Source of the DNA: an uncultured Saprospiraceae bacterium | GTDB taxonomy: Bacteria > Bacteroidota > Bacteroidia > Chitinophagales > Saprospiraceae | Direction of reading: 5' to 3' | Assembly (NCBI GenBank): GCA_938003955.1 | Contig: CALKXE010000086.1 | Span: 1-64,000, forward strand | Length of the DNA stretch: 64,000 nucleotides | Part shown: positions 1-64,000 of the stretch, in pieces | Numbering within the stretch: the stretch's first letter is position 1 | Layout of the letters: the number at the start of each line of letters is the position of its first letter | Position numbers and translations under genes: made by a program | Notes under the pieces: model-generated | Told to the model about the DNA's origin: nothing | Database searches by the model: none | Seen by the model: the letters and a program-made list of their open reading frames with translations, nothing else

Positions 1-471
1 TACTCCAACACCAGAACCACCATCATCAGCACCCAAGATTGGCTGGTCCTGCATCTCTGGATCTTCGTCTTTCTCAGCTATTTTTCTCGTGTCAAAATGA
101 GCACAGAGTAAAATTCTCTTTTTCCTTTCAGGATTAACTACACCAATAATGTTGGTGGCATCAACTCCTTTTTCATCAAGAAAATCTACTTTGAAGTCTT
201 GTGTAATCACTTTGTCAGTATATTTGGTAAGTTCAGCGGTTAAGTGTTTTATCAAATCTTTATGCGCTTGAGTGCCAGGGTATCTATGTCCAAACGCTAC
301 TTGCTTCTCTATGTTATTATATGCCTTCTCATTATCAAATTTTGGGACCTTTCGTCTTATTACCTTTTCAGGAATGTCTGCTTCGGTCGTTTTTGCACTG
401 TCTGATTTGCAACCAATAGTAAATACTGCAATTAGAAGAATTAAGAACGCATTTTGGATATATCGAAACAT
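1..471 (-). CDS. M28-family peptidase / glutaminyl-peptide cyclotransferase-like lipoprotein (3' end cut by window)
   Basis: Only the first 157 residues are in the window, and the frame is open through base 1. Residues 1-21 form a lipoprotein signal ending in the lipobox-like FTIGC with Cys21, so the protein is probably anchored to a membrane facing the periplasm. Residues 124-129 (AHFDTR) and 148-157 (ADDGGSGVGV) match the first zinc-binding motifs of M28 metalloproteins. The HFDTR plus ADDG form is typical of glutaminyl cyclases and related Bacteroidota aminopeptidases. I infer a zinc-dependent periplasmic enzyme acting on peptide N-termini; the missing C-terminal half should hold the remaining metal ligands. 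It lies 44 nt downstream of cysS on the same strand and may be cotranscribed with it. Confidence 0.85.
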   Translation of the reverse strand, partial: MFRYIQNAFLILLIAVFTIGCKSDSAKTTEADIPEKVIRRKVPKFDNEKAYNNIEKQVAFGHRYPGTQAHKDLIKHLTAELTKYTDKVITQDFKVDFLDEKGVDATNIIGVVNPERKKRILLCAHFDTRKIAEKDEDPEMQDQPILGADDGGSGVGV

Positions 472-515
472 AGAATTTTTAATTTATTGATTAGAGTTAT
501 ACCTACTAGTTGTTT

Positions 516-2009
516 TTACTTTAGCGTCCAACCAGTGCCTTCTGCACCATCTTTTAGTATGATATTAAGTTCGTTCATCTTATCTCGGATGGTATCTGAA
601 GTTGTCCAGTCTTTATTTTCTCTAGCACTCTGTCTAATATCAATAATAAGATCCATTAATCCATCTACCATAGTGGTCGCTCCACCACCAGCATCGAGAT
701 CATTTTTGAGTGCAAGTATATTGTTTAGAAAGTCATCAAATGCTTCTTTTAACGCTAATAAAGTAGTTTTACTTACTGTGTTTATCTCCATTTTTCCATC
801 TACGAAACTATTGATCATAGGGACTATTGCAAATAGTTGTGACAATGCTCGTGGAGTATTGAAATCATCATCCATATCAGCATATGCAGCATTGATAAGA
901 TCGAGAATTGATTTATTTATCTGAGGTTCGTCTGATAATCCTTTAGTTTCTAGTTTCTTAAGATGTTTGTATGCCTCCATGAGTCTTTTGTAACCCTTTT
1001 CTGCAGCGAGTAACCCATCATCAGTTAGGTCAAGAGTAGATCTGTAGTGTGATTGTAGCATAAAGAACTTAACAACCATAGGACTATATCCTTTGGTTAC
1101 ATGAGGGCTGTCACCTGTGAATAACTCTTCAGGAGATATCGTGTTGCCATCACTTTTACTCATCTTTTTGCCATTCATTAGAAGCATGTTAGTATGTAGC
1201 CAGTAGTTGGCAGGTTGGCAACCACATGATCCTATATTTTGTGCTACTTCATTTTCGTGGTGTGGAAATTTCAGATCGTTACCACCTCCATGAATGTCAA
1301 ATTGTTTTCCGAGATATTTGGTGCTCATCGCACTACATTCTAGATGCCAGCCAGGAAAACCAATAGACCATGGAGATTCCCACTTCATGATATGATCATC
1401 TGCAGCCTTCATCCATATCGCAAAATCAGAAGGATTTCTTTTTTCACTTTGATTTTTAAGATTGTCTCTTGTTTCTGTCAATAAATCTTCGAGAATTCTT
1501 CCGGATAGCTTACCATACTCACCAGTTTCATTTGAGAATTTGATAGTATCAAAGTAAACTGAACCATTTTTTTCATAGCCATAACCATTATCGATGATGG
1601 ATTGTACCATTTCTATTTGTTCGATAATATGTCCGGTTGCACGCGGTTCTATAGATGGTTTTAGTGTGTTGAAAACGTCCATCATTGCGTGAAATCCATT
1701 GCTGTATTTTTGAGCAACTTCCATCGGTTCTAAGTTCTGGAGTCTTGCTCCTTTACTCATTCTGTCTTCACCATCATCTAGGAGGTGACCTACATCTGTG
1801 ATGTTTCGTACATATCTGACTTTATATCCGCTAGCAAGAAGGTATCTATAGATGATATCAAAACTTACAAAAGTCCTGCAATTACCAAGGTGTACATCAC
1901 TATAAACAGTTGGTCCACAGACATACATGCCAATGAATCCGTCTTCAATAGGTGTGAATACTTCTTTTTGTCTTGTAAGGCTATTGTGCAGTTGTAACTT
2001 ACGCTCCAT
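516..2009 (-). CDS. cysS: cysteinyl-tRNA synthetase
   Basis: This 497-aa class I aminoacyl-tRNA synthetase charges tRNA-Cys in the cytoplasm. The HIGH-type signature is HLGN at residues 40-43, just after Cys31, a zinc ligand in this family. Further candidate zinc ligands are Cys225 (in WHLECSAM) and the FPHHENE segment at 249-254. The KMSKS loop is at 282-286 (KMSKSDGN). The rest is the DALR anticodon-binding region and a C-terminal extension. Length is somewhat over the usual ~460 aa. The ATG at 2009 fits the family N-terminus and lies about 40 nt downstream of a -7 promoter element on the same strand. Confidence 0.97.
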
Positions 2010-2048
2010 GGTATCTCTCTTTGTGAGGCTTAATTAAAAATTAAGACG

Positions 2049-2056
2049 CAAAAGTA
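2049..2056 (-). promoter_or_regulatory. -7 promoter element of cysS
   Basis: The minus strand reads TACTTTTG, an exact match to the Bacteroidota -7 consensus TAnnTTTG, 40 nt upstream of the cysS start. I do not see a good -33 TTG at the usual distance. Confidence 0.5.
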
Positions 2057-2123
2057 GCGATTAAGTTCTTTTCTGAGCGATGAGAAGTGTTATAGTTTTG
2101 TTTAAATGCAGGATTATAGAAGA

Positions 2124-2561
2124 TTATCTCAGTCTATCCATACTCTTTACTAACTTATTGTCCTTATTGATGAATCTCGTAGCAAGTATTGTCGCGATAA
2201 GTCCAAGGATTGGAAGGTATATGGCTAATCCATCATTTATTTCTACACTTTTTGATAGACCTGTTGGTTCATTGTATATCAAAAGGAATGCAACCAATGG
2301 AAGTAAAATACTAAGTACAATTACTAAGTAGCCTAATCTCAATTGCAGCGGTCGATTTCTAAATAGAAATATACTAATTAAGGCTATAGCTCCGCCTAGT
2401 ATTGTTAGACCTAATAGCACAGGGCTGTCCATTACACTGTAGATTTTATCACTCAAGAATCCAGGTGAAGATTTATCACTTGTAGCGAAATTAAAAACAA
2501 ACTGAAGAAAAAAAGTAATACTTGCAAGAAGTAAGAATATGCTTTGGATTCGTTGAATCAT
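2124..2561 (-). CDS. DUF4293 family integral membrane protein
   Basis: This 145-aa protein starts with MIQRIQSIFLLLA, a characteristic opening of the Bacteroidota-specific DUF4293 family. It has four hydrophobic stretches (roughly residues 8-25, 47-67, 75-95 and 109-127), consistent with a four-helix inner-membrane protein with a short basic cytoplasmic tail. The function of the family is unknown. It lies upstream of cysS on the same strand with a 114-nt gap that contains the cysS promoter, so it is probably a separate transcript. Confidence 0.85.
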   Translation of the reverse strand: MIQRIQSIFLLLASITFFLQFVFNFATSDKSSPGFLSDKIYSVMDSPVLLGLTILGGAIALISIFLFRNRPLQLRLGYLVIVLSILLPLVAFLLIYNEPTGLSKSVEINDGLAIYLPILGLIATILATRFINKDNKLVKSMDRLR

Positions 2562-2577
2562 GACTATTAATTTTTAG

Positions 2578-2585
2578 CAAACATA
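2578..2585 (-). promoter_or_regulatory. -7 promoter element of the DUF4293 gene
   Basis: The minus strand reads TATGTTTG (TAnnTTTG), 17 nt upstream of the start at 2561, which leaves a very short leader. Confidence 0.45.
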
Positions 2586-2644
2586 ATGTATTTTGTGCTA
2601 CTGATCCTATAAAATTAATAGGAATAAGGTGGATTAATACTTAA

Positions 2645-2805
2645 ATTCTCTGATGCTTGCTTCGGAGTTATAAAAAAGACGTTTTTGCATAAAAGCGTCT
2701 TGTGAAAAAAAAAGATCCAATTTATGACCTTAAGGATGAGGAAATTTTGACAAATGTTCCATCTGCCAACGATGGGGTATTCAAAATTTTAGAATCTTTT
2801 TTACT
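2645..2805. repeat. diverged intergenic repeat, family A, copy 1
   Basis: By eye this 161-nt stretch aligns along its length with 54670-54828. Shared blocks in the same order include GATGCYTGCKTCGG, TTTTGCATAAAA, AAAAAAGATC, GACCTT, TTCCATC/CTCCATC and GTCAAAATTT/TTCAAAATTTT, with a few small gaps between them. It contains a near-perfect 10-bp hairpin (AGACGTTTTT, loop GCAT, AAAAGCGTCT) at about 2677-2700. The copy ends where the promoter of the next gene begins. No coding potential is evident. Confidence 0.6.
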
Positions 2806-2813
2806 TACCTTTG
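2806..2813 (+). promoter_or_regulatory. -7 promoter element of the oxidoreductase-OstA-BatE gene group
   Basis: TACCTTTG matches TAnnTTTG and lies 32 nt upstream of the TTG start at 2846. It abuts the 3' end of repeat copy A1. Confidence 0.55.
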
Positions 2814-2845
2814 CCCTGTATATCAATAACTAACGTAAAAAGATT

Positions 2846-3997
2846 TTGAGTTCAAATCTATTGCTAGATCATAAATTAAGTTGGTGGGAATCTGAATATC
2901 TGCTCAAGGATGTGGACTATACCATATTAGGGTCAGGTATAGTAGGGTTGAGTACTGCTATAGAGTTAAAACAATTTTCTCCGAAATCAAAAGTTTTAAT
3001 TATTGATAAGAAGACATACCCAATAGGCGCAAGTACTAAAAATGCTGGTTTTGCATGTTTTGGGTCGGTGAGTGAGATACTTGATGATATCGATAGTTTT
3101 GGTGAAGATGTATGTCATAAACTGATTGCAATGCGTTGGCAGGGTTTAAATATACTAAAAGGTCGTGTTTCTATTTCAGAAATGGATTACCAACATCGTC
3201 CGGGAATAGAAATATTTGATGAAGATGATGAGGACTATTACCATGCTAGAATTCCGCATATTAACACTCATATAGAGCATGTTTTAAACAAAAAAGACTG
3301 TTTTAATCTTCGTAAAGGTAAGTATGGAAAAGAGATCGTCAATAGTCTTGAGGGGTGTCTGAATCCGCAGATGATGATGGCGAATCTTGAATTGCAAGCG
3401 AGGAAGTTAGGTGTAGTCTTTTTACAAGGAATTAATGTTGTTGGAATTGAAAAAAACAATTGTGAATTAGAGACAAACGTTGGGGTGATTTCTTTTAAGA
3501 ATTTGATTGTTTGTACTAATGGTTTTTCAGAAAGAATATTAGGTAGAATAGATGTGCAGCCTGCACGTAATCAAGTAATAGTGACAAGTCCAATTGCTGG
3601 GTTTTCTCTTGACGGTTGTTATCATATGCACAAAGGATATGTCTATTTTAGAGAGGTTGACTCTAGGTTGATTTTAGGAGGAGGTCGACATCTCGCAAAA
3701 GAAACAGAAACTACTGATGTTTTAGAGAATACAGAGCAAATAATTCAATACTTGAAAGACCTGGCAGCAACAAAGATTTTAGAAGGAAAAGACTTCGAAG
3801 TTGATAAGGTGTGGAGCGGTATTTTAGGTGTTGGTGCAGACAAAATGCCAATAGTGAAAAAGATAAATGAAAATGTCATGGTTGCCATTAGAATGGGAGG
3901 GATGGGAGTAGCTATTGGTAGTTATATTGGTAGGGTAGCGGCATCTATTTTCTTGGAGGAAGACAACAGTGATCTACAACTATTCGTTAGGAGTTGA
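2846..3997 (+). CDS. FAD-dependent oxidoreductase, DAO family
   Basis: The 383-aa product has an N-terminal FAD-binding Rossmann fold: a GSGIVGLSTA dinucleotide motif at about residues 29-38, followed by an acidic strand end (LIIDKK). The remainder fits the D-amino-acid oxidase/glycine oxidase-like superfamily, including a C-terminal GGMGVAIGSYIGR segment that closes the FAD site. It probably oxidises an amine or amino acid in the cytoplasm, but the substrate cannot be read. The start is a TTG at 2846, which fits the short distance to the promoter and leaves about 25 residues before the Rossmann fold. The stop is 3 nt before the OstA-like gene, so the two are cotranscribed. Confidence 0.88.
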   Translation: MSSNLLLDHKLSWWESEYLLKDVDYTILGSGIVGLSTAIELKQFSPKSKVLIIDKKTYPIGASTKNAGFACFGSVSEILDDIDSFGEDVCHKLIAMRWQGLNILKGRVSISEMDYQHRPGIEIFDEDDEDYYHARIPHINTHIEHVLNKKDCFNLRKGKYGKEIVNSLEGCLNPQMMMANLELQARKLGVVFLQGINVVGIEKNNCELETNVGVISFKNLIVCTNGFSERILGRIDVQPARNQVIVTSPIAGFSLDGCYHMHKGYVYFREVDSRLILGGGRHLAKETETTDVLENTEQIIQYLKDLAATKILEGKDFEVDKVWSGILGVGADKMPIVKKINENVMVAIRMGGMGVAIGSYIGRVAASIFLEEDNSDLQLFVRS

Positions 3998-4000
3998 CAT

Positions 4001-5881
4001 ATGATTATAAACAGATTCTATATTATATTTATTTTTTGCCTTTTGATTACTGTAAACGTAATTGGGCAGGAAAAGTCTGTAATAAAAAATAGACCTGTCG
4101 TAAAAGAAAATGCACTGATAAAGAGTGACGTTTCGGAAGAACAGGACACTTTAAAGAATTCATTCTTGAGAATAGTAAATGCTGATAGTCAGGTGTTTGA
4201 TACTAGAGAAGATGAAGAACGATTAATCTCAAATGGAAATGTAAGGATCACGCATGATAGTGTTTTTATGTTTTGTGATACTGCGGTTTTAGTCAATGGC
4301 GTTGATCTCGAAGCTAAGGGGAATGTATCAATCATCAAAAATGATACGATCAGAATTTTTTCTGATTCTTTGTTATATCTAGGTGATTCTTTGATGGCGT
4401 ACTTTGTGGGCAATGTAGTTCTGGAGGATGGTGATCAGAAATTATATACCTCGTTTTTACAATATGATTTAGAGAAGGATTGGGCTATATATTCTGACAC
4501 GGCACTTTTGATAGCTGATGGAATGGAAATAAAGAGTAAGCGAGGAATATTTCACTTAGATGAGAATTATGTAAATTTCTATGAAAAGGTAACAATTGAA
4601 GGGGAAGATTTTGACCTGTTATCAGATTCCTTGAGATACTATACAGATTTAAAAAGAGCTGTTTTTCTCTCTCCTACATTGATCAATCAAGGTAGCAAAA
4701 GGATCTACTCTGAAGGTGGTTTTTATGATATCGATGATAAGGAGTCCGAGTTTTTTGGAAGAGCCCAGTTTATAGACGGTGACCAAACTTCTACAGCGGA
4801 TACGATAAGGAATTATGATGCCAAAAGTATCACAGAATTGATTGGTAATGCTAGATTCACATCAAAGGATGAAGAAGGACGGGCAGATAAGATAATTAGT
4901 AATAATAACGAAGATGAAGTTGAACTTCTCGGCAATGCGTATTTCGAGAATCCGGACAATAAAGTAACAGGAGAAGCTATCCTTTTTAATAAGAAAACGA
5001 ATGATGTGAAAGTTTCGGGCAGAAGCGTGTTAAGTAATCCTCCAATGATTATCATCGCAGACGATTTAGATTATAGAAAGGATTCAGGCCTTGCCTTTGC
5101 TGATGGCAATGTAATATGGAAAGACACATCGGCAAACTATGAAATTATATGTGATCATGCACGATATGTTGACTCGACTGATTACATGAAAGCATATAAT
5201 GATGTCGGTAAGCCAGTGCTCAAAAATCAGGTAAGTGATGGTGATACATTATTAATGAGTGGTGATACTCTAATATCGTACACTATTGCGATAGGAAATG
5301 ATTCTATTGGGATAGATACGCACAGATATTTTCAAGCTTTTGAAAATGTAGAATTGATAAATTCTGAGATGCAAGGTGTCTGTGATTCGTTAAGTTACAA
5401 TGGTCAGGATAGTGTTTTTACTCTTTTTGGCGCTCCAATTATGTGGGCAGATTCTTCTCAGTATAATGGAGATACTATAATTATCATGATGCAAGAAAAT
5501 AAAATTAAGCAAGTTGATTTATTAGTAAATGCTATGATTTTGTCGACTACAGATTTACAATTTTTTGATCAGATTAAGGGTAAGATAATAAATGCTTATT
5601 TTGCGGCTGGAAATATTGATCAAATGAAAGTGACAGGAGGTGCTGAATCAGTATATTACATGAAAGATGAAGAAGAATATTACACTGGAGTGAATGAGAC
5701 TCAGTGTTCAAATATGACATTTATCTTTGAAGACGGAGAGTTGTTACAAACGAGGTATTATAAAGAACCTACAAGTAAGCTGTCTCCAATGCAAAAAGCA
5801 AACCATGAAGCTATAAAATTGAGTGGCTTTGATTGGCAAATATTAAGAAGACCATTGACACTAGCTGATTTGTTTAATTGA
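4001..5881 (+). CDS. OstA-like protein (LptA/LptD N-terminal domain family)
   Basis: The 626-aa protein begins with a signal peptide (about residues 1-22, ending in NVIGQ). Short beta-strand repeats follow, such as LISNGNVRITHDSVFMFCD, LEAKGNVSIIKND and VELLGNAYFENPDNKV. These are the beta-jellyroll units of the OstA/LptA family, here spread over nearly the whole protein. In Bacteroidota this OstA-like architecture is thought to take part in lipopolysaccharide transport to the outer membrane; that role is inferred from family membership. The gene starts 3 nt after the oxidoreductase stop and is followed 53 nt later by a BatE-like gene. Confidence 0.85.
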   Translation: MIINRFYIIFIFCLLITVNVIGQEKSVIKNRPVVKENALIKSDVSEEQDTLKNSFLRIVNADSQVFDTREDEERLISNGNVRITHDSVFMFCDTAVLVNGVDLEAKGNVSIIKNDTIRIFSDSLLYLGDSLMAYFVGNVVLEDGDQKLYTSFLQYDLEKDWAIYSDTALLIADGMEIKSKRGIFHLDENYVNFYEKVTIEGEDFDLLSDSLRYYTDLKRAVFLSPTLINQGSKRIYSEGGFYDIDDKESEFFGRAQFIDGDQTSTADTIRNYDAKSITELIGNARFTSKDEEGRADKIISNNNEDEVELLGNAYFENPDNKVTGEAILFNKKTNDVKVSGRSVLSNPPMIIIADDLDYRKDSGLAFADGNVIWKDTSANYEIICDHARYVDSTDYMKAYNDVGKPVLKNQVSDGDTLLMSGDTLISYTIAIGNDSIGIDTHRYFQAFENVELINSEMQGVCDSLSYNGQDSVFTLFGAPIMWADSSQYNGDTIIIMMQENKIKQVDLLVNAMILSTTDLQFFDQIKGKIINAYFAAGNIDQMKVTGGAESVYYMKDEEEYYTGVNETQCSNMTFIFEDGELLQTRYYKEPTSKLSPMQKANHEAIKLSGFDWQILRRPLTLADLFN

Positions 5882-5934
5882 TCAATTGATAATCAGTTTT
5901 TATTTAAAAATATCAAAATATTCTTGTTAGAAGA

Positions 5935-6615
5935 ATGAAAAATAGAATTTTACAAACTACAATATTTATAGCATTTTCATTTTTGGGTATTGCTCAAAAT
6001 TCAAATGTTTTTTCGGCGGACGAATATTTCAATCAGGGAAATGCTGCGTATAATAGTAAGCAATATGGTGAGGCAGTTTACCAGTTTGAGAAAGCATTGA
6101 TATTAGATCCTAAGTCTCAAGATATCCATGTTAATCTTAAACTTGCGGTAGAGAGGTTGGACGCTGACATTATAGAGTTAGAGCCATTTTTCCTTGCGCA
6201 CTGGTGGAAGGCTGTTTCTAACACGTTTTTGCCTGGGACATGGAAACTGATTTCTGTCGCTCTTTTAATAGCATTGTTAGCAATGGTGTTTATGTATTTG
6301 TTTAGGGGGAAATTAACTTCTAAGATTGCTTATAGTTTAGGAAGCACCTTAATTTTCCTAATTCTTATATCAACTCTAGCTGGACTTACTAGAGCTAATT
6401 CTATTTTCGAGAATAAATATGCAGTGTTGAATGGAAATATAGAGTCGCTGTTAGAAGGTCCAGATTTAGTAAGTGAAAAAGTAAAACCAGTTGTAAGTGG
6501 TGTGAAAGTGAAAATTCTAGATTCAAATGCCGAATGGTACAAGGTAGCGGCTATGGATAGCGAACATGGCTGGGTTTTGAAATCACAAGTAAGGTTGCTT
6601 AAGTTTTCGAAGTGA
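5935..6615 (+). CDS. BatE-like protein: TPR, two membrane helices and SH3 domain
   Basis: The 226-aa protein has a signal peptide (1-20), a tetratricopeptide pair at about 27-85 (for example YFNQGNAAYNSKQYGEAVYQ), two transmembrane helices at about 107-124 and 135-152, and a bacterial SH3-type domain at about 163-225 ending in HGWVLKSQVRLL. This order is that of BatE of the Bacteroides aerotolerance operon. BatA-D are not nearby, so it acts outside the canonical operon or the rest lies elsewhere. It probably serves as an envelope scaffold. It is the last gene of its group. Confidence 0.75.
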   Translation: MKNRILQTTIFIAFSFLGIAQNSNVFSADEYFNQGNAAYNSKQYGEAVYQFEKALILDPKSQDIHVNLKLAVERLDADIIELEPFFLAHWWKAVSNTFLPGTWKLISVALLIALLAMVFMYLFRGKLTSKIAYSLGSTLIFLILISTLAGLTRANSIFENKYAVLNGNIESLLEGPDLVSEKVKPVVSGVKVKILDSNAEWYKVAAMDSEHGWVLKSQVRLLKFSK

Positions 6616-6628
6616 TTTCAGCTAGTCT

Positions 6629-6653
6629 GGATTAATAGAGAATGTGTTAATCC
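6629..6653 (+). terminator. possible weak terminator after the BatE-like gene
   Basis: A perfect 7-bp inverted repeat (GGATTAA / TTAATCC, 11-nt loop) lies 14 nt after the stop codon. The trailing sequence has only a poor T tract. Confidence 0.3.
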
Positions 6654-6716
6654 TAATTTGTATGTTAAGATGAAGTCTAAAATACTTTATTTTAATGTCA
6701 AATTAAATATTTCCAT

Positions 6717-6724
6717 TATATTTG
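6717..6724 (+). promoter_or_regulatory. -7 promoter element, distal promoter of the SprB-like gene
   Basis: TATATTTG followed by CATC matches TAnnTTTG. Its use would give a leader of roughly 200 nt before the ATG at 6934. Confidence 0.5.
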
Positions 6725-6887
6725 CATCAGTAATCAATACAGTCCCATCTAAAAAAATCATCTAGCGAAAATAACAGATTACTCTCTTTTGTAATATGTT
6801 TGGCTAGATATTTGTAACTACAGTATATAAGTATTCAATTTTTTTGTAATATATCAGTGTAACCTTACTTTTATAGAAGATATATAT

Positions 6888-6895
6888 TAGTTTTG
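6888..6895 (+). promoter_or_regulatory. -7 promoter element, proximal promoter of the SprB-like gene
   Basis: TAGTTTTG followed by TGCAC matches TAnnTTTG and lies 38 nt upstream of the start codon. A -33 TTG is not evident. Confidence 0.4.
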
Positions 6896-6933
6896 TGCAC
6901 AATTATTTAATAGATAAATAAGTCTCAAACATA

Positions 6934-9900
6934 ATGATGAAAAGATATTTGTTTTCAATTATTCTGGGAATCCTTTCCTTTACAAATTACTCATACGGGC
7001 AATTAGAAGTGAATTTTGGCGCGGCATCTGGCAACGCTAATGGTACAGTAGATGTAGATGTTACTGTAGTTGGTGGATTCGCAGATATTGGTGGTATGCA
7101 GTTTACAGGAGTATGGGATAGTCTCGTAATGACCTACAATTCTGTGGTTTCTACAAATCCAAATTTAACTAGTTTTGGTCCTACTGATATTAGTGGACCA
7201 GAAGCGATAGCTTTAGTAGAGGGACAGTTTACTGTTGCTTACGGTGCTCCAGGTATAGATGGAAATCTCAATAATGGGGATGTAATATTCACCCTAAGAT
7301 TTAATTTAGTAGGTGATGAGTGTGAAACCACTGAAATTACAATTCTAGAAGATGGGCCCACTGAATCAAGTTGGTTTGATACCAATTTTATTGAGACCCC
7401 AGTAAATTACACATCCGAAGAAATAATGATCAACGGTGCAGACTGTAATGCTACAGGTGGTGATGAACTTACGATCACAGCTGGGATGGAGACAGTAGGA
7501 GTTGGTGGTGCAGTATGTGTACCATTAACTGTAACAAACTTCAATGCCGCTCAATCAGGATCAGGAACGATTCTATGGGATCCAACCGTGATCACTTACA
7601 CTGGGCTTGAAAATATAGCACTAATTGGCGTTGATGGATCATTGAACACTTCTAATGTAGCAAATGGAGAATTAAAATTTGTTTGGTCTAATGCAGATCC
7701 TGCGAATCCATTAACACTGACAGATGGATCAATAATATTCGAGATATGTTTTACTGCTATAGGTGCAGTAGGGGATATGTCTCCAATCACTCTCTCTGAA
7801 GCGGGTTCACTAGGTTTCGAATTTGCAGATGATGATGGCACAGCTTTCCCTCAAGTCGTTACGGATGGTAAAGTGACCATTATAGCGGATGATGGGCCAA
7901 CATTTATGTTGGATGTATCTGATGTAACTATTAATTTGTCTGAAGGTACGGGATGTGTAGATATTAGTGTTGCTAATTTTACAGATATACTTAGTATGCA
8001 ATTTGTGCTCACTTGGGATACAAATATTCTTAGTAATGCAAATCCTTCTGATTTCATGCTTGGTGGTATAAACGCAAACAGTTTCTTGCTGGACCAGGCT
8101 GGAGGAAGTGCCACTTTTAGTTGGAATGATAATGTAGGAGTTGATTTAGCGGATAATTCAATTATATTTTCTCTTTGTTTTGATTTAGGTGATTGTAATC
8201 AGACAGGTGCAGTAGAAATCGTATCTCAAGGAGGGTTTAATATTGAAATAATAGATGGTAATACTGATGAAATCCCGAACGTAGATGTTGATCAAGGGAG
8301 TATATTTATAATGTGTCCAACTGGACCTTGCCAATTGGTTAATACAGTAAATACGTGTGCAGGTACATTAGGCGGTAGCGCTACTGTGAATGTTGAAGGA
8401 GGATGTAATTATTCTTGGACAAATAGTGCAGGTGCTGAAGTCGCGACAACTCAAAATCTACTAGGAGTAGGTGTTGGAGTGTATGAACTAAACGTAACTT
8501 GTAATGGTATGGTAACATGTACCTTAACAGCTGAAATAAATGAATTGTCTGGCCCAACAGTATCGGGAACGGAAACGGATGTTGCATGTAACGAACTAGG
8601 AGCGATTGATGTAACGGTAACAGCGGGTAGTGGTAATTATAGCTATAACTGGAATCCAACTCTACCTGATTCTCCGAATGTTTCAGGATTGAGTGCTGGT
8701 ATGTACAATGTAACAGTAACTGATACCGATTCTGGTTGTACGAGTACAGCATCATTTAATGTTGACAATGTAGAAACAGAATTAGTAAACAACGGAGCGG
8801 AAACTTCTGGTGAAAGTTGTCAAGAAGCTGATGGATCAATAACAGTATCTGTAAGTGGAGGGTGTATGCCATATACTTACGTCTGGGATAATAGCGCTAT
8901 AGGTAATACGCCCAACGCTGTTAATCTAGTAGCGGGAGCATATGGAGTTACTATTACTGACGACGCAGGAAATGAAGTTACAGGAAGTTACACTGTTAGT
9001 GGGTTTATTCCATTGACGATAGTAGGAGTACCTAATGTAACTCCAGATAATCTAGGAATGGGTGATGGAACAATTGCCATTACGATGGATGGTGGTACAG
9101 AGCCATATTCTTATAATTGGTCAGGTCCTACAGCTGGACTGGCAAATAGTAATGTGATAACAGGATTATCTGCAGGAGAATACTTTGTTACTGTAACGGA
9201 TGATTTAAATTGTACTATTGAATTAGGGCCTTTTACGGTTGTTGTAACTACGGTAGGTCTACCAATTTTTTCAAATGTTGAGGTTAATGACGCAATCAAT
9301 GGGTTTGGTGTTGCATGTAATGGTGACGCTACTGGGATAATCTCAGGAAGCATAACAGGAACTGTTTCATTTACTATTACACTAAGTGGTTCAAAAGATT
9401 CAGTAATAGTTAAAAACGATGAAGGAACATTCATCTTTGATAACTTACAAGCGGGATCATATTCATTATCCGCGACCAATACTCTTGGAACTGCAGATGG
9501 AGGGACATACGAAGTCACAGAACCTGATGCTATAGTATACAATATAGAGACAGGGTGTGTAGATGAAGACCAATGTGACGGATTTATTGACCTTAATGCT
9601 ACTGGCGGATTTGGTGACTTTATTTATACATGGTCTGATCCTGACTTGGATGGCGATTCAGTTGATGATTTGTGCCCAGCTAGTTACACTGTAATGATAA
9701 CAGACGAAAACGGCTGTGAAAAAATGGAGCTGATAGATGTTGTTTTATGTGAAAATCCAGTTGATCCAGGTTGCTATGAAGTTAGAAACGTGATCACTCC
9801 AAATGGAGATGGGATGAATGAAACTTTTTCTATATCATGTATCGATGATTTTCCTGCTACTGTAGAAATATATGATAGATGGGGAGCACTCGTTTACAAT

Positions 9901-10047
9901 CAAGATGTTTATGATGGTTTATGGGCTGGAGTTTCAAATTCTGGAGTTGAACTAATAGAAGGAGGGTATATGTATGTTATTGTTATTGATTTTGGTCAAG
10001 GTAACAGACAGGTAATGAAAGGAACAATTACCTTATTAAGAGACTAG
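6934..10047 (+). CDS. SprB-like surface adhesin with three cohesin-like modules and a type B T9SS sorting domain
   Basis: The 1037-aa protein has a signal peptide (1-23, ending in YSYGQ). Three cohesin-like modules follow at about residues 24-170, 176-315 and 322-465; each shows the VxVxVxNF opening and a WDxxVL-type strand. Next come SprB-type repeats at about 545-900, recognisable by GGxxPYxYxW, LxAGxYxVTVTD and similar motifs. The C-terminal ~85 residues, opening with NVITPNGDGMNETF, are the gliding-motility-associated (type B) T9SS sorting domain. The protein is therefore predicted to be secreted by T9SS and displayed on the cell surface. The next gene encodes a PorP/SprF-type protein, the usual partner of such adhesins. 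A role in adhesion or gliding is inferred from the family. Confidence 0.85.
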   Translation: MMKRYLFSIILGILSFTNYSYGQLEVNFGAASGNANGTVDVDVTVVGGFADIGGMQFTGVWDSLVMTYNSVVSTNPNLTSFGPTDISGPEAIALVEGQFTVAYGAPGIDGNLNNGDVIFTLRFNLVGDECETTEITILEDGPTESSWFDTNFIETPVNYTSEEIMINGADCNATGGDELTITAGMETVGVGGAVCVPLTVTNFNAAQSGSGTILWDPTVITYTGLENIALIGVDGSLNTSNVANGELKFVWSNADPANPLTLTDGSIIFEICFTAIGAVGDMSPITLSEAGSLGFEFADDDGTAFPQVVTDGKVTIIADDGPTFMLDVSDVTINLSEGTGCVDISVANFTDILSMQFVLTWDTNILSNANPSDFMLGGINANSFLLDQAGGSATFSWNDNVGVDLADNSIIFSLCFDLGDCNQTGAVEIVSQGGFNIEIIDGNTDEIPNVDVDQGSIFIMCPTGPCQLVNTVNTCAGTLGGSATVNVEGGCNYSWTNSAGAEVATTQNLLGVGVGVYELNVTCNGMVTCTLTAEINELSGPTVSGTETDVACNELGAIDVTVTAGSGNYSYNWNPTLPDSPNVSGLSAGMYNVTVTDTDSGCTSTASFNVDNVETELVNNGAETSGESCQEADGSITVSVSGGCMPYTYVWDNSAIGNTPNAVNLVAGAYGVTITDDAGNEVTGSYTVSGFIPLTIVGVPNVTPDNLGMGDGTIAITMDGGTEPYSYNWSGPTAGLANSNVITGLSAGEYFVTVTDDLNCTIELGPFTVVVTTVGLPIFSNVEVNDAINGFGVACNGDATGIISGSITGTVSFTITLSGSKDSVIVKNDEGTFIFDNLQAGSYSLSATNTLGTADGGTYEVTEPDAIVYNIETGCVDEDQCDGFIDLNATGGFGDFIYTWSDPDLDGDSVDDLCPASYTVMITDENGCEKMELIDVVLCENPVDPGCYEVRNVITPNGDGMNETFSISCIDDFPATVEIYDRWGALVYNQDVYDGLWAGVSNSGVELIEGGYMYVIVIDFGQGNRQVMKGTITLLRD

Positions 10048-10078
10048 GTTTAGAAAACTATATAAATTGAAAATTACA

Positions 10079-11044
10079 ATGAAAAAATTTATAATATCAC
10101 TTAGTGTAGTTGGATTTATGATGTTAAGCATCATGTCTACTATCAATGGACAATCAAGGTACTTTGATGAAAGGTATATCTACTCACAGCATAATATTAA
10201 TCCATCATTGATTAATGCAGGAGCTATAGGTTCAGATGATTTTCAGGAATTGTTTGTAAACTACAGGAATACGTGGGCTGGGTTTGAAGGTTCACCGAAG
10301 ACAATTTTGGTTGCATATAATGGACCAATAGGGAATAGGTTAGGGTTTGGTGCTCAATTGTTGAGCGATTCTTACGCTAACTTGAATACGACAAAAGGGC
10401 AAGTTGGATTGTCTTATACAATAGAGTCACCTACTAATAAAATTGGCTTTGGTATATCAACGGAATATATCCAGCATAGCTTGTCTGGATCGGGTATTTC
10501 TGGATCTCAGATTGACATTACCGATCCTATAATAAGAGATAGGTTAGACGGTGCACAATACTTTGATGCTTCTTTTGGAATATATGGATTGTATAATCAG
10601 AAACTAGTTTATGGTATATCATTTCCTTCTCTAATCAGTAGTAAAATTAGTGATACAGGTTCTGAAGCAGATAGGAATATTGGATATATCTTCCAGGTTG
10701 GTTATAAAATGAAGTCAGAGACGACAAAGATAACGTTCGAACCATCTGTAGTCGTTAAGTCACTTATGAACACTCCAACTCATATCGACATTATGGGTAA
10801 GTTTGGCTTTTTAGAAGATAAACTTACTGGTGGGGTAGCGTACACATTGGGAGGTGATAAAAGATTAGGATTTTTAATAGGCACAGCAATTGAGTCTATA
10901 AGAATCAACTATATGTATAATGTTAGTTCTGCTGAGTTTCAAACATATAATAATGGAGCTCATGAAATCTCTATAGGTTTGAGGTTCGGGGAGAATAAAA
11001 CAATTAAGACAGTTAAGGACATGGAAGCGTCTACAGATATGTAG
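10079..11044 (+). CDS. PorP/SprF family type IX secretion membrane protein
   Basis: The 321-aa protein starts with a signal peptide (MKKFIISLSVVG..., cleavage after STINGQ). It continues with the family opening SRYFDERYIYSQHNINPSLINAGAIG-like block and a series of amphipathic strands typical of an outer-membrane beta-barrel. In Flavobacterium johnsoniae, SprF is required for secretion of SprB; this gene lies 31 nt after a SprB-like gene, so the pair is probably functional in the same way. An in-frame TTG at 10067 would add four residues, but the ATG at 10079 directly precedes the signal peptide and is preferred. Confidence 0.88.
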   Translation: MKKFIISLSVVGFMMLSIMSTINGQSRYFDERYIYSQHNINPSLINAGAIGSDDFQELFVNYRNTWAGFEGSPKTILVAYNGPIGNRLGFGAQLLSDSYANLNTTKGQVGLSYTIESPTNKIGFGISTEYIQHSLSGSGISGSQIDITDPIIRDRLDGAQYFDASFGIYGLYNQKLVYGISFPSLISSKISDTGSEADRNIGYIFQVGYKMKSETTKITFEPSVVVKSLMNTPTHIDIMGKFGFLEDKLTGGVAYTLGGDKRLGFLIGTAIESIRINYMYNVSSAEFQTYNNGAHEISIGLRFGENKTIKTVKDMEASTDM

Positions 11045-11070
11045 ACGAATACATTTTTCTAATAAATATT

Positions 11071-11108
11071 AAGCGAGGCTATCTCTAATGAGGTAGTCTC
11101 GCTTTGTG
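11071..11108 (+). terminator. terminator of the SprB-like/SprF-like operon
   Basis: A 15-bp stem (AAGCGAGGCTATCTC paired with GAGGTAGTCTCGCTT, with one G-U and one A-G position) and a TAAT loop are followed by a moderate T-rich stretch, 27 nt after the stop codon. Confidence 0.65.
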
Positions 11109-11249
11109 TTTACGGGTATTTTGTTGTTTGTTTTATTTTTATCATTTTGGATAAATGCCTGAAAGTAAGCTGATTACCCATTGTAAAATAAAGTATATTT
11201 ACATATTGATTTTTTTTATATATAAATTCTTTACATTTGATTTTATTAC

Positions 11250-11257
11250 TATCTTTG
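11250..11257 (+). promoter_or_regulatory. -7 promoter element (upstream)
   Basis: TATCTTTG followed by CAC is an exact TAnnTTTG match. The nearest TTG upstream is too close (10 nt) for a normal -33 element. Confidence 0.45.
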
Positions 11258-11358
11258 CACAGTGTTTGAGGCATATTATGTCTCGAGTGTACATATTATG
11301 GTATGTTTTAATGTGATAAATACCCTTTTTTCGGTATTAGTCAGGTAAGGTTAAAATG

Positions 11359-11366
11359 TATCTTTG
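11359..11366 (+). promoter_or_regulatory. -7 promoter element of the small secreted protein / giant cargo operon
   Basis: TATCTTTG followed by CATC is an exact TAnnTTTG match, about 220 nt upstream of the start at 11587. Confidence 0.55.
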
Positions 11367-11586
11367 CATCTCGTTCATGTGAGAAATTGTATAAACGAAT
11401 GAGATAATAGATAGAAACAAAGCATTAGAAGAACTCAGTTTAATAACCGGAAAAAGACGAAACTTCCCACACTGAATATTCTAGAAAATTGCTAAGGTTT
11501 ATGTAACCGTGATGCTATGCGTCACCAACAGATTATGGCTAATTATTTTGATGAATATATTTTTTTTATAACCAAAACTCAATCTT

Positions 11587-11952
11587 ATGTTAAGTAAATT
11601 TATTTACAAAGTTTTGATGGTATTCGCTCTTGCAGTTGTTGCACAGGTAGGATACAGTCAAAATTATGTAAGTTCTGATGCAGCAATAGTTCTTCTTGAA
11701 GAAGCAATTGTTGATTTAGAAGCGGAACTTAGTGTGCCTTTCGTGTATACAGGAAATGTGCAGGCTGAAAACGATCAGACTGGAGACAAAATTATTTTAT
11801 CGCTTATGAAAGCTGTAAAAAATGATGTTGAAGATCTGAAAGATGTAAAAGGTGCTATGGATGCATGGTACATTAAAGCAAATGCTGAAATTCCAGCTAG
11901 AAAAACCAAAATGACGATAGCACTTGACAGTGTTAAAAATCTATTATCTTAA
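11587..11952 (+). CDS. small secreted protein of unknown function
   Basis: I do not recognise a family. The 121-aa product has a clear signal peptide (about 1-24, ending in VGYSQ). A mostly alpha-helical, highly charged mature part follows, with heptad-like leucine/valine spacing (LLEEAIVDLEAEL, VKNDVEDLKDVKGAMDAW) and no cysteine. It has no T9SS sorting domain. It lies 21 nt upstream of the 1975-aa cargo gene, and both starts share the preceding sequence ACTCAATCYTATG, so they are likely cotranscribed. It may be a periplasmic or surface helper of the giant protein, but that is only inferred from position. Confidence 0.75.
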   Translation: MLSKFIYKVLMVFALAVVAQVGYSQNYVSSDAAIVLLEEAIVDLEAELSVPFVYTGNVQAENDQTGDKIILSLMKAVKNDVEDLKDVKGAMDAWYIKANAEIPARKTKMTIALDSVKNLLS

Positions 11953-11973
11953 TTAAAACAAAAACTCAATCCT

Positions 11974-14900
11974 ATGAAAATAAGATTATTAACATTGCTT
12001 GTTGCCCTAGTGGCACCAATGCTAGTGTTCAGTCAAACCATAAATGGAACAGGTGGGCCTTTCAGCCCTGCTGGTACTACAAGTGGTGTTGCTGAATACA
12101 CAGCAACGGCTGCTGGAATTGCTGGTTCTACCCTAACAGGTGGAGTTTGTGCTTCTACTGGTGTTGCAATAGCAGACATGGCAGTACCTGCCATTTTAGG
12201 TTACAATACTGAAATTACTAATATCACACTTATAGGTGCTCAGCATACATTTGCTGCGGATTTAGACTTCGTACTAATCTCTCCTACAGGAGAAGAGTTA
12301 GTTTTCAATCTTGACAATGGAGGTTCTACGGGACTTGATGTTGCTATGGATATGGTATTTAGTAGTACTTCTGCAAATTGTGCACATTCTTGGACATCTA
12401 GTACAAGTGCTGTTCAACCTGCTGATATGCAGTTTGAAACAGTGGCAGGTACATGTGGACCATTAGCTGCTGAATTTGAATTCGTTTGTGGTACTAATAC
12501 AGGTATCTTTGACGGAATCACTGCAGACGGTGACTGGACTCTTGAAACTACAGATGATGCTGGAGGAGACTCAGGTTCATTTACAAGTTTCTCAGTAACT
12601 TTCGCTCCTATGACGCCTCCTACAATGGATGGTAATGGAGTTGCAATTGATTTATTGGCTTGTTGTGTTGACGTATGTGAACTAACTGGACCAACTGAAT
12701 TTATCTTTCCATTAGAAGCTGGTGAGTGTGAAGAAGCAATCTTCTACGAAGCTCCTGGTATCGATGGTGGACCAACTTGTAAGTTTTGTCCTGACCTTCC
12801 TATGGCTACATATACTATAGTAGGTAATGTTGTAGAAACATTAGGAGGAAATGGATTACCAACAAGTGCAGTAATTAATGAAACTGGAACTAATAGTTAT
12901 ACTATTACTGCAGTTACAGCTGCTACATTGTTCTTTGATTACACGTTCGTAGGTTCTACGTTCTGGGATCCGTTCACAATTGAAGGTCCTGCAGGTAGTC
13001 TTGCTACTGGTAATACTGGTTCAGTTGCTCAAGCGTTACTTCCTGGTGAAACAGTAGTTGCTCAGATTGCATCTTTAGATGGTGTTACTGACGGTTCTTC
13101 TCTTACTTTAGAGAATATTGGATTCTTTAATCCTGCTGATTACCCATGTTACGTTTTAGAGTTAATCGATGGTCCTGCTGTTGGAGATTATTTCCCAGCT
13201 GGAACTTACGAAGCTAACTATGAAGCTGTACCTTTCGTAATTGTTGGTGGTTCACCTACAGGTGATCCTGCTGCTGCACTTACGTATACTCAGAATATCA
13301 ACGTATTAGCATATAGTGGTCCAGTTAGTGGAGCATTAGCTTGTAATGATCACGTAAATATTTCTGCTGACGAAGATTGTAGTATCACAATTGGTGCTGA
13401 CTTATTCTTAGAAGGTGGACCATACGGATGTTACAGTGACTATGAAGTAAATATTTGGATTTATGGAAATGAGGCTAACCAAACAGGTAACGTAAACGGA
13501 GCACCAGTTGACTTCGGTAGCCTATTAGGAACTCACACAGTTGAAATAATGGATCCTACAACAGGAAACAAATGTTGGGGAACTTTTACAGCTGAAGATA
13601 AATTGGCTCCTACATTAACTTGTAATGACTATACTATTAACTGTACTGAAGGTACTATCAATAGCCCAGTTGTTGAAGATATATCTGTAGTAACTATTGC
13701 TGAGAATATTTCTAATACTGGAGATAACTCTTACGCAATAAATGTTCCATTTAATGTAAATATTACTGATGTAAATATCATTTTCAGTGGTACTATCACT
13801 GGAAGTCAATTCGCATGGGGAGCGACTGTTACAGCTCCAAATGGTGCTGAATTGTCACTATGGCCTCTTGGTATTGGTGGATGTGGAACTACAATGGACT
13901 ATATCGCAGATGATCAAGGTCTTACAGGATTAACTTGTGCTCAGTTCCAAACAGGAGTTGCGTCATCATTAATCAATGCTTTCGAAGATTTCGGATTCCC
14001 TTACACACCTATGGCTGCTGTAAATGGATCTAGTTCTGCTGGAGTATGGACATTGAATCTTTCAGGAGATTTCGATCTTACAATAGCTGCAATACAATTC
14101 AACAACGGAACTTGTTTATTAGAGCCGGGTACAGTAGATGCTGATGCTTGTGGAAACACATCATACACATTTAGTGATACTGAAGTTGATAATGGTTGTG
14201 CTGGTAACATCATAACAAGAACTTGGTTTGCTACTGATGCTTCAGGTAATTCATCTGAAGGTTGTGTACAAACTATTACAGTAGAAAGTATCGGAATCGC
14301 AGATGTATTATTACCACCAGCTCTTATTGAGTTACCTTGTGGAAATGGAACATCTCCAGAAGATATCGTTTCATTCTTTGATAATCCTTTGACTAATGAC
14401 ATTAATCTTTCAGCTAACTGTACGTTAGATGTAATCGAGAATAATGAAGGTCATTCATTTGGATTCCCAACTTACATGCAAAGAGGATGTGATGGTAACA
14501 AACATGCACAAAAAGTAGATAACAATGTTTGTAACATTTATGCTACATATACTGATCAAGTAATACCTGCTTGTGGAGTTGGATGTAATGGTAACGTAAA
14601 AGTTATCAGAACATGGACACTTCTTGACTGGTGTACTAACGAAACTGCACCTTACACTCAACTTATCAAAGCTGTTGATAATGATGGTCCTACTTTCATC
14701 TTGAAAGATGTTACAGTAAGTACTGATCCTTGGGGATGTGAGGCTAATATTGAAGTACCACAGCCGTGGGAATTACATGATGATTGTACATCAGATCTTA
14801 CTTACACTGTAAGTGGACCTGCTGGAGTTGTAATCGTTGGTGATGCTACAACTGGGTATACTGCTTTAGGTGCTCCAAAAGGAGTTCATACATTTACTTA

Positions 14901-17900
14901 CACAGCTTCTGATTGTTGTGGTAACGTTACTTCTGTAGATGCTACATTTACAGTTGTTGATGGAGCTCCTCCAGTAGCAGTTGCTAAGCAAAACATTGTT
15001 ATTAGTTTAACAAGTAGTGGAACAGGTACTGATGGATTAGCAAAATTATTTGCTGCATCTGTTGATAATGGTTCTCATGATGGTTGTACTGATATCAAAT
15101 TAGAAATCAGAAGAGACGAAGATAACTGTGACATTAGAGGTAATGATACTTATAATGCTGATGGACACCCACAAGATGGAAGTCCTAATCCAAATTCTCC
15201 AAGTTATGATCCAGATGGTGGAGCTTATGTTAAGTTCTGTTGTGATGATATCACAAACTCTGTAGTTGATGTAAACGGTGATGGTGAAAACGATCCTGGA
15301 TACGTACAAGTATGGATGAGAGTATGGGATGATGGTGACATGGACGGTGTCTTTGGATCTGCAGGTGATAACTACAATGAAACTTGGACTTTCGTGAAAG
15401 TTGAAGATAAATTGGCTCCTGCTATCGTTTGTCCTGCTGACGTAACTCTTACATGTGACGAAGATTACACTGATACAGGTGTAACTGGTGTTGCAAACGG
15501 ATTTGCTTCATGTGGTGGTATCGATGTTGAGTATAATGATATTATCATTAACTTGAATACATGTAACGAAGGTTTCGTAAGAAGAAGATGGAACATTGTT
15601 GGAAGATCAGATATATTCTGTGACCAAACAATTACAATAGAAGGTCTTGATGCAGATGTAAATGTTAGTTTCTCTCAAGTAGGAGACTTTACTGCAGCTA
15701 ATTGTCCTGATATGATTGGATTAGGTGAGCCTACATGGACTGCTGGTCCTTGTGATGTTCTAGGATATACAGTTGAAACTGATACTTTCAAGTTCGAAGA
15801 TGGAGCTTGTTACAAATTGGTTAACCACTGGACAGTAATTAACTGGTGTGATTATGAGCCAAACAATCCTTTCTGGAATGGTGAAGGTTTATGGGAGCAC
15901 ATCCAAGTAATCAAAGTAACTGACGAAACTAAGCCAGTAATCGAAGATTGTGAAGATAAAATGTTTGCAATCAATGATCACTCTGATTCTGATGATGATG
16001 GTGTTGTATGTGAAGCTAAGATCACTCTTACTAACGTAGCAACTGATCCAGGTTCTGATAACTGTCCTACAGGATGGTTGAAATGGCAAGTAGTTGTTGA
16101 CCTTTGGGGAGACGGTACTGATGATTTAGAGTATAGCTCATTCTTACCTGCATTTGATACTCAGTTTAATGATACAAATGGTAATGGTATTGGTGATGTT
16201 TATTTATCTCCTACAGCTAACGGTGAGACTGTTTCAGTTCCTTTACCGGATATCTCTGGAAGTATGAGTAATCATAAAGTAACATGGAAAGTAACTGACG
16301 GATGTAACAATGTTACAACTTGTAGCTACAACTTCATGGTTGTTGATAAGAAAGCTCCGACTCCTTACTGTATTTCAGTAAGTACAGCTGTTATGGACAT
16401 GGGTCCTGATGGTGAGCCAGGTGTTGAAATCTGGGCTTCAGACTTTAACTTAGGATCATTTGATAACTGTACTGCACAGGAAGATTTACTTTACTCTTTC
16501 AGTGGTACTGATTATGTTCCTAACAGAACATTCAATTGTGATGATGTTGCAAACTCTCCAGTAGAGGTTCAAATGTATGTTTGGGATGAGAAAGGAAACA
16601 ATGATTTCTGTTCTGTATTCTTAACAGTAATTGATAACCAAGAGCTTTGTTCAGGTACTGGTAGTAAGCCAAACCTTGCGGGTGATATCTTAACTGAAGA
16701 AGGTGTTGCAGTTTCTAATGTTGAAACTTCATTAACAGCAGCTCTTCCTGAGTATCCTAAGTCAGAAATGACTAACGATGCTGGATACTATGCATTTATG
16801 AATAATGTTGAAGCTATGGATTATGTAATCGAAGCTGTGAAAGATGTTGATTACCTTAATGGTGTATCTACTCTTGATCTTGTTAAGATTCAGAGACATA
16901 TCTTAGGACTAGAGGATCTTGATTCTCCTTACAAATTGATAGCTGCGGATATCAATGCTGATAACAAAATCAAAGCAAGTGATCTTTCTCAATTGAGAAA
17001 ATTAATCTTAGGTGTTATCACTGATCTTCCTACTAACGATTCTTGGAGATTTGTAAATGCTTCTCAAGCATTAACACTTGACCTTGATTTAGAAGACGTA
17101 GACTACGCTGTTGAATTGACTAACGTAATGAATGACGTAATGTCAAACGATATGGTAGGTGTGAAAATTGGTGATGTTACAAACAATGCTGTTGCAAACT
17201 TACAAGATCAAACGATCGAAGTAAGATCAAACAACACTGTAGAGTTTGTTATTACTAATCAAGAAGTAACTGCAGGTGAAACTGTAGAAGTTTCTTTCAC
17301 AAGTGCTGATTTTGCTGATGTATATGGATACCAGTTCACAATGGAACTTAACGGACTTACGTTCGCTAACGTACAGAATGGAGCTGTTGAAATGACAGAT
17401 GCAAATGTTGGTGTACTTGCTAACAACTTAGTTACTGTTTCATACAATAACGGAGTTGCTAAATCTGCAGGAACTGCAGAAGCAGTATTCACAGCAACTT
17501 TCATTGCTACTAAAGATGGTAACATTGGTGATATGATCGATGTAACTTCTAAAGTAACAAGTGCTGAAGCATATGTTGGTACTTCACTAGAAGTTAGAGA
17601 TGTAACAATCTCAACTAGAGGTGATGTAACTACAGTAGCTGCAACTGAATTGTTCCAGAATGAGCCAAACCCATTCAAAGGACAGACTGTTGTATCTTTC
17701 AACCTTGCGGAAGCTGCACAAGCTACATTGACTATATTTGATGTTACTGGTAAAGTAATCACTAATCAAACTATTGCTGGCTTAAGAGGTTACAACACTG
17801 TAACTTTAGATGCTAATCAATTAGGAGTAAGTGGTGTTCTATACTACACATTAGAAAGCGGTGAGTTCACAGCAACTAAGAAAATGATCATCATTGAATA

Positions 17901-17901
17901 A
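11974..17901 (+). CDS. giant T9SS cargo protein: P-domain, HYR-like repeats, dockerin-like and cohesin-like modules, type A sorting domain
   Basis: The 1975-aa protein has a signal peptide (1-21, ending in MLVFSQ) and then a proprotein-convertase P-like jellyroll at about 30-210 (FAADLDFVLISPTGEE, GDWTLETTDDAGGD). Many cysteine-containing HYR/immunoglobulin-like repeats follow up to about 1570, with recurring phrases such as VEDKLAPAIVCPADVTLTCD. A CarboxypepD-like segment leads into a dockerin-like segment at about 1625-1690 (NGVSTLDLVKIQRHILG, then DINADNKIKASDLSQLRKLI). A cohesin-like module lies at about 1750-1870, and a type A T9SS sorting domain opens with NEPNPFKGQTVVSFNL near 1890. 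It is predicted to be a surface-displayed multidomain adhesin. The codon choice is uniform through the repeats, suggesting good expression. Confidence 0.88.
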   Translation: MKIRLLTLLVALVAPMLVFSQTINGTGGPFSPAGTTSGVAEYTATAAGIAGSTLTGGVCASTGVAIADMAVPAILGYNTEITNITLIGAQHTFAADLDFVLISPTGEELVFNLDNGGSTGLDVAMDMVFSSTSANCAHSWTSSTSAVQPADMQFETVAGTCGPLAAEFEFVCGTNTGIFDGITADGDWTLETTDDAGGDSGSFTSFSVTFAPMTPPTMDGNGVAIDLLACCVDVCELTGPTEFIFPLEAGECEEAIFYEAPGIDGGPTCKFCPDLPMATYTIVGNVVETLGGNGLPTSAVINETGTNSYTITAVTAATLFFDYTFVGSTFWDPFTIEGPAGSLATGNTGSVAQALLPGETVVAQIASLDGVTDGSSLTLENIGFFNPADYPCYVLELIDGPAVGDYFPAGTYEANYEAVPFVIVGGSPTGDPAAALTYTQNINVLAYSGPVSGALACNDHVNISADEDCSITIGADLFLEGGPYGCYSDYEVNIWIYGNEANQTGNVNGAPVDFGSLLGTHTVEIMDPTTGNKCWGTFTAEDKLAPTLTCNDYTINCTEGTINSPVVEDISVVTIAENISNTGDNSYAINVPFNVNITDVNIIFSGTITGSQFAWGATVTAPNGAELSLWPLGIGGCGTTMDYIADDQGLTGLTCAQFQTGVASSLINAFEDFGFPYTPMAAVNGSSSAGVWTLNLSGDFDLTIAAIQFNNGTCLLEPGTVDADACGNTSYTFSDTEVDNGCAGNIITRTWFATDASGNSSEGCVQTITVESIGIADVLLPPALIELPCGNGTSPEDIVSFFDNPLTNDINLSANCTLDVIENNEGHSFGFPTYMQRGCDGNKHAQKVDNNVCNIYATYTDQVIPACGVGCNGNVKVIRTWTLLDWCTNETAPYTQLIKAVDNDGPTFILKDVTVSTDPWGCEANIEVPQPWELHDDCTSDLTYTVSGPAGVVIVGDATTGYTALGAPKGVHTFTYTASDCCGNVTSVDATFTVVDGAPPVAVAKQNIVISLTSSGTGTDGLAKLFAASVDNGSHDGCTDIKLEIRRDEDNCDIRGNDTYNADGHPQDGSPNPNSPSYDPDGGAYVKFCCDDITNSVVDVNGDGENDPGYVQVWMRVWDDGDMDGVFGSAGDNYNETWTFVKVEDKLAPAIVCPADVTLTCDEDYTDTGVTGVANGFASCGGIDVEYNDIIINLNTCNEGFVRRRWNIVGRSDIFCDQTITIEGLDADVNVSFSQVGDFTAANCPDMIGLGEPTWTAGPCDVLGYTVETDTFKFEDGACYKLVNHWTVINWCDYEPNNPFWNGEGLWEHIQVIKVTDETKPVIEDCEDKMFAINDHSDSDDDGVVCEAKITLTNVATDPGSDNCPTGWLKWQVVVDLWGDGTDDLEYSSFLPAFDTQFNDTNGNGIGDVYLSPTANGETVSVPLPDISGSMSNHKVTWKVTDGCNNVTTCSYNFMVVDKKAPTPYCISVSTAVMDMGPDGEPGVEIWASDFNLGSFDNCTAQEDLLYSFSGTDYVPNRTFNCDDVANSPVEVQMYVWDEKGNNDFCSVFLTVIDNQELCSGTGSKPNLAGDILTEEGVAVSNVETSLTAALPEYPKSEMTNDAGYYAFMNNVEAMDYVIEAVKDVDYLNGVSTLDLVKIQRHILGLEDLDSPYKLIAADINADNKIKASDLSQLRKLILGVITDLPTNDSWRFVNASQALTLDLDLEDVDYAVELTNVMNDVMSNDMVGVKIGDVTNNAVANLQDQTIEVRSNNTVEFVITNQEVTAGETVEVSFTSADFADVYGYQFTMELNGLTFANVQNGAVEMTDANVGVLANNLVTVSYNNGVAKSAGTAEAVFTATFIATKDGNIGDMIDVTSKVTSAEAYVGTSLEVRDVTISTRGDVTTVAATELFQNEPNPFKGQTVVSFNLAEAAQATLTIFDVTGKVITNQTIAGLRGYNTVTLDANQLGVSGVLYYTLESGEFTATKKMIIIE

Positions 17902-17959
17902 TAATGATTGTTTAAGATAGACTCGAAACTGAGTTAAATTTAAATCGGTTTTTGGGATG

Positions 17960-17992
17960 GCCTCTCTTCAGTAATGAAGGGGGGCTTTTTTT
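17960..17992 (+). terminator. terminator of the 1975-aa cargo gene
   Basis: An 11-bp stem (GCCTCTCTTCA / TGAAGGGGGGC, with G-U pairs) and a GTAA loop are followed by TTTTTTT. The preceding TTTTTGGGAT is shared with the terminator of the 1375-aa paralogue at 23052. Confidence 0.85.
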
Positions 17993-18004
17993 GTGTTATG
18001 CGTA

Positions 18005-18075
<71 letters not shown>

Positions 18076-18632
18076 ATCGAGATTAGCCGATATCTTGGAC
18101 TCTTCTAATTCTATAGACCTCTTCTATTTTATAACTATAGATTCGTATGCACTGAACACTATTACGTAGTCAAGGGCATATTTACACTTTCTCATATTTT
18201 ATCAATAGACTGTTTTTCACCCCCAATTATTAACGTATTGTTTGTGTTTTCTTAATTATTGAATTCATTAAATCAATTTTGGAGTTCTTTCAGTCTTTTA
18301 ATTCGATTATTGAATTGTCTTGTAGAATGTTTTTTATGTCCTTTATCGTATTGTTCCTGTATTCATATTTTATTCGAAATCATATAGTAATTCTTATGAT
18401 TTTCATCGAGAATTGATCCTGATATTTGGTCCAAATTGTGTATTTCTATGTTTATATTTAATTATTTATTATTTTTTTTTCCAGAATAGATAGAATTTAT
18501 AATATATATAAGAATGTATTTACTAGCTACTTAGATTGGTTTTTTTTCTTTCTTTAACTCTCGGCATCTCCATAACTACTTGATACGCAGTAAATATTAT
18601 ATAGAATAATTATGTAATATGTAAATCGTCCT

Positions 18633-18640
18633 TATCTTTG
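18633..18640 (+). promoter_or_regulatory. -7 promoter element of the 1375-aa cargo gene
   Basis: TATCTTTG followed by C matches TAnnTTTG exactly and lies about 235 nt upstream of the start codon at 18875. Confidence 0.5.
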
Positions 18641-18823
18641 CTTTATATAAAACCACACCTAATGTGTGTGAACCAACCATTTTTGATATTATATCCTACC
18701 TAGGAATTAACCATTCCGTATACCAACCACTCATTGATAATAGATCCATGCTTTCAGCTAATGGCTAAGGCTACTAATTAAGAAATTTAATAATCACAAT
18801 ATTTTGGGATCATAGAGTTTTGT

Positions 18824-18844
18824 CATAAAACTCTGTTCCCTAAA
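18824..18844 (+). promoter_or_regulatory. hairpin in the leader of the 1375-aa cargo gene
   Basis: A perfect 8-bp stem (AGAGTTTT / AAAACTCT) with a GTCAT loop ends 30 nt before the ATG. It has no T run, so it is more likely an RNA-stability or translation element than a terminator. Confidence 0.35.
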
Positions 18845-18874
18845 CAGTAAAATTTTTAATTTAAAACGGATCTC

Positions 18875-21800
18875 ATGAAGAAAATGAACTTAAACTTTCA
18901 CAAAAAAATAGTGTACCAATATTTCGGTATGCTGTTTATTATGCTAGGAGCTTTTTCAGCTCATAGTCAATGTTCGCTTGCCTGTAATGCCAATACGAAC
19001 ATTTCACTTGATAATACAGTAGGGAATTGTCAAGCGGTAGTTACCGTAGATATGGTAGCTGATGTTTCTGCGTGCCCACTTGGTACTTTTGAAGTAATTC
19101 TTACAGGTGCTGATGGAGTTGTAATACCAAATGCAACTATTACAGGAGCACATGTTGGTCAAACAATTGAAGTAGCTGTAGTAGATACTGATTCAAATAA
19201 CAAATGTTGGGGAAATATCTTCGTTGAAGATAAATTACCTCCAGTATTAGATTGTTCGATAGTTCCTACTGATATGAATTGCTTCAATTACGCTGATTTT
19301 ACACCTACAGCAACGGATAATTGCGATGTTAATGTATCTGTATTTAAGGTAAAGCCAGATAGTGTCGTAGTTAATAACTGTGATGACCCAGCTGTCAGTG
19401 ATGAAGTACTTAAAACTATTTATACATTTTGGGTTGCTACTGATGAGCAAGGATTATCTTCTGAGGTTTGCATGTTCGAATTTTCAATTGTAAGAATTGA
19501 AGATTTTGATGATGTTTTAAGCCCAGCAAATTTATTATTACAAAATACAACACATCTAGAGTGTGATAGTGTTTATAATAAGTTACCTAATGGACTTCCT
19601 TCACCATTTGATTTAGTTGTTGATGGTCAACCAACTGTATATGGTACAGGAGTTCCAACAATCAACGGTGTTGATTTATTTCCAAATGCATTTCAAGATT
19701 GTAATCTACTTGTAGATTATGTAGATACAGAATTGCCGCCAATCGGTTGTGCAAAGAAAATTATGAGAAGATGGAATATCTATGAGTGGTCTTGTTCAAA
19801 TCCACAAAGAGATACTTCATTAATTCAGATGATAGAAATCGTTGATAGCGAGGGACCAGTAGTTTCTTGTCCAGCTGATTATACTGTTTCTACTAATGGT
19901 AGTTCTTGTGAAGCTTCAGTTTTATTGCCAGCGATAGAAGCTGTTGATAATTGTAGTACACAAGATCAACTTACATATGGTGTTTCTTATGGTCTTGGTC
20001 AACCATTAAATACTAACGGTGGATTAGTTCAATTACAATTAGGAGAGAATTTAATCACTTACACTGTATATGATGAGTGTCTTAATTTGACTTCATGTAC
20101 TGTGACTATAACTGTAGCGGATAATACTCCACCAGTTGTAATTTGTGATCAATTTACTGTTGTTGCATTAACTTCAGACGGTTGTGCTTATGTTCCAGCA
20201 TCTGTATTTGATGATGGTTCTTATGATGAGTGTACAGACGTAACATTGACTGTAAGAAGAATGGACAATGGAGTACCTTGTGAGACTAACTCTAGCTGTA
20301 CTGAAGAAGACGATGAATTATTTGATGGATATGTAAGGTTTTGTTGTGTAGATCAGACTAATACTGATTTGATGGTAGTTCTAAGAGCTACGGATGCAAA
20401 TGGTAATTATAATGACTGTATGGTAAATGTAGAAGTTCAAGATAAGTTAGCTCCTACAATTTCTTGCCCAGCGGATATGACTGTAAATTGTGACTTCCCT
20501 TTTGATGAGTCAAATTTGGCTGCATTCTTTGGTGAGGCAATAGTTAATGATAACTGTGGTGTAATTGAGCCAAATGATGCATTAAACTTAAATGGTCTTA
20601 ATCAATGTAATATTGGAATAGCATATAGAACAATAAGTATCGGTACACCAGGTACAGATAATTATTCATTTTGTACTCAAGAGATTACTTTTATCGCAAT
20701 AGATAAGTTTAACGATGGAGTTCTTGATTCTCAGCCAGATACTGATATTACTTGGCCTTTAGATGCTTTAATGGAAGGATGTGAAGATCCAACAGGAAAT
20801 GAATATTTACCTTCAAATCTTCCAGCAACAATGCAATTTCCTACATATACTGAAGGAGCTTGTGATTTAGTTGGAGCAAATTATGAAGATCAAATTTTCC
20901 CATTCAATAATCCAAATGGTGATGCTTGTTTCAAGATTGTCAGAACATGGACAGTAATTGATTGGTGTCAGTTTATCACAACTAGTTCAGGTGGAACAAC
21001 ATACCCATCATGGACACATGTACAAATTATAAAAGTAAATGATAGTGAAGGTCCTGACGAAATAGTAACAACTGGTCCTGCTAGTATGTGTACTTTTGAT
21101 TCTGAATGTGCTGATGGTGCTATCGAATTAGGTGCTTCTACAACTGATGAGTGTACAATGTTATTAGATTGGGCTTATACGATATACACAGATGGTGATA
21201 ATGATGATAAGCTTGATGATATATTGATTGTAAACAATGTAGCTCAGTCATTCAGTGGTAATGCTTCTAATTCAATTGATGCAAGTGGAACTTACCCAAT
21301 TGGTACTCACAAAGTACTATACACGTTCTCTGATAAGTGTGGAAATATCACAAGTAAAGAATTCATTTTCTCTATTGTTAACTGTAAAGCGCCAACGGCA
21401 TATTGTCATAATGGTCTTGCTGTTGATTTAATGGAAGATGGTGACGGTAGTGGAACTGTTCAAATGTGGGCAACAGACTTAGACGCTGGTAGTTCTCACC
21501 CTTGTAATTATGAAGTTTATATATCTTTTGATTCTATAGTTGTTTCTACTGCAACAGCTGTTGCTGATGGTATTGTTGACGCTGGAAATGGTATTTTCCT
21601 CGAAGTTAATAACGGAAGAGAATTTACATGTGATGATTTAGGTGATAATTTTGTAAACGTATGGGCTGGTGTATTAACTCCAGAAGGAAACGTAATACAA
21701 TCATACTGTATCGCTACATTGAATGTACAAGATAACATGGGATCATGTACGACTGAAGTAGAAATGAAAGTAGAAGGAAGTATTTCAACTACATCTGATG

Positions 21801-23002
21801 TAGAGTTACAAAATGCTGAAGTTCAGTTATTAGGTAGTGATTTAGATGCTACTATGACGAATGAGTCTGGTAACTACGCATTCCCGGCTATGCCTATGGG
21901 AGGATCATATTCAGTGTCAGCATTGAAGAACGATGATTATATAAATGGAGTTTCAACACTTGATTTAGTTATGATTCAGAGACATATCCTAGAGCTAGAA
22001 ACTTTAGGAAGTCCTTACAAAATGATTGCTGCTGATATTAATAATGATGAAGATATTTCAGCTTCTGATTTACTAGTATTAAGAAAATTAATTCTTGGTT
22101 CAATTACTGAATTGCCAAATAACGGATCTTGGAGATTTATTGATGCGAATTATACTTTCGCTGATCCAACTGATCCATTCGGTAATAACTTACCTGAATC
22201 TATTGATATTGAAGTACTTGATTCTGATATGAATATTGATTTCATAGCTGTGAAAGTTGGAGATATTAACGAAAATGCAACTGCGAACTTAAAAGATCAA
22301 AGTGCATCTTCTGTAAGATCTGAAAAGTCAGTATCAATGAAAGTAGCAAATCAAAATTTCGAAGCTGGAAACTTAGTAGTAGTACCAGTAACTATATCTG
22401 AAGAGATGATAGCTACAGGAATACAATTCACTATTGAGACTGGTTCAGGATTAGAATTCGCTGATGTAACTTCTGAGACAATTAATATTTCTGATGATAA
22501 TATCGGATTTGCTTCATTGTCTGAAGGAGTAATTACATTAAGTTGGAATCATGCAGCTGGTATATCACTAAGTGATAATGAAGCTGTATTAGAGATTGTA
22601 TTCAATGCAACTAACTCTGGTTCAATTGCTAAAGAATTGAATATATCTTCAAGCTTACTTAAAGCTGAGATCTATAATGAAGATTTGGAAACAATGGATA
22701 TCGAATTCGCTATCGAAGGTAGAGAAGATGATAACATGAATGGTTTTGTATTGTACCAAAATGTACCAAATCCATTTACTGAAACTACAAATATTTCATT
22801 CGAATTGCCAGTAAGTAAACTAGGTACTCTTACAGTATATGATATGACTGGAAAAGTAGTATCAAGTATACAAAGAACATTTGAAATAGGAGCCAATCAA
22901 ATCACTCTTAATAGAGCTGATCTAGGAACATCAGGCGTACTTTATTACCAACTACAAGTTGGAGAGTACATCGCTTCAAGAAAAATGATCTTGATTGACT
23001 AA
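18875..23002 (+). CDS. large T9SS cargo protein, paralogue of the 1975-aa protein
   Basis: The 1375-aa protein has a long signal peptide (1-32, ending in SAHSQ). HYR-like cysteine-rich repeats follow up to about 960, with phrases such as VQDKLAPTISCPADMTVNCD that recur in the 1975-aa protein. Then come a CarboxypepD-like segment, a dockerin-like segment at about 1020-1090 (NGVSTLDLVMIQRHILE, DINNDEDISASDLLVLRKLI), a cohesin-like module at about 1150-1265 and a type A T9SS sorting domain from about 1290 (YQNVPNPFTETTNISFEL). The N-terminal P-domain of the larger paralogue is missing. A surface adhesin or matrix protein role is inferred. It has its own promoter and terminator. Confidence 0.88.
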   Translation: MKKMNLNFHKKIVYQYFGMLFIMLGAFSAHSQCSLACNANTNISLDNTVGNCQAVVTVDMVADVSACPLGTFEVILTGADGVVIPNATITGAHVGQTIEVAVVDTDSNNKCWGNIFVEDKLPPVLDCSIVPTDMNCFNYADFTPTATDNCDVNVSVFKVKPDSVVVNNCDDPAVSDEVLKTIYTFWVATDEQGLSSEVCMFEFSIVRIEDFDDVLSPANLLLQNTTHLECDSVYNKLPNGLPSPFDLVVDGQPTVYGTGVPTINGVDLFPNAFQDCNLLVDYVDTELPPIGCAKKIMRRWNIYEWSCSNPQRDTSLIQMIEIVDSEGPVVSCPADYTVSTNGSSCEASVLLPAIEAVDNCSTQDQLTYGVSYGLGQPLNTNGGLVQLQLGENLITYTVYDECLNLTSCTVTITVADNTPPVVICDQFTVVALTSDGCAYVPASVFDDGSYDECTDVTLTVRRMDNGVPCETNSSCTEEDDELFDGYVRFCCVDQTNTDLMVVLRATDANGNYNDCMVNVEVQDKLAPTISCPADMTVNCDFPFDESNLAAFFGEAIVNDNCGVIEPNDALNLNGLNQCNIGIAYRTISIGTPGTDNYSFCTQEITFIAIDKFNDGVLDSQPDTDITWPLDALMEGCEDPTGNEYLPSNLPATMQFPTYTEGACDLVGANYEDQIFPFNNPNGDACFKIVRTWTVIDWCQFITTSSGGTTYPSWTHVQIIKVNDSEGPDEIVTTGPASMCTFDSECADGAIELGASTTDECTMLLDWAYTIYTDGDNDDKLDDILIVNNVAQSFSGNASNSIDASGTYPIGTHKVLYTFSDKCGNITSKEFIFSIVNCKAPTAYCHNGLAVDLMEDGDGSGTVQMWATDLDAGSSHPCNYEVYISFDSIVVSTATAVADGIVDAGNGIFLEVNNGREFTCDDLGDNFVNVWAGVLTPEGNVIQSYCIATLNVQDNMGSCTTEVEMKVEGSISTTSDVELQNAEVQLLGSDLDATMTNESGNYAFPAMPMGGSYSVSALKNDDYINGVSTLDLVMIQRHILELETLGSPYKMIAADINNDEDISASDLLVLRKLILGSITELPNNGSWRFIDANYTFADPTDPFGNNLPESIDIEVLDSDMNIDFIAVKVGDINENATANLKDQSASSVRSEKSVSMKVANQNFEAGNLVVVPVTISEEMIATGIQFTIETGSGLEFADVTSETINISDDNIGFASLSEGVITLSWNHAAGISLSDNEAVLEIVFNATNSGSIAKELNISSSLLKAEIYNEDLETMDIEFAIEGREDDNMNGFVLYQNVPNPFTETTNISFELPVSKLGTLTVYDMTGKVVSSIQRTFEIGANQITLNRADLGTSGVLYYQLQVGEYIASRKMILID

Positions 23003-23051
23003 AAAATAGAAGTAGAAATACTCTACTTAAATATTACTGTTTTTGGGATAG

Positions 23052-23088
23052 GACCCTCCTTCATGAATTTGAAGGGGGTCTTTTTTTT
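23052..23088 (+). terminator. terminator of the 1375-aa cargo gene
   Basis: The stem GACCCTCCTTCA / TGAAGGGGGTC (one bulged base) is followed by eight T residues. It shares the TTTTTGGGAT lead-in with the terminator of the upstream paralogue. Confidence 0.88.
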
Positions 23089-23249
23089 AATCTGTCTTTG
23101 TTTTTCTTTATATCCAATTGGAGTTAAACAGATTATTTAATTGAGAAGGAACTGCAAATAGATCTTTCGCATTTGTTATAGTCTAGACATATTGATACAT
23201 TTGAGAAGCTTTATAAATGAATTATAATTGGTCTGAATAAATAATAATA

Positions 23250-23660
23250 ATGGCAAGAATAGTAGGAGTTGATTATGGTACTAAAAAGTGTGGTGTATCT
23301 GCCACAGATTCTATGCAGATAATCGTTACGGCAATTGATACATTTCCGACTACAGAATTATTTCAGTTTTTCCAGAAGTATATGAAAGAGGAAGATGTGG
23401 AAAAGGTAGTATTTGGAAAACCAGCTCATAAAGATGGTACAAGTACATATCTACAGGAACATATTGATATATTTGTGGTTAAGTTATCAAAGGAGTTTCC
23501 TGATCTTGATATTGATTTTCAAGATGAGCGAATGACATCAGTAGAGGCTAAAAGTATAATCTTACAAAGTGGAATAAGAAAATCTAAAAGAAGAGATAAG
23601 AATTTAGTGGATAAAATAAGTGCTGTGTTAATTTTGCAAAAGTATTTAGGCCATATTTAA
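23250..23660 (+). CDS. ruvX: RuvX/YqgF family Holliday-junction resolvase-like protein
   Basis: The 136-aa length is typical for the family. The N-terminus MARIVGVDYGTKKCGVSATD carries the first catalytic Asp of the RNase H-like fold. VFGKPAHKDGTST fits the conserved GxP strand, and DERMTSVEA near residue 92 holds the conserved DER(M/L)T motif. The family is linked to pre-16S rRNA 5' processing in Escherichia coli and to Holliday-junction resolution. The next gene is def, 65 nt downstream on the same strand. Confidence 0.93.
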   Translation: MARIVGVDYGTKKCGVSATDSMQIIVTAIDTFPTTELFQFFQKYMKEEDVEKVVFGKPAHKDGTSTYLQEHIDIFVVKLSKEFPDLDIDFQDERMTSVEAKSIILQSGIRKSKRRDKNLVDKISAVLILQKYLGHI

Positions 23661-23725
23661 TTGAACTGATCCTTATTAATTGATATTAGTTATTTTAGAA
23701 GAGTAAAAAAGTAAAGAAAGAATAG

Positions 23726-24286
23726 ATGATATTACCAGTATATGCATATGGTCAGCCAGTTTTGAAGAAAGTCGCACAAGTTGTAGATACAGATTTTGAA
23801 GGACTGAGTGATCTTCTTGAAGACATGTGGGAAACAATGTATCATGCACAAGGAGTAGGTATTGCTGCGCCCCAAATAGGCCAAAGCCTTAGGATATTTT
23901 TAGTTGACACCGTGCAGGCAATGGATGAGGGTGATGAGGAAAAGGGAATAAAGAAAGCGTTTATAAATGCTCAGGTACTTGATGAGGATGGAGAGATGTG
24001 GTCTTATGAAGAAGGATGCTTAAGTATTCCTAATGTAAAAGGGGATGTAGAAAGGTGCGAAAAAATTAAAATTAAGTATTTCGACGAAAATTTCGAAGAA
24101 TTTACGGAAGAATATGATGGTATAAATGCAAGAGTAATATTGCATGAATATGATCACATTGAAGGTAAATTATTTACTGAAAAGCTGAAGCCTTTGAAGA
24201 AGAAAATGATTAGTAGAAAACTTGATCAGATTAAAAAGGGCAAGGTGACAGCGGACTATAGGTTAAGATTTTTCAAATCTAGATAG
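23726..24286 (+). CDS. def: peptide deformylase
   Basis: This 186-aa enzyme removes the formyl group from nascent protein N-termini in the cytoplasm. All three hallmark motifs are present: GVGIAAPQIG at 43-52, EGCLS at 96-100 (Cys98 is a metal ligand), and HEYDH at 140-144 (His140 and His144 are metal ligands). The ATG at 23726 gives the usual MILPVYAYG opening. It converges on the RNase HI gene, with only 2 nt between the two stop codons. Confidence 0.97.
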   Translation: MILPVYAYGQPVLKKVAQVVDTDFEGLSDLLEDMWETMYHAQGVGIAAPQIGQSLRIFLVDTVQAMDEGDEEKGIKKAFINAQVLDEDGEMWSYEEGCLSIPNVKGDVERCEKIKIKYFDENFEEFTEEYDGINARVILHEYDHIEGKLFTEKLKPLKKKMISRKLDQIKKGKVTADYRLRFFKSR

Positions 24287-24288
24287 GA

Positions 24289-24933
24289 CTATTTTCTTCC
24301 GAAATCAGCGGGGATTTCACCCCAGTTTTTAGTGTCCCATTTTACGATAGGATTTTTATAAGTGTTTGTCTTAAGCCATGCAATAGCCCGGTCCATCATC
24401 TCAAAGAGATTTTCATTTCTAGCATTTTTGGTTAGAGTTGTTTTTACTTTTTTATTGCGTACCCAAGCCATTGCTGTGCGTGAGTCGGTATAGATAGGAG
24501 TATCTTTTCCAAGCTTTTTTAATAATGCAAGAGCATGTACGAGGGCTAGGAATTCACCCACGTTATTGGTGCCGTCCTTATGAGGGCCTTGCCGAAATAT
24601 TTCTTCTCGACTGATAGTAAATACACCTCTATATTCCATTAGTCCGGGGTTACCACTACAAGCAGCATCAACAGAAATACTGTTGGAAATAATTTTATTG
24701 CCGAACTTAGATAAGTCTTGTTGACCTTTGACTGCTTTTTTTGTTTTCGAAGCTATACCAATGTGCTTAGAAAATGGATCTAAGAAAGCATCGTGAGCTT
24801 CATCTCTGGTTTTGAAGCTTTTGTACTTTGCCGCTGGAAAATTTTTAGTCTGTTTGAGACATTCATTCCAATTGTCATATACTCCTGGAGTATGACCTGC
24901 CCAGACTACATAATATTTTTTTCCTTTTGCCAA
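24289..24933 (-). CDS. RNase HI with N-terminal viroplasmin (hybrid-binding) domain
   Basis: The 214-aa protein starts with a viroplasmin/RHBD domain (KYYVVWAGHTPGVYDNW, about 5-50), which binds RNA/DNA hybrids, then a linker and an RNase H fold from about 80. Catalytic acids are visible at SVDAACSGNPG (Asp), TNNVGEFLALVHAL (Glu), YTDSRTAMAW (Asp) and the C-terminal KWDTKNWGEIPADFGRK (Asp). It degrades RNA in RNA-DNA hybrids during replication and repair. The C-terminal form differs from E. coli RnhA but is usual for this bacterial subfamily. Confidence 0.92.
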   Translation of the reverse strand: MAKGKKYYVVWAGHTPGVYDNWNECLKQTKNFPAAKYKSFKTRDEAHDAFLDPFSKHIGIASKTKKAVKGQQDLSKFGNKIISNSISVDAACSGNPGLMEYRGVFTISREEIFRQGPHKDGTNNVGEFLALVHALALLKKLGKDTPIYTDSRTAMAWVRNKKVKTTLTKNARNENLFEMMDRAIAWLKTNTYKNPIVKWDTKNWGEIPADFGRK

Positions 24934-25002
24934 AATATATTCTTTTTGAAATGCTTATTATAAATAACTCCTATAAATGATACATTAATAAACTTCGCGT
25001 GT

Positions 25003-25185
25003 ATGTTTTGTAAACGATGGGTTTCGCAGAAAACACGCGTTTATTTATTCAATCTTCAAGCCTCTAAGTGGCTTGCAAAGCAAACACTTGGGCCAGTGTG
25101 GCGAATGATACATTCGAGGGCTGGCAAAGCATCAACTAGGCTTTTTAACGAAGAAGAGGAAAAAAGATCAAAGAGAAGAATGTAA
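25003..25185 (+). CDS. possible small basic protein, or part of a structured RNA (uncertain)
   Basis: A 60-codon frame from ATG to TAA encodes a basic protein ending in a charged tail (NEEEEKRSKRRM). I recognise no family. Local GC is higher than in the surrounding intergenic DNA, which favours some conserved function. However, the frame also overlaps several hairpins, including AAGCCT (25053-25058) pairing with AGGCTT about 80 nt later, so an RNA is an equal alternative. No TAnnTTTG element was found upstream. Confidence 0.3.
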   Translation: MFCKRWVSQKTRVYLFNLQASKWLAKQTLGPVWRMIHSRAGKASTRLFNEEEEKRSKRRM

Positions 25186-25213
25186 CTTTATTATTTTATC
25201 ATTCCTTTACATC

Positions 25214-25221
25214 TACTTTTG
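25214..25221 (+). promoter_or_regulatory. -7 promoter element of tatD
   Basis: TACTTTTG followed by TGC matches TAnnTTTG and lies 59 nt upstream of the tatD start. Confidence 0.5.
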
Positions 25222-25280
25222 TGCAAAAGTAAAATATTCACTTTATATCAATTGCTAATTTTGATTAAATTAAAGATAAC

Positions 25281-26042
25281 ATGATAAAGGATTCACATGC
25301 CCATATATACTTGGAAGATTTTGATGATGATTTAGAAGAGGTTATATCTGAAGCTAAAGCTGTCGGTGTTACAGAAATCTATATGCCCAATATCGATAGT
25401 TCTACAATCGAAAGGATGCACAATGTAGAAGAACGTTTTAGCAATTGTAAATCAATGATGGGACTTCATCCGTGTTACGTGAAGGCGAATTACAAAGATG
25501 AGTTGTCAATAATCGAGTCGAATTTAAAAAAACGAAAGTATAGCGCAGTAGGGGAGATAGGGATTGATCTTTATTGGGATAAGACGTTTGCAGAAGCTCA
25601 ATTCGAATCTTTTCGATATCAAATTGAATTGTCGAGAGATCATAATATTGGATTTGCTATTCACTCTAGAGATGCTTTGGACGATACAATTGCAATAGTA
25701 TCAGAAATGCAAGACGGTAATCTGAAAGGAATTTTTCATTGTTTTAATGGAAGTGTTGAGCAAGGCAAAAAAATAATTGATCTAGGATTTTATCTTGGTA
25801 TTGGTGGGGTAGTCACATATAAAAATGCTGGGGTTGATAAGGTTGTTACTCAACTTCCTATTTCTTCAATGGTTCTTGAGACGGATAGTCCGTATTTATC
25901 GCCAGGCCCTAAAAGAGTGAAGAGGAATGTTCCCTCTAGGATACCACTAGTGATTGATAAGATGGAAGAAATTATGGATATCGACCGTGATGAGATTGCT
26001 AAAATCACTTCACTTAATTGCGAAAAAATATTTTTATATTAA
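25281..26042 (+). CDS. TatD family metal-dependent hydrolase
   Basis: The 253-aa protein has the amidohydrolase-like metal site of TatD nucleases: His6 and His8 (DSHAHIY), Glu92 (AVGEIGIDLYWD), His128 (FAIHSRD), His153 (GIFHCFNGS) and Asp202 (LETDSPYLSP). Family members are 3'-5' DNA exonucleases and have been linked to D-Tyr-tRNA deacylase-like and repair activities. The enzyme is cytoplasmic. It is followed 181 nt later by tRNA-Ser and stands alone in its transcript as far as can be seen. Confidence 0.93.
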   Translation: MIKDSHAHIYLEDFDDDLEEVISEAKAVGVTEIYMPNIDSSTIERMHNVEERFSNCKSMMGLHPCYVKANYKDELSIIESNLKKRKYSAVGEIGIDLYWDKTFAEAQFESFRYQIELSRDHNIGFAIHSRDALDDTIAIVSEMQDGNLKGIFHCFNGSVEQGKKIIDLGFYLGIGGVVTYKNAGVDKVVTQLPISSMVLETDSPYLSPGPKRVKRNVPSRIPLVIDKMEEIMDIDRDEIAKITSLNCEKIFLY

Positions 26043-26223
26043 TAAAGTACCACTAAACCCACCAATTAAGTCAATATTTGAATCTTGTTACTATAGAGAT
26101 GAAGAATAAATGAAATATTGTGTCCGTTTAATCAGCTAATCCAATTTTTATTTACGATTTTTGAAAATAGTGACGTTTTCCTTTTGTAATCAGGTTGGTT
26201 TTTCCATTTTTGCAATAATTATA

Positions 26224-26311
26224 GGAGAGTTGGCCGAGTGGCTTAAGGCGCTCGCTTGGAAAGCGTGTATACCTCAAAAGGGTATCAAGGGTTCGAATCC
26301 CTTACTCTCCG
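26224..26311 (+). tRNA. tRNA-Ser (anticodon GGA)
   Basis: The acceptor arms GGAGAGT (26224-26230) and ACTCTCC (26304-26310) pair fully. The T loop GTTCGAATC, the D arm GCCGAGTGGCTTAAGGC and a long variable arm typical of tRNA-Ser are present. The anticodon GGA is at 26258-26260. The anticodon stem CTCGC/GCGTG contains one U-U mismatch. CCA is not encoded. A separate promoter is not evident. Confidence 0.96.
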
Positions 26312-26442
26312 CTAAATACATACTTAAGAATATAGATTCTTAAGTAATACAATTACTTATTTTAGAATATAGAATGGCAGAAACGAGGTTTCTGCTTATT
26401 TATATTTTAAAATAAAATCAAGAGTTTTAGAAAAAATGTCAA

Positions 26443-26450
26443 TGTCTTTG
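26443..26450 (+). promoter_or_regulatory. possible -7 element of the exbB/exbD operon
   Basis: TGTCTTTG followed by CAC differs from TAnnTTTG at one position and lies 80 nt upstream of the first gene of the operon. Confidence 0.35.
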
Positions 26451-26529
26451 CACTACTTTAGAGAATATTTATAATTTTAGTGTTTCATTGAAAGTTAATC
26501 TTAACATACTAACAGAAAATAATTAAATC

Positions 26530-27285
26530 ATGCGAAAGTTATTTGTACTCTTTGGAGTGTTTGTTTTTGCCTCTTTTTTCGGGGCTATTGAATCCTTTGC
26601 TCAAGCTGCGGCTGTAGAGCCAGGAACTGGCTTTCAGGGCCTAAAAGAAAAGTTCATTGAAGGAGATTGGTTCTTCATGAGTTTCGTACTTGTATGTCTT
26701 ATCTTAGGATTGGCATTCTGTATCGAAAGAATCATTACGCTCAATATTGCTACGACTAACACAGACAAGTTGTTGGCAAAAGTGGATGAAAGACTTGCTG
26801 ATAATGATATGGAAGGAGCATTAGAAACTTTAAGATCTACTCCAGGACCTACGGCTAGTGTATTATTAGAAGGATTGAAAAATTCACATAAAGGACCAGG
26901 AGCTGTTGAAAAAGCTATTGTTTCTAACGGTTCTGTACAGATGGGACTATTGGAGAAGGGACTTGTATGGATCTCTCTATTTATCGCGATTGCACCGATG
27001 CTTGGATTTATGGGTACGGTAATCGGTATGATTGAAGCCTTTAACAGAATTGAAGCAGTAGGTGACCTTTCACCTTCAGTAGTAGCGGGTGGTATTAAGG
27101 TAGCCCTATTGACTACAGTATTCGGTCTAGTTGTGGCAATTATCCTTCAAATACTATACAATTACATCGTTTCTAAAATTGATGGTATTGTAAATAAAAT
27201 GGAAGATGCTACTATCGGTTTCGTTGACATTTTAGAAAGAAATAATAAGTTAGGAAGTTCTAGCTCAATAAATATTTCTAAGTAA
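26530..27285 (+). CDS. exbB: MotA/TolQ/ExbB proton channel family protein
   Basis: The 251-aa protein has an N-terminal signal-like hydrophobic segment (1-25) and three further membrane helices at about 48-68, 140-170 and 185-215. The C-terminal half holds the conserved proton-channel block (LVWISLFIAIAPMLGFMGT, VVAGGIKVALLTTVFGLVVA). It forms the ion-conducting stator that uses proton motive force to energise TonB- or Tol-type envelope systems. It leads a four-gene operon with a small membrane protein and two ExbD-like genes. The ExbB assignment over TolQ is by context and is not certain. Confidence 0.88.
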   Translation: MRKLFVLFGVFVFASFFGAIESFAQAAAVEPGTGFQGLKEKFIEGDWFFMSFVLVCLILGLAFCIERIITLNIATTNTDKLLAKVDERLADNDMEGALETLRSTPGPTASVLLEGLKNSHKGPGAVEKAIVSNGSVQMGLLEKGLVWISLFIAIAPMLGFMGTVIGMIEAFNRIEAVGDLSPSVVAGGIKVALLTTVFGLVVAIILQILYNYIVSKIDGIVNKMEDATIGFVDILERNNKLGSSSSINISK

Positions 27286-27312
27286 TAATCACACTTTAAA
27301 AGACAATTTATT

Positions 27313-27810
27313 ATGTATAAATTTTTAACTAAAAACGGCCAGACGATGGCATTGGGTTTAGGTGTCTTAGTGATTGCTATATTTTTCATAAACATATACA
27401 GTGGATTTAATGCCTCTGGATATGATATGTCTACAGCTTTAAATAAGTTACCTAAAGTAGATCAAAAAGCAATTAGCTTTTTTGATGCTGGAATATTTCT
27501 TACCATTGTAATGACAGTAGTCGCGTTTGCGCTAGCTTTCGTTGTATTCGGTTTGACAGATCTTGTAAAGTTTCCTAAGAATGCCATGAAAATTGGTGGA
27601 GGGATACTTGTTATAGGTTTAATATTTTTCGCTCTATATTCTACTTCTTCTTTCGATAATACAGGAAGATTAATTGGATTGAATGAGAAATTCGAAATAA
27701 CAGAAAACATTAGTAAATTCATCTCAGGCGGTATTAAGACTACCCTTGGTCTGTTAGGTTTCTCAGTAATAGCTTTAGTGCTAGGAGAAATCTGGAGTCA
27801 ACTCAAATAA
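27313..27810 (+). CDS. membrane protein between exbB and exbD, unknown family
   Basis: The 165-aa protein has four predicted membrane helices (about 11-29, 55-78, 90-109 and 143-162) and one periplasmic loop containing a basic segment. I recognise no domain; it is not an ExbB or ExbD paralogue. It starts 27 nt after exbB and ends 6 nt before the first exbD, so it is part of the same transcript. Such an extra membrane protein between exbB and exbD genes is often seen in Bacteroidota operons, and it probably assists the proton-channel complex. Confidence 0.75.
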   Translation: MYKFLTKNGQTMALGLGVLVIAIFFINIYSGFNASGYDMSTALNKLPKVDQKAISFFDAGIFLTIVMTVVAFALAFVVFGLTDLVKFPKNAMKIGGGILVIGLIFFALYSTSSFDNTGRLIGLNEKFEITENISKFISGGIKTTLGLLGFSVIALVLGEIWSQLK

Positions 27811-27816
27811 TTTATT

Positions 27817-28371
27817 ATGGGAAAGACTAACACTAGAGATAGGATGAAAAATGAGGTCAATGCGGGATCTATGGCAGATATTGCCTTCCTGTTATTGATA
27901 TTTTTCCTAGTAACAACAACGATCGCTGAGGATAAAGGTGTTCTTGTAAGACTACCACCATGGTCTAATGAGCCACCTGAAAATCTCAAGATGAACACAC
28001 GTAATGTATATTCAGTGCTTGTAAATGCGGATGATCAGCTTCTAGTAAGAGGTGAAAGTATGAAGGTTGAGGACTTAAAAGAGGCAACTAAATTATTTAT
28101 CAGAAATCCTAGAAAGGAGGCTAATAAAGCTGAAGACCCAACAAAAGCAATCATTTCACTTAAAAATGATAGAGGTACAAAATATAGGACCTTCTTGACT
28201 GTTTACAATGAATTGAAAGCTGCATACACTGATTTGAGAAATGATGAATCAGAAAAACGATTCGGAAAACTGTATGAATACTGTTCTAGAGCTCAACGTG
28301 ATGAAATTAAGAAAGTTCTTCCTGTTGTAATATCAGAGGCAGAACCTACTAGTTTTGGAGACGAGAGTTAA
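27817..28371 (+). CDS. exbD: ExbD/TolR family biopolymer transport protein (first copy)
   Basis: The 184-aa protein has a short cytoplasmic N-terminus and a single membrane helix at about 22-42 (MADIAFLLLIFFLVTTTI), with the conserved Asp near residue 23 that conducts protons in this family. A periplasmic domain of ~140 residues follows. It is the partner of the upstream ExbB. The longer periplasmic part, with an insertion around residues 110-140, is common in Bacteroidota ExbD proteins. Confidence 0.9.
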   Translation: MGKTNTRDRMKNEVNAGSMADIAFLLLIFFLVTTTIAEDKGVLVRLPPWSNEPPENLKMNTRNVYSVLVNADDQLLVRGESMKVEDLKEATKLFIRNPRKEANKAEDPTKAIISLKNDRGTKYRTFLTVYNELKAAYTDLRNDESEKRFGKLYEYCSRAQRDEIKKVLPVVISEAEPTSFGDES

Positions 28372-28397
28372 TATTAATCATTTAAAAAAGTAAACAT

Positions 28398-28865
28398 ATG
28401 GCAACTTTTGAAAAGAAAAGAGGTAAGGCGTCTCCTGAGGTTTCGACCGCTTCTTTGCCCGATATCATATTTATGCTCTTGTTCTTCTTTATGATGGTAA
28501 CAGTAATGAGAGACTCAGAGCTCAAGGTAGATGTAAATACACCGGAGGCAACTGAACTTACTAAACTAGAGAAGAAGTCACTTGTGAATTATATATTCGT
28601 AGGAAGACCAAAGGTAGCATATAGAGATACATATGGGACTAAGCCAAGAATGCAGTTAGGGGATAAGTTTTCTACTGTGGCTGATATTCCTTTGTTCCTA
28701 GAAAAGCACAAAGCAAAGCTTCCTGAAAATCAAAGACAAGGTATTACCAGTTCTTTGAAGATTGATGGAACTGTGACTATGGGTATTGTAGCTGATATAA
28801 AAACAGCGCTCAGAAAAGCAAATCAATTGAAAGTGAATTACTCTGCGGGGAAACGTGTAGATTAA
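28398..28865 (+). CDS. exbD: ExbD/TolR family biopolymer transport protein (second copy)
   Basis: The 155-aa protein has a helix at about 20-42 (LPDIIFMLLFFFMMVTVM) with the conserved channel Asp, then a periplasmic domain that ends in a family-typical segment (TVTMGIVADIKTALRKAN). It follows the first ExbD by 26 nt. Two consecutive ExbD paralogues suggest a heteromeric stator. No tonB gene follows; the operon ends here at a strong terminator. Confidence 0.9.
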   Translation: MATFEKKRGKASPEVSTASLPDIIFMLLFFFMMVTVMRDSELKVDVNTPEATELTKLEKKSLVNYIFVGRPKVAYRDTYGTKPRMQLGDKFSTVADIPLFLEKHKAKLPENQRQGITSSLKIDGTVTMGIVADIKTALRKANQLKVNYSAGKRVD

Positions 28866-29240
28866 TAATCTTAAGATCAGATAAAGAAAAGCCTCTTCGA
28901 TTAATTTCGACGAGGCTTTTTTCATTTCGATGCTTTTTGCATTTACATATTCAGTTTGCGGTTCATAGTATATAACAACCTTGCAAATGAATTAACTTTA
29001 TCAAAAAATGATTTCTTATACCTATCGAGTTTATAATTCACTGTTTCTTCCAGATCGAGTGTTTACTCCGTAAGCCATCTCTTGTGCTAGATGAACCATC
29101 GCCGCATATATTTAGCTTCATTCGATGATGTCCATCGTTAAAAAATACTCGCTGTAGCTAATGCTACATCTGCGATTTTTGCCTTGAGCTTCGTCGAATA
29201 ATTTCTAAATCTTATACGGCATTATCAAACTCAAGTGGTA
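28866..29240. other. 375-nt convergent intergenic region with terminator and repeat element
   Basis: After the terminator, about 29050-29193 is a block richer in G and C. It has several small inverted repeats, such as TGTAGCTAATGCTACA (29150-29165) and CGATGATGTCCATCG (29122-29136). It runs into repeat copy B1 at 29194-29245. All frames are short. Confidence 0.55.
28888..28922 (+). terminator. terminator of the exbB/exbD operon
   Basis: The stem AAAAGCCTC / GAGGCTTTT, extended inward by TCG/CGA, is followed by a run of T residues, 22 nt after the stop codon. Confidence 0.88.
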
Positions 29241-29245
29241 TTATT
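29194..29245. repeat. dispersed intergenic repeat, family B, copy 1
   Basis: The core CTAAATCTTATACGGCATTA is identical at 29205-29224 and 41018-41037. The flanks TCGAATAA and AATGGTATTA/AGTGGTATTA are also shared, giving about 52 nt of similarity with few mismatches. This copy overlaps the last codons of uvrC. Confidence 0.85.
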
Positions 29246-31058
29246 CTTCTTCACCAAAATCTGGATTGTAATATCCAAAAACTTTTTTAGCATTAGCCTT
29301 TCCAATAACAGATGCTAGAGAATCTTCTGTTTGTTTCTTTACCTTATTTACACTTTTATAGGTAGTGAGAAGTAAGTTGGCAGTTTTCTTACCGATTCCT
29401 GGTATGTCTGTTAACTCTGTTCCAAGAAAGTGTTTCGACCGCAGGTTTCTATGCAGTGTCAATGCAAAACGGTGGGCTTCATCCCTAGCTTGTTGAATCA
29501 ATTTTAAAGATTCCGATTTCTTATTAATATGAAGTGGGACAGAATCATTCGGAAAGTAAAGTTCTTCTAGTTTTTTTGCGATTCCTATAATTGTAATCTT
29601 GCCGATAAGATCAAGTTTTTCCAGGCTTTTGACAGCGGAAGATAATTGGCCTTTACCACCATCAATAACAATAAGTTGTGGAAGTGGCTGATTCTCTCTT
29701 AAGAGTCTACTGTATCTTCTGTAAACGACTTCTTCCATAGATGCAAAATCATCAGGACCCACTACTGTTTTGATTTTGAAGTGGCGATAATCTTTTTTTG
29801 ATGGTTTTGCATTCTTGAAGACTACGCAGCTAGCTGTAGGGTTTGTTCCTTGGATATTGGAGTTATCAAAACACTCTAAATGAAGTGGTACTTCTTTCAT
29901 GTAAAGATCAGCTTGTAACGTTTTGAGAATTCTTTCTGCAGAAGTTTGCTTACCAATATTGTTGATTTCAGATTTCTTTTTTTGCAACAAATGATAGGTT
30001 ACATTTTTAGCTGAGAGATCCATTAATTTCTTCTTGTCACCTCTTTGGGGGACAGTGACTAATACAGATTCATCTTCCATATCTACATCAAACGGAGCGA
30101 CTACTTCAGGTGCAATACTATTGTATTTTTCTCTAATTACCGGAATCACATAAGATAAGAGATCTCTCTCATCTTCATCCAGATTTTTTTCCATTTCGAT
30201 TGTGTCGCTATTTATCATTGCACCATTAATTACTTTGATATAATTAACGAATGCATATTTTTCATCAGTCTGGATGGTAAATACATCTACATCTTTTATT
30301 GTAGCACTGACGACCGTCGATTTTGCTTGGTAGTCTACTAGAGCATCCAACTTGTCTTTAGTTAATTGAGCCTCTTCAAACTGCATGACATCGGCTTGGT
30401 CTGCCATTTCTTGTTTAAGGTAATCTTTAACTTGTTTGAAATTTCCCTTAAGTATATTTTTTACTTGATCTATCTTTTCATTGTAGGCTTCCTCGTCCTC
30501 TAATCCTTCGCATGCACCCATGCAGTTTTTAATGTGATACTCAAGGCAAACTTTGAATTTTCCTTTATTTACATTCCCTTCAGAGAGATTATATGTACAA
30601 GTACGCAAAGGGAAAAGACGTTTAATGACCTCTAGTAATACCTTAACCCTATATTTAGAAGTGTAAGGGCCGAAATAGGAAGAGCCATCTCGATTCACTT
30701 GCCTAGTAAAATAAACTCTTGGGAAACGTTCATTTTTAATACATAAGTAGGTGTATGATTTTCCGTCCTTGAGAGATACATTATATCTAGGCTGATTCTT
30801 TTTTATTAGTGTGTTTTCCAACAGTAATGCATCGTGCTCAGAATCTACAATAGTAAATTCTATATGATGCGAATTTCTAACTAGGGCTTTGGTTTTATAC
30901 TGTTGATGTTTTTTTTCTCCAAAGTATGAGTTAAGCCTGTTTTTTAGATTTTTGGCTTTGCCGACATACAGGATCGTGTTGTTCTCATCTAGAAATCTGT
31001 AGACGCCAGGATCTTTGGGTATGGATGGTGAAAACTCTCTAAATTCCTTTGTCGTCAT
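29241..31058 (-). CDS. uvrC: UvrABC excinuclease subunit C
   Basis: The 605-aa protein has all expected parts: an N-terminal GIY-YIG nuclease domain (about 14-95; PGVYRFLDENNTILYVGKAK, then NRL), a UVR/UvrB-contact segment near 205-240, the UvrC RNase H-like nuclease with ECFDNSN near residue 395, and a C-terminal helix-hairpin-helix pair (about 545-600; TDIPGIGKKTANLLL). It makes both incisions in nucleotide excision repair together with UvrB. The start at 31058 agrees with the usual N-terminus. The stop codon lies inside repeat copy B1. Confidence 0.97.
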   Translation of the reverse strand: MTTKEFREFSPSIPKDPGVYRFLDENNTILYVGKAKNLKNRLNSYFGEKKHQQYKTKALVRNSHHIEFTIVDSEHDALLLENTLIKKNQPRYNVSLKDGKSYTYLCIKNERFPRVYFTRQVNRDGSSYFGPYTSKYRVKVLLEVIKRLFPLRTCTYNLSEGNVNKGKFKVCLEYHIKNCMGACEGLEDEEAYNEKIDQVKNILKGNFKQVKDYLKQEMADQADVMQFEEAQLTKDKLDALVDYQAKSTVVSATIKDVDVFTIQTDEKYAFVNYIKVINGAMINSDTIEMEKNLDEDERDLLSYVIPVIREKYNSIAPEVVAPFDVDMEDESVLVTVPQRGDKKKLMDLSAKNVTYHLLQKKKSEINNIGKQTSAERILKTLQADLYMKEVPLHLECFDNSNIQGTNPTASCVVFKNAKPSKKDYRHFKIKTVVGPDDFASMEEVVYRRYSRLLRENQPLPQLIVIDGGKGQLSSAVKSLEKLDLIGKITIIGIAKKLEELYFPNDSVPLHINKKSESLKLIQQARDEAHRFALTLHRNLRSKHFLGTELTDIPGIGKKTANLLLTTYKSVNKVKKQTEDSLASVIGKANAKKVFGYYNPDFGEEE

Positions 31059-31276
31059 TTTGAATATATATTTCTAATTGCAACTTAGGTAAAACAACGT
31101 AAATATTGTAAACGGGTTTATATTAATTGATTGTAAAATTTGAAGACTTGATTATTCTGAATTACGATTATATCTGAATTATATTTTTTCTCCAGGTACA
31201 TGGATGGAGATTTGAAATCTTTATTATGACGAGTACGAGTACAATAAAAGAATAGTGCTGGATGATTTACACTACT

Positions 31277-31660
31277 TTAACTATTCTGATCTAGTGCTTG
31301 TTTAATTCCCTTTAATATATAATATGCAGATTTGGGATTAGTAGCTAGGGGGATATTATGGACATCACAAAGCCTCATTAGCATCTGTACATCTGGTTCA
31401 TGGGGATGTTTATCTAACGGGTCTCTAAAGAAAATAACGGCATCAATATTTCCTTCTGCAAGTTTAGCCGCTATTTGAGCGTCACCACCGATTGGTCCAC
31501 TGAGAAGTTTAACTACTGTAAACCCTTCCTTTTCTATGTGTCCTCCTGTAGTTCCTGTTGCAAAAATTGTTGTTCCTTCTAAAAACTTCTTATTTTTTAC
31601 TACAAAAGAAACCATCTCGGGTTTTTTGCCATCATGGGCGATAAGTGCAATGTTTAATAT
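31277..31660 (-). CDS. mgsA: methylglyoxal synthase with non-canonical start codon
   Basis: It converts dihydroxyacetone phosphate to methylglyoxal in a glycolytic bypass. Family motifs are clear: ATGTTGGHIE, LLSGPIGGDAQIAAKL, IFFRDPLDKHPHEPDVQML and LCDVHNIPLATN. The first ATG of the frame (31615) comes after the conserved block IALIAHDGKKPEM, which holds family-conserved His and Asp residues. The frame remains open upstream to a TAA at 31673-31675 without ATG, GTG or TTG. Translation probably begins at ATA (31660) or ATT (31651); I list the former. A sequencing error or a frameshift is the alternative explanation. Confidence 0.8.
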   Translation of the reverse strand: MLNIALIAHDGKKPEMVSFVVKNKKFLEGTTIFATGTTGGHIEKEGFTVVKLLSGPIGGDAQIAAKLAEGNIDAVIFFRDPLDKHPHEPDVQMLMRLCDVHNIPLATNPKSAYYILKGIKQALDQNS

Positions 31661-31796
31661 CTTGAATTTGTTTTATGAAGCTGTAATTTACAGTATCATT
31701 TTCTATTAATTCAAAAAGGTTGCGTTAATAGTAAAGCATTCTTTTGGAAAGAAAAGGTTAAGAAATTACTTAAGAGATGAAATTTGTTCATATACG

Positions 31797-31862
31797 AAAA
31801 AAGGTATTCACTAGTTCAAAAGGGCATTTGATTGAGTATGCTTACTTTCTAGTGAATACCTT
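31797..31862 (-). terminator. terminator of the CUB-domain T9SS gene
   Basis: A perfect 14-bp inverted repeat (AAGGTATTCACTAG at 31801-31814, CTAGTGAATACCTT at 31849-31862) with a 34-nt loop is followed on the minus strand by a T run. It begins 26 nt after the stop codon of the gene at 31888-33369. Confidence 0.75.
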
Positions 31863-31887
31863 ATATTTTAATACTTAGTAACTTAAG

Positions 31888-33369
31888 TTAGTTACTGATT
31901 ATTTGCTGATAACTACTACTGATTCCATCTGAAATTAATTGAATAGTATAGACTCCTGACTCTAAAGCTGATAAGTCTAAGTTTTTATTTTCATTTAGAA
32001 TTGATTGATGTTTCAATTGACCTAGCTGGTTGAATACCTTTATTACGTTGGATTTATCCATGTCAGTATCAGAATCAAGTGTAACAATCCCATGACTGGG
32101 GTTAGGGTAGGCTGATAGCTTTACTTCTTCTCTGAAGTTTAATTTTAATATGTCAAAATCTGATGAGACTCCATTTAAATCAACTTGTTTGATGTAGTAG
32201 TAATAAGTGCCTGCAGTGCTCGGATTATCAGAGAATTCATAAGATGCACCTTCATTGTGCTTCGATTTAGAATCTATCCATCCGATTTTAGTAAAAGATT
32301 TAGCATCTTCAGATCTGTATACCTCAAAACCTTCGTTGTTTATTTCGGCAGCTGTAGTCCAAGAGATATGCGCATTTGTGCCCCTCTTTTCTATGTTATA
32401 GCTTTCCAGGTCTACTGGAAGAACTCCACCAATTCCTAACGTTGAAGATAGTGTTGTAAAAGCTGTACGGCCGGCTAGCTCTGTAGCCATTGCTAATATG
32501 TACGTTTGTTCCGGCCCTGCATTGAAGAACAACGACCAGGGCTCTTCACCAGATACGCAGTCATTAATTACACCACCTTCGTATTTTCCATCATTTAGAA
32601 TGACTGGTCCATAAACTAGCATCTCAATTATTCCAACACTATCTACAGGCTCTAGCATGAATTCCACGAATCCGCCGATTCCATTAGACTTAAATGTGTA
32701 GAAGCTTTGATTAGGTTGCGAAAGTCCAGCTGTGCCGCAAGCGGAACCTGTTGCTTCGAAGTCAGTAAACATTTCAAGGCCTCCTTTTCGGGTACAACTA
32801 TTATCTACATCTAAGTTGAAGTAGTTACCGCCATTCGCGGCTAATGGAAGATCTATGCCATCCGTTGCGCCATCTGTGAGCGTAGGGACACAACAGTTTA
32901 CTTCTGCATGCCATCCTGTTCGTCTTTCTATATTGTTAGACTCAAATTTTATATAAAAACATCCAGTACTATTGGTTGGCTTAAAAATGTCTCCAACTCT
33001 TAGTGTATGTCCGTCTATAAATGCTTTTTGGCCTGAGCCACTCTCTTCTCCACAGTATGAACCTACAAGGTTAGCGTTTTCATCTATACCGTCGTAGATT
33101 GATAGGAGATCCGTACATCCTGTGCTATCGACTCCTTGTCCCATGGCAGTTTCTATGTCGACATGAGTGAATTGCAATTCTAAATATTCAGTAAGTGTAT
33201 CTGGACAGATTAACCAATCTGAAGTTTCATTGTCAAGATAATTTTCGCTTTGTCCTCCTGAATCAATAAATTCGGAGTTACAGCTTGTAATTAGGGTTTG
33301 GGAGTGCAGTGATGTTTGTACTAAACATATAGTAAAAAACAACATCACGAAAGTAGAAGGGTGTCTCAT
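31888..33369 (-). CDS. secreted CUB-domain protein with type A T9SS sorting domain
   Basis: The 493-aa protein has a signal peptide (1-24, ending in SLHSQ) and a CUB-like domain at about 27-155 (LLSIYDGIDENANLVGSYCG, GCFYIKFESN). A middle region of unknown fold follows to about 315, then a fibronectin III-like segment at about 325-410 (AHISWTTAAEINNEGFEVYR). The C-terminal T9SS sorting domain opens with LSAYPNPSHGIVTL near 418. It is predicted to be secreted and attached to the cell surface. The ligand is unknown; CUB domains usually mediate protein or carbohydrate contacts. It is transcribed alone, divergent from the aminotransferase gene. Confidence 0.88.
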   Translation of the reverse strand: MRHPSTFVMLFFTICLVQTSLHSQTLITSCNSEFIDSGGQSENYLDNETSDWLICPDTLTEYLELQFTHVDIETAMGQGVDSTGCTDLLSIYDGIDENANLVGSYCGEESGSGQKAFIDGHTLRVGDIFKPTNSTGCFYIKFESNNIERRTGWHAEVNCCVPTLTDGATDGIDLPLAANGGNYFNLDVDNSCTRKGGLEMFTDFEATGSACGTAGLSQPNQSFYTFKSNGIGGFVEFMLEPVDSVGIIEMLVYGPVILNDGKYEGGVINDCVSGEEPWSLFFNAGPEQTYILAMATELAGRTAFTTLSSTLGIGGVLPVDLESYNIEKRGTNAHISWTTAAEINNEGFEVYRSEDAKSFTKIGWIDSKSKHNEGASYEFSDNPSTAGTYYYYIKQVDLNGVSSDFDILKLNFREEVKLSAYPNPSHGIVTLDSDTDMDKSNVIKVFNQLGQLKHQSILNENKNLDLSALESGVYTIQLISDGISSSYQQIISN

Positions 33370-33487
33370 TTCTATGGTGTTCTGATTAATTAAAAAATCC
33401 TAGCTATTTTTGACTTTAGTTTTTAATAACTAGCTGGGATTTTATGTCGGCTAGTTGTCAAAAGTCATTCAGTAAATAACAAATACC

Positions 33488-34693
33488 ATGCCGTCTATCA
33501 GGGAATTATATATTAGTCATGTTGCACAGACGAGTGAAATCCCCCTAATGCTCGAAATCGAAAGAGCTGAAGGGATGTATATTTATAGCGCAGAAGGTAA
33601 GCGCTATCTCGATTTAAATAGTGGGATATCAGTCTCTTCTTTAGGACATCGACATCCTAATGTAATCAATGCAGTTAAAAATCAATTGGATAAATATTTA
33701 CATACGATGGTTTATGGTGAGCATATTCATACCCCCCAAGTAGCGTTTGCAGAGTTATTGACTCAAACTTTGGATAATGGATTGGATTCAGTTTACTATC
33801 TAAGTAGCGGTACCGAATCTGTAGAAGGAGCTATGAAGTTAGCAAGAAAGCATACGGGAAGATATAACGTCGTAGCATGTTCGAGTGCATATCACGGTAG
33901 TACGATGGGAAGTGAGTCACTTAGAAGTGATGATGAATTTACAAGAAGCTTTTTGCCAGGGGTGCCTGGTGTACGTCATATAGATTTCAATGATGAATCG
34001 CAATTGTCAAAAATCGATGAAGATACTGCATGTATTATATTGGAGCCTGTTCAAGCAGAAGGAGGTGTAATACCTCCAGAGGATAATTATCTGCAGAAAG
34101 TAAGGAAGAGATGTGATGAAGTTGGAGCTTTGATGGTACTAGATGAAATCCAAACTGGATTCGGGAGGACAGGCTACTTGTTTGCCCATAAGAAATACGA
34201 TGTAGTGCCAGATATTTTACTGATGGGTAAAGCCATGGGAGGAGGCATGCCTGTAAGTGCTTTTGTCGCTCCAAAAGAGATTATGATGGCACTTGCTAAA
34301 AAACCAATGCTTGGACATATAACTACATTCGGAGGACATCCAGCTTGTGTAGCTGCGGCTCATGCGACCTTGCAGACGTTGACGGATGAAGAGATATACA
34401 AAGACGTTCTAAGAAAAGAAGCGTTAATTAGAAGTAAGCTCAAGCATCCGATTATCAAAGAAATCAGATCTTCGGGTCTTATGATGGGGGTTGAACTGAC
34501 GAGGAGGAAATACCTAAAACATGTAGTCAATCATACAATCAAAAATGGAGCGGTGATAGATTACTTTTTATTTAATAATAAATCATTTAGACTTGCCCCT
34601 CCTCTCATTATTAATGATGAGCAGATAGAAGAAGGATGTAATATATTACTCGCAGCTATGGATTATGCTCGTTTCAAGTACACCAAAAGATAA
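33488..34693 (+). CDS. class III aminotransferase (acetylornithine/ornithine aminotransferase-like)
   Basis: The 401-aa PLP enzyme shows the class III signature: LSSGTESVEGAMKLAR at 105-120 (phosphate-binding loop), YHGSTMG at 135-141, VLDEIQTGFGRTGYLF at 217-232 with Asp219, and the Schiff-base Lys248 in LLMGKAMGGGMPVSAF. The family moves an amino group from omega-amino acids to 2-oxoglutarate. The length and motifs fit the ArgD/RocD group, but no other arginine genes are nearby, so the substrate is uncertain. The next gene begins 3 nt after the stop. Confidence 0.9.
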   Translation: MPSIRELYISHVAQTSEIPLMLEIERAEGMYIYSAEGKRYLDLNSGISVSSLGHRHPNVINAVKNQLDKYLHTMVYGEHIHTPQVAFAELLTQTLDNGLDSVYYLSSGTESVEGAMKLARKHTGRYNVVACSSAYHGSTMGSESLRSDDEFTRSFLPGVPGVRHIDFNDESQLSKIDEDTACIILEPVQAEGGVIPPEDNYLQKVRKRCDEVGALMVLDEIQTGFGRTGYLFAHKKYDVVPDILLMGKAMGGGMPVSAFVAPKEIMMALAKKPMLGHITTFGGHPACVAAAHATLQTLTDEEIYKDVLRKEALIRSKLKHPIIKEIRSSGLMMGVELTRRKYLKHVVNHTIKNGAVIDYFLFNNKSFRLAPPLIINDEQIEEGCNILLAAMDYARFKYTKR

Positions 34694-34696
34694 TAA

Positions 34697-35407
34697 ATGA
34701 AAAATGCTCCAATAGGCACAATAATCAATGTAGCCGCGATATTTTTAGGAAGCCTTCTAGGTCTATTTTTAAAGCAGTTTTTTACAGAAGGAATGGAAAC
34801 TATAATCTTCCAAGCTCTTGGTCTAGGAACGATTTTGATTGGCCTTAAGATGGCACTCAAGTTGCCGGATGGTTATATGCTAGTCTGTATATTTAGTCTT
34901 GTTCTTGGAGGCATATTTGGGGAGTTTATCCATTTGGATGGTATTGTGTTGGGTTTGTCTGATGGTCTTAAATCCATTTCGGGCTCTTCCGATTCTAGTT
35001 TTTCGGAAGGACTGATAACAGCATTTTTACTTTTTTGCATTGGGAGTATGACGATAGTGGGAGCAATTGAAGAAGGACTTAATCAGAATAGAGAATTACT
35101 CATTGTGAAATCTACGTTGGATGGATTTTCTGCTATAGCACTCGCGGCCACTTTGGGTGTAGGAGTATTATTTTCTGTGATACCTCTATTGATTTTCCAA
35201 GGAGGTCTAACTCTAAGTGCAAATAAATTGAAACCAATTTTTGATCAGACGACTATTGATGTGTTAAGTTCTGTAGGAGGTATTCTGATCATTGGTATTT
35301 CTATCAATTTATTGAAGCTTGGCCAAATCAATTTGGAGAATTTGTTGCCAGCCTTATTGCTATGTATTGTTTTGTCAAAGGTGAAGTTATGGAAGAAAGA
35401 GATATGA
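34697..35407 (+). CDS. DUF554 family membrane protein
   Basis: The 236-aa protein has six or seven hydrophobic helices and the family features GTIINVAAIFLGSLLG at the N-terminus and FCIGSMTIVGAIEEGL in the middle. DUF554 (YdfK/YqgA-like) proteins are inner-membrane proteins of unknown function, possibly transporters. The gene is tightly coupled to the aminotransferase (3-nt gap), suggesting that it may handle a related metabolite, but that is only positional. Confidence 0.9.
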   Translation: MKNAPIGTIINVAAIFLGSLLGLFLKQFFTEGMETIIFQALGLGTILIGLKMALKLPDGYMLVCIFSLVLGGIFGEFIHLDGIVLGLSDGLKSISGSSDSSFSEGLITAFLLFCIGSMTIVGAIEEGLNQNRELLIVKSTLDGFSAIALAATLGVGVLFSVIPLLIFQGGLTLSANKLKPIFDQTTIDVLSSVGGILIIGISINLLKLGQINLENLLPALLLCIVLSKVKLWKKEI

Positions 35408-35609
35408 TTTTAGCTTTATTGGTTTTTAGATAGTTGACGTATTACCAGTTAATTTCGAAATGCAACCGGGAAGAGGTTTTTTTGTACCGATCGGAATTTA
35501 GTCCTTTTATTGCAGTGTTTTATATGAATTTTTGTATTCAAAAGTAAAGTGAGTATCAATTTATACTTGCATTCAGATTGAATATAACTAACCTAAAAAT
35601 TCAAAACAT

Positions 35610-36743
35610 ATGAAACTTAACATCCTTTTTAGTTTTATCCTTTGTTTACTTGTTTTGCCTATGATAAACGGGCAGTCTTTGAAAGTAATGCCGGATGGTG
35701 TTATTATACCGAAAGCGGATCATACAGCAATAGTTCAAGAAGAAAATGGTCAAATGGTCTACGATACGGTCACCAGATCTGTATGGTATTTTAACAACAC
35801 TATATGGAAAGAAGTAGGATCAGATAATCTTGGGAACCATACAGCAACAATTGATTTAGATATGGATGATAATTCAATTATTAATGTCTCAACTCCTGTT
35901 GATGATAATGATGCTGTAAATAAAGCTTACGTAGATCTTCATGAAGACGCGGATTCTGATATACTAAATGAAATTCAATCTCTTTCAGCTTCTACAGAGG
36001 GGGATACACTATATCTCTCAGCTAGTAATTGGTTGATCGTTCCAGGATTGAGCGATGCGAATTACATCAAAGATATTGATGGGAATGTATATAATGAAGT
36101 AACAATCGGAACACAAATATGGTTGGCGGAAAACTTAAAAACTACACGGTACAATGATGGTACACCAATTCCCAAAATTGAATCAGCCACTGATTGGGAT
36201 GACTGGACTTATTCGTGGAATGGATCAGAATATACAGATGTCTATGATGCCTATTGTTGGTATGATAATGACTCTACAACCTATGCTAAATTTGGAGCCC
36301 TATACAATTGGGGGGTTGCAGATTCTATAATTAATGGAGGAAAGAACGCCTGCCCGGTAGGATATGAAGTCCCTACAAATGCTCAATTAAATACAGTCAT
36401 GGTGTTTGCTGGCAGTTACAGTGGAGGAGGAATTAATATAGCGGGTCTACACATAAAACTTCCAATAGGTGAATTTTGGGACTTTACTCAAGTTTTTCCA
36501 TTTGGTGCTCCAGGTGACAATGCTTCTGGATTTGCAGCGGTTGGGTCTGGTTATAGAAATTCATTCGGTGGCACATTTCAATATAACAAACAACATAACT
36601 GGCTTTGGTCCAGAACAGGTGGCATAACCAAGAATATAGATACTTACAGAATACGTTACGATGGGGTTCAAGTTGATTATATTCCTAATCGGTCAGGAGA
36701 TGATGGATGCTCAATTCGGTGCATCAAAGTTGACCAACCCTAA
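35610..36743 (+). CDS. FISUMP-domain surface protein with a tail-fibre-like linker
   Basis: The 377-aa protein has a signal peptide (1-22, ending in MINGQ). A region at about 85-115 resembles the DxNxxxIxNVxxPxDxxDAxNKAYVD linker found in tail fibres and trimeric surface proteins. A Fibrobacter succinogenes major paralogous (FISUMP) domain occupies about 150-377 (DIDGNVYNEVTIGTQIWLAE, GALYNWGVAD, CPVGYEVPT, IRCIK at the end). These are lipoprotein or T9SS-independent surface proteins of unknown function. No sorting domain is visible. It is monocistronic with its own terminator. Confidence 0.85.
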   Translation: MKLNILFSFILCLLVLPMINGQSLKVMPDGVIIPKADHTAIVQEENGQMVYDTVTRSVWYFNNTIWKEVGSDNLGNHTATIDLDMDDNSIINVSTPVDDNDAVNKAYVDLHEDADSDILNEIQSLSASTEGDTLYLSASNWLIVPGLSDANYIKDIDGNVYNEVTIGTQIWLAENLKTTRYNDGTPIPKIESATDWDDWTYSWNGSEYTDVYDAYCWYDNDSTTYAKFGALYNWGVADSIINGGKNACPVGYEVPTNAQLNTVMVFAGSYSGGGINIAGLHIKLPIGEFWDFTQVFPFGAPGDNASGFAAVGSGYRNSFGGTFQYNKQHNWLWSRTGGITKNIDTYRIRYDGVQVDYIPNRSGDDGCSIRCIKVDQP

Positions 36744-36792
36744 ATTAAATCACATGAACATTTACAGAAGGTTATAACGACATACCTTCAAG

Positions 36793-36822
36793 ATCCCAGC
36801 TAGGAAACTTGCTGGGATTTTT
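36793..36822 (+). terminator. terminator of the FISUMP gene
   Basis: A perfect 8-bp stem ATCCCAGC / GCTGGGAT with a 10-nt loop is followed by T residues, 49 nt after the stop. Confidence 0.8.
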
Positions 36823-36950
36823 GTTTGTAATTGATATGAGAAATTGATCATCCTGTAGACACTAAATGAACAGAAATTCCAATTAAATGCTAAGTTTCAT
36901 ATTTCCTTTTAATATCTGCAAAAGTGAAACATTGCATTAAATCATTTTAC

Positions 36951-36958
36951 TATATTTG
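36951..36958 (+). promoter_or_regulatory. -33/-7 promoter of carA
   Basis: TATATTTG matches TAnnTTTG, with a TTG at 36932-36934 separated by 16 nt. The TTG at 36956 that could open a longer frame is part of this -7 element, which supports the ATG at 36983 as the translation start. Confidence 0.7.
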
Positions 36959-36982
36959 CGGACATATCTAAAAAGAGAATCA

Positions 36983-38089
36983 ATGGTTCATAATTCAAAT
37001 GCAAATAAGGCTGTATTACTATTAGAAGATGGGACATTTTACGAGGGCAAAGCTGCTGGTGCCGAAGGAGAAGCAACAGGGGAGATTTGTTTCAATACAG
37101 GTATGACAGGATACCAAGAAGTATTTACAGATCCTAGTTATTTTGGACAGATCATGCTGACCACCAATGCACATATTGGTAATTATGGAACAGCGGATAA
37201 TGATGCAGAATCTGAAAAGGTACAGATAGCTGGATTGGTTTGTAAAAACTTTACAAATGAGTATTCTCGTTTGAATGCAGATTCCGATATCCAAAGTTAC
37301 TTTGAAAAAGAAGATATTGTTGGTATCTATGATGTAGATACTAGGTCTATCGTCAAGCATATAAGAGCTAAAGGGGCAATGAACTGTATTATCTCAACGA
37401 CGGATTTTGATGTTAAATCATTAAAAACTAAGTTGAGTAAAGTTCCATCAATGGATGGCTTAGAGTTGGCTTCTAAAGTAAGTACAAATGCGACTTATGA
37501 ATATGGCAATCAGAATGAAGAGTTCAAAGTAGCAGTGCTAGATTTTGGAACTAAGAAAAATATACTTGATTGTTTTGTGGACAGAAAATGTTCATTAAAA
37601 GTATTTCCAGCAAAAACATCCGCTGAAGAGATTAGAGCATTTAATCCTGATGGATACTTCTTGTCGAATGGGCCGGGTGATCCAGCGGCAATGGATTATG
37701 CTGTGGAGACAGTAAAAGAGCTACTAAAAGATGATAAGCCGATGTTTGGTATTTGTTTAGGACATCAAATTTTAGCACTCGCAAATGATATCCCAACTTA
37801 TAAAATGCACCATGGACATAGAGGGATCAATCATCCTGTAAAAAACATGCTTACCGGGAAGTGTGAAATTACAAGTCAAAATCATGGTTTTGGAGTGAGT
37901 CCAGAAGCAGTGAATGATAATTTAGATAAAATAGAAATAACACATCAAAATCTTAATGATGGTACGATTGAAGGCATACGTGTGAAAGGAAAGGATGCAT
38001 TTTCTGTCCAATACCACCCGGAGTCTTCACCAGGACCTCATGATTCAAGATACTTATTTGATGACTTTATAGAATTACTTAAGAAATAG
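36983..38089 (+). CDS. carA: carbamoyl-phosphate synthase small subunit (glutaminase)
   Basis: The 368-aa protein has the CPSase small-chain N-terminal domain (LLLEDGTFYEGKAAG, then FNTGMTGYQEVFTDPSYFGQ) and a C-terminal class I glutamine amidotransferase domain. In it the nucleophile is Cys258 (MFGICLGHQ), with His345 and Glu347 in QYHPESSPGPHD. It supplies ammonia from glutamine to CarB for pyrimidine and arginine synthesis. A TTG at 36956 would add nine residues but overlaps the promoter. carB is not adjacent. Confidence 0.96.
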   Translation: MVHNSNANKAVLLLEDGTFYEGKAAGAEGEATGEICFNTGMTGYQEVFTDPSYFGQIMLTTNAHIGNYGTADNDAESEKVQIAGLVCKNFTNEYSRLNADSDIQSYFEKEDIVGIYDVDTRSIVKHIRAKGAMNCIISTTDFDVKSLKTKLSKVPSMDGLELASKVSTNATYEYGNQNEEFKVAVLDFGTKKNILDCFVDRKCSLKVFPAKTSAEEIRAFNPDGYFLSNGPGDPAAMDYAVETVKELLKDDKPMFGICLGHQILALANDIPTYKMHHGHRGINHPVKNMLTGKCEITSQNHGFGVSPEAVNDNLDKIEITHQNLNDGTIEGIRVKGKDAFSVQYHPESSPGPHDSRYLFDDFIELLKK

Positions 38090-38105
38090 ATAACTATATA
38101 CAATG

Positions 38106-38131
38106 ACTACTATAGATAGGACTATAGTAGT
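38106..38131 (+). terminator. hairpin after carA
   Basis: A perfect 10-bp stem ACTACTATAG / CTATAGTAGT with an ATAGGA loop is followed by TTGTAGTTGTT, a weak T-rich tail. It may act as a partial terminator between carA and eno. Confidence 0.5.
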
Positions 38132-38183
38132 TTGTAGTTGTTAATTACGACATGCCTACTTATTCCTAAAGGCAAAATAATAA

Positions 38184-39473
<1,290 letters not shown>

Positions 39474-39489
39474 ACAATAAATAATGACG

Positions 39490-39533
39490 TGTGAAATCCT
39501 AGTATTTGATAAAACAATAACTAGGATTTCACA
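39490..39533 (+). terminator. long hairpin after eno
   Basis: A perfect 14-bp inverted repeat TGTGAAATCCTAGT (39490-39503) / ACTAGGATTTCACA (39520-39533) lies 16 nt after the stop. No T run follows, so it could be a stabiliser of the eno 3' end or a weak terminator. Confidence 0.55.
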
Positions 39534-39560
39534 TTACTCATTCAAATGACAACAAATTCT

Positions 39561-39568
39561 TATATTTG
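39561..39568 (+). promoter_or_regulatory. -7 promoter element of the DivIC/FtsB-sucD operon
   Basis: TATATTTG matches TAnnTTTG, 61 nt upstream of the start at 39630. Confidence 0.5.
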
Positions 39569-39629
39569 ATCTTCATTTGGTGTTGACGATTGGTCTCAAC
39601 AGCATCAAAATATAGAAAATCATATTAAT

Positions 39630-39959
39630 ATGAGCAAAAAAGGGAAACTACAATCATCCTCTTTTGGAGGTTATTTTACTTTTTCGAAAGCACAATTGTT
39701 GAACAAATACGTGATCGTTACGGCTGCGTTTTTGTGTTGGATGCTATTTTTTGATAAGAATAGCTTTCCTGCAAACTATAAGCTGGGAAAAAGTGTCGAT
39801 AAATTAGAAAAGGCAAAAGCTGAATACGAAGAAAAAATCGTACATGCTAGAGTCGAAAAAAAGGATATCGAAGAAAATAAAGAGAAATATGCTAGAGAAA
39901 AGTATCTCATGCATAAGGATAACGAAGATGTAATTGTAATAGAAAAATCTAAAAAATGA
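39630..39959 (+). CDS. DivIC/FtsB-family septum formation protein
   Basis: The 109-aa protein has one membrane helix at about 28-44 and a long charged coiled coil at about 55-85 ([20 protein letters not shown]), followed by the conserved [20 protein letters not shown] end. This is the standard pattern of FtsB/DivIC in Bacteroidota, which together with FtsL helps assemble the divisome. Its last codons overlap sucD by 4 nt (ATGA), indicating coupled translation. Confidence 0.85.
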
Positions 39960-40831
39960 GCGTATTAGTCAATAAAGACTCGAAAATCATAGTACAAGGT
40001 TTTACTGGTAAAGAAGGTGGTTTCCACGCTGGTCAAATGATTGATTATGGTACAAATGTAGTAGGTGGAGTTACTCCTGGTAAAGGAGGACAAGAGCACT
40101 TAGGTAAGCCTGTGTTTAACTCTGTAGACGAAGCGGTGAATAAAGCGGATGCTGATACAAGTATCATATTCGTACCGCCAAGATTCGCAGGTGATGCGAT
40201 CATGGAAGCGGCTGAGGCTGGTATAAAAGTAATCATTTGTATCACGGAAGGTATTCCTGTACAAGACATGGTGAAAGTGAAAGCTTACATCGAAAAATTC
40301 GACTGTACACTTATCGGACCTAATTGCCCAGGTGTTATTACTCCTGAAGAAGCAAAAGTTGGTATTATGCCAGGTTTCGTTTTTAAGAAGGGACGAATCG
40401 GTATCGTGTCTAAGTCAGGAACCTTGACTTATGAAGCGGCAGATCAGATCGTAAAAGCAGGTCTTGGAATCTCGACAGCAATCGGAATAGGTGGTGATCC
40501 TATTGTAGGAACACCAACTAGAGAAGCGGTAAAATTACTAATGGAAGATCCTGAAACGGACGCAATAGTAATGATCGGTGAGATTGGTGGTAATTACGAA
40601 GCACTAGCTGCAGAGTATATCAGTTCAACTGGTAACAAAAAGCCAGTAGTTGGATTTATCGCGGGACAGACAGCACCAGCTGGAAGGACTATGGGGCACG
40701 CAGGTGCGATTGTAGGTGGTGAAGATGATACTGCAGAAGCAAAAATGAGAATTATGGCTGAGCATGGAATACATGTAGTGCAATCTCCAGCTGAAATTGG
40801 AGAGACTATGCTTAAAGCATTGGGTAAATAA
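39956..40831 (+). CDS. sucD: succinate-CoA ligase, alpha subunit
   Basis: The 291-aa subunit of the TCA-cycle enzyme has the CoA-binding Rossmann segment ([19 protein letters not shown]), [19 protein letters not shown] at about 119-137, and the phosphohistidine His248 in [11 protein letters not shown]. It works with SucC, which is not adjacent. The start overlaps the stop of the upstream septum gene. Confidence 0.98.
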
Positions 40832-40875
40832 GAATATTAAGTCGAAAACAGACTATCAATATCAAACGAAAGCTT

Positions 40876-40909
40876 TGGTGTGTAAAAGAAATTTTACACA
40901 CCATTTTTT
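40876..40909 (+). terminator. terminator of sucD
   Basis: A 12-bp stem TGGTGTGTAAAA / TTTTACACACCA with a GAAA loop is followed by TTTTTT. Confidence 0.9.
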
Positions 40910-40930
40910 GTTAAGGAGTTTTTAAATAAA

Positions 40931-40973
40931 GACCGGCTTTTGTAGCAATTAGAATAATTGCGGGAAAACGGTC
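40931..40973. other. long hairpin, possible small RNA 5' domain
   Basis: GACCG (40931-40935) pairs with CGGTC (40969-40973). Inside, TTTT/AAAA and GCAATTA/TAATTGC pair around a GAA loop, giving about 16 bp in total with small internal loops. It is followed by repeat B2 and by the hairpin at 41157. Confidence 0.45.
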
Positions 40974-41006
40974 TCACCAGAAAGCTAAATTTTAAAATGA
41001 CTCTCC

Positions 41007-41059
41007 TCGAATAACCCCTAAATCTTATACGGCATTATCAATCTCAAATGGTATTACTT
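41007..41059. repeat. dispersed intergenic repeat, family B, copy 2
   Basis: Same element as 29194-29245, in the same orientation relative to the plus strand, with the 20-nt core CTAAATCTTATACGGCATTA identical and the flanks nearly so. Confidence 0.85.
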
Positions 41060-41156
41060 ATCCGGAATTTTTATTGAAAAGATAGGATATAGTTTGGGTG
41101 CATCTTGGTAGCCGTAATAATAAATGGTAAAATTATTGCTCCTTCCAACTAAACAA

Positions 41157-41190
41157 AAAAGGCGAACCATAAATGGTCCGCCTTTTCTTT
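41157..41190. terminator. orphan bidirectional terminator-like hairpin
   Basis: The stem AAAAGGCG-A-ACCAT / ATGGT-C-CGCCTTTT (13 bp, one mismatch) has a two-nt loop, flanked by A residues on the left and T residues on the right. It lies 254 nt past the sucD terminator and before a gene on the plus strand, so it has no obvious gene to terminate. Confidence 0.75.
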
Positions 41191-41366
41191 GTGGCTATTC
41201 GCCTGGTTTGCCTATCGTTATAGCTTGAAAGTATACTATATTAATCCTTAATTTGGGATACAATACTTTTAATTTCATTATAAATTTAGCTATCTTTTGA
41301 ATCTTGAATACACAAAATGAGTGAGTGCGTGTTTTTTGATGATGAATGCTGTTTATCAATTATTGA

Positions 41367-44294
41367 ATGAAATTAGTGAAGATTTTTTTATATATTTTTC
41401 TTGTCTCAATACCTCAGTTTTTATTAGCTCAGGAATTGATTTATGATCAGTATACCACTGATGATGGATTACCTAGTAATACAATATACGAGATAGTACA
41501 AGATAGTAGTGGATTAATGTGGATGGGTACGGAGAATGGTTTAGTGTCTTATGATGGAGTTACTTTTGAGCGATTTTCTGACTCTAGATTGAAGGATAAT
41601 GATATTCTTAAATTAGAAATTAGTAAGGATGGGCATGTTACGTTTTGCAATACATCTAATCAGTATTGTAGATTGGAGGGCGAACAGGTGAAAGTGATTG
41701 ATGTGAGTTTTAATGGTTTTTTTGATTTGAGAAGTACTCAAAATGATGATTTTATAGTAGCATTCAGTGGTCGAGTAGCGAATAGCTTGTGCAAATACCA
41801 GGATAGCTTAGTCCCAATTGAACTAGGTAATTTTGCAGCAATTGATTTTGGCGTATCTGATAATTATTATGCTTATTATGATTGTGAGTTAGCTGATACG
41901 ATCAAGACGAGTAGTTTTAATGTGAATAGTTATTGTTTTGACTTTGAATATAATGGTAATATTTTGGCTTCATACAAAACAGAAGATAATGAACAGTTCT
42001 ATATAATTAGGGAGAGAAAAATATGGCAAATAGATTCTTCTTTTTATAACATTATAAACGTTAGTGCCTTTACATATTTGTTTAAGCGCAATAGTAAAAC
42101 TTATGCCACCACGATGGGGGGGCTAATTATTTATGATCATACAACTGAAGACTTTAACAATGTATTGCAGAATTTTGAGATTGGTTATGGGTTTGTAGAT
42201 GATGAAGAGAATATGTGGCTAAGTACAATTAATGACGGGCTGTTGAAAATTGGCAATCAAGATTTTGAAGTACTAGAAGAGGCTGAATTTGGAGAGGACA
42301 TTAGAGATGTTAAGATAGTTGGTGATGAAATTTTAGCTTTCTCTTTCTCAAGCTTAAATATTTATAATGATAATCTAGATATAATTAAGAGTATTCCCTT
42401 CGAATTTGATCAAGGAAGACATCTTTTAGTTATAGAAGATGAATTATATGTTGTTGATTCTAAATATATTATAAAGTTTGATGGATATCGTGAAAGAAAG
42501 AAAGAAAAAAACTATAACTCAGATATCAAGTATGTAAAAAGTATTGGAAGTGAAGCCTATTTAGCTGATAAATTTGGTCATTATGTTGTTGATAAGGATT
42601 TTTTTTCTGTAGACCATGAAATAATTGAATTTGAAAAAATAAGTAATATTTCAGGAATCAATGTTATGGCAGGTGAAGAATCAAGTGATGTTATATATTT
42701 AGGTACGGACAATGGATTGTTTCAATTTGATAAATTCCATAATGAAGCGAAATCTTCAAAAAAACTTTTCACATCTAAAAACATAAGGAGTCTATTTATT
42801 AATGAAGACGAAAAACTGTGGATAGGGACGTCTAATGATGGCTTATATTCCATGGATATTGATGGTACTATTGATTCAATAGATATATTTAAATGTACTG
42901 GGTCTAATATAATTAATGATGTAGTTCAATATGAAAATTACTTATTTGTAGCTACTTCTGAGGGGGTGGCTAGATATGATTTGAATACTCAAAATTGTAG
43001 TGTTTTGAATGAATATAGAGGAATACTTACAAATTCGATCCGGAAAATATTGGTCAAGTCATTAGATTCGATTTTTATAACGCAAAATAAGGAATTGATA
43101 ATGATCAATAATTCTTTGTTCGATAAAGAATCTAATAGGCCTAAGCTCGTTTTGAAAAATACATTCGTAAATAACAGTCTATACAAGTCAAAAGCGGAGA
43201 AGCTTGAGTTTAATCATGATGATAATAATGTGGAATTTCAATTTGACTATTATATGTATAGAAATGCAGGTAGGAAGATGCTGCAATACAGGCTAGGTGA
43301 AGATAGTACATGGGTAACTTCAAATGACTTGAATTTGAGATTCCCTTCCTTAGAGCCGAATACATATACTTTAGACGTTAGAGGATTATTTGCAAATATA
43401 GAACATACTGATACAAGTTCTTTTGAGTTTGTAATTCTAGCTCCTTGGTGGCAAACCTTATGGGCAAGATTAATGGGTTTGCTAAGTATCGGTTTTGCTG
43501 TTTACTTGTATGTATCCAGAAGAAGTAAAAGAGTCCAAGAACAAGAAGCGTTAAAAAGAGAGAGTCTAAAACAGTTTGAAGCGAGCAAAAGAGAAAATTT
43601 ACAAAGTCTGGAGACGTCCAAAAGAGAATATCTCCAACAAATTAATAAAATAAAAGATCAAGCACTTCAATTACAAATGAATCCTCATTTCATATTTAAT
43701 GCGATGAATGCAATCCAGAGTTTTATTACGAGTGATAGAGAAAAGGATGCAACAGTCTACCTAGCAAAATTCGCAAAACTGATTAGGCTCATTTTTGAAT
43801 ATTCTAATACTAGTTTAATTAGTATGGAAGCTGAACTTGAGTTTGTTAAACTATATATTGACTTGGAACAGCTTAGGTTTCAGGACAAGATAACATGTAC
43901 TTTAGATATTGGTCAAAATATACAAAATGAGAAGGATCTTTTAAAGGTACCACCATTGCTTATACAGCCAATCATTGAGAATTCTTTTAAGCATGGACTA
44001 TTTCATAAATTGAGTGGTGGAGAATTAAAGATATTATATGATTTAGATGGGGATACTGTAGTCGCTATAGTAGAAGACAATGGTATTGGTAGGGAAGCAT
44101 CGAAAACCATGCAGGCAGGCAGATTTAATAAAGATCGACATTCCGGCTTGAAGAACATTATGTCGCGCCTAGAGATATTTAGATTCAATAATCCTGATCA
44201 AGAAAATAGCCTTGTAGTTGAAGACTTGTATCAGGATGGAAAAGCAAGTGGTACGAAAACTATCTTAAAAATTTCTTTAGATGTAAACAAGTAG
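41367..44294 (+). CDS. LytS-type sensor histidine kinase with periplasmic beta-propeller and Y_Y_Y domain
   Basis: The 975-aa protein has a signal peptide (1-22, ending in FLLAQ) and a two-component-regulator beta-propeller at about 25-600, with motifs such as DGLPSNTIYEIVQDSSGLMW and NEDEKLWIGTSNDGLYSM. A Y_Y_Y domain follows at about 610-690 and one membrane helix at about 693-713. A coiled coil then leads to a His_kinase (LytS/YehU) domain whose phosphoacceptor His is in LQMNPHFIFNAMNAI near 771, and a GHKL ATPase domain (VEDNGIGR near 900). It senses an extracytoplasmic signal, probably linked to envelope or polysaccharide state. No response regulator is adjacent. Confidence 0.9.
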   Translation: MKLVKIFLYIFLVSIPQFLLAQELIYDQYTTDDGLPSNTIYEIVQDSSGLMWMGTENGLVSYDGVTFERFSDSRLKDNDILKLEISKDGHVTFCNTSNQYCRLEGEQVKVIDVSFNGFFDLRSTQNDDFIVAFSGRVANSLCKYQDSLVPIELGNFAAIDFGVSDNYYAYYDCELADTIKTSSFNVNSYCFDFEYNGNILASYKTEDNEQFYIIRERKIWQIDSSFYNIINVSAFTYLFKRNSKTYATTMGGLIIYDHTTEDFNNVLQNFEIGYGFVDDEENMWLSTINDGLLKIGNQDFEVLEEAEFGEDIRDVKIVGDEILAFSFSSLNIYNDNLDIIKSIPFEFDQGRHLLVIEDELYVVDSKYIIKFDGYRERKKEKNYNSDIKYVKSIGSEAYLADKFGHYVVDKDFFSVDHEIIEFEKISNISGINVMAGEESSDVIYLGTDNGLFQFDKFHNEAKSSKKLFTSKNIRSLFINEDEKLWIGTSNDGLYSMDIDGTIDSIDIFKCTGSNIINDVVQYENYLFVATSEGVARYDLNTQNCSVLNEYRGILTNSIRKILVKSLDSIFITQNKELIMINNSLFDKESNRPKLVLKNTFVNNSLYKSKAEKLEFNHDDNNVEFQFDYYMYRNAGRKMLQYRLGEDSTWVTSNDLNLRFPSLEPNTYTLDVRGLFANIEHTDTSSFEFVILAPWWQTLWARLMGLLSIGFAVYLYVSRRSKRVQEQEALKRESLKQFEASKRENLQSLETSKREYLQQINKIKDQALQLQMNPHFIFNAMNAIQSFITSDREKDATVYLAKFAKLIRLIFEYSNTSLISMEAELEFVKLYIDLEQLRFQDKITCTLDIGQNIQNEKDLLKVPPLLIQPIIENSFKHGLFHKLSGGELKILYDLDGDTVVAIVEDNGIGREASKTMQAGRFNKDRHSGLKNIMSRLEIFRFNNPDQENSLVVEDLYQDGKASGTKTILKISLDVNK

Positions 44295-44312
44295 GGTAGA
44301 TAGGAGGCAGCC

Positions 44313-44786
44313 CTATTTCCATTCTGATCTTTTCTTAAAGTACTTATTATTTACAGCTAATAGCCCAAATGAAGTAGTACCATGTTTTTTTACAACTGAA
44401 TGATGGTCACCGTGAGCTCTAAGTATAGCACGGCTATATTTAGAATCCAATTGTCTGAACCATTTGAATCTTTGGTGAATGTATACATCATGGATAAGAA
44501 AGTATACTAGGCCGTATATGCTTATACCTATACCAATGAAAAATAGAATCCTCAAGTCAGGTACGAAAGATCCTAGGAAGTAGCAAGCCATGCTCGGAAT
44601 AGCAAACACAAGAAAGAATAAATCATTCTTCTCGAAAAAGCCTTCTACCATTCTTGGATTGTGGTGATCTTCATGCCATGTCCATAACCATCCGTGCATA
44701 AGGTATTTGTGACTTAAAAAAGCTACAAATTCCATTGTGATAGCTGTTACGATAACAGTGAGCGTATATATTAAAGCTGTTGACAT
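44313..44786 (-). CDS. crtZ: beta-carotene hydroxylase-like fatty acid hydroxylase
   Basis: The 157-aa membrane protein has the di-iron histidine motifs of the sterol desaturase/carotenoid hydroxylase family: HKYLMH, HEDHH, HDVYIH and HGDHH, between four hydrophobic segments. It probably hydroxylates beta-carotene to zeaxanthin in the membrane. No other carotenoid genes are in the window. It converges with the LytS-type kinase gene with only 18 nt between the stops. Confidence 0.88.
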   Translation of the reverse strand: MSTALIYTLTVIVTAITMEFVAFLSHKYLMHGWLWTWHEDHHNPRMVEGFFEKNDLFFLVFAIPSMACYFLGSFVPDLRILFFIGIGISIYGLVYFLIHDVYIHQRFKWFRQLDSKYSRAILRAHGDHHSVVKKHGTTSFGLLAVNNKYFKKRSEWK

Positions 44787-44808
44787 TGCTTATATTCTAT
44801 TTGTAATT

Positions 44809-44816
44809 CAAATCTA
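44809..44816 (-). promoter_or_regulatory. -7 promoter element of crtZ
   Basis: The minus strand reads TAGATTTG (TAnnTTTG), 22 nt upstream of the start at 44786. Confidence 0.45.
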
Positions 44817-44898
44817 GTACATTAGACTAACAATAAAAGGAAGCTTTCGGTTTATTTTTTTTTGAAAGTAGAGGCAGAAATATAAAATTGGCTTTTTT

Positions 44899-47800
44899 TT
44901 AGTCTAAAGAAACCCTATTTTGTTGTTCTGGGTAATTGTCAGTCAATCTCATGAGTGGAATTTCGACAAAAAATTCGGTGCCAACACCTACCTCCGTTTC
45001 AAAATAAATTCTTCCGTTGAATGACTCTATCATATTAGCGGATATAGCTAAACCTAGACCCGTGCCTGAGCTCTTGGTTGTGAAATTAGGTGTGAAGACT
45101 TTATCTTTCATATCATCTGGAATTCCAGAACCATTATCTTTTACGGACACTACAGCGATATCTCCAATTTTAGATAGAGACATTTTGATAATCCCCTTTT
45201 TGTTGGTTGGTATAGCTTGGATTGCATTTTTGACTATATTGTTTAGGATTCTAACCAAATGGTTTCTATCAGCAAAAACGAACAAGTCGTCGATCGGTTC
45301 TGTCATCTGAATATCCATGTCCTCTCTCTTCCTGAAAAGATCGTGAATAGCTTCTACTATTTCGTTGACAATGATTTTTTCATTGCTCGCTTTTGGCATA
45401 GTAGCGAAGTTTGAAAATTCGTCAGCTATCTGATTAAGATTATTGATTTGTTCAATAAGAGTAGCGGAAACTCTCTCGATCATTCCTGTTGCAGCTTCAG
45501 GGTTTGTTTTCACTGCTTTTTCCAAATATTGGATACTGAGTTTCATTGGAGTAAGTGGATTTTTTATTTCGTGTGCGACTTGCTTTGCCATTTCTCTCCA
45601 TGCATTATCTCTTTCCGTTCTAGATAGAATGCTTACACTTTCGTCCAGCTTTTCAGTAAGTGCATTATATTCGTTGATCAAGTTACCTATCTCATCTTTG
45701 GTGTCCCAATCTAGCACTTTATTGGTTTTTCCTAATTTGAACTCCTTGAGTTTTTTGGATAGGATTGCCAATGGTTTTGTGATTGAGTTACCAATAGCTA
45801 TTGCCAATGCTCCAGCAATAAGAAATAGAAAGACATATACATTAAGTATGGTACTTAGGAAATCTCTAATACTTCGGCTCGAATTGTTTATTGGTTTATA
45901 GGATATGCCTAAATATCCATATGGGTTCTTCTGGCTTTGACTTTTATAATAGATTGGTAAGAACTCAATCGTGTATTTATTTTCATTAAGCTTGATTCTA
46001 TTATTAGAAGCGACACTGCCAGGATTAGAAAATCCACGTACAATGTCAAATGGTACTCTAGTAATCTGTGGATCAGAAAAGCTTGATTCCAAAACCTTAC
46101 CTTGACTATCAAAAAAGGCTAGGTTTTTATCATGCACAAGAGCCATTTCATCAATTTTAGCTTGCACCGTAGAACTTGCGAGAAGATTATTGTCTACACC
46201 TTCAATACTATTTCTAATATCATTTCTGATGGACGTAACATCTTCTTTTTGATTGTTGTTATTGTAGTTTTCTAAAACACTATTGAAATAGAAAGCGGTC
46301 ATTATTCCTATGACAAGGAAAGAAAAAATAATCAACATTATAATGGCCAACTGTATCTTAGTTCTTAAGGATGATGATCTGTAGAACTGAACATTTAGTT
46401 CAGTAGGCAAAAACCTTAACTTGGTGTTCATCAATGAAATAATGAATAATAATATTCCAGAAATACTTACAATAAAAGAAAAGAGAGAGATTGGTTTTAT
46501 AAGTCCACCTATCTTATCGAAGGCAACTATCTGAATCCCATCTGCTGGCTTATATACAGTATAGGTAATGTCATTTTCTATCTTCGTAGTGTCAAGGCTA
46601 ATTAAATGACCAATGTTGAATTGTGTATTGTCTACAAGGTTGCTTTCAATGACACCTTTGTTTTTAAATATTATATAGTTTGTTTCGGGCGCTACGTATT
46701 CTTTTTCTGGTTCAATATCTATTTTGATGGAAAGACTTAACGGGGCCTCATTGTATTCAGTATTTTCTATTTTGTATTGGAGGTAATAAGTATTTTCGAA
46801 TGGATTGAAATATATGTACTCTGATTGCCTGTCTGCTTTTGTGATTGCCTGTTGGAATGTATATGCTTTACTAAAATGATTGTTAAACAATGTGATCCCT
46901 TGCTGGTCAATAACTTCTAATGAAATGTCAAATAATTGAATATCTAACCCCGTGTTTGTGATTATAGACTTTACAAAAGATTCAAAGTCATTCTTATCTA
47001 ATCCCGAAGGGTAGGGCAGTGATGAAAGTTGTAAGAAAATATCTGACTCCTTTAAGACGGAATCGATGGATGTAATCTTGTCATTACTAACCTGATTAGG
47101 ATATGTATAGAGTTCAGATATAATATTGGACTGTACCTTTATATTGTCATTGAGTCTGTAGTAGAAAGTAATACTAGCTAGGAATGCAGAGAATATGATA
47201 ATCCACCATATGGTATAAATAATATTCTTTTCGGTGGTTTCAATATATAGTTCTAGCAAAAGGATATAAGATAATACAAAGGTATATAGTGTCCAAGCCG
47301 GTATTTGTATATCTAAATAATATGATAGAGGATAAGTTAAAACTATCCCAGCTATGAAACTGAGATATTTTTTAGATTGGCTTTGATCTATGTCTATATT
47401 TCTAAACAATATAACTGATCCATAGAATACTGTAGAGAGAGCTAAGATGAAGCTGATTATATAGATCACTCCTTGAGTCGTGTATTGTAATACTTCGGTG
47501 TGCAGGTCACTCAGTGGATTAGAATAAAGTAATCCTTTGGCCATGTAGCATAGATAGATAAATGAACTTGTTACGATAAATGGAAATAGGACATTTTTTA
47601 AATTGGCATTAAAACGAATTAGTAATTTTGATCTTTTAAAGATTGAAACTAGGTATGCTGTAATTACAAGTCCAATAATAAATGTCTGAAGATTTGGACA
47701 GATACCACACTGGCCATTCCTTATACTTGCAAGGTAGGTATCATGGAATATATTAGAAATAAAGAAATAGTCAATCGCAAATACTGATATCCCTATTGAA

Positions 47801-48435
47801 ATCCCGGCCCATTCAGGAATCTTATTGGCAATGAAAATCTTTTGGTAAATGAACTTTAGAAAAAAGAGTACGAAAAGAAAATAAAACAGATAAGAGAGCT
47901 GATTCAAAATTGAAAATTGTTCAATTTTGGTAGCGCTAATCGTGTACTCTATCTTTTTGATGTCCAGTATGGAGGCGGACTGATTTGTCTTTTTATCGGT
48001 ATTATATGAAAGGTGAAGTTTTTCTTTAATGTGATTAGAGAGCTTTCCATTATCTCTTAAATCTAACCCAACGGTAATGTTATGTTTATTTTTAATATCC
48101 TTGAATACAATGGCATAGTCTTCAGTACTCTTAAATCGTTCTTCTTGTTGGGTAATAAAGTTGTTCCAAAAAATAGTGCTATCTCTATGCTGAATCAGGA
48201 TGTCAAAAGGAGAAGCCGTGAGTTTATTATAGTCTATTTCTTTCGGATGAGAATCCTTAATTGTCCTTGTCACCTTAGTTAACTCTTCATCTAAATATGA
48301 TTGAAGAGAATTATTTTTCAATTCATTTTGACGATTAAAATGCTCTAGTGCACCGAATGAAACGGCAACAAATAGTGTGATGAGCATGTAGAATGTAATG
48401 CTTCTAAAGATTCCCTTCGGATTAGATTCTGTCAA
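44899..48435 (-). CDS. large NtrY-like membrane histidine kinase
   Basis: The 1178-aa protein has many transmembrane helices: one near the N-terminus and about eight between residues 170 and 420. Two further extracytoplasmic regions follow (about 430-640 and 700-860), then a HAMP domain at about 880-930. The HisKA domain carries the phospho-His in QVAHEIKNPLTPMKLS near 954. A HATPase_c domain at about 1065-1165 has the N box (HLVRILNNIVKNAIQA), DNGSGIP and TGLGLAIS. The architecture resembles NtrY-type kinases of Bacteroidota. No response regulator is adjacent, so its partner is elsewhere. The C-terminal tail after the ATPase is short. Confidence 0.9.
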   Translation of the reverse strand: MTESNPKGIFRSITFYMLITLFVAVSFGALEHFNRQNELKNNSLQSYLDEELTKVTRTIKDSHPKEIDYNKLTASPFDILIQHRDSTIFWNNFITQQEERFKSTEDYAIVFKDIKNKHNITVGLDLRDNGKLSNHIKEKLHLSYNTDKKTNQSASILDIKKIEYTISATKIEQFSILNQLSYLFYFLFVLFFLKFIYQKIFIANKIPEWAGISIGISVFAIDYFFISNIFHDTYLASIRNGQCGICPNLQTFIIGLVITAYLVSIFKRSKLLIRFNANLKNVLFPFIVTSSFIYLCYMAKGLLYSNPLSDLHTEVLQYTTQGVIYIISFILALSTVFYGSVILFRNIDIDQSQSKKYLSFIAGIVLTYPLSYYLDIQIPAWTLYTFVLSYILLLELYIETTEKNIIYTIWWIIIFSAFLASITFYYRLNDNIKVQSNIISELYTYPNQVSNDKITSIDSVLKESDIFLQLSSLPYPSGLDKNDFESFVKSIITNTGLDIQLFDISLEVIDQQGITLFNNHFSKAYTFQQAITKADRQSEYIYFNPFENTYYLQYKIENTEYNEAPLSLSIKIDIEPEKEYVAPETNYIIFKNKGVIESNLVDNTQFNIGHLISLDTTKIENDITYTVYKPADGIQIVAFDKIGGLIKPISLFSFIVSISGILLFIISLMNTKLRFLPTELNVQFYRSSSLRTKIQLAIIMLIIFSFLVIGIMTAFYFNSVLENYNNNNQKEDVTSIRNDIRNSIEGVDNNLLASSTVQAKIDEMALVHDKNLAFFDSQGKVLESSFSDPQITRVPFDIVRGFSNPGSVASNNRIKLNENKYTIEFLPIYYKSQSQKNPYGYLGISYKPINNSSRSIRDFLSTILNVYVFLFLIAGALAIAIGNSITKPLAILSKKLKEFKLGKTNKVLDWDTKDEIGNLINEYNALTEKLDESVSILSRTERDNAWREMAKQVAHEIKNPLTPMKLSIQYLEKAVKTNPEAATGMIERVSATLIEQINNLNQIADEFSNFATMPKASNEKIIVNEIVEAIHDLFRKREDMDIQMTEPIDDLFVFADRNHLVRILNNIVKNAIQAIPTNKKGIIKMSLSKIGDIAVVSVKDNGSGIPDDMKDKVFTPNFTTKSSGTGLGLAISANMIESFNGRIYFETEVGVGTEFFVEIPLMRLTDNYPEQQNRVSLD

Positions 48436-48453
48436 AATTTATTATTTATGGCT

Positions 48454-48461
48454 CAAAAATA
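48454..48461 (-). promoter_or_regulatory. -7 promoter element of the NtrY-like kinase
   Basis: The minus strand reads TATTTTTG (TAnnTTTG), 18 nt upstream of the start at 48435. Confidence 0.4.
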
Positions 48462-48621
48462 GGGAATTACGTATTAAATAATAATTTAATGTGTTGTATT
48501 TTCTTGAATTTCTTTATTTGTGGCTATTAATTTATGGTTTACCATGCAGTATTGATTTTAAGCCTACAGTGAGCTTAGAAAAATATGATTTCGACTAGAT
48601 TGATTACGGTCGTAAAAAACA

Positions 48622-49440
48622 CTACTTCTGAAACTCCCAAGTAAGAATTCCTGTGGTGATATTATGGTCAAATATTAAGTATTGATCATCTGAGGATAGA
48701 TAGTTTAAACCAGATGCTAAGTACTGAATTCCCTCCTCCGTTTTAAAATCAAATTCATTTGTGTGTTTCCCTATATCACCAGCAACACATATAACCTCAA
48801 TTCCTTTATTGCTAGCGCTAACTAACTTTGGATATACATCCATATAAAAATTGTTTTCATAAAGGGAATAATGAAAATCGCCGAATTGTCCATTTGACAC
48901 AGATGTAATTTGGTCGTCTAGAATCGGATGGCTTGGCATCCAGATGAGCTTATGTGTAAGTACAATCAAGTGTGATGAGTTTGATATAGTATCAATCACG
49001 TTTTCTACCATTATCAGTTGGTCGTCTCTAATACGGCAGGAATCTTTTTGTGTATCTAAAATCACAAATGTAATTCCGTTCTCGTGATGTGTATAGTAAG
49101 ATGGACGTTTAGTGTATGATTCAATCAATGCTGGGTTGCTATAATCATGATTCCCAAGAGACCAATGTGTGCTTTCTGACCCTATATCAAATATGCTATT
49201 GATTAGGTCCATTGATTGATTGTTATGAGAACTTAGATGCGCTAAGTCTCCTCCTAGCAAGGTAATATCGAAATCCGTATAGTCAATGTTAACTGATTTT
49301 GGATGAATCATAGAGTTGTCTTCCATTGCGGTATGGGAAATATGAATGTATTTTCTTATTTCATTAGATGTGTTTACTACAGGATCTACCTTTGTGCAAG
49401 AAAGGATAGTTAAGAGTAAGAAAGCAAACGTAATTTTCAT
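48622..49440 (-). CDS. metallophosphoesterase-like lipoprotein
   Basis: The 272-aa protein, counted from the ATG at 49440, has a lipoprotein signal (MKITFAFLLLTILSC, Cys near 15) and a calcineurin-like fold recognised by GGDLAHLSS, SLGNHDYSNP, LTHKLIW and CVAGDIGKH. The first metal motif normally reads DxH; here the position reads ISHTA, and the final GHxH reads GDIGKH. Some metal ligands therefore differ from the classical set, and the activity may be reduced or specialised. An upstream ATG at 49476 would place 12 extra residues before the signal peptide and is less likely. The gene stands alone. Confidence 0.8.
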   Translation of the reverse strand: MKITFAFLLLTILSCTKVDPVVNTSNEIRKYIHISHTAMEDNSMIHPKSVNIDYTDFDITLLGGDLAHLSSHNNQSMDLINSIFDIGSESTHWSLGNHDYSNPALIESYTKRPSYYTHHENGITFVILDTQKDSCRIRDDQLIMVENVIDTISNSSHLIVLTHKLIWMPSHPILDDQITSVSNGQFGDFHYSLYENNFYMDVYPKLVSASNKGIEVICVAGDIGKHTNEFDFKTEEGIQYLASGLNYLSSDDQYLIFDHNITTGILTWEFQK

Positions 49441-49695
49441 TATTTGTAGATAGCTTATGTTTGGTATTTTTAACAAGATAAAAGTATGGTTTTATTATAC
49501 TTCAGATGCCATGATATAAATTAAGTTTGCTTTTTATATTCTTGGTGACTAATTAACCTTTAATTTATCTGTTTTGTTTGCTGAGAAATTGCAGTTCATC
49601 CTTATTTAGTCATCTATTGTTTGAAATATATCAAGCTGTAAAATTCTTACAAATATAAATTTGAGTTTTAATTGATCATTACATGTAAATAAACA

Positions 49696-49703
49696 ATACC
49701 TTC
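49696..49703 (+). promoter_or_regulatory. promoter of the RNase P RNA gene
   Basis: TACCTTCG differs from TAnnTTTG at one position and is followed by CAG. A TTG at 49672-49674 lies 21 nt upstream. This places the RNA 5' end at about 49710. Confidence 0.55.
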
Positions 49704-49709
49704 GCAGTT

Positions 49710-50073
49710 CAATACCGCTCTATCGCTACTTGCAGAAGTAGAGGAAAGTCCGGACAGCGTAGAGCACCACACCATCTAACGGATGGACTCTGATCTTAGG
49801 ATCGGAGATAGAAAGTGTCGCAGAAAATAACTACCAAACTAACTTTTGTGAAATTTGGAAAAGGTGAAAATGTGAGGTAAGAGCTCACGGTTCTCAGTAG
49901 TAATATTGGGAGTGGATAAACCTTGTGGGCTGCAATGTCACGTATATTTTGACCCGTCTTCGGATGGAGAGTGTCGTTCGCACTTATGCCTAGCATGTCA
50001 AAAGGGGTAGGCAGAATAGATAAATGATAGAGGTCTGTCTTTGATAGATACAGAATCCGGCTTATAGGTATTG
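49710..50073 (+). ncRNA. rnpB: RNase P RNA, bacterial class A
   Basis: The universally conserved block GAGGAAAGTCCGGACA lies near 49740-49756. The 3' counterpart CAGAATCCGGCTTATAGG lies near 50051-50068. The ends CAATACC (49710-49716) and GGTATTG (50067-50073) pair to form helix P1. The ~364-nt length fits the class A type. It is the catalytic RNA that trims the 5' ends of tRNA precursors. The exact ends are inferred from P1 pairing. Confidence 0.95.
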
Positions 50074-50087
50074 TTTTTATTATTAAA

Positions 50088-50124
50088 ACTGAGTGATTGA
50101 ATTATTAATCACTCAGTTTTTTTT
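50088..50124 (+). terminator. terminator of rnpB
   Basis: A perfect 11-bp stem ACTGAGTGATT / AATCACTCAGT is followed by eight T residues. Confidence 0.92.
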
Positions 50125-50374
50125 AACTGTTAGCGTCTAGCTAATTTTGTTTAAAGAATACAGTTTCATGCTGGATTCAAATCTATTTTCTGACTCGATT
50201 CTGGGAAGCTAAGTCGAGTTTCAATTGACTTTTACTTCAAATAATTACAATCTAAAGTAGAAATTCGCTGGTTCATCAGTTATACTGATTTCAAATATTT
50301 GGATTTCTTTCCTGAATAACTAATTGGAGGTACATTGTTGGAGGATATATCTATAGATCAAACTAAAGAGATAC

Positions 50375-50956
50375 ATGAATAAGAGAATAGTAATTGTAAA
50401 TGGACATCCAGATAAAGAAAGTTTTAATTTCGGATTGGCAAAAGCTTATAAACTGGGAGCTGAGAAGTCAGGTGCGGAAGTTCGAGAAATCGTAATTAGA
50501 GACTTGGAGTTCAACCCAAACCTGCAATTTGGATATCGAAAGAGAACAGAACTTGAACCAGATCTTATTGCAAGCCAGGAAACACTAAAATGGGCAGATC
50601 ATATTGTTTGGATTTATCCAGTTTGGTGGGGATCTGTTCCTGCCATAATGAAAGGTTTTTTAGATAGGGTGTTGCTTCCTGGTTTTGCTTTTAAAAAGAG
50701 AGAAGGATCTGTTTGGTGGGATAAGTACTTTACAGGTAAAACAGCAAGGCTAATTTGCACAATGGATCAGCCGACTTGGTTTTATAGATTCATAAACAAA
50801 TGCCCAAGTCACAATGCTATGAAGAAATTGACAATGAATTTCATAGGCGTAAAGTCTGTGAAAATCACATCAATTGGACCGCTTAGATTATCGAAAGACA
50901 AGTTTAGAATCAATTGGTTAAATAAGATTGAAAAGCTTGGAAGTAGTAATAAATAA
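50375..50956 (+). CDS. NAD(P)H-dependent oxidoreductase, flavodoxin-like fold
   Basis: The 193-aa protein begins with RIVIVNGHPDKESFNFGLA, the FMN/FAD-binding phosphate loop of the NQO1/KefF/MdaB family. It also has the conserved WADHIVWIYPVWWGSVPAIMKGFLDR-type segment and FAFK before the C-terminal part. It probably reduces quinones or other small electron acceptors. It is transcribed alone, and a 250-nt region after rnpB separates it from the upstream gene. Confidence 0.93.
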   Translation: MNKRIVIVNGHPDKESFNFGLAKAYKLGAEKSGAEVREIVIRDLEFNPNLQFGYRKRTELEPDLIASQETLKWADHIVWIYPVWWGSVPAIMKGFLDRVLLPGFAFKKREGSVWWDKYFTGKTARLICTMDQPTWFYRFINKCPSHNAMKKLTMNFIGVKSVKITSIGPLRLSKDKFRINWLNKIEKLGSSNK

Positions 50957-51029
50957 TAGGCAAACTTAGTATTAGAGGATTTACTAGATTAATAGTGCGG
51001 TTTTCATCTAAGCATAGTTTTAGAGAGGA

Positions 51030-51051
51030 AGTGATTCAAAATAGAATCACT
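51030..51051 (-). terminator. hairpin overlapping the stop of the VWA/MopE gene
   Basis: A perfect 8-bp inverted repeat AGTGATTC / GAATCACT with a 6-nt loop includes the stop codon of the gene at 51047-52657. No strong T run follows, so termination would be weak. Confidence 0.4.
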
Positions 51052-52657
51052 CCTTGATCTCAACAATATTCGCAATATTCAACACGCCATGATTGGTAAT
51101 CGAAATCGGATTAATCAAATCAACTTTCAGAGATATGCTGTCGAGGGATAAATCCCCGTAATTCAGAATAGAACCTCCATTGATAGCATTCAGTCCTTTG
51201 TCAAGTTTTAGATCAAATAATGAAACGTGAGTATTAGGATTTATTATGAAAGCTTGAGATAGATAGTCAGCATTCACAGTAAGATGATCAATACCTAATC
51301 CTTGTATGACGACATCTCTGTATACGTTAAAAGGGTCACCCGTAAGCGTAATCGTACTATCCGTAAGAAATGGAACAAAAGTTATCGTATCCTTACATGT
51401 GTTCTCTATAAAATAACGAAGTGAAAGATTGCCGTTTTCTAGGACATTGGACACGAAGTCTATTGGTGTGCAGTCTGCATTAAATCCTTCATCAATGAGA
51501 CCGTTACAATTATTGTCTTTACCATCGCAGATTTCTATCGCGCCAGGGTATATATCAGGATTAGCGTCGTTACAGTCGCTGTACGGAGGATCTGAATAGT
51601 AATTATTCCTCCATCCGTCGCCATCATCATCATAACCTCCTCCTTGTAAACAGTCTAATATGCCATCATCATCCAAATCGTAATATATAGTTCCAAGAAC
51701 AGCTAATATTGTAAGGTCTAGCTCGTCATAAGCTGAAACATAAAAGATATCATAATTTTGATCTTGTACTATACAACTGATAAGATTTGGATTGAAACTG
51801 TTTCCAACACCAATAATCTTCATATTGATATCATTTATATTTAGTGTATTTGCAAGTGGACAGGGTGATTGGGATGAGGAAGGAAATGGATTACCATCTG
51901 TAACTAAGAGGTTAACTCTAATATTATCACCACTAGTTTGATTTAAGTATGTATTGATACTTTGCTGTACAGCATCTTTGGTATGTGTCCATCCACCTAC
52001 ATAATCAATAGAATCTATACTAGCCAGTATCGAGTCAAGTGACTGATCATCATCAAATCCATGTGCTAATAATGTATCAGTCGCGAAGCTACTTATTGCA
52101 TACCTGTTGGTATTTGTAGAGTCGATAGTGATCAATGTATCTATAAGGTCTTTGGCAAAACCTACTGCTTGTGCCCATCCAGCAGCTCCTACAGATCCGG
52201 ATCTATCTAAGGTAATCATGATGTCCTTATTACCACATTCATTAATCTCAGGTTGACATGCATCACCTATACCATCACCATTGGAATCTATTTGAGTAGG
52301 GTTGAATACAGACGAACAATTATCTTCGCTGTCTAGTATACCATCATTGTCAAAGTTGAATACTACCGTGATCATCTGGTTGCAAATTGTGCTCATACCT
52401 TCAGAGTCTGTGTAGGTCCATATAACTATTGTAGTTCCGATAGGTAGATTATATCCTGAAGATACATCTGGTGATCCATTGATTGCTGGGTCGTAGATGA
52501 CATTGTCAAAAGCATAGAAGCACTTTTGGATGTCGGTTGTCACGATGGTATCATTGAGGCAAACTTGTTGTGCTTGAATACTACAAGTAGATATAATGAA
52601 AAATGATATTGATAGAAAGGAAATGCAGAATATAGATGCATTATTTGATGCAGTCAT
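51047..52657 (-). CDS. secreted protein with HYR-like, thrombospondin type 3, VWA and MopE-like repeats
   Basis: The 536-aa protein has a signal peptide (about 1-30, ending in CSIQAQ) and an HYR-like domain at about 31-100. Thrombospondin type 3 calcium repeats follow at about 103-135 (DNDGILDSEDNC). A von Willebrand A domain at about 145-330 has an intact MIDAS DRSGS at 151-155. A MopE-type metal-binding repeat lies at about 372-402 (DCNDANPDIYPGAIEICDGK). A C-terminal stretch then resembles the start of a beta-helix (ITLTGDPFNV, LTVNADYLS). No T9SS sorting domain follows, unlike related proteins, so it may be truncated or periplasmic. It is monocistronic. Confidence 0.85.
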   Translation of the reverse strand: MTASNNASIFCISFLSISFFIISTCSIQAQQVCLNDTIVTTDIQKCFYAFDNVIYDPAINGSPDVSSGYNLPIGTTIVIWTYTDSEGMSTICNQMITVVFNFDNDGILDSEDNCSSVFNPTQIDSNGDGIGDACQPEINECGNKDIMITLDRSGSVGAAGWAQAVGFAKDLIDTLITIDSTNTNRYAISSFATDTLLAHGFDDDQSLDSILASIDSIDYVGGWTHTKDAVQQSINTYLNQTSGDNIRVNLLVTDGNPFPSSSQSPCPLANTLNINDINMKIIGVGNSFNPNLISCIVQDQNYDIFYVSAYDELDLTILAVLGTIYYDLDDDGILDCLQGGGYDDDGDGWRNNYYSDPPYSDCNDANPDIYPGAIEICDGKDNNCNGLIDEGFNADCTPIDFVSNVLENGNLSLRYFIENTCKDTITFVPFLTDSTITLTGDPFNVYRDVVIQGLGIDHLTVNADYLSQAFIINPNTHVSLFDLKLDKGLNAINGGSILNYGDLSLDSISLKVDLINPISITNHGVLNIANIVEIKE

Positions 52658-52834
52658 AGGTTTTGGTGGCTGAGGTATATCAAATATACTTATTAATGGT
52701 TTGATATTTTAATAAGTCGTAACAATGCTGAGAAAGTCGCTCTACATTAAAAAAAAATATCGGGTTTCTGATTTTCGAAAAAGTCAATGAAATTGAAATA
52801 CACCTAATAATCTTATTCTGCATGGGAGTTAAAT

Positions 52835-52862
52835 AAGGAACTCAAGTTTCCATGAGTTCCTT
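52835..52862 (-). terminator. terminator after the thioredoxin-like gene
   Basis: A perfect 10-bp inverted repeat AAGGAACTCA (52835-52844) / TGAGTTCCTT (52853-52862) lies 20 nt past the stop. The T tract on the minus strand is short. Confidence 0.6.
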
Positions 52863-52882
52863 TACAAAATTAATTGTTGACA

Positions 52883-53386
52883 TTATTTTGAATCTAAAAT
52901 CTCTTTCAATTGCTCTGGAGATTTATACCCTCTAATCGTCTGTAATTTATTCAGATCGGAATCTAAAACAACCAAAGAGGGATAAGACAACTGACCATCC
53001 AATAACTCTGAAGCTAATGTATGGCTTCCTCTTTTGCCGTTAGAAACGTAATTGTATGTCTTCCCATTAAAGACGGCCTCTTCCCTCTGCTCGGCATTAA
53101 ACTTTACCAGGTGATAGTTCTCTTCTAAATGAGACTTCATTTCTGAGTTTTGAAATGTTTTTTCATCCATGACCTTACACCATTTGCACCAATCAGTATA
53201 TACATCCACTAAGATCTTCTTATTGTCTTTTTTTGATAAAGCAATAGCATTGTCTAGGGTAGTCCATTGTTTGGTCGTTTCGATCTTGGCAGGAGTATTG
53301 GCGGATGCTTCTGGCACACAACTTTGATAAATTAGTCCACTACCCACAAAAAATAGTACTGAAAAAATAATTGAATTGAATTTCAT
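52883..53386 (-). CDS. thioredoxin-fold protein, envelope-located
   Basis: The 167-aa protein has an N-terminal hydrophobic segment (about 5-22) ending at Cys23, so it is either a lipoprotein or a secreted protein; the lipobox (YQSC) is atypical. The thioredoxin-like domain follows with the redox pair CKWC (Cys67, Cys70) in DVYTDWCKWCKVM. A cis-proline region, YPSLVVLDSDLNKL, lies near residue 135. It probably reduces or isomerises disulfides in the periplasm. Confidence 0.88.
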   Translation of the reverse strand: MKFNSIIFSVLFFVGSGLIYQSCVPEASANTPAKIETTKQWTTLDNAIALSKKDNKKILVDVYTDWCKWCKVMDEKTFQNSEMKSHLEENYHLVKFNAEQREEAVFNGKTYNYVSNGKRGSHTLASELLDGQLSYPSLVVLDSDLNKLQTIRGYKSPEQLKEILDSK

Positions 53387-53518
53387 AATTCTTGATTTTT
53401 AGAACTTAAAAAGCTCTGATTAATATTAAATAATTTTCGAGTCAAAACTATAGCCGTTTTGTTTCGAATTCAAGAATAGGAGGGTGTGTAATTGAAGGCT
53501 TTAGGGTTGAATAAAGGA

Positions 53519-54598
53519 CTAGACCCCCGTATTTATTAGAGATTTAGCTATTTGTCTAGCTTCGTTTCTGTTTTTTACATTTAGTTTTGCGTATAGCTTA
53601 TTGATATGTGTTTTTACTGTGCTAAGTTCAATAAACAATTCGGATGCTATTTCTTTGTTTGATTTTCCTTCGTAGATAAGAGTTAATATTTTTTCTTCTT
53701 GCTGGGTTAATGCTGGCCGTTTTTTTTCAGGGGTATTTGTATTTGTTGGTATTGACTCCTGAGTTCTAGTTGATAAATTTCGGATTCTTAATACAGAGAT
53801 AAAAAGAGAAATAGATAGCATAGCTATTAAGATCGCTGCCCACCATGGTAAAGCCATATTTGATGATTTACTGCCTTGATGGTAGTTTAACTTTCTAAAA
53901 TAGTTATCGGTATAGTCATGATTAGGAAGATCATTAGATAATCGTTCGGCAAACGACTTGTATATCTCAGATTCTTCTTCATAATATTGATCTATGTCAG
54001 TATTTACTAAAGCCGCCAATGACACAAGTGTATTCTGACACGTATCTGCAAACTGGAAAAGATCTCTATTTAGCTTTTGTTTAGAAAATTGTAGTTCCGA
54101 TGGAAACTTGATCTCATGAAAATAAAAGCTGGGGAATATCAATTCGCTCAATGATTTAAATAAGGTGTTTGGGGAGCTGCCTAATACTTGATAGTTTGAA
54201 AAAGGTGAGCTACTACTTTGATCAGCTTCAAGATGGATTTGAGTATTATTATCTAATATAAGATGTATGAAGTTGTGGTCATCGCCACCAATGTACATAC
54301 ATGCATCGAATTCTGTATTTTCTTCTTTGATCAAGTATAGTCTATAATATCGAGCATCTGGAGGTAGGTTGTCTCCATTGATTGTGAAACTACCATCTTC
54401 ATTAATAGAACCTACTTGTATAATGTTAGATGGATTTGCTTTGTAATAATTGTCTAATTTATCTACTGTAGAGAGGAAAATCTGACGTTGCCAGTTGGGT
54501 GATAGATTCACGACACCTGTGATTCGATACTCGGCACTTGCAATATTTAAAAATGCAAGTGCGAAAACCAGAATTAAGAATAGTCGTTTCGCTATCAT
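53519..54598 (-). CDS. membrane-anchored LuxR-type transcriptional regulator
   Basis: The 359-aa protein has a signal sequence (1-22, ending in ASA) and an extracytoplasmic domain of ~225 residues with a beta-rich start (YRITGVVNLSPNWQRQIFL) resembling DUF4369-like domains. A transmembrane helix at about 252-272 (PWWAAILIAMLSISLFISVL) leads to a cytoplasmic LuxR/GerE helix-turn-helix at about 296-355 (LTQQEEKILTLIYEGKSNKE, IASELFIELSTVKTHINKLY). This would be a one-component transmembrane regulator that couples an envelope signal directly to DNA binding. The signal and targets are unknown. Confidence 0.85.
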   Translation of the reverse strand: MIAKRLFLILVFALAFLNIASAEYRITGVVNLSPNWQRQIFLSTVDKLDNYYKANPSNIIQVGSINEDGSFTINGDNLPPDARYYRLYLIKEENTEFDACMYIGGDDHNFIHLILDNNTQIHLEADQSSSSPFSNYQVLGSSPNTLFKSLSELIFPSFYFHEIKFPSELQFSKQKLNRDLFQFADTCQNTLVSLAALVNTDIDQYYEEESEIYKSFAERLSNDLPNHDYTDNYFRKLNYHQGSKSSNMALPWWAAILIAMLSISLFISVLRIRNLSTRTQESIPTNTNTPEKKRPALTQQEEKILTLIYEGKSNKEIASELFIELSTVKTHINKLYAKLNVKNRNEARQIAKSLINTGV

Positions 54599-54669
54599 TA
54601 TATGAATATAGTTGCATTGGCTGTTATTTCTGATTATAAAATTGAATTTAGTATAATTTTAATCATTAG

Positions 54670-54828
54670 ATTCTCCGATGCCTGCGTCGGGGGCATAAGA
54701 AGTATGATTTTGCATAAAAACGCCTCATTATAAAAAAGATCTGAGTTTCGACCTTTTGGTTTAAAAGGTTTTGGGGAATACTCCATCCGTTTGCAGTAGG
54801 GTAGTCAAAATTTAGGATCTTTTACTTG
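54670..54828. repeat. diverged intergenic repeat, family A, copy 2
   Basis: Same element as 2645-2805, in the same orientation on the plus strand. Conserved blocks in the same order include GATGCCTGCGTCGG, TTTTGCATAAAA, AAAAAAGATC and CTCCATC, ending in GTCAAAATTTAGGATCTTTT. The hairpin of copy 1 is weaker here. Confidence 0.6.
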
Positions 54829-54995
54829 ACTACGCTAGTTAACATGATCTTATACATATAGAAATATAAGATACAATCACCCAGAATTAAGATAGCCAGT
54901 AGTTTATAAATAATTAATAGAATTAATACGTTTATAATTGCATACATTTTCACTATTTACCCCCGTTAACTATTGGTATAATTAACTAAAAGTAG

Positions 54996-55003
54996 TATCT
55001 TTG
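54996..55003 (+). promoter_or_regulatory. -33/-7 promoter of rpmE
   Basis: TATCTTTG, followed by CAC, has a TTG at 54973-54975 with a 20-nt spacer, a full match to the Bacteroidota consensus. The transcript leader is about 75 nt. Confidence 0.8.
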
Positions 55004-55085
55004 CACTCCGAATAATAGAAGAAGAGCAATTAATATTTTTTGTTGCGCTTCAAAAACGTAATAAAGAACTGAAAATAAATTAGTT

Positions 55086-55388
55086 ATGCAAAAAGATATC
55101 CACCCAAAAGAGTACAGAAAGGTAATCTTCAAAGATATATCAAACGACATTTCTTTCATGTCTAGCTCATGTGCTGACTCAAAAGAAACAGTTGAGTGGG
55201 AAGATGGTAACGAATATCCATTAATAAAATTGGAAATTTCATCTTCATCTCATCCGTTCTTTACTGGTAAAATGAAGTTCGTAGATACTGCGGGTAGAAT
55301 TGATAAGTTCAACAAAAAATTCGCCAAGTTTGATAATCTTACGTCAAAGCCTGACCCTGAAGATGAAGTTGAAGAAACAGAAAGTTAA
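55086..55388 (+). CDS. rpmE2: 50S ribosomal protein L31, type B
   Basis: The 100-aa protein has the L31 signature ([39 protein letters not shown]-type end) and lacks the CxxC zinc motifs of type A L31, so it is the zinc-independent type B form. A charged acidic tail ([11 protein letters not shown]) extends beyond the core. It is a component of the 50S subunit near the central protuberance. It is monocistronic with a clear promoter and terminator. Confidence 0.97.
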
Positions 55389-55399
55389 AAAAATATTGA

Positions 55400-55424
55400 A
55401 AGCCCTCATCTGAGGGCTTTTTTT
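55400..55424 (+). terminator. terminator of rpmE2
   Basis: A perfect 9-bp stem AAGCCCTCA / TGAGGGCTT with a 2-nt TC loop (in practice opened to 4) is followed by TTTTTTT. Confidence 0.9.
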
Positions 55425-55482
55425 ATACATATAAATATCTACTGCCATAAGGCGAAATATAGAAAACCTACTAGCGATTAAC

Positions 55483-56703
55483 ATGAAGACTAATATCATA
55501 CTTTTCGACGATGACAACTGGGAAGGCTTGCTTCCACTAACTTTTACTAGGCCCATATGCGAGCTTAGAGTCGGGATACTTACGATCAGAGAAAAATGGG
55601 AAAAACACCTTGATGCAGTAGGAAGTTATATTACTCAAGATTTTCTATCTGAAAAATTTCCTATCCATATAGAAGAGGATAATATAATTATCAATAGTAC
55701 GGTACTTCCTACACCAAAGTTATTGAAGCTAATTAAGCAATTGGCTCCTAATGAAGCTATATTAGATGGAGATGAGCTTTTAGCCGCTAGATTAACAAGA
55801 GAACAGTTTGATAGTCTTATCGATGATACGGGAATTACGGAACTAGAAGGAATAGATGTATCAAATGATACGGGGCTGATACGTAGAGTGCTTCGACCTT
55901 ATGATTTGTTTACATATAATGATGTGGAGCTGAGGAATGATTTTGCCATATTAACAAAAGGTAGACAGTCGGCACCATTAAGTGATACCAATACAATTAT
56001 CAATCCGCTGGAAATATTCTTAGAGGAAGGAGCGTCAGTAGAATGTGCTATACTCAATGCAACGACTGGGCCGATCTATGTTGGCAAAGATGCGACTATC
56101 ATGGAAGGAAGTATAGTGAGAGGAGCACTTGCAATGTGTGAAGGCGCTGTACTGAAACTCGGAACAAAGATTTATGGAGCTACGACAATTGGACCTTATA
56201 GTAAGGTAGGTGGCGAAGTAAGTAATAGTATTCTGACAGGATACTCAAGTAAAGGACATGAAGGTTACCTAGGGAATTCTGTTCTTGGTGAATGGTGTAA
56301 TTTAGGAGCGGACACAAATACGTCCAATCTAAAGAATAATTACGACGAGGTAAAACTATGGTCGTATGAAGATCAGAAGTTTGCAAAGACTGGACTACAG
56401 TTTTGCGGTCTAATTATGGGAGACCATTCTAAGACAGGTATCAATACCATGTTTAACACAGGAACTGTAGTAGGAGTAAATGCTAATATCTTCGGCAGTG
56501 GATATCCTAGGAATTATATTCCATCATATTCATGGGGAGGTGCTTCGGGATTCAAAACTTATTTAATCAATAAGTCTTTAGATACTGCAGAGAAAGTGAT
56601 GGCTCGAAGAGATGTACCGCTTACGAACGAAGATCGAGTAATCCTAGAACACATTTTCCTCGATACTTCAAAGTATAGAATCTGGGAGAAAGCTGGCAAG
56701 TAG
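55483..56703 (+). CDS. GlmU-like putative sugar nucleotidyltransferase
   Basis: The 406-aa protein starts NIILFDDDNWEGLLPLTFTRPI, the conserved opening of the Bacteroidota GlmU-related family, and then has a left-handed beta-helix hexapeptide domain at about 185-350 (for example GPIYVGKDATIMEGSIVRG, GPYSKVGGEVSNSILTGYS). The N-terminal half differs from true GlmU and lacks its GSGGTxxAxxxxK-type nucleotide loop, so the sugar-nucleotide activity is uncertain. It may work in envelope polysaccharide synthesis. Confidence 0.8.
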   Translation: MKTNIILFDDDNWEGLLPLTFTRPICELRVGILTIREKWEKHLDAVGSYITQDFLSEKFPIHIEEDNIIINSTVLPTPKLLKLIKQLAPNEAILDGDELLAARLTREQFDSLIDDTGITELEGIDVSNDTGLIRRVLRPYDLFTYNDVELRNDFAILTKGRQSAPLSDTNTIINPLEIFLEEGASVECAILNATTGPIYVGKDATIMEGSIVRGALAMCEGAVLKLGTKIYGATTIGPYSKVGGEVSNSILTGYSSKGHEGYLGNSVLGEWCNLGADTNTSNLKNNYDEVKLWSYEDQKFAKTGLQFCGLIMGDHSKTGINTMFNTGTVVGVNANIFGSGYPRNYIPSYSWGGASGFKTYLINKSLDTAEKVMARRDVPLTNEDRVILEHIFLDTSKYRIWEKAGK

Positions 56704-56820
56704 TTTATTCTATTTTTAATCTTATTAATATTGGTATTTCAGAGACATAAATAGTCTTGCAGTTTTCGAACACACAGTTTGATACTATTTCATTAGTTTT
56801 GTGCGACCATTAAGAATAGA

Positions 56821-57483
56821 ATGAAACAGCCACTTTGGAAAAGGATAAAATCTTACTTTGTTGATGTGCACATCGAGGGCACATCTTCTGTATTTAATGA
56901 AGAGTTGGATGTACTTCTAGTAAAGGGTGAATATCAATTGGTGACGCCTGAAGCAATATATTCATACGGCAAAAGATATGATAACTTCTTTAAGGCCTTT
57001 CAACAAATTGGACTCAATAAGTATGATATAGATTCAGTCTTGTTACTAGGTCTAGGCTTAGGAAGTATTCCATATATGTTGGAAAAACATTTCAATCGTG
57101 ATTATTCCTATACAGCAGTTGAGATCGATGAGGATATTGTCTACCTAGCAAGTAAATATGTACTGAATGATCTGGAGTCCGAGGTGTCGACTATTTGTAC
57201 TGATGCGCTTCATTTCGTAAAAATTGACACACGGAAGTATGATTTTGTAGCGATGGATGTTTTTGTTAGTGATTATATCCCAGAGGAATTCGAAACAGAA
57301 GGTTTTCTTCGGGCATTGTCAGATCGGATGGCTGATGATGGACTATTATTATTCAATAGGTTGTATTTTTTTGATGGAGATAAAAAGAAGACTAAAGAGT
57401 ATTTTGACACAATTTTCAAAAAGGTATTTCCAGAAGGAAGATACCTTGAAGTTAATGGAAATTGGATATTGTTCAATAAGTAG
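56821..57483 (+). CDS. spermidine synthase-like methyltransferase-fold protein
   Basis: The 220-aa protein has a Rossmann fold with LLLGLGLGSIPYMLEKHF at about 76-93 and VEIDEDIVYLASKYV at about 101-115, plus TDALHFVK and YDFVAMDVFVSD further on. This matches the spermidine synthase-like superfamily. It is shorter than true SpeE and lacks a clear N-terminal beta-barrel, so it may be an SAM-binding protein of different specificity. It starts 118 nt after the GlmU-like gene. Confidence 0.8.
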   Translation: MKQPLWKRIKSYFVDVHIEGTSSVFNEELDVLLVKGEYQLVTPEAIYSYGKRYDNFFKAFQQIGLNKYDIDSVLLLGLGLGSIPYMLEKHFNRDYSYTAVEIDEDIVYLASKYVLNDLESEVSTICTDALHFVKIDTRKYDFVAMDVFVSDYIPEEFETEGFLRALSDRMADDGLLLFNRLYFFDGDKKKTKEYFDTIFKKVFPEGRYLEVNGNWILFNK

Positions 57484-57614
57484 AAGTGGAATTTGATGAC
57501 TTATTGATTTAATAAAATCATATTTAGATATTGATGAACCATTTTTTTAGTTGAAAGTGTTTAAGACAAGTAAAACAGAAGAAGACTGGGCTTCCAGAAA
57601 TTAAGAATAAGTAT

Positions 57615-57980
57615 ATGGCATCGAAAAGACAAGAACAAGTAGCGGAATTGATTAGAAGAAATTTTGGAATTGTACTCCATAGTGATGGGTCTTATATCTA
57701 TGGGGACGCATTTGTAACTGTGACGTCAGTACTAGTGACACCTGATTTGTCAATGGCGAAGTTATATGTAAGCGTATTTAATACAGAAGATAAAGAGGCG
57801 GTATTACTTAGTCTTAATAAAGGAATAAAAGGTCTTAAAAAATCTCTTGCTTACCGTATTAGAAACCACGTTCGTAGAATGCCTGAAATTGCTATATACT
57901 TAGACGATACCCTCGATGAAATGTATAAGTTGAATCAGATATTTGACGGGTTAGATAAACCGAATCAAGAAGAAGAATAA
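57615..57980 (+). CDS. rbfA: 30S ribosome-binding factor A
   Basis: The 121-aa protein fits the RbfA KH-like fold: SKRQEQVAELIRRNFGIVL at the N-terminus, VTVTSVLVTPDLSMAKLYVSV in the centre, and the conserved LRRMPEIAIYLDDTLD-type end (HVRRMPEIAIYLDD here). It helps mature the 30S subunit and is important in cold adaptation. It converges with the metal permease gene. Confidence 0.95.
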   Translation: MASKRQEQVAELIRRNFGIVLHSDGSYIYGDAFVTVTSVLVTPDLSMAKLYVSVFNTEDKEAVLLSLNKGIKGLKKSLAYRIRNHVRRMPEIAIYLDDTLDEMYKLNQIFDGLDKPNQEEE

Positions 57981-58047
57981 ATCATATTTAAGCCTCCAAG
58001 AGCGCATTTTTCATTTTGATCAATTTATTAAATCACTATTTCTAAGT

Positions 58048-59535
58048 TTATTTTTTAGAAACGATCACCTGTCCTGCTAGTTCTGGGTCCATTTCTATTG
58101 ATTTTTGACCTTGTTGAACTACAACTTTTTCTCTTGTTATTTTCTTTATTGTAACGAATGTATTGGGTAGTAATCCTAATTCCCACAGATCACTCTCTAC
58201 CGATTGATTTACTTGCTCTTTAATAATTCTAAGTTTGATATTCATTTTTTGAGATATCAAGGACATGATTAGTTTCTTAGATTTCTTAGGAATAGGGGAG
58301 CCGTGCGGATCTGTCTCTGGATATCCTAATTTCTTGTCTACTTCATCCAATAATTCGTCAGTTAAATGATGTTCTAGTCTATCGGCTTCGTCGTGGATCT
58401 GTCCTTCTGTGAGACCCATGGTAGATACTTGATATGATTCCCATAGTCTGTGTGCTCTTACTAGAGATTGGGCTTGACCCATTCCTTTCGCTGTAAGAGA
58501 AATGTCTGCTCCGACTAAGATGACGCCTTCGGCCGTAAGGTACTTGAGGTGTTTTTTTAATTGTTTCATACTCAATCCTAGCCTGTTGATTAGCTTTGGT
58601 ATGGTAAGTGGATTCTGAGGAGTATGTTTGATAGCTTGTCTGAGAATGTCTTCTCTTTCTATTTTTTGGCGTTGCCTGTAGGATCTTATCGTCCTAAGCA
58701 CAAGGCCTTTTTCTGGTGAAAATAGTGCAGCTATAAAATATAATGCAGAGGCAACAAGAACCATTGCTGGTCCTGGAGGGGTATTATATACAATGCTTAA
58801 TATCAAACCTAAAACCGAAGAAAATAATCCTAAAGATGCGGAAATGGCAATAACGTATTTTAATTTGTTAGAAAGTAAAAGCGCTGTAGATGAAGGAGTG
58901 ATTAACAGAGCAACTACCAATATAACGCCTACTGTTTTTAGCCCAGCAACAATAGCAAAGGATAACATCAACATCAAAAAGTAGTGTACCATTTTGGTCG
59001 ATATACCCATCGTGCTTGCAATTACGGGCTGGAAAGTTGTTATGAAAAGAAATCTATAGAATAGAGAGACACTACCGATTGTATATAATGTGATCAATAA
59101 TGTGAGAATGATATCTTCATTCGAGATACCCATAATACTTCCAATCAAGAAATCCTTAAGATCAAGATGGACGCCTCCCTCATTATTTAGCCAGCTAATT
59201 CCTATGACACCTATAGAAAACATAAGTGTAAAGACGATCCCAATGGCAGCATCATTTTTAGTTTTGATGTTTTGTTGGATCCAGGTGATGAGCAGTGCTG
59301 TCAGAAGTCCTGCAATAACAGACCCCATAAAGAAACCAATTGTACTATATCCAAATAATATAAATGCAAAAAAGACTCCAGGTAGAATAGCATGTGATAA
59401 AGCATCACCAATCAAAGACATGTTTCTAAGTACGATAAAACAGCCAAGAACACCATACATGATCCCAATAAGGGAACAAGTGATTAGAGCTCTAATGGCC
59501 CATGGTTCTAAAAGTACAGTTAATATATCATTCAT
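58048..59535 (-). CDS. metal ABC transporter permease fused to a DtxR/MntR-type regulator
   Basis: The 495-aa protein has an ABC-3 type permease with seven to nine membrane helices at residues 1-275 (motifs LIGDALSHAILPG at 41-53 and TVGVILVVALLITPSSTALL at 201-220). A winged-helix domain follows at about 292-355. A DtxR-type dimerisation and metal-binding domain at about 357-415 has His362 and Glu366 in AHRLWESY, HDEADRLEHH at 381-390 and DPHGSPIP at 409-416. A FeoA/SH3-like tail occupies 425-495. This order is that of chlamydial YtgCR, in which the regulator is released from the permease. It probably imports Mn, Zn or Fe; the ATPase and binding protein are not adjacent. Confidence 0.92.
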   Translation of the reverse strand: MNDILTVLLEPWAIRALITCSLIGIMYGVLGCFIVLRNMSLIGDALSHAILPGVFFAFILFGYSTIGFFMGSVIAGLLTALLITWIQQNIKTKNDAAIGIVFTLMFSIGVIGISWLNNEGGVHLDLKDFLIGSIMGISNEDIILTLLITLYTIGSVSLFYRFLFITTFQPVIASTMGISTKMVHYFLMLMLSFAIVAGLKTVGVILVVALLITPSSTALLLSNKLKYVIAISASLGLFSSVLGLILSIVYNTPPGPAMVLVASALYFIAALFSPEKGLVLRTIRSYRQRQKIEREDILRQAIKHTPQNPLTIPKLINRLGLSMKQLKKHLKYLTAEGVILVGADISLTAKGMGQAQSLVRAHRLWESYQVSTMGLTEGQIHDEADRLEHHLTDELLDEVDKKLGYPETDPHGSPIPKKSKKLIMSLISQKMNIKLRIIKEQVNQSVESDLWELGLLPNTFVTIKKITREKVVVQQGQKSIEMDPELAGQVIVSKK

Positions 59536-59558
59536 AATATCGTATCCGATTACTGTGA

Positions 59559-59566
59559 CAAAGATA
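59559..59566 (-). promoter_or_regulatory. -7 promoter element of the permease-regulator gene
   Basis: The minus strand reads TATCTTTG (TAnnTTTG), 23 nt upstream of the start at 59535. If the DtxR-like domain autoregulates, its operator should lie around here; I do not see a clear palindrome. Confidence 0.55.
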
Positions 59567-59865
59567 CGTGAATATTTAACACGGGTGTAATATTTTTTTA
59601 GGCTTACCTAAAAATTGATAATTAGCTGTTGTTTATATCTTACTTTCCTATTTCACTTTTTAATGATGCAAATTTGGAAACATACCCAAATGTTTCATTT
59701 TTTTCTCAAAAACGATGCAATATTCATTCAGTTTGAAAAAAAATAAATCTCCAATAAAGTACTTAACTTATGTAGTTACAAAGCATTACAAAGGAATACT
59801 AAATCTCATCAAAAATAAATTGAAATAAAATGTACTTCTTTGTTTGGGTTAAGATTAGATTCTAG

Positions 59866-59873
59866 TATATTTG
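59866..59873 (+). promoter_or_regulatory. -33/-7 promoter of the tRNA-Gly/tRNA-Leu pair
   Basis: TATATTTG with an upstream TTG at 59844-59846 and a 19-nt spacer is a full match to the Bacteroidota consensus, 36 nt before tRNA-Gly. Confidence 0.8.
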
Positions 59874-59909
59874 CATCGCTTTAGAAAAAGCACGTTCTTT
59901 AATACATAC

Positions 59910-59982
<73 letters not shown>

Positions 59983-59991
59983 CTAGACAAT

Positions 59992-60028
59992 AGAGCCGGA
60001 CTATATTCTAGTTTCGGCTTTGTTTTTT
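59992..60028 (+). terminator. hairpin with T run between tRNA-Gly and tRNA-Leu
   Basis: The stem AGAGCCG / CGGCTTT, extended inward with wobble pairs, is followed by GTTTTTT. It probably ends part of the tRNA-Gly transcripts, while tRNA-Leu follows 39 nt later. Confidence 0.6.
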
Positions 60029-60066
60029 AATTATCAATAAGTTTTAGTACTTATTGATTGGATTCT

Positions 60067-60150
60067 GCCCGGGTGGTGGAATTGGTAGACACGCAGGACT
60101 TAAAATCCTGTGGCTTCGCGGCCGTGCGGGTTCGATTCCCGCTCCGGGTA
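60067..60150 (+). tRNA. tRNA-Leu (anticodon TAA)
   Basis: The acceptor arms GCCCGGG (60067-60073) and TCCGGGT (60143-60149) pair with G-U at both ends. The D arm, the long variable arm GGCTTCGCGGCC, the T loop GTTCGATTC, and the anticodon stem CAGGA/TCCTG with TAA at 60101-60103 identify a tRNA-Leu. The discriminator is A. CCA is not encoded. Confidence 0.96.
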
Positions 60151-60160
60151 CAAATCGAGT

Positions 60161-60199
60161 AAAAAGCGTAATTAACTTAGTTGTTGATTACGCTTTTTT
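60161..60199 (+). terminator. terminator of the tRNA-Leu gene
   Basis: A perfect 12-bp inverted repeat AAAAAGCGTAAT / ATTACGCTTTTT has a 14-nt loop and a T run that includes the stem end. Confidence 0.85.
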
Positions 60200-60223
60200 A
60201 TTTTCGGAGAAATTTAATAAAGA

Positions 60224-60242
60224 GCTTCGCGGTTGTGCGGGT
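60224..60242 (+). repeat. partial duplicate of the tRNA-Leu variable-arm region
   Basis: GCTTCGCGGTTGTGCGGGT matches 60113-60131 within tRNA-Leu at 17 of 19 positions (CC replaced by TT). Only the variable arm and the start of the T stem are copied; the T loop is not. Confidence 0.75.
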
Positions 60243-60351
60243 CAAAGTGTTTTGCAAAAAAACACCAGCTTAATAATTATAGAGAATTGCAGATTCTCGG
60301 GATTCGCCTCGAAAAGTAGGATGATGTATAAGAGCTGTTAAGATAAGGTAA

Positions 60352-60960
60352 TCATCTAACCCGTTCTAATAACTCATACTTACTACTTACACTAAGCAGT
60401 TGAAACAATCGCTTCTGATAAGTCTTCACGGTATTTACACTAATGAATAGCTTTTCGCCAACTTCCTTATAAGTAAGTCCATCCTTGAATCCAATTAAGA
60501 TTTCATATTCTTTGTCTGTAAGAGTGACACAGAGTTTACTCTCTAAGCTTTCTTTAGTGTAGGAGATTTTAGCATTTTCCATGCTATGTTTGAAAAGGGC
60601 CAATTCAATATTTACCTTCAGATCATTTTCGCTGAATGGCTTTACTATATAGCCATAGGGTAGTGTATCCTTTACCAAATCCAACGTAGTCTTGTCTGAG
60701 AACGAAGTAAGGTAGACAAACGGAACATTGTATTTTTTACGAATGATTTTCGCTAAATCAATCCCAGATAATGTACCTTTTATATTGATGTCTAGAAGAA
60801 TCAGATCAGCCTCTACTTGTGCAAATAAGTCCAATGCTTTGTCTCCGTTCATAGAATGACCTACGACTTTATGACCAAGCAGATCGAGGGTCGACTTTAA
60901 TTCTGCCGCTATAAGGGCTTCATCTTCTATGATGATTATTTTTGTGGGGTTATCCTTCAA
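60352..60960 (-). CDS. response regulator with LuxR-type HTH output
   Basis: The 202-aa protein has a receiver domain at about 6-120: acidic pair Glu12-Asp13 (IEDEA), phosphoacceptor Asp57 (LILLDINIKG), Thr85 (YLTSFSD) and Lys107 (YIVKPFS). A LuxR/GerE-type helix-turn-helix follows at about 140-200 (LTDKEYEILIGFKDGLTYKE, VNTVKTYQKRLFQLL). It is probably phosphorylated by the upstream HisKA_2-type kinase. Its start overlaps the end of the small membrane protein gene by 11 nt, indicating coupled translation. Confidence 0.92.
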   Translation of the reverse strand: MKDNPTKIIIIEDEALIAAELKSTLDLLGHKVVGHSMNGDKALDLFAQVEADLILLDINIKGTLSGIDLAKIIRKKYNVPFVYLTSFSDKTTLDLVKDTLPYGYIVKPFSENDLKVNIELALFKHSMENAKISYTKESLESKLCVTLTDKEYEILIGFKDGLTYKEVGEKLFISVNTVKTYQKRLFQLLSVSSKYELLERVR

Positions 60961-61225
60961 GGTCTTCGATTATCTCCTCTAAAGTTATAGAATAATTATC
61001 TGATCCAAAGTCTAGATTAGATATTTCTTTATATAAAATATGACAATACATAATTGTGCCTAAGAGTAATAATAGTCCGAAAGCTACAAATAGCAGAGGA
61101 ATGAAGAAGCCTGCAACCCCGCTCATCAAGAGTAGTGAGTAGTAGATAGTCTTTTTATTAATGTGCGTTGACGACTTAGTAACTGAGTCGTCTGTGAGCG
61201 TGATAGGATATTCAATTGATTTCAT
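60950..61225 (-). CDS. small two-helix membrane protein in the two-component cluster
   Basis: The 91-aa protein has a charged N-terminus (about 1-24), two hydrophobic helices at about 28-47 and 49-67, and an acidic C-terminal tail ending in EEIIEDLEG. I recognise no family. Its position between the kinase and the regulator, with overlap to the latter, suggests a role in the same pathway, for example as a modulator of kinase activity or localisation. Confidence 0.7.
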   Translation of the reverse strand: MKSIEYPITLTDDSVTKSSTHINKKTIYYSLLLMSGVAGFFIPLLFVAFGLLLLLGTIMYCHILYKEISNLDFGSDNYSITLEEIIEDLEG

Positions 61226-61331
61226 TTGGTGGAGTTTTATAAAAGGAGGTTTGTTTCCCTTGTTAATTAATATACTCCAAAAATAAGTGTTTAGTAGTCT
61301 GATACTTACACCCGAGTGGGTGAATGTACGA

Positions 61332-63344
61332 TTAGACTATTATTTTATAATCAGAAAATGAGATTTGAACATCCGTACCATTTTCTGTATTGATTGTCAT
61401 CTCTCCTTCTAATTGATCAGTGAGTGCGGATATCAGTGTAGTGCCGAAAGAGTTATTTCTTACATTTTTTGGATCGAAGCCTATACCATCATCCTTTATT
61501 TTAAGTTTCAGTTTTTTTCCTGTTTCTTTAAGCGACATTGATATGGTACCTTTTCTATTATCGGGGAAAGCATATTTTAGACAATTGGTAAAGAGTTCAT
61601 TGATGATTAGGCCTAGAGGAACTAGGGTATCTATGTCTATTTCAATATTCTGTATGTCTGCTTCTAGAATTATTTGATTAGGATTGACATCATACGTAGC
61701 AAATAATTCCTTAACCAACTTTTTGAGATAATCTGAGACACCTATTCCAGTAATAGATTCTTGCATATATAAATCTTGATGAATCAATGCCATTGATCTA
61801 ACTCGGCTTTTACCTTCGTTGATCGCATTAAGTACAGATTCGTCATTTATGGACCGACCTTGCAGTGTAAGCATACTTGATACTAATTGCAGATTGTTTT
61901 TTACTCTATGGTGTATTTCTCTGAGCAGGATGTCTTTTTCTGTAAGTGCCCTATTGATCACCTTATTTTGCGAGGCGATGCGTTTATTTCTTTTTCTGAG
62001 CTGCCACATTGCGACGCCTCCGAGAATCAAAATGACTGATCCCAGAAAACCTGCCAATTTATACTTGTCCAGTTTCTCGGACATTATCTGTTGGTCTTTT
62101 CTGTGTGCTTGATTGAGGAGTGCTTTTTCTTTTTCTGATTCGAAGGTTGCTAAGTTTCGCGCCATTGAAATGATCCTTTTCTCATCTTGAATATTGGCTT
62201 GATGGTCTATTTTTAGAGATAGATATTCGGCAACTTTCGCCGTGTTTTTTTCTTTTCTATATACGCTGACTAGACAATCACATGCTAGAGAGGCATACTC
62301 GTGACTTAACCGATCAGTAGCCCTTTTGTAGCTGATTAAACAATTATTTTTAGCTGATTGCAATTGGTCGTTTTCGAAATATCTAATACCTTTTTCAGCC
62401 AGTAATTTTGAATGGACTTCTAATAGTTCGTATGAAGAAATATCGCTTAGTAGACTATCGACTTTTTCCTTATCTAATGTTTTGTAAATATCTATTAAGC
62501 GGTGGATACTCGTGTAGTTTTTGCCGTTATGAGGAGCGGATCTAAGACTTTCAACTTGATTGAAATATTCAATTGCTTTGACGGTGTCTTTTTGCATTAG
62601 ATATGCTTCACCAAGTATGTGTAGACTAAATATCTTTGATATGTTTCTTAAGTTGATAGAACCCAATTCTAATGATTTATTTGCATTTTCTATGGCTTTT
62701 TCAGGGTTAAGTAGCTCAATGTGGAGGGTCGCAAGATTATTATATATGAAAGTGATTCCTGAATATTTTTTAGTTAGAGCTACATTGTATTCGGATATTG
62801 CTTGAGAATAATCACGATTAGCCTGGTGATACATTCCTTTTAATGTATGAAAATATCCTTTCTCGTTGAATTTTTTCTCTCCTAAATGATGATCCAGTAA
62901 ATCCAAGTATACTTTAGAACTATCCAATTGGCCAGTTAGATTATAGTATTCTACATTCAATCCACTTGACCAGACCGGCAATAGTTTATTTTTGAAAGTC
63001 CTACTTATTTCCACAATGCGATCTATATCCGATCTAATAAGTTTGGGGTCCTCATTCATGTATAGACGATACCTAGCTCTGAATTTTAGAGACCGAGCAA
63101 TGAAAAACTTGTAATTTCCCTCTTCTGCTATAGACAATGCCGACTCTATAAGGCTGTCAATATCTGGGTGCGAAAAATTGTAATGACTAACCAATTTTAA
63201 ATGCTTGGCAATCCTAGCACGAGGTTTCAATTCAGTATCTAATTCTGCTCTGATGCTATCAATCTTTATTTGGAGTTCAGCTTGCCCATTAACCATGAAT
63301 GTGTTGGTTGTGAAAAAAAGCAATATTAAAATCCTTAATATCAT
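61332..63344 (-). CDS. TPR-containing sensor histidine kinase, HisKA_2 type
   Basis: The 670-aa protein (from the ATG at 63344) has a signal peptide ending in TFMVNGQA and then about seven tetratricopeptide-like units. A membrane helix (LAGFLGSVILILGGVAMW) near residue 440 and a short coiled coil follow. The HisKA_2 domain has the phospho-His in LLREIHHRVKNNLQLVSSML, and a HATPase_c domain has INELFTNCLKYAF and DDGIGFDP. It probably senses an extracytoplasmic signal and phosphorylates the adjacent LuxR-type regulator. An upstream ATG at 63380 would add 12 residues before the signal peptide. The next gene upstream encodes a paralogue. Confidence 0.9.
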   Translation of the reverse strand: MILRILILLFFTTNTFMVNGQAELQIKIDSIRAELDTELKPRARIAKHLKLVSHYNFSHPDIDSLIESALSIAEEGNYKFFIARSLKFRARYRLYMNEDPKLIRSDIDRIVEISRTFKNKLLPVWSSGLNVEYYNLTGQLDSSKVYLDLLDHHLGEKKFNEKGYFHTLKGMYHQANRDYSQAISEYNVALTKKYSGITFIYNNLATLHIELLNPEKAIENANKSLELGSINLRNISKIFSLHILGEAYLMQKDTVKAIEYFNQVESLRSAPHNGKNYTSIHRLIDIYKTLDKEKVDSLLSDISSYELLEVHSKLLAEKGIRYFENDQLQSAKNNCLISYKRATDRLSHEYASLACDCLVSVYRKEKNTAKVAEYLSLKIDHQANIQDEKRIISMARNLATFESEKEKALLNQAHRKDQQIMSEKLDKYKLAGFLGSVILILGGVAMWQLRKRNKRIASQNKVINRALTEKDILLREIHHRVKNNLQLVSSMLTLQGRSINDESVLNAINEGKSRVRSMALIHQDLYMQESITGIGVSDYLKKLVKELFATYDVNPNQIILEADIQNIEIDIDTLVPLGLIINELFTNCLKYAFPDNRKGTISMSLKETGKKLKLKIKDDGIGFDPKNVRNNSFGTTLISALTDQLEGEMTINTENGTDVQISFSDYKIIV

Positions 63345-63484
63345 ATGGCAATTTACAAACTTGTAAATAAACGAAATCAATTTAATATTAATTTAGCGTA
63401 TATTTTCAATTAAATGTTAGCTAATAATTTAGTAATTATGTCACGAGACAGCCACTACACTGCCTCATGACAACTAACAAATAA

Positions 63485-64000
63485 TTATATTTTTGAGTTA
63501 GACTTATAGTCCTTTATTGATATCATTATTGATGTTCCTTTTTCGTTTGATATTTTCTTGGTTCCATCTAGTTGTTCAGTTAATGCATTGATAAGTGTTG
63601 ATCCAAAGGAGTTTTCTCTTGTTTTGGATGGGTCATAGCCAATTCCATTGTCAGAAATGATTAATACCATTTCATTGTTTATTTCATTCAGAGATACAGT
63701 AAGCATTCCTTGCTTGTTATTCGGAAAAGCATATTTCAAACTATTAGTTATCAGTTCATTGATAATCAATCCTAACGGCACGACGGTATCTACATCTAAT
63801 TCTAGTTCTTGGATGTCCAATGATAATTGAACCCTATCTTGATCCACTCTGTATGTGTCAAATAGCTCTGAGGTTAATTTTTCCAAATATGATTTTACTC
63901 CAATGGCGGTAAGGTTTTCTTTATTGTATAAATCTTGATGGATGAGTGCCATTGACCGGACTCTACTCTTACCTTCATTAATTGCTTTTATAGCCATTTC
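63485..64000 (-). CDS. sensor histidine kinase, HisKA_2 type, C-terminal part (5' end outside window)
   Basis: The visible 172 codons cover the end of the HisKA_2 domain (AINEGKSRVRSMALIHQDL) and the HATPase_c domain (LIINELITNSLKYAF, ISDNGIGYDP, NSFGSTLINALTEQL). It is a close paralogue of the kinase at 61332-63344, sharing the same blocks. The frame is open to the window edge, so the phospho-His and sensor region lie beyond it. It ends 141 nt upstream of the paralogue's start on the same strand. Confidence 0.9.
   Translation of the reverse strand, partial: EMAIKAINEGKSRVRSMALIHQDLYNKENLTAIGVKSYLEKLTSELFDTYRVDQDRVQLSLDIQELELDVDTVVPLGLIINELITNSLKYAFPNNKQGMLTVSLNEINNEMVLIISDNGIGYDPSKTRENSFGSTLINALTEQLDGTKKISNEKGTSIMISIKDYKSNSKI

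Follow-up and report, generated by a model that had tools for sequence, protein, structure and literature searches.

A MITE with a conserved hairpin tip at the stop codon of uvrC in a Saprospiraceae genome, and its relatives in other bacteria

The repeat found behind uvrC in an uncultured Saprospiraceae bacterium is a real MITE whose insertion is demonstrated. Related elements occur in distant bacteria; their arms are different, but the hairpin tip is almost unchanged and its spacing from the ends nearly constant. The stretch of DNA analysed, referred to here as the window, comprises 64,000 nucleotides of contig CALKXE010000086.1. The element is classed as a MITE, that is, a non-autonomous transposon, because it has inverted ends, duplicated TNA flanks, empty sites and multiple copies. 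We favour, with a probability of roughly 0.6, the view that it is moved in trans by an IS5-type DDE transposase, and that the tip is a separate conserved motif, putatively protein-binding, which would favour spread or tolerance of the element. Within the literature searched, there is no description of a superfamily that retains its tip and keeps its arms at near-constant length: among 5.39 million open-access papers, tip strings retrieve two unrelated ones only, and the titles and abstracts listed name no such family.

A sequence-only reading of the window had pointed to a dispersed intergenic repeat with one full-length and one truncated copy, from a 20-nt core said to be identical at 29205-29224 and 41018-41037 with nearly identical flanks over about 52 nt. 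The core is indeed identical at both places, and the 53-nt segments 29191-29243 and 41004-41056 share 89% identity. The repeat is not limited to these two copies. With up to 3 mismatches the core occurs at 20 places in the genome (reversed-pattern control, 1), and relatives carry the repeat too. A BLAST search of the genome with 29000-29300 gives 52 matches at E≤10, the best 20 of which, self included, have E≤1.5e-25. The control and these E values rule out a chance repeat.

Seventeen copies are complete. The sequence that they share runs from TACC to GGTA or a close variant, outside which they differ, and their terminal inverted repeats are of the TACCAATTGAGTT / TACCATTTGAGTT type. The same TNA triplet is present on both sides in 13 of the 17, the exceptions being C54, C285, C60 and C252, the last two of which are apparently one locus on two contigs. 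When flanking triplets are unequal, here as well as at five loci of another genome, G025 (L223, L227, L236, L238 and L245), it is usually the middle base that differs while T-N-A is kept, as would be expected if copies with different TNA flanks had recombined. The basic unit is 159 bp. The shortest copies measure 159-160 bp and the longer ones, from 172 to 309 bp, carry inserted modules; that of copy 1 (29038-29099) is missing from the 159-bp copies and found in several longer ones. The element has no long reading frame. It thus combines the usual features of a MITE: short size (159-309 bp), lack of a transposase, multiple copies, terminal inverted repeats, and a target-site duplication with an empty site.

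Three copies are incomplete (C194, C301 and C86b, which is copy 2 of the window). Copy 2 is located behind sucD and lacks the 5' half and the tip. The different structured block noticed before it is present (approximately 40928-41003) and turns out to be a module also found in the C33 and C144 copies. Copy 2 is not seen behind sucD in three other genomes, G001, G002 and G003, whose downstream sequence largely differs. The window also holds another dispersed two-copy repeat of 79 nt, 75% identical, at 2634-2712 and 54659-54737, and a TATC microsatellite of about 70 nt at 17989-18087.

The boundaries of copy 1 (Table 1) replace the extent of 29050-29245 initially proposed, which also made the repeat overlap the last uvrC codons. 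The element only abuts these codons, and the 3-bp duplication at 29241-29243 is the stop codon itself. Empty sites, whose search in relatives had been suggested, exist in two genomes of the same genus, G002 (UvrC identity 95%) and G001 (92%). Both keep the neighbourhood, namely the gene at 28398-28865 on the other side of copy 1 (no NCBIfam match), the sequence after it and the end of uvrC, and both lack the element. Where the window has TTA-element-TTA, G002 has one TTA, the stop codon, and G001 has TAG. G003 is uninformative on this insertion because its sequence behind uvrC is different. Insertion at uvrC with duplication of TTA is shown. It is a clean example of a stop codon entered by an element and still in place: the element entered TAA and the duplication preserved a stop codon. 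As to a general preference for such sites, 4 of 70 elements coincide exactly with the stop of an open frame of 90 codons or more, versus 58 of 3,997 nearby TAA/TTA sites, a weak excess.

Table 1. Features of the two copies and of uvrC in the window
Feature	Position	Strand	Remarks
Left target-site duplication, TTA	29016..29018	.	one TTA in G002, which lacks the element
Copy 1, whole element, 222 bp	29019..29240	+	boundaries read from the 17 complete copies of the genome
Left terminal inverted repeat	29019..29037	+	
Inserted module, ~62 nt	29038..29099	+	read from aligned copies
Span of tip model R1 in copy 1	29122-29198		
Conserved hairpin-tip motif	29136..29184	+	stem 29153-29158 with 29163-29168, loop TAAT
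20-nt core, part of right arm	29205..29224	+	
Right terminal inverted repeat	29221..29240	-	
Right target-site duplication, TTA	29241..29243	.	stop codon of uvrC (TAA, minus strand)
uvrC	29241..31058	-	stop codon is the target site; TIGR00194, 499.5 bits (cut-off 285.45)
Copy 2, 5'-truncated	40928..41053	+	another module and the 3' part; left boundary approximate
TTA after copy 2	41054..41056	.	without an assignable matching left flank

Inverted ends, target duplication and the conserved hairpin tip go beyond what the sequence-only reading had described. On either strand the element is predicted to fold as a single long imperfect palindrome (z -5.0 and -4.8; none of 200 shuffles is as stable). 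For the tip, 200 fuzzy-motif matches were reduced to 73 by dereplication and 60 were aligned, the 13 sequences excluded being chance-like, module-bearing or close variants. Ten columns are invariant in this alignment, although the invariance is partly built in, because the 60 sequences were retrieved by fuzzy motif. In fourteen of the 18 predicted pairs, both partners have changed. By eye, G-T versus A-C pairs in the tip stem give no clear strand sign.

Among 39 relatives searched, 7 have a match (8 of 40 counting the own genome), several of them limited to about 56 nt around 29135-29190. In the latter the arms differ, yet inverted ends and TNA flanks recur in many. Within the window's family, the tip model R1 has matches in 121 of 199 genomes, own included, reaching at least 24 in many of them, but none in G001 or G003; a motif as common as this is testable. 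In the phylum it detects 11 of 296 genomes, own included, three of them weakly (G264, G210 and G277, E 7.7e-5 to 2.2e-4). The exact tip pattern is found in at least 119 stretches of GTDB species genomes. The 80 titled stretches among those listed are mostly from Saprospiraceae, Chitinophagales and other Bacteroidota; eight, from 6 genomes, are from Clostridia, Oscillospiraceae or Ruminococcaceae.

By BLAST, the tip is also present on plasmids of Martelella, Mitsuaria and Diaphorobacter, and of Anaerotruncus at E 5e-4, so that carriers outside the phylum include Clostridia, Alphaproteobacteria and Betaproteobacteria. The Martelella element (L196:2838-3108) has TACC ends, TAA on both sides, the left one being the stop codon of the preceding annotated gene, and two tips in opposite orientation that form a three-way fold. 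A plasmid element of Ensifer resembles it. Two opposed tips are likewise seen within one element of an Oscillospiraceae genome (L131). Seven Acinetobacter plasmid records match over 24 nt only (E 3) and are taken as chance, and E. coli genomes give no match at E≤1. Viral spread was considered and rejected: the exact pattern is in 0 stretches of IMG/VR and phages have no match at E≤0.01.

Inverted ends (alike at 10 or more of 14 bases) with identical TNA flanks accompany 87 of 174 distinct tip loci having at least 180 nt on each side, versus 12 of 400 random positions; these counts are not independent since many loci come from one genome. In 70 of the 87 elements both arms measure 54-58 nt, the ends being of the TA type in 37 and of the G type in 33. 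The arm analysis covers these 70; set aside are the other 17, which have modules or double tips or are likely false pairs, and the 87 loci that fail the test. Greedy clustering at 70% identity, used instead of single linkage at 65%, which chained 66 of the 70 arms into one group, sorts the arms into 17 families. An arm is 75% complementary to its own partner (minimum 64%) versus 51% across families (maximum 71%) and 49% when shuffled. Between families, left arms have 54% of their bases in common, slightly above this baseline. Elements with GTGCTCTGTC ends may duplicate TA alone, inside YTAR (seen by eye; uncounted).

A broader proposal, which we hold only tentatively, is that the tip represents an undescribed hairpin motif common to MITEs of several phyla and end types, in which a widely conserved protein would recognise the tip, arms of about 55-57 nt would set the architecture, and ends would be exchanged while the tip is kept.

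The tip might instead be a functionless relic of a common ancestor. This would agree with the multiplication of forms with a damaged tip (see below) and with the share of the invariance that is due to fuzzy-motif retrieval. It is unlikely, however, in view of the compensatory stem changes and kept loop bases found across Bacteroidota, Clostridia and Proteobacteria, in elements whose arms are near the shuffled level across families. In addition, R1 recovers tips that were not used in building it, at loci L128 (75.5 bits) and L198 (33.6), as well as the second, inverted tips of L131 (27.2) and L196 (26.0).

The near-constant arm length, shared by TA-type and G-type ends, and the pairing of each arm with its own partner in 17 families could also mean that transposition is directed by the tip. 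According to this model, the folded tip would be the binding site of the enzyme or of a partner, and a ruler would place the ends about 55-57 nt away, their sequence drifting freely provided that the arms pair. We consider it improbable. Ends are conserved within a genome, and there are elements whose tip is broken or missing. In 40 regions of the genome G201, 14 elements of 159 bp have the tip, and in 11 of these the TNA flanks are identical. Another 21 elements there are longer (236-792 bp) and have the same ends; no intact tip is detected in them, though all 21 lie between identical TNA triplets. Several of these composites agree in both the set and the order of their modules and seem to have moved as units, although later insertion is also possible. 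G025 has ten elements of 155 bp, nine with identical flanks, and most of those listed are missing the right-hand portion of the tip. A tip-less family with similar ends exists in the own genome, G000, where it is more abundant than the family studied here; it has TACC ends and 83 end matches, commonly 102 bp apart (for example C4:19111-19212), and one copy is nested in copy C163 of the studied family. Moreover, GC skew at the elements is positive in 74 of 158 and gives no replication-strand sign, which speaks against a single-strand, fork-linked route.

Several further features of these elements were observed. The 155-bp partial-tip subfamily of G025 is present in many copies (L215, L219, L224, L226, L233-L235 and L239, among others). 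In the same genome, L213, L217, L229 and L243 are left ends standing alone, with neither tip nor right end, shortly upstream of long reading frames; they are perhaps remnants serving as promoter or leader. Two second-family copies of G000 (L029 and L030, on C147 and C65) contain arrays built from repeats of 18 nt and of 12 nt; for both repeats, one unit resembles the copy 1 module. In G201, L291, L293, L295, L306, L321 and L322 have the same ends and nested modules of about 80-100 nt, in which three variable hairpins are joined by the conserved linkers CCACCC, TTCCCTCATC and TTCATTCAGTCAT; the first four of these elements have no Rfam match.

The abundance of the tip-less TACC family and the 21 of 21 identical TNA flanks of the longer G201 elements indicate that the ends carry mobility. 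The enzyme would thus seem to need the ends, leaving the tip another or a helping role. In the reading that we prefer, a DDE transposase acting in trans would recognise the inverted ends, insert the element at TNA and duplicate 3 bp. The tip would be a structural motif separate from the arms, present in numerous MITEs whose ends and arms are different, which as a putative protein-binding hairpin, in DNA or in RNA, would favour spread or tolerance of its carrier while being dispensable for some transpositions. Because the TNA duplications fit, the transposase is most likely of the IS5 family, with a target choice of the IS1031 type. Members of the IS1031 group prefer TNA and make a 3-bp repeat (PMC12016507), and the element shows both. 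Its ends begin with TACC, not with the GAG-type sequence of known IS1031 members; the ends of ISLrh begin with GAACCTG (PMC12016507). An IS1031-like element of G217 also has other ends, GAGCCTGTTTATGAAT, beginning with GAGCCTG. No transposase-bearing element with matching ends is among the matches listed or read in G000, G025 (40 regions) and G201 (40 regions), nor is there one with these ends around the PF13586 matches of seven genomes. PF13586, one IS5-type domain, has no match in G000, G002 and G025. These absences are weak evidence, since drafts often lose multi-copy IS elements and the searches covered only part of the end matches.

A third alternative assumes that the element acts mainly as RNA, a read-through hairpin protecting or processing the host transcript and thereby keeping the tip. 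The stability of the fold on both strands and the position of 112 of 117 elements between genes are compatible with this idea, which nonetheless appears doubtful. Strand bias relative to genes is not found: the four orientations (--, ++, -+ and +-) number 39, 29, 22 and 22. A simple terminator scan flags nothing in 28700-29400, although it is insensitive, because a plausible terminator before the element was also missed. At gathering score nothing in Rfam 15 matches the element; there are only sub-threshold chance matches (E 0.43 or worse). A known structured RNA family over the elements was rejected, as tRNA and Gut-1 matches fall outside them. The Gut-1 RNA (RF01706, 52.6 bits) is at L122:3499-3566, from a MAG of Oscillospiraceae, and lies apart from the tip.

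Among known systems, the IS1031 group of the IS5 family shares with the present element the TNA target and the 3-bp duplication (PMC12016507), and differs from it by the transposase gene and by mostly other end sequences. REP and REPIN sequences with RAYT are likewise intergenic palindromes, mobile or mobile-like, of which a structured part is conserved. The element differs from them in size and layout, and has inverted ends, a TNA duplication and a conserved tip. ERIC, YPAL and bcr1 are taxon-limited. They are also intergenic imperfect palindromes of similar size, compared here by description. A table of PMC2267715 gives 168-169 bp for YPAL, 69-127 bp for ERIC and 147-167 bp for Bcr1. The conserved feature of REPs, which measure 20-40 bp, is at one of their ends (PMC3733652). 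In the same phylum, the element resembles the IS5-family MITEs of Porphyromonas gingivalis (BrickBuilt and the MITE239/464/700 types), described in PMC4596501 as intergenic, with inverted ends and without transposase. BrickBuilt contains a minisatellite, like some second-family copies of this genome. The P. gingivalis MITEs have ends in common with known IS5-family elements, whereas the ends here match none found. BrickBuilt is reported in the same source to have no BLASTn match outside its species, whereas the present tip occurs in several phyla. In the usual description a MITE retains its ends and its middle is lost. In the elements studied here it is the middle that persists across phyla, with ends and arms varying at near-constant length, which points to some role of the hairpin inside parasitic DNA.

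Follow-up and report, generated by a model that had tools for sequence, protein, structure and literature searches.

The window, a stretch of 64,000 nucleotides from the assembly of an uncultured Saprospiraceae bacterium, carries on its reverse strand a gene that encodes an ABC-3 metal permease and an MntR/DtxR-type metal sensor in one open frame, which begins with ATG and contains no internal stops (Table 1). The permease part matches the ABC-3 model (PF00950) over its full length (profile positions 6–257 of 258; 223.5 bits against a cut-off of 20.1). It is followed by a winged helix, a DtxR metal-binding and dimerisation domain and an SH3/FeoA-like tail. This layout had been proposed in the initial annotation and is borne out by the frame, Pfam, hhalign and AlphaFold. 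The order of domains is that of chlamydial YtgCR, as was also claimed, and the presence of both parts in a single frame supports the suggestion that one polypeptide couples transport with metal sensing. Synteny with the neighbouring rbfA gene is conserved and marks the locus of the lone fusion. Elsewhere in the window are a response regulator whose C-terminal part is a LuxR-like HTH (60352–60960) and two adjoining histidine kinases (61332–63380 and 63485–64000) whose C-terminal parts are closely similar.

Table 1. Features of the fusion locus, in coordinates of the window
Feature	Coordinates	Strand	Basis
Fusion gene, ABC-3 metal permease and MntR/DtxR-type sensor, 495 aa	58048–59535	-	ORF, Pfam
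Permease domain, aa 14–272, with conserved GDAxSH, D44/H48	58720–59496	-	PF00950, E 4e-66
Join, aa 273–298	58642–58719	-	AlphaFold, conservation, profile alignment
Winged-helix domain, aa 291–347	58495–58665	-	AlphaFold, hhalign, conservation
DtxR metal-binding/dimerisation domain, aa 348–417	58285–58494	-	PF02742 (Fe_dep_repr_C), E 1e-23
SH3/FeoA-like tail, aa 430–494	58054–58248	-	Homologue comparison, AlphaFold
rbfA, convergent neighbour, outside the system	57615–57980	+	Synteny
Operator palindrome TTTTAGGCTTACCTAAAA (TTTTAGGTAAGCCTAAAA), 61–78 bp before the fusion start codon	59596–59613		Pattern and matrix search
Candidate promoter -7 element TATCTTTG	59559–59566	-	Sequence, inference

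The metal domain is recognised by PF02742 at 83.4 bits against a cut-off of 27. It holds the ligands H362, E366, H381, D385, E388 and H389, with DPHG at 409–412; H362, E366, H381 and DPHG are found just as the earlier reading of the sequence had named them. The winged helix keeps its fold, and its recognition helix (321–336) and wing are not conserved. The Pfam model of the N-terminal DNA-binding domain, PF01325, does not match the fusion protein of the window, where Pfam finds only weak HTH_45 and HTH_11 matches, and among 34 homologues it produces a single weak match (0.004). In hhalign, residues 291–494 match the free-standing DtxR of the genus over its whole length with a probability of 99.9, the fused and free domains sharing 24% identity over the aligned length. 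The tail is variable in its occurrence: the FeoA model matches 16 of the 34 homologues, the window protein not among them, and the tail is missing in about a quarter of close relatives, whose proteins stop near residue 420.

The join between the two parts consists of a conserved SPxKGL turn and a basic helix that runs into the first helix of the HTH, with E295 and D296 invariant. D296 corresponds to Met10 of DtxR and Asp8 of MntR. In the AlphaFold model of the monomer (mean pLDDT 82.5, pTM 0.69), the last membrane helix ends at residue 272, and after a five-residue turn a continuous helix spanning residues 278–302 (pLDDT about 80–87) bears D296 and enters the winged helix, leaving no loose linker. 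The first structural neighbour of the model is PsaBC, the nearest solved permease structure (37–39% identity in structural alignment), followed by MntR, SloR and ScaR. No start codon is conserved within the sequences of 56 fusions: ATG or GTG occurs anywhere in residues 272–302 in 21 of them, with at most six at one column, and a free regulator produced from an internal start is rejected on this ground.

Partner genes and a shared operator

The assembly of the window genome comprises 5.24 Mb in 304 contigs and is 94% complete, which bounds the statements of absence made here. Within it, the fusion is the sole ABC-3 permease. Another contig, C257, encodes the one ZnuA-type binding protein of the genome together with the metal ABC ATPase of highest score, both directly behind a free DtxR of 220 aa that has all three Pfam domains, the DNA-binding one included (PF01325 at 61.9 bits). 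The best NCBIfam matches, which fall below the cut-offs, are MntR for this regulator and the Mn/Fe type for the ATPase; models of both the Zn and the Mn type match the binding protein. ZnuA of the window genome has a hydrophobic anchor segment at its end, and the stop codon of its gene overlaps the start of the ATPase gene. At several other loci the two are fused into one protein of 570–626 aa (L053:6371–8146 in G003, L057:5704–7482, L113, L117 and L119), an arrangement which ABC importers, to our knowledge, do not usually have. In the window genome, short tandem repeats, ACTGGCTTTTGTAGCATTTATTG and AAGAAATGCGGGAAACCAGTC, are present in the dtxR–znuA interval (L047:9041–9367; G000:C257).

The two loci share an operator. 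A pattern search with TTTAGRYNNRYCTAAA returns exactly two perfect sites in the whole 5.24 Mb genome, one before the fusion (C86:59597–59612) and one before the dtxR–znuA–ATPase operon (C257:20329–20344). A matrix built from dtxR upstream regions only finds matches before 37 of 49 lone fusion genes and 26 of 32 dtxR genes, against no match for the five in-operon fusions and a single one among 591 control genes, from which genes within 700 bp were excluded, since divergent neighbours contaminate the controls. The position of the operator before both loci indicates that the permease belongs to one regulon with the partners from which it is separated. The initial annotation had described the permease as an orphan, and nothing adjacent to the gene is indeed a partner; with the sole ABC-3 permease of the genome sharing its operator with the sole ZnuA and the best ATPase on C257, an orphan permease can be ruled out.

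The promoter candidate listed in Table 1, TATCTTTG, fits the TAnnTTTG consensus of Bacteroidota. The operator contains the CTAA half-repeat of the DtxR family, which in IdeR takes the form CCTAA (PMC10317159). The window genome also encodes two Nramp-type (MntH-like) transporters (G000:C258:12185–13234 and G000:C141:11349–12425), and the contigs of both have no operator site of the pattern used.

Distribution of permease–sensor fusions

Fusions spanning both parts are present in 36 of 61 related genomes, and three other species of the genus carry the fusion at 76–93% identity. This recurrence, which extends over many genera, rules out a frameshift or an assembly artefact. The search of related genomes had been proposed in the initial annotation together with a search for a split form; the DtxR half was not found as a neighbouring gene in these genomes, and the relatives without this half have simply lost it. 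Cultured strains with the fusion include Portibacter marinus, Flavilitoribacter nigricans and Lewinella cohaerens. Its wide presence in free-living bacteria makes the fusion testable outside an obligate pathogen; the open-licence papers searched contain no description of it outside Chlamydia. In most Saprospirales sampled, the fusion gene stands alone, commonly beside convergent rbfA, with dtxR, znuA and the ATPase gene elsewhere. Four genomes (G006, G008, G025 and G042) have a single dtxR–znuA–ATPase–fusion operon. A separate DtxR is encoded in 35 of the 36 fusion genomes.

A permease-domain tree, built by a quick method, sets the window clade close to permeases of Bacillota and to a group of Ignavibacteria fusions, and assigns the Tro-like fusions of Bacteroidota and the fusions of Planctomycetes to other branches. 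About nine changes in the state of the C-terminal part are needed on this tree. The sensor was lost once or twice within the window clade, where the sensor-less Saprospirales permeases (L080 in G036, L117, L118, L121 and L123) end just after the membrane domain and have no separate replacement sensor gene next door. In the Tro-like systems of Bacteroidota, just one of the two permeases bears the domain. Both paired permeases bear it in several Planctomycetes, Latescibacterota and one Omnitrophota genome (L132, L133, L139, L142, L146, L152, L154, L156, L157, L159, L164 and L165), and in most of these pairs position 381 is Asp in one copy and His in the other.

Conservation of the metal site and of the recognition helix

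Residues E295, D296, H362, E366, H381, E388, H389 and DPH (409–411) are 100% conserved in 56 fusions, with mainly Glu or Asp at position 385. More distantly related fusions, from Planctomycetota, Ignavibacteria, Latescibacterota, Omnitrophota and Verrucomicrobia, retain the ligand positions in almost every case, and across the wider fusions of several phyla position 296 is occupied by Asp, Asn or His only. What marks MntR proteins is Asp or Asn at the position of Met10 in DtxR, together with Glu at that of Cys102 (PMC10317159, PMC6860424). The fusion site is of the MntR type, with Asp at the former and Asp or Glu at the latter, and on these residues Mn(II) rather than Fe(II) appears to be the better guess for the metal it would bind, as also for a permease whose nearest structure, PsaBC, is that of a Mn importer.

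The recognition helix displays the opposite pattern in the fused and the free proteins: near-invariant in free DtxRs, it ranks with the most variable stretches of the fusions. Its mean entropy is 2.74 bits in the 56 fusions against 0.71 in 32 free DtxRs, and the two distributions do not overlap when subsampled to equal numbers (fused minimum 2.20, free maximum 0.77). Across the 22 genomes with both proteins, the mean pairwise identity of the recognition helix is 0.23 in the fused and 0.76 in the free form (the pairs are not independent), while that of the metal domain is 0.62 and 0.70, respectively. The separate Tro-like fusions reproduce the fused-versus-free contrast. IdeR contacts bases through Ser37, Pro39, Thr40 and Gln43 (PMC10317159). 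These columns map to positions 322, 324, 325 and 328 of the fusion, where the commonest residue accounts for 38, 20, 25 and 29% of fusions against 56, 100, 100 and 97% of free DtxRs, and the fusions do not conserve the base-contacting residues that the free DtxRs do. Comparisons inside the genus show three to four times as much divergence in the fused winged helix as in the fused metal domain by non-synonymous distances, the only ones used, synonymous sites being saturated in most comparisons. The recognition helix is basic in the fusions, with a mean charge of +3.4 against +1.6 in free DtxRs; it might possibly make non-specific contacts with nucleic acids or lipids, among them some contact with DNA.

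These observations bear on the release of an active repressor, which the initial annotation had offered as one possibility. The C-terminal part of C. trachomatis YtgCR is seen as a released product of 28–30 kDa and represses the ytg promoter (PMC5599777, PMC7755916). By the same scheme, the DtxR part would be cut from the permease and act as a metal-dependent repressor at the 59596–59613 operator. The common domain order, the DtxR-type operator preceding the gene and the intact metal and dimerisation domain all agree with such a scheme, but we find it unlikely. The recognition helix and the wing are unconserved in spite of a conserved operator; all but one of the fusion genomes have a free MntR, whose recognition helix is near-invariant and whose own operon has the operator before it; no internal start codon is conserved; and the continuous helix modelled at the join does not favour cleavage. 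Repressor release is accordingly not supported. The pairing of a conserved operator with an unconserved fused reader suggests, from sequence comparison, that the free MntR is the likely repressor at the shared site. The uncut protein could also bind DNA from the membrane in the manner of CadC or ToxR, for which its basic winged helix is on the appropriate, cytoplasmic side; the lack of conservation at the base-contacting positions, set against the conserved operator, makes this highly improbable.

Compared through the descriptions in the papers and not through chlamydial sequences, YtgCR (CT069, ytgABCD operon) and the window fusion both place a TroC-type permease before a DtxR-type domain in one polypeptide, keep the metal-ligand residues and are co-regulated with a metal ABC importer. 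They are set apart by the reported cleavage and DNA binding of YtgR. Furthermore, the window fusion is a lone gene with one permease instead of two, outside any two-permease operon of the ytgABCD or troABCD order, its DNA-reading surface is unconserved, and a free MntR is present alongside it. No free DtxR or Fur homologue is evident in Chlamydia (PMC5599777).

Loss of the DtxR part in G036, L117, L118, L121 and L123 without a replacement gene next door might indicate a passenger, either vestigial or of structural use only. Such a role is quite improbable in view of the full invariance of the metal ligands in 56 sequences, the restriction of position 296 to three residues in the wider fusions and the slower change, by a factor of three to four, of the metal domain relative to the winged helix within the genus.

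A possible brake on metal import

On balance, and with moderate confidence, we favour the explanation that the fusion is a Mn(II) permease fed back on by its own MntR-type domain, and that a separate MntR handles transcription. In an ABC importer for Mn(II), or possibly for Mn and Fe, the fusion would supply the membrane subunit along with a cytoplasmic metal sensor of its own. A homodimer is expected because the genome has no other ABC-3 permease; it would assemble with two products of C257, the ATPase and a ZnuA-type binding protein anchored in the membrane, and would bring two sensor domains together as a pair. Two sensors per transporter are likewise available in the Planctomycetes, Latescibacterota and Omnitrophota pairs in which each permease bears the domain. 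The free-standing MntR-type DtxR of C257 would control both loci via the shared palindrome, the fused DtxR part not being that repressor. We infer both the homodimer and the binding of the free MntR to the operator.

In MntR, metal binds between the helix equivalent to that of D296 and the dimerisation domain (PMC6860424). A metal bridging the join helix and the dimerisation domain in this way would act directly on the membrane-joined segment of the fusion. At high cytoplasmic Mn(II), metal would bind between D296 and the 348–417 domain, the metal-loaded sensor domains of the homodimer would pair, and helix 1 would move and hold the permease and ATPase inactive. Such trans-inhibition would resemble that of MetNI and ModABC, ABC importers which have the sensor on the ATPase (PMC10710835, a review that does not mention DtxR). 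Like theirs, the sensor of the fusion is a C-terminal cytoplasmic domain, which as a pair could bind what the importer transports and halt further uptake; it differs in its location on the permease and in being an MntR/DtxR domain, the sensors of MetNI and ModABC not having a transcription-factor fold. With its metal site kept and its DNA-reading surface not, the sensor probably throttles the transporter directly instead of switching genes.

PsaC, of the PsaBC/MntABC-type Mn(II) importers of Gram-positives, is the closest solved permease, and permeases of this type are without a C-terminal sensor domain, unlike the fusion. With the repressors MntR, TroR and SloR the fusion shares Asp at position 8/10 and the domain for metal binding and dimerisation; its winged helix differs from theirs in being without the conserved residues of recognition and in its attachment to a membrane domain.

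Several points count against a brake. The monomer modelled by AlphaFold reveals no coupling to the ATPase, the Tro-like systems of Bacteroidota have one sensor per permease pair and hence no sensor dimer within a transporter, and the complete loss of the sensor in some relatives means that it is not essential. The fused sensor might alternatively dimerise with the free MntR and hold it at the membrane, so that the transporter signals to transcription. Both proteins keep the DtxR dimerisation domain, both are co-regulated and the same conditions would load both with metal; however, the low identity between the fused and free domains (24%) and the retention of the same kind of permease by relatives without the sensor render sequestration improbable.

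Returning to the brake, we give an even chance to its wider form, in which an MntR/DtxR domain became a metal-gated, helix-coupled brake on its own ABC permease in Saprospirales and, among related fusions, in several other phyla, with the free paralogue serving transcription and YtgCR perhaps a special case. A transcription-factor domain would then have been reused as an allosteric brake on a transporter, its metal site kept and its DNA-reading surface released from selection. Mn(II) homeostasis would comprise two layers, a slow one provided by the free MntR at the operator and a fast one provided by the sensor on the permease. This would also bear on how permease–DtxR fusions such as YtgCR function while tied to the membrane.

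A related arrangement is seen in about 40 Bacteroidota genomes, in which two adjacent permeases each have a winged-helix tail without the DtxR metal domain (L232–L243, e.g. L232:4656–6936); the tails are assigned from a structure model, the permease half of which has low confidence. One of the two tails has invariant His and Glu residues (H316, H320, E325 and H334 in L232). As modelled, these tails without a metal domain again argue against the winged helix on such permeases being a repressor.
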